From an uncultured Pelagibacteraceae bacterium (GTDB lineage Bacteria > Pseudomonadota > Alphaproteobacteria > Pelagibacterales > Pelagibacteraceae), in NCBI GenBank assembly GCA_902559075.1, contig CACEGO010000007.1:1-39736 (forward strand): a stretch of DNA of 39,736 bases, in the 5' to 3' direction. Below are positions 1 to 39,736 of this stretch, piece by piece. Position 1 is the first letter of the stretch. The number at the start of each line of letters is the position of its first letter. A model generated the notes under the pieces. It did no database searches, was not told the origin of the DNA, and worked only from the letters and a program-made list of their open reading frames with translations. Made by a program: the position numbers and the translations under genes.

Positions 1-11
1 TCACTTGTTCC

Positions 12-1040
12 TTACTTCCACCCAGCAGCTGTCATTACCTCTAATGCTGCTGCTTGATTTTTTCCATAGCTTGAAACTTTAGTTTTTAGATCCTGTTTAA
101 AATCTAATCCTAAATTATTTACTACCAATGGATTTGGAGATACATCAGCTATCATTGGAAACTCAAAAGTGTTGTTTGTAAAATGTTCTTGAGCTTCTGG
201 TGATAACAAGTAGTCTACAAGTGCAATTGCATTTGCTTTATTAGGTGCTCCTTTAACTAAAGCTGCACAACTAATATTCATATGTGTTCCTCTGTCATTT
301 TGATTAGGAAAAAATGCTTTGACTTTTTTTGCAGCAGCTTGTTGTTCTGCTCCTTTGTTACCAGACAACATAAGTGCTAAGTAATACGTATTAGCTACAG
401 CAATATCAGCTTCTCCGGCTGCAACTGCCATAATTTGGGCTCTATCATTTCCTTTTGGTGTTCTTGCCATATTTGCAACCACTCCTTTAGACCATTCTGC
501 AGCAGCCCTCTTGCCATTATTTTCAATTAGTGAAGCTACCAGTGACTTATTATAAATATTACTTGATTTTCTAATTACTAATCTGCCTTTCCATTTTGGA
601 TCAGCTAAGCCTTCATAGGTAAGTCCTGATAATTCAGCTCCAGTTACTCTCTCTGGTGAGTAATAAATTATTCTAGCTCTTTTAGCTACTCCAACCCAGT
701 GTGTAGTTCTAAAACTTTTTGGAACTGATGATTTAATTGTTGGAGACACTAGACCACTTTGTGTCATTCCTTTAGCCTTAAATGCTCCACATCTACCTGC
801 ATCAGCAGTAATATAAAGATCTGCTGAAGAGTCAGTACCCTCCTCTATAATTCTTTTTTCTAACGCACCAGCTTTTCCATTTATTAAATTTACTTTAATT
901 CCTGTCTTTTTAGTGAATTTGCTATAAAGTTCGTTATCAGCTTTATAGTGTCTGGCATTGAAAATATTTACCTCATTAGCAGTTACATAAGATGAAACTA
1001 TTAAAGATGCAAATAATGCCAAAAGTGCTACTTTTTTCAT
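12..1040 (-). CDS. sfuC: Ferric iron ABC transporter, periplasmic substrate-binding protein (SfuC/FutA/FbpA type)
   Basis: The 342-residue product should bind Fe(III) in the periplasm and hand it to an ABC permease. Residues 1-21 form a signal peptide (Lys-Lys, hydrophobic core, Val-Thr-Ala end). The mature protein begins with the EVNIFNARHY stretch typical of FutA/SfuC proteins; Tyr32 and the Tyr219-Tyr220 pair fit the tyrosine iron ligands of this family. The ATG is preceded by AAGGA. The permease and ATPase are not visible; they would lie beyond the left edge, because only 11 bases follow the stop. Two Fur-like operators lie directly upstream, so iron-repressed expression is expected. The family call is firm; the exact metal is inferred. 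Confidence 0.93.
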   Translation of the reverse strand: MKKVALLALFASLIVSSYVTANEVNIFNARHYKADNELYSKFTKKTGIKVNLINGKAGALEKRIIEEGTDSSADLYITADAGRCGAFKAKGMTQSGLVSPTIKSSVPKSFRTTHWVGVAKRARIIYYSPERVTGAELSGLTYEGLADPKWKGRLVIRKSSNIYNKSLVASLIENNGKRAAAEWSKGVVANMARTPKGNDRAQIMAVAAGEADIAVANTYYLALMLSGNKGAEQQAAAKKVKAFFPNQNDRGTHMNISCAALVKGAPNKANAIALVDYLLSPEAQEHFTNNTFEFPMIADVSPNPLVVNNLGLDFKQDLKTKVSSYGKNQAAALEVMTAAGWK

Positions 1041-1074
1041 TTTGTCCTTATCTTTACCCTAAATTGTTTGCAAA

Positions 1075-1105
1075 TGAGAATTATTCTCAATGAGAATGAT
1101 TATCA
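1075..1105 (-). promoter_or_regulatory. Tandem Fur-type operators upstream of the iron-binding protein gene
   Basis: Two 15-base sites match the 7-1-7 inverted repeat of a Fur box (TGATAATnATTATCA). Site one, 1075-1089, reads TGAGAATTATTCTCA with perfect arms. Site two, 1091-1105, reads TGAGAATGATTATCA. They are one base apart and about 35-65 bases upstream of the ATG at 1040, overlapping where a promoter for that gene would sit. Binding by a Fur-family repressor under iron-replete conditions is inferred. Confidence 0.82.
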
Positions 1106-1163
1106 ATCGCAATATTGTCGCAGACTTAAATTTGATAATATTTTATGGTTTTTTGGGAATTTA

Positions 1164-2051
1164 CTATTTCCAGTCGCCTATTTTACTGAATAGGAAATTT
1201 CTGAAAGCTTGGACTCTAGCCGTATTTTTAAGTGATTGAGGGTAAACAAAGTGTGCCTCGGTTATAGGTCCTTCTACTTTGGGTAAGACTTTGATTATAT
1301 TTGCAGAATTTGATACCAAGTATTCTGGTAGTGCAGCTAGTCCTACACCAGACTCAACACCATAAAGTAATCCACTTACACTATTTACTTTCATAATTGA
1401 TTTTCTTTTCTTTCCATCATGCATTCCGATTTTTAAAGCCCAATCAGGACTATAGACTGGTGAAGGTGCTCCTTTTCCAAATGAAATAAACTTGTGTTTG
1501 TTTAAATCATTAACTGTTTTGGGCATCCCGTTTTTTTCCAAGTATTTACTTGACCCATAAATGTAATATTTAATATCCACTAATTTTTTTTGAATATAAT
1601 TAAGTTGTTTTGGTCTTCTCATGAAAATTCCAATATCTGCTTGCCGAGTACTTAAATCTAACTCTTTATCATCGAAAACTAGTTCAATCTCAATTTCTGG
1701 ATTTAGCCTCATGAATTCTTGAATTCTTGGTGTTAACCAGTGAGTACCAAAACTTCTAACAGTAGTAATAGTTAATTTTCCTGTTGGTTTACTTTTTTGA
1801 TCACCTAGTGATGTTTCGACTTCTTTAAGTTTTGTAATAACCTCGTGAGCAGTTTTAAAAACATATTCTCCATTTTCTGTAAGAGTTAATCCTCTTGCAT
1901 GTCTTTCAAACAACTGCACTTTTAAGTCTTGTTCTAAAGATTGTATTTGTCTGCTAATTGCAGATTGGCTCAAGTTTAAATTAACAGTAGCGTTCGTAAA
2001 GCTACCTGCTTCTGCTACAGCATGAAAAATTTTTAATTTATCCCAATCCAT
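1164..2051 (-). CDS. LysR-family transcriptional regulator
   Basis: This 295-residue protein has the normal LysR length. Residues 1-65 are the winged helix-turn-helix domain (WDKLKIFHAVAEAGSF, then SQSAISRQIQSLE), and about 90-290 form the periplasmic-binding-like effector domain. Its ATG overlaps the stop of the acuI-like gene by one base (TAATG), so the two are translationally coupled. The order folE, acuI, lysR suggests that it senses an acrylate- or DMSP-related metabolite, by analogy with regulators of other DMSP loci; this is inference. It might instead act on the iron gene downstream, but the Fur boxes already offer a regulator there. Confidence 0.9.
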   Translation of the reverse strand: MDWDKLKIFHAVAEAGSFTNATVNLNLSQSAISRQIQSLEQDLKVQLFERHARGLTLTENGEYVFKTAHEVITKLKEVETSLGDQKSKPTGKLTITTVRSFGTHWLTPRIQEFMRLNPEIEIELVFDDKELDLSTRQADIGIFMRRPKQLNYIQKKLVDIKYYIYGSSKYLEKNGMPKTVNDLNKHKFISFGKGAPSPVYSPDWALKIGMHDGKKRKSIMKVNSVSGLLYGVESGVGLAALPEYLVSNSANIIKVLPKVEGPITEAHFVYPQSLKNTARVQAFRNFLFSKIGDWK

Positions 2052-3052
2052 TATTTATTTAAATCAACTAATACTCTTCCAGAAATTTCACCTTTTAAAA
2101 TTTTAGGATAAGTCTCAATCAATTCCTCCAAGCTTACTGTTAAAACTGATTTTTCTAATAAGTCAAAATCAATTAAATTTTTCGCTTCTCCCCAAATGAA
2201 ACCTCTTCTTTTTATGCTACAATTAGCAGAGTCCATGCCCCAAACTTTAATACCCCTCAACATAAACGGTAATAAGTTTGTATGAAGTTCATTACTGTTC
2301 GCATTTCCACACACTGATATTATCCCATTTGATTTTGTTTGAGCAATTGCATTTGCCAAAATTTTTCCGCCAACTGTATCTACCACTCCGTCCCATAGAC
2401 CTTTATCTATTGGTCGTGGATCTTTATCAAATTCAGCCCTATTTATAATGTTTTTTGCACCTAATGATTTTAAATAATCTGATTTTGAGCCTTTTCCAGT
2501 TACTGCAGAAACGTTGTATCCCATTTTAGTTAAAGCCATAATTGCTACACTGCCAACTCCTCCTGTCGCACCTGTTACTAAAACATCATTTACTTTTTCC
2601 CCCAATAAAATACTTTCTCTTGCTTGAATTGCAAAAGCGCTCATTAATGAGGTAAAACCTGCAGTACCTAAAATCATAGCTTGTTTAGTTGTTAAGCTGT
2701 CGGGTTTTTTTACTAAAAAATCTGCATTTACTTTTGCAATTTCTGAATATCCACCAAAAAATATTTCTCCAACCCTAAATCCAGTTAAAATTACCTCATC
2801 ACCTTCTTTAAATTTTGAATTTTCACTTTCAATTACTTTTCCTGAAAAATCTATTCCAGGAATATGTGGAAATTCTTTTACTAATCGTCCACCGTTTTTT
2901 AAAATCATTCCATCTTTGAAATTAAGATCAGAATAATCTACTTTTACAGTTACATCTCCGTGTTTTAAGAAACTTTTATCAATAGATTTAACATCACGTG
3001 TGAAAGTTTCGCCTTCTTGATTAAGGATTAACGCTTTAAATTGATCAGACAC
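2051..3052 (-). CDS. acuI: Acrylyl-CoA reductase (AcuI/YhdH family quinone oxidoreductase-like)
   Basis: A 333-residue zinc-free medium-chain dehydrogenase/reductase. The N-terminal half carries YSDLNFKDGM (about 40-49) and PGIDFSGKV (about 65-73), hallmarks of the AcuI/YhdH branch. The Rossmann nucleotide-binding motif is GATGGVGS at 161-168. AcuI reduces toxic acrylyl-CoA to propionyl-CoA with NADPH during DMSP or acrylate breakdown. The start is GTG at 3050-3052, one base after the folE stop; the nearby ATG (3052-3054) is out of frame. It is coupled to the LysR gene by a one-base overlap. A generic quinone-reductase role is the alternative, but the DddP-like gene in the window supports the acrylyl-CoA role. 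Confidence 0.82.
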   Translation of the reverse strand: MSDQFKALILNQEGETFTRDVKSIDKSFLKHGDVTVKVDYSDLNFKDGMILKNGGRLVKEFPHIPGIDFSGKVIESENSKFKEGDEVILTGFRVGEIFFGGYSEIAKVNADFLVKKPDSLTTKQAMILGTAGFTSLMSAFAIQARESILLGEKVNDVLVTGATGGVGSVAIMALTKMGYNVSAVTGKGSKSDYLKSLGAKNIINRAEFDKDPRPIDKGLWDGVVDTVGGKILANAIAQTKSNGIISVCGNANSNELHTNLLPFMLRGIKVWGMDSANCSIKRRGFIWGEAKNLIDFDLLEKSVLTVSLEELIETYPKILKGEISGRVLVDLNK

Positions 3053-3053
3053 A

Positions 3054-3674
3054 TTAATCTTTTAACGTAGTGCTGATAAATCGTAAATATCTATTTTGAT
3101 AACTTAAATCCTCTTTAAATTGACCTAAGTAAAAATTCGTTACTGTTGTTGCTTGTTCTTTTTTAATTCCTCTCATTGTCATACACTGGTGAGTTGAATC
3201 TATAGTTACCGCAACACCTTTTGCATCCAATGCTTCCATTAACGTATTAGCTATTTGGACTGTTAATCTCTCTTGTGTCTGTAATCTTTTTGAAAATATT
3301 TCAACTACTCTTGCAATTTTACTCAGTCCCACAACTCTTTCATTTGGTATATATGCAACGTGAGCTTTTCCAATAATTGGAGCCATATGATGTTCACAGT
3401 GACTTTGCACTGAAATATTTTTTTGAACAACCATATCACTATAACCCTCTACATCACCAAAGGTTTTATCTAAAACTTTCTTTGCATCCTCACCATAACC
3501 TTGAAAATATTCTTTGAACGCTTTTACAACTCTTTTAGGAGTTTCTAATAAACCTTCTCTTTTAGGGTCTTCTCCCATCCAAGATAAAATTGTTCTGATA
3601 GCTTCTTCGGCCTCTTTGTCTGAAACCTGTTTAATGTCTAAATTTTTGTTGTTTGTTTCTTTTACTAATTTCAT
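3054..3674 (-). CDS. folE: GTP cyclohydrolase I (FolE)
   Basis: This 206-residue cytosolic enzyme converts GTP to 7,8-dihydroneopterin triphosphate and formate, the first step of tetrahydrofolate synthesis. The zinc ligands Cys93, His96 and Cys164 are all present, within SHCEHHMAPI and THQCMTMRG. The GLSKIARVVEIFSKRLQTQE core (about 116-135) is canonical. It is first in an operon with acuI and lysR and diverges from hisI. Folate supply suits a locus full of folate-dependent demethylases, although folE is a housekeeping gene and the link may be coincidental. Confidence 0.97.
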   Translation of the reverse strand: MKLVKETNNKNLDIKQVSDKEAEEAIRTILSWMGEDPKREGLLETPKRVVKAFKEYFQGYGEDAKKVLDKTFGDVEGYSDMVVQKNISVQSHCEHHMAPIIGKAHVAYIPNERVVGLSKIARVVEIFSKRLQTQERLTVQIANTLMEALDAKGVAVTIDSTHQCMTMRGIKKEQATTVTNFYLGQFKEDLSYQNRYLRFISTTLKD

Positions 3675-3751
3675 AGCGCTTTTTTATACAGTAAATACTT
3701 CAATTTAAAAATATTTAATATATTCAGATATGTGCTACATAGTCACCGCAT
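3675..3751. promoter_or_regulatory. Divergent promoter region between folE and hisI
   Basis: A 77-base AT-rich spacer separates two head-to-head genes, so it must carry both promoters. TATATT-like hexamers occur near 3718-3723, but I could not pair them convincingly with -35 boxes. There is no strong palindrome. Confidence 0.4.
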
Positions 3752-4219
3752 ATGTTCAAAAAAAGAGAAAATATCTATGAAATTGAAGAAGGAAATCTTC
3801 TTTCTCCTAAGTTTGATAATGATGGGTTGATTCCAGTCATTACTATGTGCTCAAAAACTAAAGATATTTTAATGCATGGATATATGAATGTGGAAGCTCT
3901 TAAAAAGACAATTGAAACCAAAGAAGCACATTATTTTAGTAGATCCAGAAAAGCTATCTGGCACAAAGGTAAAACAAGTGGTTTTACCCAAAAGGTTACT
4001 GAAATAAGAATTGATGATGATCAAGATTCTGTATGGGTAACAGTTGATATTGGTGATGGAGCTAGCTGTCATGTTGGATATAGATCTTGTTTTTATAGAT
4101 CAATTCCAATGGGACCAATTGATAATGGAAGAAAAGTTGAAATGGAATTTCTTGAAAAAGAAAAAAAATTTGATCCAGAAGAAGTTTATAAAGGACAACC
4201 AAACCCAACAAAAATTTAA
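3752..4219 (+). CDS. hisI: Phosphoribosyl-AMP cyclohydrolase (HisI)
   Basis: This 155-residue protein opens the purine ring of phosphoribosyl-AMP in histidine biosynthesis. The family motif MHGYMNVEAL is at 41-50, the SRSRKAIWHKG substrate loop at 63-73, and the zinc cysteines Cys106 and Cys113 lie in the GDGASCHVGYRSC block. No HisE domain is fused. The TAA is followed at once by the ATG of the DUF2237 gene, so the pair is probably co-transcribed. It stands apart from other histidine genes, which is common in streamlined alphaproteobacteria. Confidence 0.95.
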   Translation: MFKKRENIYEIEEGNLLSPKFDNDGLIPVITMCSKTKDILMHGYMNVEALKKTIETKEAHYFSRSRKAIWHKGKTSGFTQKVTEIRIDDDQDSVWVTVDIGDGASCHVGYRSCFYRSIPMGPIDNGRKVEMEFLEKEKKFDPEEVYKGQPNPTKI

Positions 4220-4594
4220 ATGAGTGAAAAACAAAAAAATGTCTTAGGTGAAGACTTAGAGGAATGTTCAAATGATCCTTTAACAGGATGGTTTCGTGAT
4301 GGTTGTTGTAATACTGACGAGAATGATCATGGACTTCATACAGTTTGTGCTAAAGTTACTAACGAATGTTTAGAGTGGATGAAAGAAGCAGGTAACGATT
4401 TAATTACTCCACATCCTGAATTTGGGTTTCCAGGTTTAAAAGATGGAGATGGATGGTGTTTGTGTGCTAGTTGGTATGCAAGAGCAGTTGAAGCCGGTAA
4501 AGGATGTCCAATATTTTTAAAAAGAACCCACGAAAACACTCTTAAATATGTGCCTATTGAAACTTTAAAAAAATTTGCAATAGATTTATCCTAA
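4220..4594 (+). CDS. DUF2237 family protein
   Basis: A 124-residue protein with the DUF2237 pattern: NVLGEDLEECSNDPLTGWFR, then DGCCNT, GLHTVCA, LITPHPEFGFPGLKDGD and WCLCASWY. The family has six conserved cysteines, here at C-terminal to LEE (Cys16), the CC pair, HTVC, NEC and WCLC, suggesting metal binding or disulfides, but no established activity. Its ATG directly abuts the hisI stop, and its own stop lies one base from the stop of the convergent ETF-QO gene. Family recognition is confident; function is unknown. Confidence 0.85.
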   Translation: MSEKQKNVLGEDLEECSNDPLTGWFRDGCCNTDENDHGLHTVCAKVTNECLEWMKEAGNDLITPHPEFGFPGLKDGDGWCLCASWYARAVEAGKGCPIFLKRTHENTLKYVPIETLKKFAIDLS

Positions 4595-4595
4595 T

Positions 4596-6215
4596 TTACA
4601 TATTTCCATATCTTGGACCACCGCTACCCTCTGGAGTAACCCAAGTTATATTTTGAGAAGGTTCTTTAATATCGCAAGTTTTACAATGAATACAATTTTG
4701 AGAATTGATCACAAATTTATTTACATCATTTTCTTTTTGAACTTCATACACACCTGCAGGACAATATCTTTGAGCAGGTTCATCAAATTTTTCTAAAGTA
4801 TAACTAATTGGTAAATTAGGATCCTTAAGCTTTAAATGAACTGGTTGATTGTCTGCATGATTGGTTCCTGTTAGATACACTGAACTTGTTTTATCAAATG
4901 TTATCACGTTATCATATTTTGGATAATCTATTTTAGGCATCTGGTTTGCGGGCTTTAATGTTTCGTGATCAGCATGTTTATGCTTAAGAGTAAAAGGAAG
5001 TTTTCCTCTAAATAAAATTTGATCTATTCCTGTAAAAATAATTCCTAAAATTAGCCCCCAACTAAAACTAGGTTTTACATTTCGGGCTTCATAAAGCTCT
5101 TTATGTAACCAACTATTTTTAAATTTATTTTCATAAATTGATAAATCTTTGTTTTCTTTTAAATGTTCGTTAATAGTTTCAGCTGCAATCATCCCACTTT
5201 TCATTGCTGTATGAGAACCTTTAATTTTTGGCATATTCAAAGTTCCCGCATCACAACCAACCAGTAAAGCTCCAGGCATAAACATTTTTGGCAAACTTTG
5301 AAATCCACCTTCAATTAAGGCTCTTGCGCCATAAGAAATCCTTTTTCCACCTTCTATTATTTTTTTTATTGCTGGATGCGTTTTAAATCTCTGAAATTCA
5401 TCATAAGGAGAAAGGTGAGGATTTTTATAATCTAAACCTATTACATAACCCAGAAAAACTTGTTTATTTTCTGCGTGATACATAAAACTACCACCATATG
5501 TATTGTTATCTAATGGCCATCCAGCTGTATGCATAACTAAGCCCTCTTCATGATTTTTATCCTCTATTTCCCAAATTTCTTTAAAACCAATTCCATATTG
5601 TTGAGGATCTTTACCTTTATTTAATTCAAATTTTTCAATTAATTGTTTTCCTAAATGACCTCTACACCCCTCAGCAAAAACAGTTACTTTACCCAAAAGC
5701 TCAATCCCAGGTTCAAAACTATCTTTTTTATTACCATCTTTATCTATACCCATATCTTGAGTTGCAACACCTTTAACAGATCCATCTTCGTTATGTAAAA
5801 TTTCACTTGCTGGAAATCCTGGAAATATTTCTACACCTAAATTTTCAGCTTGTTCAGCAAGCCATCTACATAAATTTGCTAAACTGATAATGTAATTTTT
5901 ATGATTTTGCTGAACAGCTGGGAGTAGCCAGGTTGGCCAACTTAATGATTTAGTTTTTCCTAAAAATAAAAATTTTTCTTTAGTTACTTTTGTTTTAATT
6001 GGAGAATTTAATTCTCTCCAATTAGGTAATAATTCATCTAGGGCACGTGTTTCAAATACATTCCCACTTAAAATATGAGCTCCAATCTCTGATGCTTTTT
6101 CTAGTAAACAAATATTTAAATTTGGATCTAATTGTTTTAACTTTATTGCAGTTGATAATCCTGATGGACCTCCACCAATAATTACAACATCATATTCCAT
6201 TGATTCTCTAGACAT
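4596..6215 (-). CDS. etfD: Electron transfer flavoprotein-ubiquinone oxidoreductase (ETF-QO)
   Basis: This 539-residue membrane-associated enzyme passes electrons from reduced EtfAB to ubiquinone. The FAD dinucleotide motif GGGPSG is at about 14-19, and a C-terminal 4Fe-4S cluster is held by Cys485, Cys508, Cys511 and Cys514 (CPAGVY, then CIHCKTC). The length matches mitochondrial and bacterial ETF-QO. It is the last gene of the run etfB-etfA-etfD that follows a dimethylglycine/sarcosine dehydrogenase-type gene, so the dehydrogenase, its acceptor and the quinone reductase are encoded together. Only 23 bases separate it from etfA. Confidence 0.96.
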   Translation of the reverse strand: MSRESMEYDVVIIGGGPSGLSTAIKLKQLDPNLNICLLEKASEIGAHILSGNVFETRALDELLPNWRELNSPIKTKVTKEKFLFLGKTKSLSWPTWLLPAVQQNHKNYIISLANLCRWLAEQAENLGVEIFPGFPASEILHNEDGSVKGVATQDMGIDKDGNKKDSFEPGIELLGKVTVFAEGCRGHLGKQLIEKFELNKGKDPQQYGIGFKEIWEIEDKNHEEGLVMHTAGWPLDNNTYGGSFMYHAENKQVFLGYVIGLDYKNPHLSPYDEFQRFKTHPAIKKIIEGGKRISYGARALIEGGFQSLPKMFMPGALLVGCDAGTLNMPKIKGSHTAMKSGMIAAETINEHLKENKDLSIYENKFKNSWLHKELYEARNVKPSFSWGLILGIIFTGIDQILFRGKLPFTLKHKHADHETLKPANQMPKIDYPKYDNVITFDKTSSVYLTGTNHADNQPVHLKLKDPNLPISYTLEKFDEPAQRYCPAGVYEVQKENDVNKFVINSQNCIHCKTCDIKEPSQNITWVTPEGSGGPRYGNM

Positions 6216-6238
6216 TACCTAGTTTTTAACTGTAAGGA

Positions 6239-7192
6239 TTATTTTTGTATAGTGTTTAATTTGTTCAACTCTTCCATGAACTGAGGTATTGCCTCGAATA
6301 AATCTGCTTCAAGACCATAATCTGCTACACTAAAAATTGGCGCTTCGCCATCTTTATTAATTGCAACAATTACTTTACTTTCCTTCATTCCAGCTAAATG
6401 CTGAATTGCTCCAGAAATTCCAATAGCAATATACAAATCTGGAACAACTACTTTTCCAGTTTGTCCTACTTGATGATCATTGCTTATGTAACCAGCATCT
6501 ACTGCTGCTCTAGATGCTCCAATCGCTGCACCAAGCTTGTCAGCTATTTCTGTTATTAATTTAAAATTATCTCCACTTTGCATTCCTCTTCCACCTGATA
6601 CAACAATTCTAGCAGTACCAAGTTCAGGTCTGTCAGATTTTATTTCTTCTCTTTTGACAAATTTAGTATTTGAAAATTCTTCACCAGCTTCAACTTTTTC
6701 AATTGCAGCTGATCCTCCAGAACTTTCACATGGATCGAAAGAAGTAGGTCTTATTGTTACACATTTCTTTGAATCATTACTTTTAATTGTTGCAAAAGCA
6801 TTTCCTGCATAAATTGGTCTTAAAAAAGTATCAGATGATATTACTTTAATAATGTCGCTTACTTGTGAAGTATCAAGATGAGCAGCAATCCTCGGCATTA
6901 AATTTTTACCAAATGTATTTGCTGAACAAACGATATGAGAATAATTCTCTGCAAGTTTGACAATTACTGGAGTAAAATTTTCTGCTGTGAAGTTTTCATA
7001 ATGAGCCGCTTCTACACTTAAAACTTTTTTGACAACCGGAAGTTCAGATAGTTGTTTTGCAGCTTCTGCAGTATTTTGACCAATGATCACTGCATGAACA
7101 TCTGAGTCAATTTGTGACGCTGCGGTCGCTGCATTTAGAGTAAATGGTCTTAATTCTTTATTATTGTGCTCTGCTATAAGTAAAACAGCCAT
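6239..7192 (-). CDS. etfA: Electron transfer flavoprotein alpha subunit
   Basis: This 317-residue FAD-binding subunit of ETF has the C-terminal FAD signature GASRAAVDAGYI, HQVGQTGKVV and PDLYIAIGISGAIQHLAGM (about 225-275), followed by AINKDGEAPIFSVADYG. The N-terminal domain is shorter than in mitochondrial precursors, as expected without a targeting peptide. Its start overlaps the etfB stop by one base (TAATG). With EtfB it forms the soluble heterodimer that collects electrons from the flavoprotein demethylases of this region. Confidence 0.97.
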   Translation of the reverse strand: MAVLLIAEHNNKELRPFTLNAATAASQIDSDVHAVIIGQNTAEAAKQLSELPVVKKVLSVEAAHYENFTAENFTPVIVKLAENYSHIVCSANTFGKNLMPRIAAHLDTSQVSDIIKVISSDTFLRPIYAGNAFATIKSNDSKKCVTIRPTSFDPCESSGGSAAIEKVEAGEEFSNTKFVKREEIKSDRPELGTARIVVSGGRGMQSGDNFKLITEIADKLGAAIGASRAAVDAGYISNDHQVGQTGKVVVPDLYIAIGISGAIQHLAGMKESKVIVAINKDGEAPIFSVADYGLEADLFEAIPQFMEELNKLNTIQK

Positions 7193-7941
7193 TATATTAC
7201 CTTTGCCTCATTTTTTAATTTTTGAACTAATTCAGCAACATTTGCTACTTTTATTCCCGCTTTTCTTTTTGGAGGTTCCTCTACTTTTAATTGTTCTAGT
7301 CTTGGTGAAACATCTACACCTAAATCAGACACAGGAATTTCCTCAATCGGTTTTTTCTTTGCTTTCATTATATTTGGTAACGAAGCATATCTAGGTTCAT
7401 TCAATCTAAGATCGCAAGTTACAATAGCTGGAACATTTATTTCAATTGTTTCAAGACCTTCATCTATTTCTCTAGTTACTTCTAATTTATTTTCTTTAAC
7501 ATCAATCTTTGATGCAAACGTTGCTTGAGGCCAGTTTAATAAGGCACTCAACATTTGTCCTGTTTGATTACAATCATCGTCAATTGCTTGTTTACCCATA
7601 AACACTAAGTCTGGTTTTTCTTTATCAACTACTTTTTGTAAAATTTTTGAAACAGCTAAAGGCTCAATCTCACTATCAACTTTTACATGAATGCCTCTGT
7701 CAGCACCAACAGCTAAAGCTTTACGTACTGTTTCTTGTGCTTTTTCTTCTCCGACAGTTATTGCAACTACCTCAGTTGCTTTGCCTGCTTCTTTAATTTT
7801 TACAGCTTCTTCAATTGCATTATCGTCTGGTGGGTTGGTTGACATTTTGACATTATCAGTAACCACACCCGTTCCATCTTCTTTCACTCTGATTTGAACA
7901 TTGTAATCAATTACTCTTTTTACAGCGACTAAAATTTTCAT
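7192..7941 (-). CDS. etfB: Electron transfer flavoprotein beta subunit
   Basis: This 249-residue protein begins [15 protein letters not shown] and carries the AMP-binding and dehydrogenase-recognition segments of EtfB, including [17 protein letters not shown] (about 114-130) and the ETF-beta signature [20 protein letters not shown] (about 154-173). It overlaps the preceding dehydrogenase stop and the following etfA start by one base each. The context makes it the electron acceptor for the 810-residue dehydrogenase upstream and probably for the paralogue farther upstream. Confidence 0.97.
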
Positions 7942-10373
7942 TAAGCTCTCAATAATTTATTTTCTGAATCGTATGGACTCTCATCTAATACTGTAGCGTC
8001 GTACATTTCTCCTAATATATCAACTTGTAATTTGTCGCCCACATTAGAACAATCTGGTTTAACCATCGCTAGTGCTATAGATTTATCTAGTCTAAACCCA
8101 AATTCTCCTCCTGTTGCTCTTCCAATTACCTTTCCATCTTTAAAAATTGGGTTATTTCCTAACACATCAGCATCCTTTGTATTATGAACCTCTAAAGTAA
8201 CTAACTTGTTATCAAAACCTTTCTCTCTCCATTTATTAAGTGCATCTAAACCAATAAAGTTTCCTTTGTTTGGATGAACAAATCTATCAAGACCAGATTC
8301 GTAAGGTGAATATTCTATTGATAATTCTGTACCTACTAATTTATAAGATTTTTCAACCCTTAAACTATTCATAGCTCGAATTCCAAAAGGTTTTATTCCT
8401 AAATCTTTGCCTGCTTCCATTAATTTATCAAAAATATGATTTTGATATTCAATTGGGTGATGTAATTCCCAACCAAGCTCACCTACAAAGTTTACTCTCA
8501 TTGCATTTACTGGAGCATATCCAACATTTACGTTTTTAGCAGTAAGCCATTTAAAGTTTTCATTAGAAAAATCGTCCGTTGAAACCTTTTGCATTAATTG
8601 TCTAGCTTTAGGACCTGCTACAACAAGTACTCCTGTGCTGTTTGTTAGATCTTCAAATATTACTGATCCATCATCTGGCATCCATTTTTGTATCCAATCA
8701 TGATCTAATCTTAAATTTGCTCCAGCTGATACTAGGTAATAACTATTCTCTGCTTCTTTCATTATTGTAAATTCAGAATGAACTCCACCCTTTGTGTTTA
8801 AAGCATGACATAGATTTATCCTTCCAATTTTTTTTGGAAGTTTGTTTGCAACTAGATAATCTAAAAATTCTTCAGCTTTAGGTCCTCTAATTCTGCATTT
8901 TGCAAATGCAGTCATATCTAAAAGACCAACGTTTTCTTTTACGTTTTGACATTCTTTTTTAATCGCATCAAACCATTTTGATCTTCTGAATGACCAATCA
9001 TCTTTTTGTTCCATACCATCTGTTGCAAAAAAATTGGGTCTTTCCCATCCAAATTTCTGACCAAATACAGCACCTAAATTTTTCATTCGCTCATAACAAG
9101 GAGCTGTTTTTAATGGTCGTGCTGCTGGTCTTTCTTCATCTGGATAGTGAACAATAAATACATGACTATATGCCTCTTCATTTTTTGCTTTCAAATAAGA
9201 TTTAGTTGCATAATTTCCGTAACGTCTTGGTTCAACTCCCAACATATCAATTGTAGGTTCACCATCAACGATCCACTCTGCTAATTGCCAACCTGCGCCA
9301 CCTGCTGCCGTAATTCCAAAACTATGTCCTTCATTAATCCAGAAATTTTTAAGACCCCAAGCAGGTCCGACAATTGGATTTCCGTCTGGCGTATAACAGA
9401 TTGCTCCGTTATAAACTTTTTTTACGCCAACCTCTCCAAATGCTGGAACTCTATGAATTGCTCCCTCTATATGTGGAGCTAATCTATCTAAGTCTTCTTG
9501 AAATAATTCATATTCAGAATTTTTTGATGGTCCCTCTACGTAACAAGCTGGTGCACCATCTTCATAAGGACCCAAAATTAATCCTCCAGCTTCTTCTCTC
9601 ATATACCATCTACTGTCACTATCTCTCAAGACTCCCATTTCTGGTAATCCGTCTTTCTTTCTCTTTTGAATTGCAGGGTGAGGTTCAGTAACAATGTATT
9701 GATGCTCAACAGGAATTACGGGTATATCAAGCCCCACCATTTCACCTGTTTGTCTTGCAAAATTTCCCGAACAAGAAATAACATGTTCACACTCTATTGA
9801 TCCTTTATCTGTTTCAACAACCCATCCATCTTTAGTTTGTCTCATTGAAAGAACAGTTGTGTTTCTATATATCTCACCACCTCTATTTCTTGCACCAGTT
9901 GCTAAAGCTTGTGTTAGATCTGCTGGTTGAATATATCCATCTTCTGGATGTTGTATTGCTCCAACTAAATCATCTGTATGACATAAAGGCCAAATTTCCT
10001 TTACTTGTTGTGGGCTTAAAAATTTTACATCAACTCCGATAGTACGAGCAACACCTGCATACTGGTGGTACTCATCCATTCTATCTTTTGTACTAGCTAA
10101 ACGAATATTTGAAACAACACTAAAGCCAACATTTTTTCCAGTTTCTTCCTCGAGTGTTTTATAAAGATTAACTGCATACTTATGAAGCTGACCTACAGAG
10201 TAACTCATATTAAACAACGGCAATAAACCTGCTGCATGCCAGGTAGATCCTGAAGTTAACTCTTTTCTTTCAATTAGAACAACATCTGACCATCCTTTTT
10301 TAGCTAGGTGATAAAGAGCACTAACTCCTACAACCCCTCCACCAACTACTACAACTTTAGTTTTTGTTTTCAT
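7941..10373 (-). CDS. Dimethylglycine/sarcosine dehydrogenase-type flavoprotein (FAD domain plus GcvT domain), ETF-linked
   Basis: The 810-residue protein has an N-terminal FAD-dependent D-amino-acid-oxidase-type domain (GGGVVG at 11-16; GSTWHAAG with His46 in the position of the covalent flavin histidine of dimethylglycine dehydrogenase), a middle FAO/DMGDH linker, and a C-terminal GcvT folate-binding region ([13 protein letters not shown], about 638-650). Such enzymes oxidise N-methyl groups and transfer the carbon to tetrahydrofolate. Translational coupling to etfB implies ETF as acceptor. Sequence alone does not separate sarcosine from dimethylglycine specificity. An SD-like AGGA precedes the ATG, and the 57-base upstream gap could hold an internal promoter. 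Confidence 0.88.
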
Positions 10374-10430
10374 TCTGCAATTCCTACTAAATTTTTAATA
10401 TTTGCGAAACAAAAATGTAACTGTAAATAA

Positions 10431-10892
10431 TCAAATTGAGCTACCAAGTGGTATAGGGCTGGAAACCATTGTTGTCATCCAGCAATCCTTTAAAGTTCCT
10501 TCTAGAGTATACTTTTCTACTTGCCAATTAAACTTGTGGTAAATTTTGTTTTTATCTAAAATTATAACCTCGAATTGAGCCCATTTATCACTACTTCCAA
10601 TCTCAGTAATAGTATGACTTAAATGGTTGATCATCATTTGATAAGAGTCACTTTTAATCATTCTTTTGAAATTATCTAACGGCCCAGTAACCCTTTTGTT
10701 ATTTGGGTGAGCAAAATTCCAAGTTTGCTCAATTCCACTATCTTTATATTCTCGATCATTATCCTTTAAACCAGTGAGCTGAATACTTACGACCTCTTTT
10801 GGGCTAATGGAGTTATTTGGTTTTAGCAATTCAGCATTTGATAAGGAAATATTTACCAATAACAATAAAAGTACTTTAATTATAATCTTCAT
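10431..10892 (-). CDS. Secreted DUF4864-like protein of unknown function
   Basis: A 153-residue protein with a signal peptide (about 1-20, ending SLSNA). The mature part resembles DUF4864: a VVSIQLTGLKDNDREY helix, then TWNFAHPNNKRVTGPLDNF and KRMIKSDSYQMMI, the cystatin/NTF2-like pattern of that family. It has no obvious catalytic residues. It lies between the BT1-like transporter gene (11 bases away) and the ETF-linked dehydrogenase gene. The family assignment is by recollection of the motif pattern and is moderate. Confidence 0.6.
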   Translation of the reverse strand: MKIIIKVLLLLLVNISLSNAELLKPNNSISPKEVVSIQLTGLKDNDREYKDSGIEQTWNFAHPNNKRVTGPLDNFKRMIKSDSYQMMINHLSHTITEIGSSDKWAQFEVIILDKNKIYHKFNWQVEKYTLEGTLKDCWMTTMVSSPIPLGSSI

Positions 10893-10903
10893 TTTAAAAA
10901 TAT

Positions 10904-12514
10904 TTATTCTGATGTTTTGTATTTACTATTATTAATAATAAATACAAAAAATATAGGAAGAATTAATGTCAAAAGTGTCACAACAATCAATAAAATCCCA
11001 AGTTCGGAATAATCTGCTGTTGTTTGAATTTCACCAGAAACTTTATCTTTAACTTCTCGTGTCACTGTGAATATTTCGTTTAAATATTTTGTTCCAAGTG
11101 AGCTTGCAGATAATGCAAGATTGGTAAAGGAAGCAAAAACTGCAAAAAAAGTTGCTTTTAAGTGTGCCGGAGCATTTTTTGCAATCCAAGCTAGTAAAGG
11201 TATCATAGATACTTGTCCTAATGGAGACTCTAACGCTGTATTAATTAAAGCTATAAATTTTGCATCAACAACCCCTCCTGTTAAAGAAGCTGTCCAATTA
11301 TGAAAACCGTAGTACATCCCAACACTTGGTAAAAATAAAATTGCGCCAGCAATACTTAGTACAACAATAATTTTAGCAATTGAATTATTTGCCATAAATG
11401 GTCTTAACAAAACAATTCCAGCTAATGTTAAAATTGATGCAAGCAAAGATAAAATTGAGAAAAACTGTTCATTAAATCCAAGAACATCAATTTCAAACCA
11501 AGTAAGACCTGGTCCTGGGCCAGGCATCGCTCGAAATATAAAAATAATTACAGCTGTGCCAACAATTGTTAGTCTTAATTCCTCAGGAAGCTCTTTGATG
11601 AGTTTAAACATCAAAAATAAAATAATAACAACTGAACCTAAAAAAACTATTTCTTGAGCAAATGGCGCATTAAAGGAGCCTATAGATAAAGTAAAAATAA
11701 CAAAGACTAAACTGCCTCCCAAAATCCACCAATTTACTTTTGTTTTCTCACTTCCTCTTTCATCTTTGAATTCTAATCCTTGAGATTTTAAATTATGTAT
11801 TTTTTTATATCTTAAATAATTAGCTAAAATTACACCTAAAATAGAAACTAAAGGAATTACAAGAGCATAAAAATAAATAGTTCCATATAAATTAATTTTA
11901 TCAGCCTGATTTAAACTTTCCACATCTCTAAATAAAATAACATTTACTAATGCAACAAGTACTGTACCACCAATAATTGCAAACCGACCAAGTGTTTGCA
12001 TTGTCGTATGCATTATTTTTATTTGATCTTTAGAATAATCATTTCCAGACTCGTCAATTAAAGGGACTGCTTCTACAGTCATAGCATCTGCAACAACATC
12101 TTGAACTACATACCCAACAGGAGCTAAAATAACACTAATTACAAACCATGTTTCTACTGAAAAAACTTGAGACATTTCCTCTGTATGAATAATAAGCCCA
12201 TACATAATTAATAAACTTAGAGCTATTAATGATGCTCCAAAATAAACCATAATATTTTTTCTTTCCCAAATGAGATCAACAAGATGTCCTAATGGCATTT
12301 TTAATGCCCAAGGAATTCCTGCCCAAAAGCCTAATCCTGCGAGAAAAGCAGCTGATAAATTTAAATAATCCTTAACAAAAAATGTTCCAACTATTCCAGT
12401 TAATCCAGAAATTCCAGCAGCCATATAAACCATTAATGGTGGTAAATAAGTCCATTTGAACTGACGACCCAGATCTAAAAAAGTACTATCTAAAAATTTA
12501 ACTATCTTGTTCAT
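10904..12514 (-). CDS. Major facilitator family transporter, BT1 (folate-biopterin)-like
   Basis: A 536-residue integral membrane protein with about 12 hydrophobic segments. The first loops resemble the BT1 pattern: a KDYLNLS segment, then GIPWALKMPLGHLVDLIW, where BT1 proteins have PW-x-KP and a conserved Asp. VGYVVQDVVADAMTVEAVP (about 132-150) is also typical of BT1-type carriers. Characterised BT1 proteins move folates or pterins; the folate-dependent demethylases around it make such a substrate plausible but unproven. Its ATG abuts the stop of the CoA-binding protein gene. A PucC- or AmpG-like MFS carrier is the alternative. Confidence 0.62.
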   Translation of the reverse strand: MNKIVKFLDSTFLDLGRQFKWTYLPPLMVYMAAGISGLTGIVGTFFVKDYLNLSAAFLAGLGFWAGIPWALKMPLGHLVDLIWERKNIMVYFGASLIALSLLIMYGLIIHTEEMSQVFSVETWFVISVILAPVGYVVQDVVADAMTVEAVPLIDESGNDYSKDQIKIMHTTMQTLGRFAIIGGTVLVALVNVILFRDVESLNQADKINLYGTIYFYALVIPLVSILGVILANYLRYKKIHNLKSQGLEFKDERGSEKTKVNWWILGGSLVFVIFTLSIGSFNAPFAQEIVFLGSVVIILFLMFKLIKELPEELRLTIVGTAVIIFIFRAMPGPGPGLTWFEIDVLGFNEQFFSILSLLASILTLAGIVLLRPFMANNSIAKIIVVLSIAGAILFLPSVGMYYGFHNWTASLTGGVVDAKFIALINTALESPLGQVSMIPLLAWIAKNAPAHLKATFFAVFASFTNLALSASSLGTKYLNEIFTVTREVKDKVSGEIQTTADYSELGILLIVVTLLTLILPIFFVFIINNSKYKTSE

Positions 12515-12949
12515 TTAATCACTTAAAACAGGAAATGCCTGTCTTACTTTCAAAAAGTATTTTTGATATTCCATTTTGGTACATTTGTTTTCAATATATT
12601 CTATTTTATTTTCTTCAACTAATTTTTTTGCATTCTCATCTCGAATACCAAGTTGAAGCCACAAAACTTTTGCACCTATTTTTACAGCATCTTCTGCAAT
12701 TCCATACACCTCTTTTGAGGGTCTGAATACATCAACTATATCTACATTTTTATTAATATCTGTAATTTTGGCATAAACTTCTTCACCTAAAATTTTTTCT
12801 CCTTTTGCAGATGGATTAATTGGATAAACTTTAAAACCATAATCCTGCATATATTTCATAACAATAGTTGATGTTTTTTTGAGATCCTTGCTAACACCCA
12901 CCATTGCAATAGATTTATATTTAGAGAGAATATTTTTTATATCACTCAT
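12515..12949 (-). CDS. CoA-binding domain protein (YccU family)
   Basis: A 144-residue single-domain Rossmann protein of the CoA_binding type, like the N-terminal domain of succinyl-CoA synthetase alpha. It shows IAMVGVSKD (about 15-23), then YPINPSAKGEKILGEEVYAKI (about 43-62) and LWLQLGIRDENAKK (about 97-110). Family members bind CoA or acyl-CoA; the physiological role is unclear. It lies between a small membrane protein gene (5 bases away) and the BT1-like carrier gene (0 bases). Confidence 0.85.
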   Translation of the reverse strand: MSDIKNILSKYKSIAMVGVSKDLKKTSTIVMKYMQDYGFKVYPINPSAKGEKILGEEVYAKITDINKNVDIVDVFRPSKEVYGIAEDAVKIGAKVLWLQLGIRDENAKKLVEENKIEYIENKCTKMEYQKYFLKVRQAFPVLSD

Positions 12950-12954
12950 GTGAT

Positions 12955-13146
12955 TTATTCATCTTTAGCTGAAATTTTTTTTTTACAAAATTCTTTAGCC
13001 TCTTGAATAGTCATTGGTTTTTCTAATTTTTGACTACCAGCGACACATGCATCAATTGCTCTTTTTGTATTATGATCTCTAAAGTCTAAAACTATATAAA
13101 GTCCTACAAAAATAAATATCACTATTAAAATATTTTTTATTTTCAT
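12955..13146 (-). CDS. Small single-pass membrane protein of unknown function
   Basis: A 63-residue ORF with a hydrophobic segment at about 4-21 and a charged tail containing two cysteines (Cys34 and Cys54) spaced as if for a disulfide in a helical hairpin. It starts inside the stop of the crotonase-like gene (ATGA, 13143-13146) and ends 5 bases before the CoA-binding protein gene. That coupling supports real translation. I do not recognise the family. Confidence 0.72.
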   Translation of the reverse strand: MKIKNILIVIFIFVGLYIVLDFRDHNTKRAIDACVAGSQKLEKPMTIQEAKEFCKKKISAKDE

Positions 13147-13922
13147 TTATTCTTCCAATTAGGTTTTCTTTTTTCAAGAAAAGCTGAAATACCTTCTTTA
13201 GCGTCCATTGCCATCATGTTAAGGGTCATCATTTTACTTGTATAAGCGTAAGCTTTACTTAATGGCATTTCTAATTGTTTATAAAAAGCTTGTTTTCCAA
13301 TTTTAATTGTTAAATTAGATTTAGAAGCAATTTTATTTGCTACTTTTAATACTTCATTGTTTAGTTTTGATTTTGAAAAATAGTCGTTTATTAAGCCTAT
13401 TTCTTTTGCATAATTTGCTTTGATAGGCTCTCCTGTTAATAGCATTTTCATCATTGGTTTTCGATTAATCTTTCTACTAACGGCAACCATTGGTGTACTA
13501 CAAAATAAACCAATATTTACACCAGGAGTAGCAAATAACGCATCCTTAGTACTGTAAGCTAGATCACAACTTGCAACCAATTGACATCCAGCTGCGAATG
13601 CTGCTCCATGAACTTTTGCTATTACTGGCTTTCTGCCCTCAACAATTTGAAGCATTACTTTTGAACAAAGATTAAATAATTTTAAATATTTATTTTTCTT
13701 TTTAAGACCTCTCACCTCTTTTAAATTGTGACCAGCACTAAATCCTTTACCAGCGCCCTCCAATATTATGACTTTAAATTTTTTATCATTATCTAAATTT
13801 TTTAAAGCCTTTAATAAATCGGAAAGGTTCTTGAATGATAAGGAGTTATACGTTTTTGGTTCATCAATTATTATTGATGCGACTTCATTATTAATTTTTT
13901 TAATTTTGATATTACTAGTCAT
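13143..13922 (-). CDS. Crotonase-superfamily protein (ECHDC3-like) without the usual catalytic glutamates
   Basis: A 259-residue crotonase-fold protein. The CoA and oxyanion-hole segments are clear: FSAGHNLKE (61-69) and HGAAFAAGCQL (105-115). In enoyl-CoA hydratases two glutamates act on the enoyl thioester; by motif alignment the first position here is Gln114 (GCQL) and the second is Asn136 (TPGVNIGL). Both glutamates therefore appear to be missing, as in ECHDC3-type relatives, so simple hydration is unlikely. The ATG follows directly after the stop of the 2OG-oxygenase gene, and the stop overlaps the small membrane ORF by 4 bases. The substrate is unknown. Confidence 0.85.
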   Translation of the reverse strand: MTSNIKIKKINNEVASIIIDEPKTYNSLSFKNLSDLLKALKNLDNDKKFKVIILEGAGKGFSAGHNLKEVRGLKKKNKYLKLFNLCSKVMLQIVEGRKPVIAKVHGAAFAAGCQLVASCDLAYSTKDALFATPGVNIGLFCSTPMVAVSRKINRKPMMKMLLTGEPIKANYAKEIGLINDYFSKSKLNNEVLKVANKIASKSNLTIKIGKQAFYKQLEMPLSKAYAYTSKMMTLNMMAMDAKEGISAFLEKRKPNWKNK

Positions 13923-14774
13923 TTAATCAGTTAATCCATCGGATCTAGCCTGATTTCTTTCTATATGAATTGGTAAAACTTTACCATAAATAGCTTTAGA
14001 GTGTTCTGGTGTGTTCACTCTCCAAGGATCTAAAACATAAGCAGGAATACACATATATCTAGATTTCTGGCCTTCTACCTTTGTTACTCTATGTAAAGTA
14101 AATCTCCCTTTGAAAATTTGCAAATCGCCTGGCTCTAATTTGAGTTGTCTTACTCTAGTTCTATCTCCTGCGATAACTTTTTGAACTTCATTGAAGTTTT
14201 CATTGCCTGGTTCTCTTATATTTGGACAATACTCAAATATACCTCCCTTTTCAGGTTTTTGAATCATTAAGCTAAGTGTAAATTCACAACTATCAAAATG
14301 CCATGGAAGAACACCATCTGGTCTCATAACATTGTATGCATGACATGCTAAAGGATCTGCCCATCTGTAGATAGGTGAAACACCTAAACAAGCAGATACA
14401 AATTTTAAAAGTTCTTCAGTTTCGTAGAGATATTTCATCTCGGAATCTTTTGGAAAACAATCTGAATTTAAATATCCATTATATCTATTCATAAAAGTTC
14501 TTTTTGGGTGATCTTTTGGTAACGAAGGATCGTCCTTTGCATACAAATAAGCATTTATACTCTCTTTAGACATATAAACTTCATCTAATTGTTTTTCTAA
14601 CTCAGAATTCATTACCTTAAGTGATTTAGGTAAAATAAAATTTGGGATTGTTGAACAACTATGTTGATCAAGTTCTTCTTTGCATTTTTTAATTAGATTT
14701 TTAATTATTGGTGAATTTAAATCGTATATTGGATATTTTTCTAAATCTACAATAGTCTTAAGTCTATCATTCAT
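13923..14774 (-). CDS. Putative 2-oxoglutarate/Fe(II)-dependent oxygenase
   Basis: A 283-residue protein with a plausible double-stranded beta-helix iron site: WHFDS supplies His159 and Asp161 (HxD), LHRV supplies distal His228, and Arg239 in KSRYMCIP is placed to bind 2-oxoglutarate. PGDLQIFKGRFTLHR is the usual strand before the distal histidine. Such enzymes hydroxylate, halogenate or demethylate small molecules. It follows a kinase and a nucleotidyltransferase gene with a 6-base gap, so the three may modify one molecule. It is not a typical PhyH protein by length or N-terminus. The substrate is unknown. Confidence 0.75.
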   Translation of the reverse strand: MNDRLKTIVDLEKYPIYDLNSPIIKNLIKKCKEELDQHSCSTIPNFILPKSLKVMNSELEKQLDEVYMSKESINAYLYAKDDPSLPKDHPKRTFMNRYNGYLNSDCFPKDSEMKYLYETEELLKFVSACLGVSPIYRWADPLACHAYNVMRPDGVLPWHFDSCEFTLSLMIQKPEKGGIFEYCPNIREPGNENFNEVQKVIAGDRTRVRQLKLEPGDLQIFKGRFTLHRVTKVEGQKSRYMCIPAYVLDPWRVNTPEHSKAIYGKVLPIHIERNQARSDGLTD

Positions 14775-14780
14775 TTAATT

Positions 14781-15155
14781 TTATTTTAACTTACCCTCTT
14801 CTCTCATTTTTGCTCTTATCTTGGTAGCTGATATTTTTTGAGTTTCTTCATCCAAAACTATTTCTTCAATCTTGTATCCAACACCTCTACCATAACAAAT
14901 ATTTGTAATGTTAGGTACTAACATTATTTTAAATTGCCCTTCAAATTTAGGATTTAATCTATCTTCAATATTTTTTTTTACTGTTTCAAAATCAAAAGGA
15001 TTATCATCTACACCTTGTACATCTCTAATTTGAATACAAACTTGTCCAGTTTTTTTAATAATTTCTTTAAACAAGGTATAATGTCCATCGTGAAAAGGTT
15101 GCCATCTTCCTAGCATTTGTGCTGTTGGTTTTTTGTTATCCCATTGATGTGTCAT
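14781..15155 (-). CDS. Cytidylyltransferase-like nucleotidyltransferase
   Basis: A 124-residue single-domain HxGH nucleotidyltransferase. The nucleotide-binding motif HDGH is at 22-25, after GRWQPF, and the second signature ISATKIR is at 108-114. Enzymes of this fold transfer CMP or AMP to a phosphorylated substrate. I chose the ATG at 15153-15155 rather than the earlier in-frame start at 15188, because it has a strong GAGGAG Shine-Dalgarno sequence and makes a 4-base ATGA overlap with the preceding kinase stop. It is shorter than glycerol-3-phosphate or pantetheine-phosphate transferases of known role. The acceptor is unknown; the adjacent kinase may make it. Confidence 0.85.
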   Translation of the reverse strand: MTHQWDNKKPTAQMLGRWQPFHDGHYTLFKEIIKKTGQVCIQIRDVQGVDDNPFDFETVKKNIEDRLNPKFEGQFKIMLVPNITNICYGRGVGYKIEEIVLDEETQKISATKIRAKMREEGKLK

Positions 15156-15562
15156 TTTTTTATCTCCTCTATTATTTTTGGTGCCCAATTTTTTGCATCC
15201 TGAGTTGTTACGTGAAAATCAAAATTCTTAGGATTAACAAACATTTGATTGGTGTCTTCAAATCTTCCTTTTTTAATTGTATCGACCCACACTTTAAAAT
15301 CTGCCGGAAACAAGCTTCTTGCTTCAGGGGTTGGGGCAATAAAATCAGCAATTACATAATAACCTTCTGCTTTTAATTTTAATGCTGCTTCAGCCATTCT
15401 TTTTGCTTGTCTTACCCTTCCTTCTTCTGAAAAATCCCAATCATTTGCAGCTTTTCTTACTTCATCTGCATTTAATCTTTTTGCATTTAAGAGTGGAGCC
15501 ATTTCATCAGCTAGAGTTGTTTTACCTGCTCCAGGCAAACCCATTACTAAAATAATTTTCAT
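15152..15562 (-). CDS. Small P-loop kinase, adenylylsulfate-kinase-like
   Basis: A 136-residue kinase with Walker A GLPGAGKT at 8-15, then LNADEVRKAANDWDFS, which resembles the DGDNVR...DLGFS segment of CysC, and YVIADFIAPTPEARSLF, which resembles its AFISP...R segment. APS kinases are about 190-200 residues, so this is a short divergent relative that may phosphorylate a hydroxyl on another small molecule. It overlaps the DddP-like stop by one base and the nucleotidyltransferase start by four. No sulfate-assimilation gene is nearby, which argues against true APS kinase activity. Confidence 0.78.
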   Translation of the reverse strand: MKIILVMGLPGAGKTTLADEMAPLLNAKRLNADEVRKAANDWDFSEEGRVRQAKRMAEAALKLKAEGYYVIADFIAPTPEARSLFPADFKVWVDTIKKGRFEDTNQMFVNPKNFDFHVTTQDAKNWAPKIIEEIKK

Positions 15563-16797
15563 TAAATATCTTCTAACGGATGATGGGACATTAATTCAAG
15601 TCCATTTTCACCAACAAGGTACTGTTGTTCAAGTTTTACACCTTCTTTACCGCCAACTTTACCAATATAACTCTCAAGTGTGATAGTCATATTCTTCTCA
15701 AAGGTTCCCCCTTCTTCTCCACCATCTGTTGGATATCTTATTTGAGGCCACTCGTCACATAAACCTATTCCATGAACCATGCATGAATACCTATTTCCAT
15801 AATATTCATCAGGCAAAACCCAAGATTTTTTAATAAATTCTTTAAAACTCATTCCTGGTTTGATTAATCTAAAATTATGATCTATTTGATTTCTAGCCAT
15901 TGAATAAAGTTTTTTTTGCTCATCATTAAAATTATTTCCAACTACAAAAGCTCTTGATATATCCGCACAATATCCATAGGGACCTACCATATCTGTATCA
16001 AAAGCAACAATTTCTCCTTGTTGCATAACTTTATTGCTACTCTCTTGCATCCATGGATTTGTTCTTTCTCCAGAAGATAAAATCCTACACTCAATCCATT
16101 CACCCCCATTTTCAATATTTGTTTTATGTAAAATTGACCACAATTCATCTTCTGTCATTCCTGACTTAAGATCTGATCTCATTTTAGATACACCTTTTTC
16201 TGCAACTTCTATTGCTGCTTTCATACATATTAATTCATCAGGTGACTTTATTACTCTTGCTTGTTCTAAAATTAATTTCGCATCTACAATTTCAATGCCC
16301 TCTCTATTTAAAGCTGTAACAGCAGGACCATTAAGAACATCAATTGCAATTTTTTTAGATTTAAAAAAATTATTTGATAAATCTTTAACTTCATTTATCC
16401 ATTTTGATAATTGTAAATTTGCTTGGTCTCCATTACTAAAATAATCCCATGTAATTGCAGGTCTTATTTCATCAATTAGATTTAAATGCTTAGATAGTAT
16501 CTCACAATTAAAATACTCATAAAGAATAGTTGGCCCATTGACTGGAACAAAACAATATCTTGTTAAATTATGCATATTATAGACGCTCATATTCACAGTA
16601 TCCAAAGCATAACGAACATTCACTGGATCAAATAGAATACAAGCTTCTAAATTGTGTTTTACTAATTCTTTTCTAACCCTATCTAAACGATATGATCTTA
16701 ATTTATCAAAATCAATCTCATCTTCTCTTAATCTTTTTTTGGTAATAAAATTTTGTCTTGGTTTTATCTCTGGAGATATTTTTCTTTTTAATTTCAT
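15562..16797 (-). CDS. dddP: DddP-like M24 metallopeptidase-fold protein (candidate DMSP lyase)
   Basis: The 411-residue protein has a creatinase N-domain followed by an M24 pita-bread domain. It closely resembles DddP DMSP lyases rather than ordinary Xaa-Pro peptidases: LFDPVNVRYALDTVNM (55-70), GGEWIECRILSSGERTNPW (231-249), EIVAFDTDM (262-270) and VHGIGLCDEWP (341-351). Predicted metal ligands are Asp267, Asp269, Asp279, His342, Glu375 and Glu390, with Asp348 at the position of the catalytic base Asp377 of Ruegeria DddP; the spacing agrees to within two residues. DddP cleaves DMSP to DMS and acrylate. It is co-directional with the betaine demethylation genes and coupled to the small kinase. 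A related non-DMSP activity remains possible. Confidence 0.8.
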   Translation of the reverse strand: MKLKRKISPEIKPRQNFITKKRLREDEIDFDKLRSYRLDRVRKELVKHNLEACILFDPVNVRYALDTVNMSVYNMHNLTRYCFVPVNGPTILYEYFNCEILSKHLNLIDEIRPAITWDYFSNGDQANLQLSKWINEVKDLSNNFFKSKKIAIDVLNGPAVTALNREGIEIVDAKLILEQARVIKSPDELICMKAAIEVAEKGVSKMRSDLKSGMTEDELWSILHKTNIENGGEWIECRILSSGERTNPWMQESSNKVMQQGEIVAFDTDMVGPYGYCADISRAFVVGNNFNDEQKKLYSMARNQIDHNFRLIKPGMSFKEFIKKSWVLPDEYYGNRYSCMVHGIGLCDEWPQIRYPTDGGEEGGTFEKNMTITLESYIGKVGGKEGVKLEQQYLVGENGLELMSHHPLEDI

Positions 16798-16815
16798 ACT
16801 TATATAAATAATATA

Positions 16816-17187
16816 TTAAAATTCATAAAAAGTATATTTTGCTAAAATTTCTTCACCAGGTTCAATGTCTTTTAATGAAACAAGATAAAAATACTTAAAA
16901 TTATTATTATTTTTATCTTCTAGTGTCTTTTTGATTTTCTCTTCAATATTCTGACCAAAGACATATTTAGGAAGTGTGTTTGATGATAATTTAGTGACAT
17001 TAGGATTTTTTGAGTGATTATAGAAACCACCAAGAGGAGTTCTAATATACATGTTTTGAAATTCATCATGTTTTACATGTGATATCCCTATAAAAGAATT
17101 TTTCTGAATTTTAGTTTTAGAAAATAAGCCCAAACCATCAATTTTTGAATCTTTTATCGTAAGATTTTTTGGCAACGGTCTATACAT
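16816..17187 (-). CDS. Small SET-domain protein
   Basis: A 123-residue minimal SET domain: IDGLGLFSKTKIQKNSFIGI (about 16-35), the NHSKNPNV motif (about 56-63) that lines the AdoMet pocket, and DIEPGEEILAKYTFYEF at the C-terminus, including the terminal tyrosine region. SET proteins methylate lysine or arginine residues of proteins. Its ATG lies inside the end of the methyltransferase gene (8-base overlap), so it is translated with a small-molecule-type methyltransferase. The substrate is unknown. Bacterial stand-alone SET proteins of this size are common but little studied. Confidence 0.8.
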   Translation of the reverse strand: MYRPLPKNLTIKDSKIDGLGLFSKTKIQKNSFIGISHVKHDEFQNMYIRTPLGGFYNHSKNPNVTKLSSNTLPKYVFGQNIEEKIKKTLEDKNNNNFKYFYLVSLKDIEPGEEILAKYTFYEF

Positions 17188-17815
17188 CTTTCGTAACCCT
17201 GTACAAACCTAACCAAGCATTTACATCTTTGCTAGCAATATAGTCTGATTTAAAAAACTCTATTTCTGTCCATTTATTATTTTGGTTTAAACTTATGATT
17301 TTTTTATCAAACCCATATTCTTCATGAATACCTTCGTTAATAGTAAAACAAATTAACCCTCCTGATTTTGTAATTCTTACAAACTCATCTAGGGCATTTG
17401 GTTTTACATGTCCAAAAGTAAATGTTCCAACACACATAACAGCATCATATGAATTATCTTTTGCATCAATTGTTTTATTAAGATCAACTTTTGTTAATTT
17501 TTGATAAAGATTATTTGGAACAGAATCTAATAGAGTTTGTGATAAGTCTGCTCCATGAAAATTTTTAAAACCGTATTTTTTTAGCTCTATACCAACTAAA
17601 CCAGTGCCACATCCAGCATCAAAAATTAAAATATCTTTATTCTTCTCGTGTGCATTAAATGTTTCTGCGGTTTCTTTTGGTCCTGAATAGTTCCAATCAA
17701 CCATGTCTTTATTGTATTTATCTTTATTTCCCCACTCATCGTAGTACTTCATAACTTCATCGGTAGTTTTAAGCTTATAAATTGGAATTTTATTTCCTAC
17801 GTCTTTTTGAGCCAT
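17180..17815 (-). CDS. Class I SAM-dependent methyltransferase
   Basis: A 211-residue Rossmann methyltransferase. Motif I (IFDAGCGTGL) is at about 64-73, an acidic residue follows in HGADLSQTLL, motif IV-like YDAVMCVGTFTFGHV is at about 124-138, and a post-motif ITKSGGLICFTINEG strand follows. It overlaps the stop of the upstream dehydrogenase gene by one base and the SET gene by eight. Its position between demethylases and a SET protein is unusual, as it uses AdoMet while its neighbours release methyl groups. The substrate is not predictable from sequence. Confidence 0.85.
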   Translation of the reverse strand: MAQKDVGNKIPIYKLKTTDEVMKYYDEWGNKDKYNKDMVDWNYSGPKETAETFNAHEKNKDILIFDAGCGTGLVGIELKKYGFKNFHGADLSQTLLDSVPNNLYQKLTKVDLNKTIDAKDNSYDAVMCVGTFTFGHVKPNALDEFVRITKSGGLICFTINEGIHEEYGFDKKIISLNQNNKWTEIEFFKSDYIASKDVNAWLGLYRVTKDV

Positions 17816-20220
17816 TAGCTTCTCATTTTTTGACCACTTGGATCATAAAGTGGTTCTTTAATTATTGAACAGTTAAATAAATCTCCATTTATCTCTACTT
17901 GAATTTTATTTTCAGAATTAATGTTTTTTTGATCAACAAAAGTAAACGCTACACTTTTATTTACAAAGTGAGCAAACCCTCCTGAAGTTACATAACCAAT
18001 ACTTTGATCTCCATTCATGACGGCTTCATTATTTGTTACATCAATATCATTTGTTTCAACAATTAGTGGTATGAGTTTATTTGAAGAATTTTCCTTTTGT
18101 GCACTTTCTTTACCAATAAACTCTTTATCCCAATTTATAAAAGCATCTAATCCTGTCTCTTTTGCTGTAAAATCTGGTCTATAATCTAAAGTCCAAGCTC
18201 CCCAATTTTTCTCTAACCTCATTGACATTAATGCTCTTCCACCAAAAGGTTTAATATTGAATTCTTTTCCTGCTTCCATTAACTCCTCGTATAATTTTAA
18301 TTGATAATGGGGTGCTACATAAATTTCATACCCAAGTTCACCTGTAAATGAAATTCGATTTATTATTGCTGGGACACTACCAACAAACATTCTCCTTGAG
18401 TCTCTAAATTTAAATTTTTCATTTGAAACATCATCTCTTACAATTTTTTCTAAAACTTTCCTTGAATTAGGTCCTGCAACAGACAATCCATGATACTCAT
18501 CAGATCTATTGGAGTAACTTAAATTAAATTTGTCTAAATTACTTTCAAACCAACGTCTATGCATTGCTTGAGCAGCTCCAGATCCAAATACCATAAATTC
18601 ATTTTCATCCAAACAAGCTACTGTTAAATCTCCACACAATTTTCCTCTATATGACAACATTGGTGATAAAGATATTCTTCCTGGTTTTGGAAGTCTTCCA
18701 GCCATTATATAATCTAAAAATTTTCTAGCGTCAGGACCTTTGAACTCATGTTTTGAAAAATTTGCAACTTCAATTAAGCCAACATTTTCTCTTACATTAA
18801 TAACTTCTTTTGATACATAATCATGAGACCTTGATCTTTTAATAGTGGGATCTTCGTGAGCATCTTCTTTATTATTTGCAAACCACAAAACATTTTCTAA
18901 TCCAAAACTATCTCCCATAACAGCACCTTGATTTACAAAACGATCATATAGTGCAGTAGTTTTTTGTTTTCTTCCTTTTGGTAAAGTTTCATTTGGAAAA
19001 GTCATAATAAATCTTCGCTCATAATTTTCTGAAGATTTTATTGTTCCATATTGAGGTGATGCATAATCTCCAAAACGAGCAACATCCATTGCCCAAACAT
19101 CAATTGAAGGTTCACCATCAATAATCCATTCTGCTATACATTTACCAACACCACCACCTTGGCAAAATCCAGCCATAACACCAACAGCAACCCAATAATT
19201 CTTCATTCCTGGCACTGGACCAATCAGAGGACTTCCATCTGGACCAAAAGTAAAAGGTCCATTAACTATATTCTTAATACCTGCACGTTCTAGCGCTGGC
19301 ATTCTTTCAAAACCAATTGCAAGTCTATCTTCAATATTATCTAACTTTGGCTCAAGTAACTCATGGCCAAAATTCATTGGTGTACCTTTTACTTTCCAAG
19401 GAGTTGATTTTGGCTCATAAGTTCCAAGCAACATTCCTTTACCTTCTTGTCTAAAATAAATATTTCCCTCAAAATCTGTTCCTATAGGTAATCTTTGGTC
19501 ACCCATTGCTTCAATTTCTGGAATAGGTTCTGTAATCAAATAATGATGCTCCATTGGTTGAACTGGAAGATTAAGCCCAGCTAGTTGACCAACTTCTCTT
19601 GCCCACAAACCACCAGCATTAATTACTATTTCAGCATTGATGTTTCCTTTTTCAGTAAAGACATCCCAAGTTCCATCCTCTTTTTGTTTCGTGTCTTTTA
19701 CGACAGTGTGAGTGTAGTATTTTCCACCATGAACTTTTGCAGCTTTTGCAAAAGCATAAGTAACTCCCGATGGATCAACTTCACCATCTATAGGATCCCA
19801 TAAAGCTAGCAAATATCTAGAAGGGTCAATTAATGGATTTTTCTTTTTTACTTCTTCCAAAGAAATAAATTCTTGGTCAAGTCCCATATATCTTGCTTTT
19901 GATCTTTCTCTCTTTAAATAATCTGCCCACACCTCATTTGAAGCTAAATAAAAACCTCCACTGGGTTTAAAGCCTACAGAATGTCCTGACTCTTTTTCTA
20001 TTTCTTTATATAAGCCTATTGTATAAGCCATCATCCTAGAGATATTAGGGTCAGATGAAATCACGTGAACATTTCCCGCTGCGTGCCAAGACGAGCCTGA
20101 AGTAAGTTCGTTTCTCTCAAGTAAAATACAATCCTTTAATCCAAATTTAGATAAATGGTAAAGGATAGAACAACCTACTACACCACCTCCTATGATTACT
20201 ACTTTGGCATGTTTTTCCAT
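17815..20220 (-). CDS. Dimethylglycine dehydrogenase-type flavoprotein (FAD domain plus GcvT domain)
   Basis: An 801-residue paralogue of the 810-residue enzyme in the same run. It has GGGVVG at 11-16, GSSWHAAG with the flavin-linking position His46, YWVAVGVMAGFCQGGGVGK in the substrate domain, and a C-terminal folate-binding half with ISFTGELGYEIYVAP. The family oxidises dimethylglycine or sarcosine, giving 5,10-methylene-tetrahydrofolate. Direct coupling to BHMT (TAATG overlap), whose product is dimethylglycine, favours dimethylglycine as substrate. It has no own etf genes and probably shares the EtfAB encoded at the end of the run. Confidence 0.88.
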   Translation of the reverse strand: MEKHAKVVIIGGGVVGCSILYHLSKFGLKDCILLERNELTSGSSWHAAGNVHVISSDPNISRMMAYTIGLYKEIEKESGHSVGFKPSGGFYLASNEVWADYLKRERSKARYMGLDQEFISLEEVKKKNPLIDPSRYLLALWDPIDGEVDPSGVTYAFAKAAKVHGGKYYTHTVVKDTKQKEDGTWDVFTEKGNINAEIVINAGGLWAREVGQLAGLNLPVQPMEHHYLITEPIPEIEAMGDQRLPIGTDFEGNIYFRQEGKGMLLGTYEPKSTPWKVKGTPMNFGHELLEPKLDNIEDRLAIGFERMPALERAGIKNIVNGPFTFGPDGSPLIGPVPGMKNYWVAVGVMAGFCQGGGVGKCIAEWIIDGEPSIDVWAMDVARFGDYASPQYGTIKSSENYERRFIMTFPNETLPKGRKQKTTALYDRFVNQGAVMGDSFGLENVLWFANNKEDAHEDPTIKRSRSHDYVSKEVINVRENVGLIEVANFSKHEFKGPDARKFLDYIMAGRLPKPGRISLSPMLSYRGKLCGDLTVACLDENEFMVFGSGAAQAMHRRWFESNLDKFNLSYSNRSDEYHGLSVAGPNSRKVLEKIVRDDVSNEKFKFRDSRRMFVGSVPAIINRISFTGELGYEIYVAPHYQLKLYEELMEAGKEFNIKPFGGRALMSMRLEKNWGAWTLDYRPDFTAKETGLDAFINWDKEFIGKESAQKENSSNKLIPLIVETNDIDVTNNEAVMNGDQSIGYVTSGGFAHFVNKSVAFTFVDQKNINSENKIQVEINGDLFNCSIIKEPLYDPSGQKMRS

Positions 20221-21260
20221 TAGTATTTAATTTCCTTATTTACTTTTTTCAAAGATTTATCAGTACCATGATGAAAATGTTTGCTCATATCAGGCATATA
20301 TTTCATAGAAATTGGTTTTTTACCAATTGCAACTGACATTTCCCTAACGTGGTGAGCTTCTGCTCCACAACAAATACCAACAAAATTTATTTTGTTTTGG
20401 ACACAATCCTTAGCAAACTCTGCCATTTCAAATCTATTACAGAACAAGTTGTCCAAAGCTACTGGGAATGCATTATCCCCAGGAATACAATTACAACCAT
20501 GATCAGTAATATTTAAAAAACCAGGTTCTTCCTCTGTTGTTCTGTACGGTACTGGAAGTCCAGCGACGTGACATGAAACTGTGTCTCTAACTTTTTTTAA
20601 TAATTTCATTGTCATTTCAGGTCCTCGATAACAATTTAAACCAACTACATCTGCACCTAAATCTTCCATCATTTTGCAAGCATCTTCAGCACTATGACCT
20701 TCTCTAGTTTTGTCACCTCTTGGAATTGCGAAATTACAAACAGCAATAAGACCAGCATCTTTAATTGATTTTAATGCTATTTTCATTTCCTCTGTCCAAT
20801 TTATTGTTTCTGCTATTATAAAGTCAACACCAGCCTCTTTTGCCCAAGCTACTTGTTCCTCATACATTTGTTGACATTGTTTATGTGTATTAGGATCTCC
20901 TGGATCAAATACATTTGTATTAGCCACATCTCCACAAACCATAAGATCTAAATCTTTGAACTCTGCAGCAGCATCTTTTGCAATTTTAAGAGCACCTTTT
21001 TGCATTGGTTCTAACAAGTGTTCTTTGCCAATTATTCTCAGCTTTTCTCTATGACCATAATATGTAAACGCCTGAACAACATCTGACCCAGCTCTAATAA
21101 ATTCTCGATGTAACTGAGTGACTACTTCCGGGTGTTCCAAAACAACTTCAGGAACAAATGGACCTGCTGATAAATATCCTCTTCTTTCCATTGCAAAAAG
21201 ATATCCCTCTGCACACATAATTGGACCTTCATTTAATCTAGAAATAAGATCTTTTTTCAT
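20220..21260 (-). CDS. bhmT: Betaine-homocysteine S-methyltransferase
   Basis: This 346-residue zinc methyltransferase should convert glycine betaine plus homocysteine to dimethylglycine plus methionine. The zinc ligands are Cys210 in VGLNCYRGP and the Cys297-Cys298 pair in VGICCGAEAHH. EGYLFAMERRGYL and AGSDVVQAFTYYGHREKL near the N-terminus match BHMT. It lacks cobalamin and folate modules, so it is not MetH. It sits between the Rieske oxygenase gene (11-base gap) and the dimethylglycine dehydrogenase-type gene (one-base overlap), which fits the next pathway step. Confidence 0.93.
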   Translation of the reverse strand: MKKDLISRLNEGPIMCAEGYLFAMERRGYLSAGPFVPEVVLEHPEVVTQLHREFIRAGSDVVQAFTYYGHREKLRIIGKEHLLEPMQKGALKIAKDAAAEFKDLDLMVCGDVANTNVFDPGDPNTHKQCQQMYEEQVAWAKEAGVDFIIAETINWTEEMKIALKSIKDAGLIAVCNFAIPRGDKTREGHSAEDACKMMEDLGADVVGLNCYRGPEMTMKLLKKVRDTVSCHVAGLPVPYRTTEEEPGFLNITDHGCNCIPGDNAFPVALDNLFCNRFEMAEFAKDCVQNKINFVGICCGAEAHHVREMSVAIGKKPISMKYMPDMSKHFHHGTDKSLKKVNKEIKY

Positions 21261-21271
21261 AATTTATCCTT

Positions 21272-22450
21272 TCATTTCATTATATTGTTTGCAACCCATT
21301 TGTGAAAATGATGGGTGGGATTATCCATCGCAGGTGAAAAATTTCCCCCGTTGTAAGATGGTGATTTTCTTCCATGCTGCATTCCCTCTATTATATTTAA
21401 ATCTTCACTTTGAACTCCTTTCCAAAGTTCGAAGTTTTGTTTTCTAAGTGATTTAAATTTCTTTGAATTTGCTGCTTCATTACCAACATAAAAAATTTCC
21501 ATATGTTCTTTTGTATATTCATTGTTAACTGGTTCTAACCAGTAGGCATAAAAATGGTCTTTATGGATCCCAAGCATAACATTTGGGAAAAGAGCAACGT
21601 ATTCAGCAATATGCTCTTGATCTTTAGGCCAGTTTGGGAATGTTGGAAATTTTAAGTTACTTTTAAACCCCGGATTATAAACCATAGTGCCTTGACCAGC
21701 AAAACGATTGGGCAGTCCTTGAATATGATAATGATCATCAATTTTTGAGTAAGAATTTAATCCAGGATGGACCCAAGGTAGATGATAACTTTCACAATAA
21801 TTTTCTATTGCAAATTTCCAATTACATTTAGCATTTAAATTAAAATAACCATAATCTTTTGAATAAACAGTTAAGTCTCTATCTTTTATTGGCCAGAATT
21901 TTTTCCATCTGTCACTTAAGGGTTTAATGTATTTTTCGAAATTAATTTCATTGTTGTTTAAATTTACAAAAATTAAATCTAACCAAACATGAGATCTAAC
22001 TTCCTTAAGACGACTTTGTGATTTGCTAAATTTATTACAATTATGTTTATTCATTCCGCCAATATGAGGTGTGGCTATTAACTTGCCGCTCATATCATAC
22101 GACCAAGAATGATACGGACATCTTATTACATTCTTAATTTTACATTTTTCTTGAAGAATCTTAAACCCACGATGACTACAAACATTATGAAAAACTTTTA
22201 TTTTGTTATTTTTATCTCGTAAAATAATTAATGGAATTCCTAGTAGATCAAATGGTTTCGCGTCTCCAATATTTGGTACGGAGCTGCCAACACCAATTAC
22301 CACCCATTTATTTTCAAAAATTTTTTTTCTCTCTATAGATAAATAATCTGGATCAGTGTAACACTCATTTGGCAAGCCATGAGCTTTATCAATATTTTTA
22401 TTTACAACTTTTATTTTTTTTAAATCAACTATTTGAGATAAATTTTTCAT
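21272..22450 (-). CDS. Rieske non-heme iron oxygenase alpha subunit (choline/betaine/carnitine monooxygenase-like)
   Basis: A 392-residue oxygenase. The Rieske cluster is formed by Cys91/His93 and Cys111/His114 (CSHRG, CPYHSW). The mononuclear iron site follows the usual ENYxExYHxxxxH form, with His223, His228 and bridging Glu220 in YCESYHLPWVH. The C-terminal EDLNIIEGMQHGR stretch is characteristic of the quaternary-amine oxygenase branch (choline monooxygenase, GbcA, CntA). It is first in a long run that continues with BHMT. No ferredoxin-reductase partner is in the window. Candidate substrates are choline, carnitine, proline betaine or glycine betaine. Confidence 0.87.
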   Translation of the reverse strand: MKNLSQIVDLKKIKVVNKNIDKAHGLPNECYTDPDYLSIERKKIFENKWVVIGVGSSVPNIGDAKPFDLLGIPLIILRDKNNKIKVFHNVCSHRGFKILQEKCKIKNVIRCPYHSWSYDMSGKLIATPHIGGMNKHNCNKFSKSQSRLKEVRSHVWLDLIFVNLNNNEINFEKYIKPLSDRWKKFWPIKDRDLTVYSKDYGYFNLNAKCNWKFAIENYCESYHLPWVHPGLNSYSKIDDHYHIQGLPNRFAGQGTMVYNPGFKSNLKFPTFPNWPKDQEHIAEYVALFPNVMLGIHKDHFYAYWLEPVNNEYTKEHMEIFYVGNEAANSKKFKSLRKQNFELWKGVQSEDLNIIEGMQHGRKSPSYNGGNFSPAMDNPTHHFHKWVANNIMK

Positions 22451-22452
22451 TT

Positions 22453-22483
22453 CAACTTTTATTAAACCTCCTTGTTTAAGTTG
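22453..22483 (-). promoter_or_regulatory. Hairpin presenting the Shine-Dalgarno sequence before the Rieske oxygenase gene
   Basis: In minus-strand sense the leader contains TTAAAC-AAGGAG-GTTTAA, a perfect 6-bp stem whose loop is the Shine-Dalgarno sequence, extended outward by CAAC/GTTG with a 5-base bulge. The ATG follows two bases after the outer arm. This could tune ribosome access. The structure is plain in the sequence; regulation is inferred. Confidence 0.5.
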
Positions 22484-22643
22484 GAATTAATTAAAGCTAA
22501 ATTTTTACGATTCTCTTATTATGATTTGTTGAAATACTGTTTTACAATTTAAAATATAAACAAATTCTTTAAAAAAAAAATTTGCAGAAAATTTCATAGC
22601 TAAACTTTATCTCTAAATAAAAGGCATTTAAAGACAATTTGAC

Positions 22644-22677
22644 TTCAACTAAAGGTTGAAAGATATTTGCAATCTTT
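22644..22677 (+). promoter_or_regulatory. Two overlapping alternative hairpins in the opuAC leader
   Basis: TTCAAC (22644-22649) pairs with GTTGAA (22655-22660), and AAAGAT (22659-22664) pairs with ATCTTT (22672-22677). The two stems share bases 22659-22660, so they cannot both fully form. Such mutually exclusive pairs occur in attenuators and riboswitch expression platforms, but the stems are short and AT-rich. The region is about 50-80 bases before the opuAC start. Confidence 0.35.
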
Positions 22678-22726
22678 TCATTGATATGTTGTAGTGTTTA
22701 ATCGAAAATTAACTAACGGAGATATA

Positions 22727-23737
22727 ATGAAAAAATTAAAAACAATTCTATTTTCCGCGCTTTTAGCATTCGGCATGACTTCTTTTGCAAATGCTTGTGG
22801 AAAATTAGTTATTGCCGAACAAAACTGGGCATCTGCCGAGTTAATGGCAAACGTTGATAAAATCATTCTCGAAGAAGGATATGGATGTGAGGTAGAATTG
22901 GTGCCTGGTGCTACTATGCCAACATTTACATCTATGAATGATAAAGGAACACCTGACATGAACCCTGAACAATGGGCGAATGCAGTTTACACTCCTTTAA
23001 AAAAAGCAGTAAGTGAAAAAAGATTAATTATTGCTAATAAAGCTCCAATTACAGGTCTAGGAGAAGGTTGGTGGTTAAATCCAGCAGCTTTAGAAAAACA
23101 TCCAGAACTTAAAGGAATGACAGCTGTTCAAATTTTAGAACGTCCAGATTTATTTCCTGATAAAGAAGACTCATCAAAAGGTGCTTTCATGGGATGTCCA
23201 GCTGGTTGGGGATGTCAATTAGCAAATGCAAACTTATACCGAGCATTTGAAATGGAAAAAAAAGGATGGAAACTTATAGATCCAGGTTCAGCTGCTGGTT
23301 TAGATGGTTCTATTGCTAAGGCATCTGACTCAGGTGAACCATGGTTTGGTTACTATTGGAATCCTACATCAATGGTTGGAAAATATAATTTACAGCCAGT
23401 TGACTTTGGTGTTCCTTTTGCAGGTAGAGATAATTGGGATAATTGTATCACTCTTGCAGAACAAGATTGTGCAGATCCAAAACCAACTGCATGGACAAAA
23501 TCTGAAGTTAACTCGATTGTAAGTGCTAACTTTGCTAAAACTGGTGGAAAAGATGTTCTTGGTTATGTTGAAAAAAGAACTTTTCCAGGTACAGTGATGA
23601 ATGGAATGTTAGTTTACATGGCTGACAACCAAGCAAAAGGTTCTGATGCTGCTGTTGAGTTTCTAATAAAGCATGAGGATATTTGGACTAAGTGGGTATC
23701 TTCAGATGCTGCAAAAAAAATCAAAAAAAGTTTATAA
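22727..23737 (+). CDS. opuAC: Glycine betaine-type ABC transporter substrate-binding protein (OpuAC/ProX family)
   Basis: A 336-residue periplasmic binding protein with a signal peptide at about 1-23 (MKKLKTILFSALLAF...ANA). The mature part starts CGKLVIAEQNWASAELMANV, the OpuAC-type opening, and has many tryptophans suited to an aromatic cage for quaternary amines or DMSP. I chose the ATG at 22727 because it has GGAG 5 bases upstream and gives a clean signal peptide; an in-frame GTG at 22694 would add 11 unlikely residues. A hairpin follows the stop before the permease gene. The substrate range is inferred. Confidence 0.92.
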   Translation: MKKLKTILFSALLAFGMTSFANACGKLVIAEQNWASAELMANVDKIILEEGYGCEVELVPGATMPTFTSMNDKGTPDMNPEQWANAVYTPLKKAVSEKRLIIANKAPITGLGEGWWLNPAALEKHPELKGMTAVQILERPDLFPDKEDSSKGAFMGCPAGWGCQLANANLYRAFEMEKKGWKLIDPGSAAGLDGSIAKASDSGEPWFGYYWNPTSMVGKYNLQPVDFGVPFAGRDNWDNCITLAEQDCADPKPTAWTKSEVNSIVSANFAKTGGKDVLGYVEKRTFPGTVMNGMLVYMADNQAKGSDAAVEFLIKHEDIWTKWVSSDAAKKIKKSL

Positions 23738-23748
23738 TTAACTTTTAA

Positions 23749-23777
23749 TTACGAGCCTATTTAATATAGGCTCGTAA
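23749..23777 (+). terminator. Intercistronic hairpin between binding-protein and permease genes
   Basis: A perfect 12-bp stem, TTACGAGCCTAT / ATAGGCTCGTAA, with loop TTAAT lies 11 bases after the opuAC stop and 12 bases before the permease ATG. The bases that follow (AGTTTAATATTTA) are not a clean U tract, so partial termination or 3'-end protection of the binding-protein mRNA is more likely than full termination. Confidence 0.75.
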
Positions 23778-23789
23778 AGTTTAATATTT

Positions 23790-24674
23790 ATGGAATTTTT
23801 TACTGAATTTCCAGAACTGGGAAGAAGATCCCAAATGGAGCTAAGAAAAGGTATCGACTTAGCTTTTAGAAATTTTTCAAAAGAATATGGAGACAGCATA
23901 GAAGCATTTTTTGATCCATTATTATTTTTTTTAGTGTCATTAGAAAAATTATTATTATCCACACCATGGATAATAATTATTGGGGTAATTTGTGGATTAG
24001 CCTGGTTAGGTTCAAGAAGTTGGAAATTAGTTTTAGGAAGTGCAATTGCTTTTTTATTAATTGGTTATTTTGGAATGTGGGAAGATTGCATGGCAACAGT
24101 TGCAATTATTACTGTATGCACAATCATATGTATTGTGGTTGGAATCCCAATAGGAATTGTAATGGCTAGATCTTCTAGAGCTGAAAAGGCAATACTTCCT
24201 GTGTTGGATATGATGCAAACGATTCCTAGTTTTGTTTATTTGATCCCAATTTTGATGTTGTTAGGAATTGGAAAAGTTCCAGGATTAATTGCTGTTTGTG
24301 TCTATGCGGTTCCTCCGATTATTAGATTAACTAATCTAGGTATTAGAGAGGTAGACAAAGAAACTTTAGAAGCTAGTGAAGCTTTTGGAGCAACCACAGC
24401 ACAAAAATTAAAATCTGTTCAAATTCCGCTTGCTTTACCTACTGTTTTTGCTGGAGTAAACCAAACCATAATGATGGCTCTAGCTATGGTGGTTATTGCC
24501 TCTATGATAGGCGTAAAAGGCCTTGGTGTTCCAATATTAAGGGCTGTTTCTAACCAATATTTAGCTCTTGGTATGATGAATGGATTAGCAATAGTTGCTC
24601 TAGCAATTGTCTTTGATAGGGTCACTCAAGAGTATGGAAGAAGAATTCAAAAGCATAGAGGTCAGATAAAATAG
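23790..24674 (+). CDS. opuAB: Glycine betaine-type ABC transporter permease (OpuAB/ProW family)
   Basis: A 294-residue inner-membrane protein. The N-terminal 45 residues are amphipathic, then about six membrane helices follow. The family block VLDMMQTIPSFVYLIPILML (about 136-155) and the EAA loop LEASEAFGATTAQKLKSVQIPLALP (about 194-218), which docks the ATPase, are both intact. It follows opuAC across a hairpin. The gene behind it is MetF-like, not the ATPase that normally accompanies this permease, so the ATPase must be encoded elsewhere. Confidence 0.94.
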   Translation: MEFFTEFPELGRRSQMELRKGIDLAFRNFSKEYGDSIEAFFDPLLFFLVSLEKLLLSTPWIIIIGVICGLAWLGSRSWKLVLGSAIAFLLIGYFGMWEDCMATVAIITVCTIICIVVGIPIGIVMARSSRAEKAILPVLDMMQTIPSFVYLIPILMLLGIGKVPGLIAVCVYAVPPIIRLTNLGIREVDKETLEASEAFGATTAQKLKSVQIPLALPTVFAGVNQTIMMALAMVVIASMIGVKGLGVPILRAVSNQYLALGMMNGLAIVALAIVFDRVTQEYGRRIQKHRGQIK

Positions 24675-24736
24675 TTGATACTTTGCTGCATCGAATTTTC
24701 TAGACTCATATTTTAAAATAAATAAAGATCTCCACT

Positions 24737-25465
24737 ATGAATTTTTCATTGGAAATAGGACCCAAAACAGACATTGATACAATTCCAGCATTGTCTGACG
24801 TTTATATTACAATGCTACCTGGGGGTGATTATAGGGAAACTGCTGACAAGGCTGTAGAGCTTGTAAAAAAAGGTTTTAATCCTGTACCACATTTTCCTGC
24901 TAGATCAATGCATGATGAAAAGGAACTTAAAGATTATGTCTCTAGATGTAAGGATGGAGGAGTAAAACAAGCCTTAATTATTGGAGGTGGAAGAGAGCCT
25001 GTTGGAAAATTTGATAGTTCATTTCAACTTTTAGAGACAGGTTATTTTGAACAAATGAAAATAGGAATTGCTGGACATCCTGAGGGGAGTCCTGATATAT
25101 CCGACTCAAATTTAGAAAAAGCTATGATAGATAAAAAGCCTTATGCTGACTATATTGTAACTCAATGGTTGCTAGATCCTCAGCCTATAATAGATTTTAT
25201 TTCTAAACAAAGCGTACCAGTTCATGTGGGAATAACTGGGCCACTTAAAATATCAAGCTTGATTAAGTTTGCTAACATTGTAGGGGCAAAAAATTCCTTA
25301 AACTTTCTTAAATCTAATTTTACTAAGGCATTAGATTTATTGAAACCTAAAGACCCTAATGATTTAATTGGGAAAGTTAAATCGCATACTGATAACTTCC
25401 ACATTTATACATTCGGCGGCTTGAAGGAAACTAACAAGTGGTTGAAGGAGAATAGTTATGTCTAA
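24737..25465 (+). CDS. Divergent methylenetetrahydrofolate reductase (MetF)-like protein
   Basis: A 242-residue protein, shorter than typical MetF (about 290). MTHFR landmarks are recognisable: SLEIGPKT with Glu6 in the place of the MetF FEFFPP glutamate, PVPHFPARS (49-57) where MetF has HLTC, GIAGHPEGSP (110-119) and YIVTQWLLDP (139-148). The usual RGD of the folate pocket is replaced by GGGREPVG (83-90). It probably binds methylene- or methyl-THF, linked to the DmdA-like gene that it overlaps by 8 bases. True NADH-dependent MTHFR activity is uncertain. Confidence 0.78.
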   Translation: MNFSLEIGPKTDIDTIPALSDVYITMLPGGDYRETADKAVELVKKGFNPVPHFPARSMHDEKELKDYVSRCKDGGVKQALIIGGGREPVGKFDSSFQLLETGYFEQMKIGIAGHPEGSPDISDSNLEKAMIDKKPYADYIVTQWLLDPQPIIDFISKQSVPVHVGITGPLKISSLIKFANIVGAKNSLNFLKSNFTKALDLLKPKDPNDLIGKVKSHTDNFHIYTFGGLKETNKWLKENSYV

Positions 25466-26816
25466 GGAATTTGACTATACTAAAGTAAAACATGTTACTT
25501 CTGTTGATCAATCTGATAGAGAAGTACCATATAATTTAAGACAAAGTGGGCCAACTAAAGTTGAATTATTAATTTCAACAAGGGTAAGAAAGTCACCTTA
25601 TTGGCATTTATCAATGCAGGCAGGTTGTTGGAGAGCAACTGTTTACAATCGAATATATCATCCAAGAGGTTATGTAAAACCTGAAGATGGTGGAGCAATG
25701 GTTGAGTACGATGCAATTGTTAACCATGTAACAATGTGGAACGTTGCTGTTGAAAGACAAATAAGAGTTAAAGGTCCTGATGCAGAAAAATTTACAGACT
25801 ACGTTATAACTAGAGATGCAACAAAAATTTCTCCTATGAGAGCAAGATATGTAATCTTGTGTAATGCTTACGGAGGAGTTTTAAATGATCCAATTCTTTT
25901 AAGAATTTCAAAAGATGAATTTTGGTTTTCATTATCAGACTCTGATATCGGAATGTATTTACAAGGTGTAAATGCAGATGGACGATTTAATTGTACAATT
26001 GAAGAGATTGATGCATGTCCAGTGCAAATTCAAGGTCCTAAATCAAAAGCTTTAATGCAAGACCTTTGTGGAGATCAAGTTGATTTTGATAATATGCCTT
26101 TCTATGGATTAGCAGAAGCAACAGTTGGAGGAAGAAGTTGTGTAATTTCTCAATCTGGCTTTTCAGGAGAAGCTGGTTATGAAATATACTTAAGAAATGC
26201 AACTTTATATGCTGAAGATATGTGGAATGCAGTGTTAGATGCAGGAAAAAAACATAAATTGATGGTTATTGCACCTGCACACCATAGAAGAATACAAGCA
26301 GGTATTCTTTCGTGGGGACAAGACATGGATCAACAACATAATCCGTTTCAATGTAATTTAGGTTATCAAGTTTCATTATCTGGTAAAGGTGAATGGAACA
26401 AAAAAGCTGATTATGTTGGTAAAGCTGCTTTGGAGAAAATGGGTGCAGATATTAAAGCTGGAAAAAAACCATATAAACTTCAATTAGTTGGAATGGAGTT
26501 AGGCGGTAAACCAATTGACGATTATGCACCTGACTTTTGGTTGGTATCACCAGAAAGTGGCGGTGATCCAGTTGGATTTATTACTTCACCATGGTGGCAT
26601 CCGGAAAAGAAAACCAATATTGCTATGGGATATGTTCCATTTGATGGAACTTTAAACCCTAATGGATTTCCAAAAAATAAAGTTGGTACTAAGTTTAAAG
26701 TTCATCTTCCAGAAAAATACTCAGACACTCCAGGAACACCTGTAGATGCTGTAGTTGTGGATATTCCATTCAAAGAGTCTTTCAACGCAAATACAAGAGA
26801 AGTTGTAAAAGGCTAA
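25458..26816 (+). CDS. DmdA/GcvT-family tetrahydrofolate-dependent methyltransferase (DMSP or betaine demethylase candidate)
   Basis: A 452-residue GcvT-fold protein, longer than characterised DmdA (about 360-370). It has RIYHPRGYVKPEDGGAMVEY early, VKGPDAEKFTDYVITRD (104-120), IQGPKSK (191-197), and SGFSGEAGYEIYLR (233-246), the folate-binding signature. GcvT-fold demethylases move a methyl group to THF. Association with an Opu transporter and a MetF-like protein suggests an imported quaternary ammonium or sulfonium substrate. Its Shine-Dalgarno GGAG lies in the MetF-like gene end. DMSP specificity (DmdA proper) is possible but not shown by sequence. Confidence 0.8.
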   Translation: MSKEFDYTKVKHVTSVDQSDREVPYNLRQSGPTKVELLISTRVRKSPYWHLSMQAGCWRATVYNRIYHPRGYVKPEDGGAMVEYDAIVNHVTMWNVAVERQIRVKGPDAEKFTDYVITRDATKISPMRARYVILCNAYGGVLNDPILLRISKDEFWFSLSDSDIGMYLQGVNADGRFNCTIEEIDACPVQIQGPKSKALMQDLCGDQVDFDNMPFYGLAEATVGGRSCVISQSGFSGEAGYEIYLRNATLYAEDMWNAVLDAGKKHKLMVIAPAHHRRIQAGILSWGQDMDQQHNPFQCNLGYQVSLSGKGEWNKKADYVGKAALEKMGADIKAGKKPYKLQLVGMELGGKPIDDYAPDFWLVSPESGGDPVGFITSPWWHPEKKTNIAMGYVPFDGTLNPNGFPKNKVGTKFKVHLPEKYSDTPGTPVDAVVVDIPFKESFNANTREVVKG

Positions 26817-26823
26817 AATTTAT

Positions 26824-26852
26824 AAAGGGGGGCTTATTTCAGCTCCCCTTTT
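26824..26852 (+). terminator. Rho-independent terminator after the DmdA-like gene
   Basis: An 11-bp stem AAAGGGGGGCT / AGCTCCCCTTT (one G-U wobble) with loop TATTTC begins 8 bases after the stop and ends in a short T run. It is the best terminator in the window and closes the opuAC-opuAB-metF-like-dmdA-like unit. Confidence 0.85.
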
Positions 26853-26860
26853 CAATTCTG

Positions 26861-26971
26861 ATGACCAAAAGTTTTCTAATAGCAGTTTGCATTATCATAA
26901 CTATTGCTTTAATAATATTTCCATTAATTGTTTCTTATAAGGCTCAAAAAAATAAAAATAAAAAAAATTAA
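26861..26971 (+). CDS. Small 36-residue membrane protein
   Basis: ATG at 26861 opens a 36-codon frame coding for one hydrophobic helix (about 5-24, rich in Ile and Leu) and a Lys/Asn-rich tail (about 27-36). The TAA overlaps the ATG of the Yip1-like gene by one base, the same TAATG coupling used by many genes here, which supports translation. No family is recognised. It lies just after the terminator, so its promoter would have to be within or beyond that hairpin. Confidence 0.5.
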   Translation: MTKSFLIAVCIIITIALIIFPLIVSYKAQKNKNKKN

Positions 26972-27516
26972 TGTTTGCTGAATTTTTAAATATAATTTTT
27001 AAGTCAATAAAATTAGACAAAACTCTTTATTCAGATAATAAAAATTTTGGAGAGGCTTCGATATACTTTGCGGGGATTATAATGATCTTAGATGGTATTG
27101 CTGGAGCAGTAGCGGCGAATACGATTATTAAAACAGCTATTGCAATGTCTGGCTTAACTGCAATAGTTACTTGGTTAATCTGGGCAATTTTTATTTTTGT
27201 GATTGGAGTTAAATTATTTCCTGATAAGCAAACCAAAGTTTCGTTTAAAAAAGTTTTAACAGCAGTTGGATTTGCACATGCCCCTGGTTTATTAAGATTT
27301 TTTGCAGTCACACCAGATTTAATGATACCAATAATTTTTCTTACTCAGTTTTGGATTTTTGCAGGTTTAATAATTTCAACTAAACAAATATTGAGTTTAA
27401 AATCTAATTTTAAATCTTTTGGGATAGTACTTTTGTCTTTTTTAATTATTGCATTCTTATCAATCTCATTTGTGATGAGTAGAATGAATATGCTTCCAGT
27501 TAGTCAAATAAGTTAA
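26971..27516 (+). CDS. Yip1-family-like integral membrane protein
   Basis: A 181-residue membrane protein with about five hydrophobic segments (about 32-50, 55-80, 92-108, 112-135, 145-168). The pattern, with KKVLTAVGFAHAPGLLRFF before the third helix, resembles bacterial Yip1-domain proteins. The role is unknown. Its stop codon overlaps the stop of the zinc-ribbon ORF on the other strand. Confidence 0.6.
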   Translation: MFAEFLNIIFKSIKLDKTLYSDNKNFGEASIYFAGIIMILDGIAGAVAANTIIKTAIAMSGLTAIVTWLIWAIFIFVIGVKLFPDKQTKVSFKKVLTAVGFAHAPGLLRFFAVTPDLMIPIIFLTQFWIFAGLIISTKQILSLKSNFKSFGIVLLSFLIIAFLSISFVMSRMNMLPVSQIS

Positions 27517-27680
27517 AGTGGAAAAATAGTCTTAGATATTCTGCAAGACTTACATAATTTAAATCCAGTAAGAATTAAATTTTGAGTAACACTCTCGTCC
27601 TCCCCTTTGCATTCATCACAAATATTATTTAATTCTTCAGTATTTACCTTGACGTTTTTATCTTCTGTTTCATCAGTCAT
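27513..27680 (-). CDS. 55-residue double-CxxC zinc-ribbon protein
   Basis: An overlooked small ORF from ATG at 27680 to TAA at 27513-27515. The product has a charged N-terminus and two CxxC knuckles, Cys21/Cys24 (CDEC) and Cys43/Cys46 (CKSC), spaced as a zinc ribbon. It overlaps the DUF3726 gene by 8 bases, as other genes here do, and its stop overlaps the convergent Yip1-like stop. Together these argue for a real gene. It is the last gene of a four-gene cassette with an M19-like dipeptidase. Function unknown. Confidence 0.72.
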   Translation of the reverse strand: MTDETEDKNVKVNTEELNNICDECKGEDESVTQNLILTGFKLCKSCRISKTIFPL

Positions 27681-28284
27681 TATCTGTTAAACCCGCACCT
27701 GCTGCACCCTCTTTTAAACTGTCACTTTCTTCTACAAAAGTTTCTTCAGATAACTTGTATAAATTATTCCATTCACTGTCTGTAAAGTTATCTTCATTTT
27801 CAAGTAGATTAACCTCAATTGTATTAGCTATCTTTGGAAATTCTTTATCAATAAAATTTGAACAAATATTCACATTTAAATTTAGTAAAATTTTTTTTTC
27901 ATCTATTTTTACATAAATTTTTTTTCCAATAATTTCTGAAGAGCGACTTATGAAGGAAATAAAAATTATTGGATAAGCAACGTTTTTGAATTCAATTTTT
28001 TTTAAATTTTCTAAAATATTTATTTGATCTAAAAAACTAACACCTAAAGTAATTGGACAGTAAGGATTGTTTGATGAGAAGTTGTTTTCGCTAATTAAAT
28101 TTAAATTTTCAAATTTACTTTTATTTTTGTGATTAAAATATTCATTAAGGTGCTTAATACCCGGTAAACTAAATAGCTCTAATAACCTTATACTTTTTCC
28201 TGTTTCCTCAGAAACTCCCCAAGAATATCCTGCTGCCTTTGAAGCCCTTTTTGCAGTAGTTTCAATTTCACTCAGTGATTTCAT
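27673..28284 (-). CDS. DUF3726 family protein
   Basis: A 203-residue protein. The N-terminus SLSEIETTAKRASKAAGYSWGVSEETGKSIRLLE with a following LPGIKHL is the DUF3726 pattern as I recall it. The rest is acidic with no catalytic motif visible. It lies 2 bases after the 553-residue gene and overlaps the zinc-ribbon ORF. The protein ends in EGAAGAGLTDND, a Gly/Ala-rich tail that may be a flexible or conserved terminal motif. Family recognition is moderate and function is unknown. Confidence 0.68.
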   Translation of the reverse strand: MKSLSEIETTAKRASKAAGYSWGVSEETGKSIRLLELFSLPGIKHLNEYFNHKNKSKFENLNLISENNFSSNNPYCPITLGVSFLDQINILENLKKIEFKNVAYPIIFISFISRSSEIIGKKIYVKIDEKKILLNLNVNICSNFIDKEFPKIANTIEVNLLENEDNFTDSEWNNLYKLSEETFVEESDSLKEGAAGAGLTDND

Positions 28285-28286
28285 TA

Positions 28287-29948
28287 TTAAATATTAGTTT
28301 TATATACCCACTGCTCGTCATAACTTTTTAGCTCATTTGGAAGTGGAGCTCCTTGAAACATACAAATTCTTAACCATTTGTCAGAGCGTGGATCAAATTT
28401 TAATGCTCCAAAAAAAGACAATTTTAGTCTCAGCATATCAATTGGAATTAAATCTTTACCAATTGTATTATCTTGTATTTCTGAATAAGGAAATTTTTCT
28501 ACAATGAACGCTCTTCTAATAACATGTCTTAACTCAGAATTTGATGTTAAAAACTCAGCTATAGTTAAACTATTTTTTGTTACTAATAATTTGTCATAAA
28601 GTTTTTTTATGTCTCTTGCTATTGCTAAAGGCTGTTCTAATTCTGATCCATGCTCTTCAAAACGATCCGCTAACCTAGGTTCTTCTTTATTTTTTGAAAT
28701 AAACCAAAAGTTTTTATTATTTTTTTTTTCCTCAAAATTAATTTCTAAAATGTTTGGATACTTTACTTTGATGATATTGCGCAATTCTTCAACTTTTCTA
28801 TGAGTTGGAATATTAAAATGTTTTTCTTCATCTGAGCTCATTTCTTTTACCAAAGGGTTTACAATATTGTTATAAGGTTCCATCATTATTGAAACAATGT
28901 ATTCAATGCATTCCTCGCAAGTATTATCCTCCAGCCATTGATATATTTTGTTAAAAGGATATTCGATCTCAAAATTAAAATCTTTGTTTATAAAATTTAA
29001 AAATTTTTCAACATCTTTTAGTAATGATGAGATTTTTTTTTGCTGATATTCGCTATCAGTATTCCAGCTTGTAATATTTTTTAATGATTTTTTTGCACAA
29101 TCTATAAACAAATCACTATCTTGACTTTCTACATCTTTGATTTCTCTAATTTTCTTAAGTGCTTTTTCTCTGCTTAAAATCCAATTATTTAATAGAGTTG
29201 GGTGATTGACTATAAATGGAGCCATACCCAAGCCTGTGGAATTACCTATTCCTAAGTTTTTACAAATATTATCATCTAACTTAACGGCTGTTTTTGGGTT
29301 TTTATGATAAGCAACATGATTAACTTGATCAAAAGTAAATTGTCTTACCAAATATACCAACATCATTTCTAATCTAAATGGACCATTAATTTCTTCACGA
29401 TTTTTAATTCTAAATCGATCTGCAAGACCAAATTTACCTGAACCATATACTGCCGTAGTTCTATATAAATAGCCTACTTTTGATAATAAGTTTAAATCTG
29501 GCTGCTGACCTTTGCTCAAACTTTCAACTACATGATTATAAACCCTTATTGATTTATTTGCTCTCGATAAAGTTAATTCTTTATAAGAAAGTCTACCAAC
29601 TTCTTGTTTTGGAACTTCATTTTTTAATCTTTCAATATCTTTTTTTGTAGGAACCCCATCATGTAATGTAAAAGCTGCATCCCATTTTGTAGCAATAACT
29701 CTATCTGATCTTTCTTCATCTTTGATTTCATTTGCAAAACAAACTAAAGAATAAACTCTTTTATTTTTTTTAAATGAATAAACCGCTTCTCCAAAACCAT
29801 TTTCATTTAAATTAAATAAATCTCTTTTATATTCCCAATCTTTAAATTCATTAAGAAAACTTCTTAAAAAAGATAATTTTGATTGATGAAAAGATCCAAG
29901 CCTTGATAATTTCATTATCTTATTTGGGTCTCTTAATTCAACTTTCAT
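28287..29948 (-). CDS. Conserved protein of unknown function (553 residues)
   Basis: I do not recognise a named family. The protein is soluble, with no signal peptide or membrane segment. Distinctive stretches are GSGKFGLADRFR (about 169-180), NGPFRLEMMLVYLVRQFTFD (188-207), GLGMAPFIVNHP (239-250) and CEECIEYIVSIMMEPYN from residue 344, which contains a CxxC pair. GSGKFG looks like a loop but is not a full Walker A. It lies 2 bases after the M19-like dipeptidase gene stop and 2 bases before DUF3726, implying a common role. An enzyme acting on the same substrate as the dipeptidase is a guess. Confidence 0.8.
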   Translation of the reverse strand: MKVELRDPNKIMKLSRLGSFHQSKLSFLRSFLNEFKDWEYKRDLFNLNENGFGEAVYSFKKNKRVYSLVCFANEIKDEERSDRVIATKWDAAFTLHDGVPTKKDIERLKNEVPKQEVGRLSYKELTLSRANKSIRVYNHVVESLSKGQQPDLNLLSKVGYLYRTTAVYGSGKFGLADRFRIKNREEINGPFRLEMMLVYLVRQFTFDQVNHVAYHKNPKTAVKLDDNICKNLGIGNSTGLGMAPFIVNHPTLLNNWILSREKALKKIREIKDVESQDSDLFIDCAKKSLKNITSWNTDSEYQQKKISSLLKDVEKFLNFINKDFNFEIEYPFNKIYQWLEDNTCEECIEYIVSIMMEPYNNIVNPLVKEMSSDEEKHFNIPTHRKVEELRNIIKVKYPNILEINFEEKKNNKNFWFISKNKEEPRLADRFEEHGSELEQPLAIARDIKKLYDKLLVTKNSLTIAEFLTSNSELRHVIRRAFIVEKFPYSEIQDNTIGKDLIPIDMLRLKLSFFGALKFDPRSDKWLRICMFQGAPLPNELKSYDEQWVYKTNI

Positions 29949-29950
29949 AA

Positions 29951-30916
29951 TTAAATTGATTTATAAAAATTGTACCAGTTATTTCCAAGTATTCCATGTG
30001 TCTCGGTATCTGAAAAACCTGCTTTTTTGAGACCTTTTTCAATATTTGAATACCCTCTTGCATCGAGAAACCAATCAGGTTGTTTTGGAAAACCTGGTTT
30101 ATTTTTCGAACCTTCACCATAATTTTTACTTTTTGACCAAGAACCATTTCTCATCCATTCAACAACAGTATCTGGATGATCTAAACAAAGATCTGATCCT
30201 ATTCCTATTTTTTTTACATCCATTATTTCAGCTGTTTTTGCCACCATTTCACAAAAACTATCCAGAGTACAATTTGTGTTATCTTTTAAGTGATGAGGGT
30301 ATAATGATAAACCCAACATACCACCACTATCACTCAAAATTTTTAATAAATCTGATGATTTGTTTCTTTTAGCTGGATGCCAAAAAGAAGGATTGGCATG
30401 AGTAATTGCAATTGGTTTTTCACTTAGTTCAATTGCATCTAGAGTGCTTTTTTCTGCAGAATGTGACATGTCAACTACAAGGCCAACTCTATTCATTTCT
30501 TTTATAACCTCACGTCCAAAATTTGTAACTCCGCTATCTACTTTTTCATAACAGCCTGTTGCTAGCAAAGACTGGTTATTATAAGTTAGTTGCATAAATC
30601 TACATCCTAATTGATGAACCTTTTCAACTAACTTTATGTCATCTTCAATTGGCGAACAATTTTGAAAACCAAAGAATATTGCAGTTTTATTTTCTTTATT
30701 AGCTTTATCAATATCTTGAAAATTCTTACCAGGAAAAATTAAATCAGAGTTTTCTTGAAATAATTTTTCCCATTTTTTAATTTCAAGTTGTAATTCATCA
30801 AAATCTTCATGATAGACAATGGTAGCATGTACAGCATCTAATCCAGCAGATCTGTTAATCTCAAAGATTTTCCTAGACCAATTACAATATTGAAGATTGT
30901 CGATTTTATAATTCAT
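29951..30916 (-). CDS. M19 (renal dipeptidase-like) family protein lacking the N-terminal HxD motif
   Basis: A 321-residue TIM-barrel amidohydrolase-type protein. FGFQNCSPIEDD (83-93) gives bridging Glu91, DMSHS gives His152, ITHANPSFWHPAKRNKSSD gives His173, and IGIGSDLCLDHPD follows. The N-terminus reads MNYKIDNLQYCNWSRKIF, without the DGHxD that supplies two metal ligands in classical M19 enzymes, so metal binding or chemistry differs. I chose the ATG at 30916; an in-frame TTG seven codons earlier is less likely. It heads a four-gene minus-strand cassette. The substrate is unknown and may not be a dipeptide. Confidence 0.85.
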   Translation of the reverse strand: MNYKIDNLQYCNWSRKIFEINRSAGLDAVHATIVYHEDFDELQLEIKKWEKLFQENSDLIFPGKNFQDIDKANKENKTAIFFGFQNCSPIEDDIKLVEKVHQLGCRFMQLTYNNQSLLATGCYEKVDSGVTNFGREVIKEMNRVGLVVDMSHSAEKSTLDAIELSEKPIAITHANPSFWHPAKRNKSSDLLKILSDSGGMLGLSLYPHHLKDNTNCTLDSFCEMVAKTAEIMDVKKIGIGSDLCLDHPDTVVEWMRNGSWSKSKNYGEGSKNKPGFPKQPDWFLDARGYSNIEKGLKKAGFSDTETHGILGNNWYNFYKSI

Positions 30917-31010
30917 ACTATGTTTAACTGTAATCAATATGTATTTTAAATACTATTAATTTTATTGAAATTTTAAGTTAATTTTGAAATAAACAGATTG
31001 ATCAATTTTC
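30917..31010. promoter_or_regulatory. Divergent promoter region between the M19-like cassette and purE
   Basis: A 94-base AT-rich spacer between head-to-head genes. On the plus strand a TTGAAA followed after 17 bases by AATAAA is a weak candidate promoter for purE. No clear Shine-Dalgarno sequence precedes either ATG. Confidence 0.3.
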
Positions 31011-31502
31011 ATGAAAAAAAATAGTAAATTAAAAGTTTCAATCATAATGGGGAGTCAATCTGACTATAAAGTAATGAAACTAGCTGAAAAAACCCTAAAA
31101 AAAATTGGAGTTTCATTTGAAACAAAAATTATATCCGCTCACAGAACACCAAAGAGAATGTATGAATATGCTGCAAAAGTTGAGCAAAATAAGATAGGAG
31201 TAATAATTGCAGGTGCTGGAGGATCTGCTCATCTTCCAGGTATGATATCGGCACTTACACATGTGCCCGTACTTGGCGTTCCTGTTGAAAGTAAAAAACT
31301 TAAGGGTTTGGATAGTTTGTTATCAATTGCCCAAATGCCTAAAGGAATACCTGTAGGAACACTTGCTATAGGAGAGGATGGTGCAATTAATGCTGCTTTA
31401 TTAGCTGCAGCAATAATTGCTAATAATAATTCAAATGTTCGAAAAAAACTTAAAAATTTTAGAACATCACAAACTAAATCTGTAAAGAAGTCTCCAAAAT
31501 AA
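31011..31502 (+). CDS. purE: N5-carboxyaminoimidazole ribonucleotide mutase (PurE)
   Basis: A 163-residue class I PurE. SIIMGSQSDYKVMKLA (about 10-25) and SAHRTPKRMYEYA (about 43-55) form the active site with the catalytic histidine, and GVIIAGAGGSAHLPGMISALT (about 63-84) and GVPVESKKLKGLDSLLSIAQMP (about 90-111) complete it. It converts N5-CAIR to CAIR in purine biosynthesis, after PurK. It ends one base before purK. Confidence 0.97.
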   Translation: MKKNSKLKVSIIMGSQSDYKVMKLAEKTLKKIGVSFETKIISAHRTPKRMYEYAAKVEQNKIGVIIAGAGGSAHLPGMISALTHVPVLGVPVESKKLKGLDSLLSIAQMPKGIPVGTLAIGEDGAINAALLAAAIIANNNSNVRKKLKNFRTSQTKSVKKSPK

Positions 31503-31503
31503 A

Positions 31504-32550
31504 ATGTCAGAAATTACTCTTGGTATTATTGGGGGTGGCCAGCTGGGTAGCATGCTTGCGATAGCAGCCAAAAAATTAAATGTTAAAACTGTTATTTTTT
31601 GTGATGACACAGACGCTCCAGCACAAAATTTTTGTAATAAATTTATAGCTGGAAGCTATGATGATAAAGAAAAAATATCAGAATTTATAAATCAAGTTGA
31701 TTTAGTCACTTATGAATTTGAAAATATACCTTTTGATACATTAAACGAAATTAACAAGTTAAAAACAGTTTTACCAAAACCTTCAATTAATAGATTGATC
31801 CAACATCGATTGGCTGAAAAAGATTTTATAAATAAACTAAATATTCGCACAACAAGGTATGTTTCAATCGAAAAAAAATCAGAGATAGATGCATTGGAAG
31901 ACTTCTTGCCAGGTATTCTGAAAACAACAACTTTAGGATATGATGGTAAGGGTCAATTTCCAATAAATTCGAGTGAAGAGCTTTCCTCATTAAATATAGA
32001 TTTTTCAAAAGGATATATTCTTGAAAAACTTGTTAAACTTAAAAAAGAAATTTCAATTATCATTACAAGATTTAGCAATAATAAATATGAGATATATGAA
32101 CCTATTGAAAATACTCATGAGGATCAAATTTTAAAATATTCTAAAATTCCAGCTGAAATTAATGATAAAATTTTTAATCAATCTAAAGATTGGGCTATGC
32201 TGATTGCTGAAGAACTAAAATATGTAGGAACTTTGTGTGTAGAATTTTTTATTGATAGAAACGACAACCTATACGTAAATGAGATCGCACCAAGAGTGCA
32301 TAATTCAGGACATTTAACAATAAATGCTTTTAACGTAAGTCAATTCGAAAATCATATTAGAGCTGTGTGTAGTTTAGAACAAATTCCACTAAAAAAAATA
32401 TCTAATGCTAAAATGATAAATCTCCTTGGAGATCAAATTACACATTTTAGAAATAAACAAAAATTTAATGACAACGAATTTTTCTTTGATTATTTAAAAA
32501 AAGAGATAAAAGAAAAAAGAAAAATGGGCCATGTCACAACTTTATTATAA
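31504..32550 (+). CDS. purK: N5-carboxyaminoimidazole ribonucleotide synthase (PurK)
   Basis: A 348-residue ATP-grasp enzyme making N5-CAIR from AIR, bicarbonate and ATP. It opens with the PurK signature LGIIGGGQLGSML (about 6-18), then DLVTYEFENIP, LKTTTLGYDGKGQF and the metal and ATP site FIDRNDNLYVNEIAPRVHNSGHLTI (about 246-270). The stop is directly followed by the ATG of the acetyltransferase gene, so purE-purK-GNAT is one unit. Confidence 0.96.
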   Translation: MSEITLGIIGGGQLGSMLAIAAKKLNVKTVIFCDDTDAPAQNFCNKFIAGSYDDKEKISEFINQVDLVTYEFENIPFDTLNEINKLKTVLPKPSINRLIQHRLAEKDFINKLNIRTTRYVSIEKKSEIDALEDFLPGILKTTTLGYDGKGQFPINSSEELSSLNIDFSKGYILEKLVKLKKEISIIITRFSNNKYEIYEPIENTHEDQILKYSKIPAEINDKIFNQSKDWAMLIAEELKYVGTLCVEFFIDRNDNLYVNEIAPRVHNSGHLTINAFNVSQFENHIRAVCSLEQIPLKKISNAKMINLLGDQITHFRNKQKFNDNEFFFDYLKKEIKEKRKMGHVTTLL

Positions 32551-33009
32551 ATGTTAAAATCAATAGAGGGTAATTTTGATAATTTAGAAGTTAACGAACT
32601 TCTTACAAAACATTTTGTAGAACTTAGAGCTGCTTCACCAGAAGGAAGCGCTCACGTTTTAGATATTCCTGGTTTAAAAGTGCCGTCAATTAAATTTTGG
32701 AGTTTATGGGATGAAGAAAAGTTAATTGGTTGCGGTGCTTTAAAATTTTTAGATAAAGAACATGGGGAATTTAAATCTATAAGAATTCATGATAATTTTA
32801 GAAAACAAGGTCAAGGAATTAATGTAATCAATCATTTAATAAACGAAGCTAAAAAACTTAATATAAAAAGAATAAGTATCGAAACAGGTGCAGGTGACTT
32901 TTTTATACCAGCTAGAAAACTTTTCAAAAGAACAGGATTTACTGAGTGCGAACCTTTTGCGCACTATAAGGTAGACATTAATTCTGTTTATTTAACCAAA
33001 AAAATTTAA
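32551..33009 (+). CDS. GNAT-family N-acetyltransferase
   Basis: A 152-residue GNAT domain. The acetyl-CoA pyrophosphate loop is RKQGQG (84-89), preceded by the beta-4 strand EFKSIRIHDNF and followed by the INHLINEAKKLNIKRISIETGAG helix-strand unit. The C-terminal KLFKRTGFTECEPFAHY motif is standard for small-molecule or amino-acid N-acetyltransferases. It is coupled to purK with no intergenic base. The substrate is unknown. Confidence 0.88.
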   Translation: MLKSIEGNFDNLEVNELLTKHFVELRAASPEGSAHVLDIPGLKVPSIKFWSLWDEEKLIGCGALKFLDKEHGEFKSIRIHDNFRKQGQGINVINHLINEAKKLNIKRISIETGAGDFFIPARKLFKRTGFTECEPFAHYKVDINSVYLTKKI

Positions 33010-33036
33010 GTTTATAATAAAAACTCATCTATTTTG

Positions 33037-33091
33037 TTGACAAAACCTTTTAAAATCTAAAGAAAGCGAAGATTACTTAATTATAAGTAAT
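33037..33091 (+). promoter_or_regulatory. Promoter and 5'-UTR hairpin of the cold-shock protein gene
   Basis: A consensus -35 hexamer TTGACA is at 33037-33042; the -10 is unclear (TAAAGA after 15 bases is the best candidate). Downstream, ATTACTTA (33072-33079) and TAAGTAAT (33084-33091) form a perfect 8-bp hairpin with loop ATTA, about 30 bases before the ATG. Leader structure is typical of cold-shock mRNAs, but this hairpin could also be an operator. Confidence 0.5.
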
Positions 33092-33120
33092 AAATTAATA
33101 ATAAAAATAAGAAGATAAAT

Positions 33121-33327
33121 ATGAGTCTACAAGGTAAAGTAAAATGGTTCAATCCAACCAAAGGTTATGGTTTTATTGAAAGAGAAGATAAAGAAAAAGA
33201 TGTGTTTGTACATGTTTCAGCTGTAAGAGATGCTGGTATGAACGGTTTAGATGAGGGTCAAGCTTTGACTTTCGATGTTGAAGATGGTCCTAAAGGTCCT
33301 TCAGCAGTTAACTTAAAAACTGCATAA
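33121..33327 (+). CDS. cspE: Cold-shock domain RNA-binding protein (CspA/CspE family)
   Basis: A 68-residue cold-shock domain. RNP1 is KGYGFIE (14-20) and RNP2 is VFVHVSAV (28-35). The opening [17 protein letters not shown] is canonical. It binds single-stranded nucleic acid and acts as an RNA chaperone. It is monocistronic with its own promoter and a structured 3' region. In Pelagibacter, small Csp proteins have been discussed as post-transcriptional regulators in the iron response, which is of interest because an iron-uptake gene is in the same window; the paralogue letter is not certain. Confidence 0.94.
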
Positions 33328-33339
33328 TTTCACACTTCC

Positions 33340-33394
33340 TATTGGCTGAAAGTAATTTATTTAAATCAAATATTATTTATTTTTTCAGCCAATA
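33340..33394 (+). terminator. Long-armed inverted repeat downstream of csp
   Basis: TATTGGCTGAAA (33340-33351) and TTTCAGCCAATA (33383-33394) are perfect 12-base complements flanking a 31-base AT-rich loop. The right arm is preceded, not followed, by a T run, so it is atypical as an intrinsic terminator on the plus strand. It may protect the csp 3' end or form part of a small RNA. Bases 33395-33477 after it are AT-rich and show nothing else. Confidence 0.55.
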
Positions 33395-33477
33395 CCAAAC
33401 AATTTTATTAACAATCTTTGAACACAATAATTATTTATAGAATAAATATTAAAAATTAATAAATTAATCAAAATTTT

Positions 33478-34224
33478 ATGATTGGAATTTTAGGAGGAAT
33501 GGGAACTCAAGCAGGTCTGGATTTTTGTAATAAGCTTGCAGTTTTAAATAGAGGTAAAATTGATCAGGAGTACCCGTTGTTTTTACTTTATAACAAATCA
33601 AATATACCCGGCAGACCAGAGTCTATAGGCCTTCAAACAAAAAGCTTGTCAAACAAATCTACAAATAAAACTAGTAAAATAAAATATAATAGAGTTTTAA
33701 AAAGTTTATTGAAAGGTTGTAAATTGTTAGAAAAAAATAAATGTAAATTTATAGTTATTCCATGTAATACTGCTCATTATTGGTTTGATGATTTACAAAA
33801 AAAAATAAATGTTCCAATAATCAATATGCCTAAGGAAGTATTTAAGTTTACAAAAAAAAATTGTAAAAAAAATTCTAAAGTTGGATTATTGGCTACCGAA
33901 GGCACATTAAAAACAGGAGTCTACAATAAATATTTTGATAAAAATTTTGAACTATTAAAACCATCTCAAAAACTTCAAAAAATTTCAGTAAATAAAGCAA
34001 TTAAATTTGTAAAAATGGGTAATGTTAAGGCTGCAGCAAAAACAATTAAACCTGCAATAAATTCTTTAATTAAATCAAAATGTAAAAAAATAATTTTAGG
34101 ATGTACTGAACTACCTATTGCGATTTTTGCTTTTAAATCATTTAAAAATATTAAATCATCAAAAACTTTCTTAGATCCTAACTTGATATTAGCTCAGTCA
34201 GCAATGGATAAACATAAAAAATAA
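33478..34224 (+). CDS. Aspartate/glutamate racemase family protein
   Basis: A 248-residue protein of the Asp/Glu racemase fold. It opens IGILGGMGTQAGLDF, and both catalytic cysteines are present: the first in IPCNTAHYW (about 97-105) and the second in LGCTELPIAIF (about 209-219). It is closer to aspartate racemase/YgeA than to MurI, judging by the MGTQAGLDF opening. It is unusually rich in lysine and asparagine, as expected for the AT bias. It starts a three-gene plus-strand unit. Confidence 0.88.
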   Translation: MIGILGGMGTQAGLDFCNKLAVLNRGKIDQEYPLFLLYNKSNIPGRPESIGLQTKSLSNKSTNKTSKIKYNRVLKSLLKGCKLLEKNKCKFIVIPCNTAHYWFDDLQKKINVPIINMPKEVFKFTKKNCKKNSKVGLLATEGTLKTGVYNKYFDKNFELLKPSQKLQKISVNKAIKFVKMGNVKAAAKTIKPAINSLIKSKCKKIILGCTELPIAIFAFKSFKNIKSSKTFLDPNLILAQSAMDKHKK

Positions 34225-34227
34225 TTT

Positions 34228-34665
34228 ATGTCTTCAAAAACTGAAAAACCATATGTGTTAAGAGTTGCTGAATATATATACTTGAAATTAATTAATATAA
34301 AAAATCAAAATCCAGAGATAAACAATATACAAGCTTTTGAAATCTTTATGTCTACAAAAGATTATGACTTAATTAGCTCAGGTGAATTTCATGACAAATG
34401 GTTTTTAGAGCTTAAAAACAATAATTTTATAGATAGTATTTCTGGTAAAAAGGTAAATAATGAAACTTTAAGATTATTAGAACTTCAAAAAGATTCTATG
34501 ATAAAATTTTTAATTAAAATTCCTAAACTTTATTATACAAAAAGCCATTTTCCTTTAGAAATATCACAAAGAGCTTTTGATCATCTCTGGAGAGTGTGCG
34601 AAAGCTATGAAATGTGGTGCAAAGAAACAAAGCAGGAAAAACTGATTAAATTAAACCTTAATTAA
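34228..34665 (+). CDS. Hypothetical protein (145 residues)
   Basis: An unrecognised soluble, mostly helical protein with no signal peptide, membrane segment or metal motif. The C-terminal half has FPLEISQRAFDHLWRVCESYEMWCKE (about 108-133), the most distinctive stretch. It begins 3 bases after the racemase stop and ends 13 bases before the EamA transporter gene, so it is likely co-transcribed with both. Confidence 0.65.
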   Translation: MSSKTEKPYVLRVAEYIYLKLINIKNQNPEINNIQAFEIFMSTKDYDLISSGEFHDKWFLELKNNNFIDSISGKKVNNETLRLLELQKDSMIKFLIKIPKLYYTKSHFPLEISQRAFDHLWRVCESYEMWCKETKQEKLIKLNLN

Positions 34666-34678
34666 CCTATAAAGCTGA

Positions 34679-35527
34679 ATGGTTAGAATTTTCCCATTTA
34701 TCTTTATTTTGTTGTGGTCATCAGCCTTTATTACTACAAAACCAATTATTGATAACAGTGATCCATTTGCTGCACTTGCTTTTAGATTTGCTTTAGTCGC
34801 TCTCGGTTTCTTTATTTTTTCTATTTATTCAAAAGAAAAAATTTTGATCAGCAGAAAAAACTTTTTTGAGTCTTTTTTAAGTGGTGTGCTTTTCCATGGT
34901 TTTTATCTTGGAGGGGTATTTTATTCAATTTCAATAGGTATGCCGACAGGAATTGCAGCTTTAATAGTAACACTTCAGCCAATACTAACAAACGCATTAA
35001 GTGGCCCAATATTAAACGAAAAAGTATCAAAAAAACAATGGATAGGTGTTTTGTTGGGCTTTTCTGGTGCTGCAATTGTTTTAGGTTTTGATATTGGTTC
35101 TAAAATACCAACTGTAGGATTGTTTGCAACAATCATAGCTTTATTAGCAATTACATTTTCTACTTTATGGCAAAAAAAATTAAGCAACAATTTACCTTTA
35201 TCAGTGAGCAACATGAACCAAGCTTTAGGTGGATGTATATTTCATTTGCTAATAATATTTTTATTTGCAAAACCTTATATTGATTTTTCTCAAACATTTA
35301 TAATAGCAATGAGCCATCAAATATTTTTAGTTTCTTTTGGTGCTTTTACAATATTGATGTATTTAATTAAAAATAATTCAGCAAGCAAAACTGTTTCGAT
35401 ATTTTTTTTAATACCAGCTACTTCTGCTTTTATGGCTTGGCTTTTCTTAAATGAAAATCTAACAGCTTTAGATTTACTTGGCTTTCTGATCACTACTATA
35501 GGTGTTTATATTGCAACTCGAGATTAA
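34679..35527 (+). CDS. EamA-family (drug/metabolite superfamily) transporter
   Basis: A 282-residue protein with ten predicted membrane helices in two EamA repeats (about 1-130 and 140-282). FILLWSSAFITTKPII at the N-terminus and AFMAWLFLNENLTALDLLGFLITTIGVYIA at the C-terminus are typical. Family members export amino acids or other metabolites. The adjacent racemase gene suggests an amino-acid substrate, as inference only. It converges with soxG across 6 bases. Confidence 0.9.
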   Translation: MVRIFPFIFILLWSSAFITTKPIIDNSDPFAALAFRFALVALGFFIFSIYSKEKILISRKNFFESFLSGVLFHGFYLGGVFYSISIGMPTGIAALIVTLQPILTNALSGPILNEKVSKKQWIGVLLGFSGAAIVLGFDIGSKIPTVGLFATIIALLAITFSTLWQKKLSNNLPLSVSNMNQALGGCIFHLLIIFLFAKPYIDFSQTFIIAMSHQIFLVSFGAFTILMYLIKNNSASKTVSIFFLIPATSAFMAWLFLNENLTALDLLGFLITTIGVYIATRD

Positions 35528-35533
35528 GTTAAT

Positions 35534-36124
35534 TTAAACTGATTTAAAACCATACTCTAAAGAGGCGTCAGTAATTGAATGATACAAAGATTCACCAAAA
35601 CTTCTTAGTGCAAATAATCTTACCTTGTTGGGATTGTCATCTAACATATCAATAGTTAGTGTTATACCATTATATGTAGAATTTATTGATTTATTTTTCT
35701 CCAATGAATCAAAGTTAAAAGGGCATCCTTTCTTTAAAACTTCTTTGACATCCTGTCCTTCTATTTCAATTATAGCTCTGGAATGTGATAAATCAGTTAC
35801 TGCAAAGTCTGTATCTTTAAATTTATCTAAAATACTTTTAATTAACTCTTTTTTATTAGAAACTAAAAGCCAATTCTTTGGACCATTCCATAAAAACCTA
35901 GTATCATTATTAGATACTACACTTAAAGGTTCATCTTTTAATTTTAAACCATCAATATCTATACTTTCAAATGGAACTATAGAATTTTTATACTGAACTA
36001 CTTGAACTATAAGTAAATTTTTATTTTCAGAAATTTTAAGAAGGTCATTTTCATTTTTACCCTCATAATCTCCAAATTGACCTGTTGTATGAACATATGC
36101 TAAAGCTGAAACTAAGCTACTCAT
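35534..36124 (-). CDS. soxG: Sarcosine oxidase gamma subunit
   Basis: A 196-residue protein with the SoxG pattern: LLIVQVVQYKNS (about 33-44), then RFLWNGPKNWLLVSN (about 77-91), AVTDLSHSRAIIEIEGQDVKEVLKKGCPFNFD (about 104-135) and LFALRSFGESLYHSITDASLEYGF near the end. SoxG is the GcvT-like subunit that completes the heterotetramer. Its ATG overlaps the soxA stop by 4 bases (ATGA). It is last in the order soxB-soxD-soxA-soxG. Confidence 0.93.
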   Translation of the reverse strand: MSSLVSALAYVHTTGQFGDYEGKNENDLLKISENKNLLIVQVVQYKNSIVPFESIDIDGLKLKDEPLSVVSNNDTRFLWNGPKNWLLVSNKKELIKSILDKFKDTDFAVTDLSHSRAIIEIEGQDVKEVLKKGCPFNFDSLEKNKSINSTYNGITLTIDMLDDNPNKVRLFALRSFGESLYHSITDASLEYGFKSV

Positions 36125-39117
36125 GATCGAACCCTTTCTCCTTTTGGATCAACATAGTGAGAAGATACTATTTCAACAGGTATTACTTTGTTTTTAAGTG
36201 GCGACATAACAAATAACTTTTCACCAATCATATTTTTTCCATTTTTCAATATTGCTAATGAAAAAGGATTATCATGCTCAACACTCCAGCATGATGCGGA
36301 AATATGACCTAATTTAGGATTTGGTAATGGCGCATTAGCATCTTTAACTAAATGTGAGCCCTCTGGTATACTTGTTTTTTTATCTATTGGAACCACCCCT
36401 ACTATTCTTTGTCTATCATCAGATGTAAATGCAGCTCTTTGTAATGACCTTTTTCCTATAAAATCTTTCTTTTTACTAACAAGGCCTTCTAATGCATTGT
36501 CATAAGGAATTGTTCTGCCATCAAGTTCTGATCCAGCAACGTGTCCCATTTCAATTCTTAAGGTTGATAATGCCTCCGTACCATAGGGTTGAATTTCAAA
36601 CTCTTCACCAATTTCCATGATTTTTTCCCACATAAAGTTTCCATTGTCAGACTCAACATTAACTTCATATGCAAGCTCTCCAGAAAATGAAATTCTAAAT
36701 ATTCTTGCTTTAACTCCAAATAAGTCTCCTTCCATATAACCCATAAAAGGTAAGCCTTCATTTGATACATCAGAATTTGGAAACAATTTTTTTAATAAAT
36801 CTCTAGATTTAGGTCCGGCTATAGCAGCTCCAGCCCATTGTTCTGTAGTTGATACTACGTTTACATTTAATTCAGGCCAAACCAATTGTAAATAATACTC
36901 TAAATGAGAGAGAACATTTGCTGCTTGAGCAGTAGTAGTTGTCATATGATAATGATTCTCTGAGATTCTTGTGGTTGTTCCATCATCCATGACAATACCA
37001 TCTTCTCTTAACATTACACCGTATCTTGCTTTACCAACTGGCAGCTTTAACCATGCATTTGTATAAACTCTATTTAAAAACTCTGCTGCATCCGGCCCTT
37101 TAACATCTATTTTACCCAATGTAGTTACATCACAAACACCAACATTTGTTCTTACATTCTTCGCTTCTCTTTTAGAAGCTTCAAATAAGTTTTCATCTCC
37201 TCTTTTGTAATATCTTGGTCTCAACCAGACACCTGCATCAACAAAAACTGCATTATTTTTTTCATGCCATGTATGCATAGGGGATTTCCTTGTAGGTTTT
37301 GAATGTTTACCTACTTCTCTTCCAACTATAGCACCAATAGAAACTGGAGTATAAGGAGGTCTAAAAGTTGTATGACCTACAGCAGGAACTACTTTATTTT
37401 CAATTTCAGATACTAGTTGTAAACCATTTAAGTTACTTGTTTTTCCTTGGTCTGTTGCCATACCAAGTGTGGTATATCTTTTTACATGTTCAATAGATCG
37501 ATAACCTTCTCTCAAGGCTATTTCTACATCAGATACAGAAACATCATTTTGAAAATCTAAAAATCTTTTATAATTTTTACCTTCAGGTAATGGAACACAC
37601 CAAAATTTATCGTGTTGGGAAGATTTTTTCTCAACAACATTTGGTACAGATACCTCGTTATCATTCTCAGTTATTTTTTTTGACAACTCGCTTCCAGCGG
37701 CAAATGAGGTTTTTAAAGTTTCTTCAAGCGAAAATATTCCGTTAGCAGCTCCCAAAGTTCTTTCATTTTGTTTTGATTGGCCAGGTACAAATGCATCAAT
37801 TTCTTCTTTAAACTTGGTTTTGTTTCCTGATTGGGATGCTAAATGAATAGTTGGTGTCCAAAAACCTGAAACACATATACAATCGCATTTGATATTTTCT
37901 ATTTTACCAAGTTGTTTTTTATCCTCAGAAATACTTGCAATATCAGCTGATTTTACTTTTTTATATCCTTGTGCTGCAACAACAACATAAGAATTTTTAA
38001 TATTTATTCCTAAATTTTTTGCCTCATCAATTATTTCTGACTTAGAATTTTTTCTTGAATCTAGGACAATAGGGTTTACACCATGTTTTTTAAATTCAAT
38101 AGCTGTCTCATATCCACTATCATTGTTTGTAAATACTAAAGGATTTCTTCCAACTAAAACACCATAAACTTTTAAATATTCTTTTGCAGCAGAAGAAAGC
38201 ATTACACCTGGTGTATCGTTATTACCAAAAACTATAGGTCTTTCAATTGATCCTGAAGAAATCAAAACTTCTTTTGCCCGAATGTACCATAGTCTTTTGT
38301 TAGGGTGATATTTTTTAGTTGATGGTAAATGGTCACTAACTTTTTCTGACATTACAAGCATGTTGTGATCATAATATCCAAAAATTTGAGATCGATTTTT
38401 TACTACAACATTTGGCATTGTCTTGAGTTCGGCAATAATTCCGTCAGCCCAATCTTTTCCTGATTGATTTCCAATATTTACATCACTTGTTAATAGAGAC
38501 CCACCAAATCTTGGTTTATCTTCTGCTAAAATTACTTTTGCACCGTTTTTTGCTGCAGCATAAGCACTTGATAGACCTGAAGGTCCTGATCCAGCGATAA
38601 GTAAATCGCAATATTCATATTTGTGTTCGTATCTTTCTTTATCATGTTTTGTAGATGCAACACCTAATCCAGCCGCTTTTCTTATAAATGGTTCGTAAAT
38701 TCTGTACCAAAAACTTTTTGGCCACATAAAAGTTTTATAATAGAACCCTGCAGGTAAAAAAATCTTTAAAAAATTATTTATAGCACCAATATCAAAGTTA
38801 ACACTTGGCCAACAGTTTACACTTTTTGCCTCTAAACCTTCAAAAAGTTCCTGCTCAGTTGCCTTTATATTAGGCTCTGTTTCATTATTTCTATAAAGTT
38901 GTACTATTGCATATGGCTCATCCACACCAGCTCCAAAAAAACCTCTTGGTCTGTGATATTTAAAACTTCTTCCAACTAAGTGTACACCATTTGCCAACAA
39001 AGCAGACGCTAGAGTATCACCTTCGTATCCAAAATATGTTTTTCCATTAAATTTAAATGATAACTTTTTATCTCTATTAATTAATCCAATATTTTCTACT
39101 CTAAAATTTTGAGACAT
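36121..39117 (-). CDS. soxA: Sarcosine oxidase alpha subunit
   Basis: A 998-residue subunit. The N-terminal region (about 15-75) has the 2Fe-2S-ferredoxin-like fold remnant with FGYEGDTLASALLANGV and RSFKYHRPRG. An NAD-binding Rossmann domain follows (IAGSGPSGLSSAYAAAKNG, about 174-192), and the C-terminal 400 residues form a GcvT domain with FRISFSGELAYEVNV. The tetramer oxidises sarcosine to glycine, with transfer of the methyl carbon to THF and formation of hydrogen peroxide. It overlaps soxD by one base and soxG by four. Confidence 0.96.
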   Translation of the reverse strand: MSQNFRVENIGLINRDKKLSFKFNGKTYFGYEGDTLASALLANGVHLVGRSFKYHRPRGFFGAGVDEPYAIVQLYRNNETEPNIKATEQELFEGLEAKSVNCWPSVNFDIGAINNFLKIFLPAGFYYKTFMWPKSFWYRIYEPFIRKAAGLGVASTKHDKERYEHKYEYCDLLIAGSGPSGLSSAYAAAKNGAKVILAEDKPRFGGSLLTSDVNIGNQSGKDWADGIIAELKTMPNVVVKNRSQIFGYYDHNMLVMSEKVSDHLPSTKKYHPNKRLWYIRAKEVLISSGSIERPIVFGNNDTPGVMLSSAAKEYLKVYGVLVGRNPLVFTNNDSGYETAIEFKKHGVNPIVLDSRKNSKSEIIDEAKNLGINIKNSYVVVAAQGYKKVKSADIASISEDKKQLGKIENIKCDCICVSGFWTPTIHLASQSGNKTKFKEEIDAFVPGQSKQNERTLGAANGIFSLEETLKTSFAAGSELSKKITENDNEVSVPNVVEKKSSQHDKFWCVPLPEGKNYKRFLDFQNDVSVSDVEIALREGYRSIEHVKRYTTLGMATDQGKTSNLNGLQLVSEIENKVVPAVGHTTFRPPYTPVSIGAIVGREVGKHSKPTRKSPMHTWHEKNNAVFVDAGVWLRPRYYKRGDENLFEASKREAKNVRTNVGVCDVTTLGKIDVKGPDAAEFLNRVYTNAWLKLPVGKARYGVMLREDGIVMDDGTTTRISENHYHMTTTTAQAANVLSHLEYYLQLVWPELNVNVVSTTEQWAGAAIAGPKSRDLLKKLFPNSDVSNEGLPFMGYMEGDLFGVKARIFRISFSGELAYEVNVESDNGNFMWEKIMEIGEEFEIQPYGTEALSTLRIEMGHVAGSELDGRTIPYDNALEGLVSKKKDFIGKRSLQRAAFTSDDRQRIVGVVPIDKKTSIPEGSHLVKDANAPLPNPKLGHISASCWSVEHDNPFSLAILKNGKNMIGEKLFVMSPLKNKVIPVEIVSSHYVDPKGERVRS

Positions 39118-39386
39118 TAAGCAACTTCCTCATCAGCTCTAAAAGTTCTAAATATTTCGTGAGTTGAAGTATCTCTTTCAACTTTTATCCATTGTCTACA
39201 TCCTGATATATGTTGCCAAAGCTCTAAATGTTTACCTCTTAAGCTTTTTCTGTTGTAAACAAAGTCATCCCACTCTTGATCAGAAATATCTTTATTAAGC
39301 TCCGGTCTCTTAACACTTGCATCTCCACCATAGGAGAATTCTGTTTGTGGTCTCATTCCACAATGTGGGCATTTAATATAAAGCAT
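39117..39386 (-). CDS. soxD: Sarcosine oxidase delta subunit
   Basis: An 89-residue zinc subunit. The ligands Cys6, Cys9, His59 and Cys63 are all present (CPHCG; WQHISGC), in the positions known for heterotetrameric sarcosine oxidase. Its ATG directly abuts the soxB stop and its stop overlaps the soxA ATG (TAATG). Confidence 0.96.
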   Translation of the reverse strand: MLYIKCPHCGMRPQTEFSYGGDASVKRPELNKDISDQEWDDFVYNRKSLRGKHLELWQHISGCRQWIKVERDTSTHEIFRTFRADEEVA

Positions 39387-39736
39387 TTATGATATCCAGG
39401 TTTTAGTTCCAAGTCCTTTTTCATCTATTAAATGACCTGTGCTAAACCTATTTAAACCATACCCAGCATTTAATTCATGAACTCTATCTTGCGCTATAGT
39501 GTGAGCAAATGTCCAGCCAGATGCAGGTGTTGCCTTAAAGCCTCCATAACACCAACCACAATTTAAATATAAACCTTCAATGTGTGTCTTATCAATTATT
39601 GGAGAGCCATCCATTGACATATCCATTATACCACCCCAAGTTCTAAGCATTTTTAATTTGCTTAGAAAGGGCATCATAGCAATACCTTCTGTTAACACAT
39701 GTTGCAAAGTTGGTAAGTTTCCTCTTTGTGCATAAC
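39387..39736 (-). CDS. soxB: Sarcosine oxidase beta subunit, C-terminal part (cut by window edge)
   Basis: The frame is open to the right edge; the 5' end lies outside the window. The last 116 codons show SoxB: YAQRGNLPTLQHVLTEG, then LRTWGGIMDMSMDGSPIIDKT, GLYLNCGWCYGGFKATPASG and LNAGYGLNRFSTGHLIDEKG. The beta subunit carries the flavins and the sarcosine site. Any internal ATG, such as that at 39707, is not the real start, because the SoxB-like sequence continues upstream of it. Confidence 0.95.
   Translation of the reverse strand, partial: YAQRGNLPTLQHVLTEGIAMMPFLSKLKMLRTWGGIMDMSMDGSPIIDKTHIEGLYLNCGWCYGGFKATPASGWTFAHTIAQDRVHELNAGYGLNRFSTGHLIDEKGLGTKTWIS

Follow-up and report, generated by a model that had tools for sequence, protein, structure and literature searches.

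DddP, represented by RlDddP (PDB 4rzy), RdDddP (4b28) and the NCBIfam profile NF043017, is a homodimeric lyase of the M24 fold that releases acrylate and the climate gas DMS from DMSP; it has six metal ligands, and its active site lies at the interface between the subunits. The roles of these ligands and of the two proposed catalytic residues, Tyr366 and Asp377, are set out in PMC4108388, which describes attraction of the substrate carboxylate by the metals, favours Asp377 as the base and also describes an N-terminal extension. According to the review PMC5395565, the role of DddP in Roseobacter DMS production is supported by mutants, the sulfur of DMSP is bound by a conserved Trp and a Tyr, and the Km for DMSP is 14-17 mM; a Km this high would allow for a different native substrate within the family. 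Two further enzymes with the pita-bread M24 fold, creatinase (1chm) and the ectoine hydrolase DoeA (6twk), likewise act on small metabolites and not on peptides. In SAR11 bacteria, a betaine-homocysteine methyltransferase (BHMT) is the predicted remover of the first methyl group of glycine betaine (PMC12478193).

Here we describe a relative of DddP encoded within a window of 39,736 nucleotides from an uncultured Pelagibacteraceae bacterium (contig CACEGO010000007.1), and our best reading is that it represents a sister clade of DddP in a DddP superfamily of M24 metalloenzymes. The host genome spans 917 kb in 55 contigs, is 72% complete and holds a single match to the M24 gene. We take the host to belong to SAR11 because the closest loci among the best 80 of 583 matches kept in a genome scan, which says little on the number of distant relatives, are labelled Pelagibacteraceae, some of them Candidatus Pelagibacter ubique. 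The open reading frame coordinates 15562-16797, given in an earlier sequence-only reading of this DNA, stand; the strand, which that reading did not state, is minus (16797 to 15562), and translating the plus strand gives many stops.

The 411-aa product of this gene (15562..16797, minus strand) matches the Pfam models Peptidase_M24 and Creatinase_N, and its nearest relatives of solved structure are DddPs. They are the best four phmmer matches against PDB sequences (E 3e-85 for 4rzy to 2e-81), and the NCBIfam DddP profile matches the protein at E 3.8e-105 (352.2 bits). An AlphaFold2 monomer model (pLDDT 85.2, pTM 0.85, 22 alignment rows) agrees with the likeness to DddP claimed earlier: the top four PDB matches in the overlay of the predicted fold are DddPs, at TM 0.88, rmsd 2.0-2.1 and 35% identity. 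Of the 50 matches listed, the remaining 46 (peptidases, creatinases and ectoine hydrolase) lie at TM 0.63-0.74. As the sequence-only reading had proposed, Asp267, Asp269, Asp279, His342, Glu375 and Glu390 align with the DddP ligands Asp295, Asp297, Asp307, His371, Glu406 and Glu421, and Asp348 with the proposed base Asp377; in addition, Tyr337 aligns with Tyr366.

These residues say less about DddP than they first seem to. We aligned 72 superfamily rows, comprising 19 from the DddP clade, 16 from the clade of the window protein and 37 others, together with one peptidase outgroup (2zsg). All eight residues, the six ligands plus Tyr337 and Asp348, are invariant in 72/72 rows, soil plasmid proteins included, and the single outgroup sequence is without equivalents of Asp269, Tyr337 and Asp348. 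As judged from this alignment, the eight-residue set tells the superfamily from the outgroup peptidase but does not separate DddP from the sister proteins. Because the residues occur in every superfamily row, a complete active site is undiagnostic for DddP, and we rejected it as proof of that identity. Similarly, the motifs LFDPVNVRYA, GGEWIE, GERTNPW and HGIGLCDEWP are present as reported, but the DddP specificity attached to them does not hold, near versions being found throughout the superfamily.

Other features set the window protein apart from DddP. Its score falls short by 248 bits of the curated DddP equivalog cut-off of 600 bits, compared with 787.4 bits on the same model for the DddP of another family of the order (L013) and 626.5 bits for that of Oceanisphaera. 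With E <= 1e-180 taken as roughly equal to this bit cut-off, the model recovers 11 and misses 7 of 18 rows from the DddP clade, so the cut-off is a strict one; none of the 53 rows outside the DddP clade, the window protein among them, reaches this value, the best standing at 9.6e-155. The N-terminal motif R[VIA]EIGPT occurs in 13/18 DddP-clade rows, as against 0/16 rows of the window clade and 0/37 others, and the window protein has 33 residues ahead of Arg34, where DddP rows have 52-92. RlDddP Trp95, which we take to be the conserved sulfur-binding tryptophan, is Trp in 19/19 DddP rows and in 34/37 of the wider set of others, but Tyr or Phe in 16/16 window-clade rows (Tyr73 in the window protein). 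The RlDddP Ala103 position behaves comparably, with Ala in 19/19 DddP rows and Tyr or Phe in 16/16 rows of the window clade (Tyr81). An aromatic substitute for Trp95 could still hold a sulfonium, and the loop containing this position (residues 69-76) has pLDDT < 50 in the monomer model.

Placement outside the DddP clade was part of the refutation test set by the sequence-only reading, and it is where the tree puts the window protein. The window clade of 16 rows, made up of 10 close SAR11 rows and 6 rows at 51-53% identity (one labelled Pelagibacteraceae), has an SH-aLRT of 100 and lies apart from the 19-row DddP clade with its SH-aLRT of 98, in a quick tree with a very long outgroup branch, no fungal DddPs, two identical or near-identical row pairs (L013/L014 and L100/L145), and one row dropped (L141, 4 residues after ORF extraction). 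An AU test of the two clades as one group gave p-AU 0.206, which does not reject the grouping; therefore, the window clade and DddP may be direct sisters. The argument that a complete site and matching motifs make this a DddP-type DMSP lyase is thus unsupported, given the invariance of the residues, the missing 248 bits and the position in the tree. The fallback offered by the same reading, a sister clade with a different betaine as substrate, is the better supported of the two.

The gene lies in a run of ten minus-strand genes arranged head to tail from 22450 to 13143, with adjacent genes overlapping or separated by at most 18 bases; we view them as an apparent operon, putatively read as one transcript. 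The first gene encodes a carnitine-monooxygenase-like Rieske oxygenase alpha subunit (21272..22450), whose nearest solved structure is the carnitine monooxygenase CntA, at E 2e-35 only, and which on the GbcA model scores 125 bits, far under the cut-off of 670. It is followed by a BHMT-like homocysteine S-methyltransferase (20220..21260; PF02574; 94 bits on the betaine-homocysteine NCBIfam model, cut-off 338) and a DMGDH-like FAD oxidoreductase with GcvT domains (17815..20220; Pfam DAO, FAO_M, GCV_T and GCV_T_C). Between these and the M24 gene are a class I SAM methyltransferase of 211 aa (17180..17815; Methyltransf_11) and a small SET-domain protein (16816..17187; Pfam SET). Downstream come a short adenylylsulfate (APS)-kinase-like P-loop kinase (15152..15562; PF01583), which shares one base with the M24 gene, a cytidylyltransferase-like protein (14781..15188; PF01467 at 21.9 bits, gathering score 21), a BesD/HalD-like 2-oxoglutarate Fe oxygenase (13923..14774; PF23169, E 6.9e-12) and an enoyl-CoA hydratase family member (13143..13922; 349 bits on PRK08139, above the cut-off of 313). 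The HalD-like protein matches Halogenase D (7u6h) at E 0.0056, with HFD aligned to HWG, and its HxD, read by eye, is a hydroxylase-type motif. Divergently on the plus strand lie genes for an OpuAC/ProX-like betaine ABC substrate-binding protein (22694..23737; ProX model 30 bits, cut-off 215) and an OpuAB/ProW-like betaine/choline permease (23790..24674; choline permease model 269 bits, cut-off 363). The betaine neighbourhood described earlier is present, in the form of homocysteine S-methyltransferase, DMGDH-like and Rieske genes and the OpuAC/OpuAB-like pair. CntAB is not known to include an M24 partner, and the titles and abstract openings returned by a narrow literature search named no M24 partner of a betaine Rieske enzyme.

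Comparison across the genus ties the M24 gene to its Rieske and HalD-like neighbours. The set comprised 201 genomes, 29 of them with completeness of 90% or more and contamination of 5% or less, with fragments at contig ends scored as present. The M24 gene was found in 57 genomes, HalD in 65 and the main Rieske ortholog group in 105, a count that omits 9 genomes whose sole Rieske match is a paralog at 34-37% identity. Rieske was found in 57/57 M24 genomes versus 48/144 others, a figure inflated by same-contig linkage, and HalD in 51/57 versus 14/144 (Fisher p 7e-28, ignoring relatedness, the counts coming from related genomes and not independent events). HalD was not seen in 6/57 M24 genomes, and 48 genomes have Rieske without the M24 gene. 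At the level of loci, 31 of 56 Pelagibacteraceae examples are well flanked, with at least 6 kb on each side of the M24 gene; within 8 kb of it, Rieske lies in 31/31, BHMT in 26/31, HalD in 24/31 and a SET homologue in 9/31. Directly downstream of M24, 47 of the 56 loci have the APS-kinase-like gene and 6 have HalD.

We also fetched 12 regions lacking the M24 gene, each around a Rieske gene, so that retention of Rieske is no finding; four (L121-L124) are cut short and eight (L112-L116 and L118-L120) could be read through. Genes in these regions, and in some of the loci discussed below, are greedy ORF picks, some of which, in GC-rich loci, are plainly wrong. Rieske, kinase-like and cytidylyltransferase-like genes occur together in 7/8 of the latter (not in L120). 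Enoyl-CoA hydratase is kept in 8/8 and thus is not tied to the M24 gene, which weakens its candidacy as an acrylate step.

HalD has a second setting in the genus. In 28/45 genomes with both, no more than 5 kb separates it from a carnitine-dehydrogenase-like gene, and in 14/45 the two directly adjoin; in at least eight M24 genomes (G004, G005, G078, G087, G106, G110, G144 and G186) it is found at this locus and not by the M24 gene. The carnitine-dehydrogenase-like gene itself occurs in 35/57 M24 genomes versus 39/144 others, and the window's own genome, 72% complete, gave no match to it or to BKACE. Because of the adjoining genes in the 14/45 genomes we considered whether the HalD-like enzyme might stand in for gamma-butyrobetaine dioxygenase. 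This idea is weakened by a gamma-butyrobetaine-hydroxylase-like gene at a carnitine-type locus in the same genus, one gene from HalD in L163 and L168 (assigned by blastp to the gene of L125).

Part of this arrangement extends to distant relatives. Among 24 distant loci (46-53% identity, from the best 80 of 583 matches; L087-L109 and L111), a Rieske homologue lies near M24 in seven (L087, L088, L092, L093, L095, L098 and L109) and was not found within the stretch covered in the other 17. Of ten annotated plasmid loci outside the DddP clade, with 6 to 9 kb covered, six have a Rieske alpha-subunit gene (L025, L027, L029, L030, L031 and L162, three of them Rhizobium); in L024, L026, L160 and L161 none was found in that span. 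The 'Xaa-Pro peptidase family' proteins of the Rhizobium, Paraburkholderia and Caballeronia plasmids resemble the window protein in superfamily, in the eight residues, in the nearby Rieske gene and in having no DddP N-terminal motif, but are 41-45% identical to it and have a reductase gene and a LysR regulator nearby. The genes follow one another as Rieske, reductase and M24 in Rhizobium and Paraburkholderia; in Caballeronia, Rieske lies on the other strand. In two loci of Pseudomonas (L024 and L108), two HalD homologues lie upstream of M24. Other distant M24 genes lie near hydroxyproline-type genes (of the 4-hydroxyproline epimerase, DHDPS, DAO and ALDH families), a mandelate-racemase-like enzyme, or BHMT together with a trimethylamine-methyltransferase-family gene. 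These distant neighbours suggest a class of substrate, the quaternary ammonium compounds, and not one compound.

Taken with the predicted fold, the metal site, the superfamily-wide Asp269, Tyr337 and Asp348, the clade position, the gene order and the co-occurrence, this leads us to propose, with a probability of roughly 45%, that the main job of the window enzyme is a step in the breakdown of N-betaines (carboxylated quaternary-ammonium osmolytes) and not the making of DMS. The M24 enzyme would work beside the Rieske oxygenase, the methyl-harvesting pair of BHMT-like and DMGDH-like proteins, and the 2-oxoglutarate oxygenase. Its metal pair may hold the substrate carboxylate while Asp348 and Tyr337, by analogy with DddP, take a proton next to it; a group on the neighbouring carbon, either an amine or a hydroxyl installed by the HalD-like oxygenase, would then leave, and the products would feed into the demethylation of glycine betaine. 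The neighbour genes fix no single substrate, the leading candidates being carnitine/gamma-butyrobetaine-like or (hydroxy)proline-betaine-like compounds.

The strongest competitor, which we consider unlikely though worth serious attention, is that the protein is a functional if divergent DddP-type lyase of DMSP (or DMSOP), in an operon that is a general osmolyte island mixing DMSP and betaine genes. The catalytic residues are all kept and the nearest fold is that of DddP; moreover, a Fusarium DddP that is 32% identical to RdDddP, as compared with 35% for the window protein, confers DMS production on E. coli (PMC4108388). A bona fide DddP adjoining BHMT also exists in the order: a search of 24 genomes from another family found DddP in 11, at 37-38% identity to the window protein, and in 11/11 loci it adjoins a BHMT 86% identical to that of the window. 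One such locus (L125) has the minus-strand order BKACE, carnitine-dehydrogenase-like gene (373 bits, cut-off 414), gamma-butyrobetaine-dioxygenase-like gene (310 bits, cut-off 415), DddP, BHMT and DMGDH. The coupling of DddP to glycine betaine genes put forward in the sequence-only reading thus exists in SAR11-order bacteria, but for the gene of this other family and not for that of the window. Since true DddP also sits among N-betaine genes, context alone cannot separate DMSP from an N-betaine as substrate. The enoyl-CoA hydratase gene downstream in the operon could be added in favour, AcuH, the acryloyl-CoA hydratase of DMSP degraders, being of the same family; its persistence in all eight read-through loci without M24 speaks against this use. 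Against DMSP cleavage stand also the missed curated threshold, DddP clade, N-terminal motif and Trp95, and the presence of the same eight residues in the Rieske-linked plasmid proteins of Rhizobium, Paraburkholderia and Caballeronia.

Next to the elimination-type mechanism of our N-betaine proposal, the main chemical alternative is a hydrolytic step of the creatinase or ectoine-hydrolase kind, in which water activated at the dinuclear metal site would break a C-N (or beta-keto C-C) bond of an intermediate in the betaine pathway. Creatinase and DoeA hydrolyse metabolites and have the same fold (TM 0.65-0.71; creatinase alone 0.70-0.71), and arginase-family genes lie near the cassette in L127 and in the carnitine-type locus L165, with an agmatinase near the L029 homologue. 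We nevertheless regard this as improbable, given identities of 17-18%, scores on two DoeA NCBIfam models of 38.8 bits against a cut-off of 575 and 20.3 against 613, and the fact that Asp269, Tyr337 and Asp348 follow DddP and not the outgroup M24 peptidase. An Xaa-Pro peptidase, as the plasmid homologues are annotated and as the Pfam matches and the 4-hydroxyproline epimerase genes near two Rhizobium homologues might suggest, is highly improbable and was set aside, for the catalytic His that follows HGxG in M24B Xaa-Pro peptidases (His in 2zsg) is replaced by Asp348, which is Asp in all 72 superfamily rows, peptidase models give at most 73 bits, each far under its cut-off of 171 to 850, and RlDddP is reported in PMC5395565 to be without measurable Val-Pro activity.

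A wider proposal, which we hold to be rather doubtful, is that DddP is one branch of a larger metal-dependent betaine-cleaving family in which nitrogen betaines, carnitine-like or proline-betaine-like, would be the original and still the commonest job, carried out alongside Rieske and 2-oxoglutarate oxygenases. DMSP cleavage, given its millimolar Km, would be a derived or side activity, and SAR11 would possess an unrecognised betaine pathway centred on this enzyme. SAR11 bacteria are among the commonest in the sea, and dddP counts serve as a gauge of DMS production. In one ocean survey the threshold for DddP was an HMM E-value of 1e-30, with a curation step, and Pelagibacterales were named among the carriers of DddD, DddK, DddP and DddQ (PMC8520302); the review cited above used E-values < 1e-70 with the R. 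pomeroyi DddP as query (PMC5395565). At its E-value of 3.8e-105 on the DddP profile, the window protein would by E-value alone be taken as dddP; thus, surveys relying on E-value only could count the clade as dddP, although its substrate may not be DMSP. The Rieske, HalD-like and M24 genes offer a lead on an uncharacterised module, and the superfamily a lead on the roles of sister DddP proteins in soil and marine bacteria. Within the DddP clade itself, a Loktanella gene lies beside genes for a Rieske protein, an iron-sulfur reductase and an NADH:flavin oxidoreductase, and a Paracoccus yeei gene beside a mandelate-racemase-like gene.

Among the genes accompanying the M24 gene, which codes for a DddP-superfamily metalloenzyme, is one (13923-14774 in the window) whose product is a 2-oxoglutarate oxygenase of the BesD/HalD-like kind bearing an HxD motif; its presence is linked to that of the M24 gene. 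In related genomes a carnitine-dehydrogenase-like gene is a frequent immediate neighbor of the HalD-like gene. Window positions 14781-15562 encode a short APS-kinase-like protein and a cytidylyltransferase-like protein, a pair that recurs in the cassette, the apparent operon that includes the M24 gene, and is retained in seven of the eight loci that lack the M24 gene and could be read through, all of them fetched around a Rieske gene.

FrhB-like (F420 hydrogenase beta) proteins were repeatedly seen near HalD-like genes, in stretches of the loci L112 (4742-8689), L170 (11957-14861) and L024 (10258-11490). The SAR11 FrhB-like genes are accompanied by genes for a class II aldolase and a beta-hydroxyacid dehydrogenase, and that of L024, a locus on a Pseudomonas plasmid, adjoins the M24 gene there.

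A gene of the SBP56 family, which includes methanethiol oxidase, lies 3' of the enoyl-CoA hydratase gene in related loci (L032, 13852-15225, with homologs in L113-L116 and L119); unlike these, the window has no SBP56-family gene downstream of its enoyl-CoA hydratase. An arginase-family protein is encoded near the cassette in L127 (6428-7417), and a homolog of it occurs within a carnitine-type locus (L165, from 12904). In a SAR11-order genome of another family, an apparent operon (L125, 6162-14105) combines a true DddP gene with genes for BKACE, carnitine-dehydrogenase-like, gamma-butyrobetaine-dioxygenase-like, BHMT and DMGDH proteins.

In genomes without the M24 gene, the stretch 5' of the methyltransferase and Rieske genes encodes two further proteins, one of them sulfatase-modifying-factor-like, the other a histidine-specific methyltransferase. 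In L116 (3777-5956) they were identified by Pfam, whereas in L119 (from 4118) they were assigned solely from their length and position. On inspection by eye, the two proteins resemble EgtB and EgtD.
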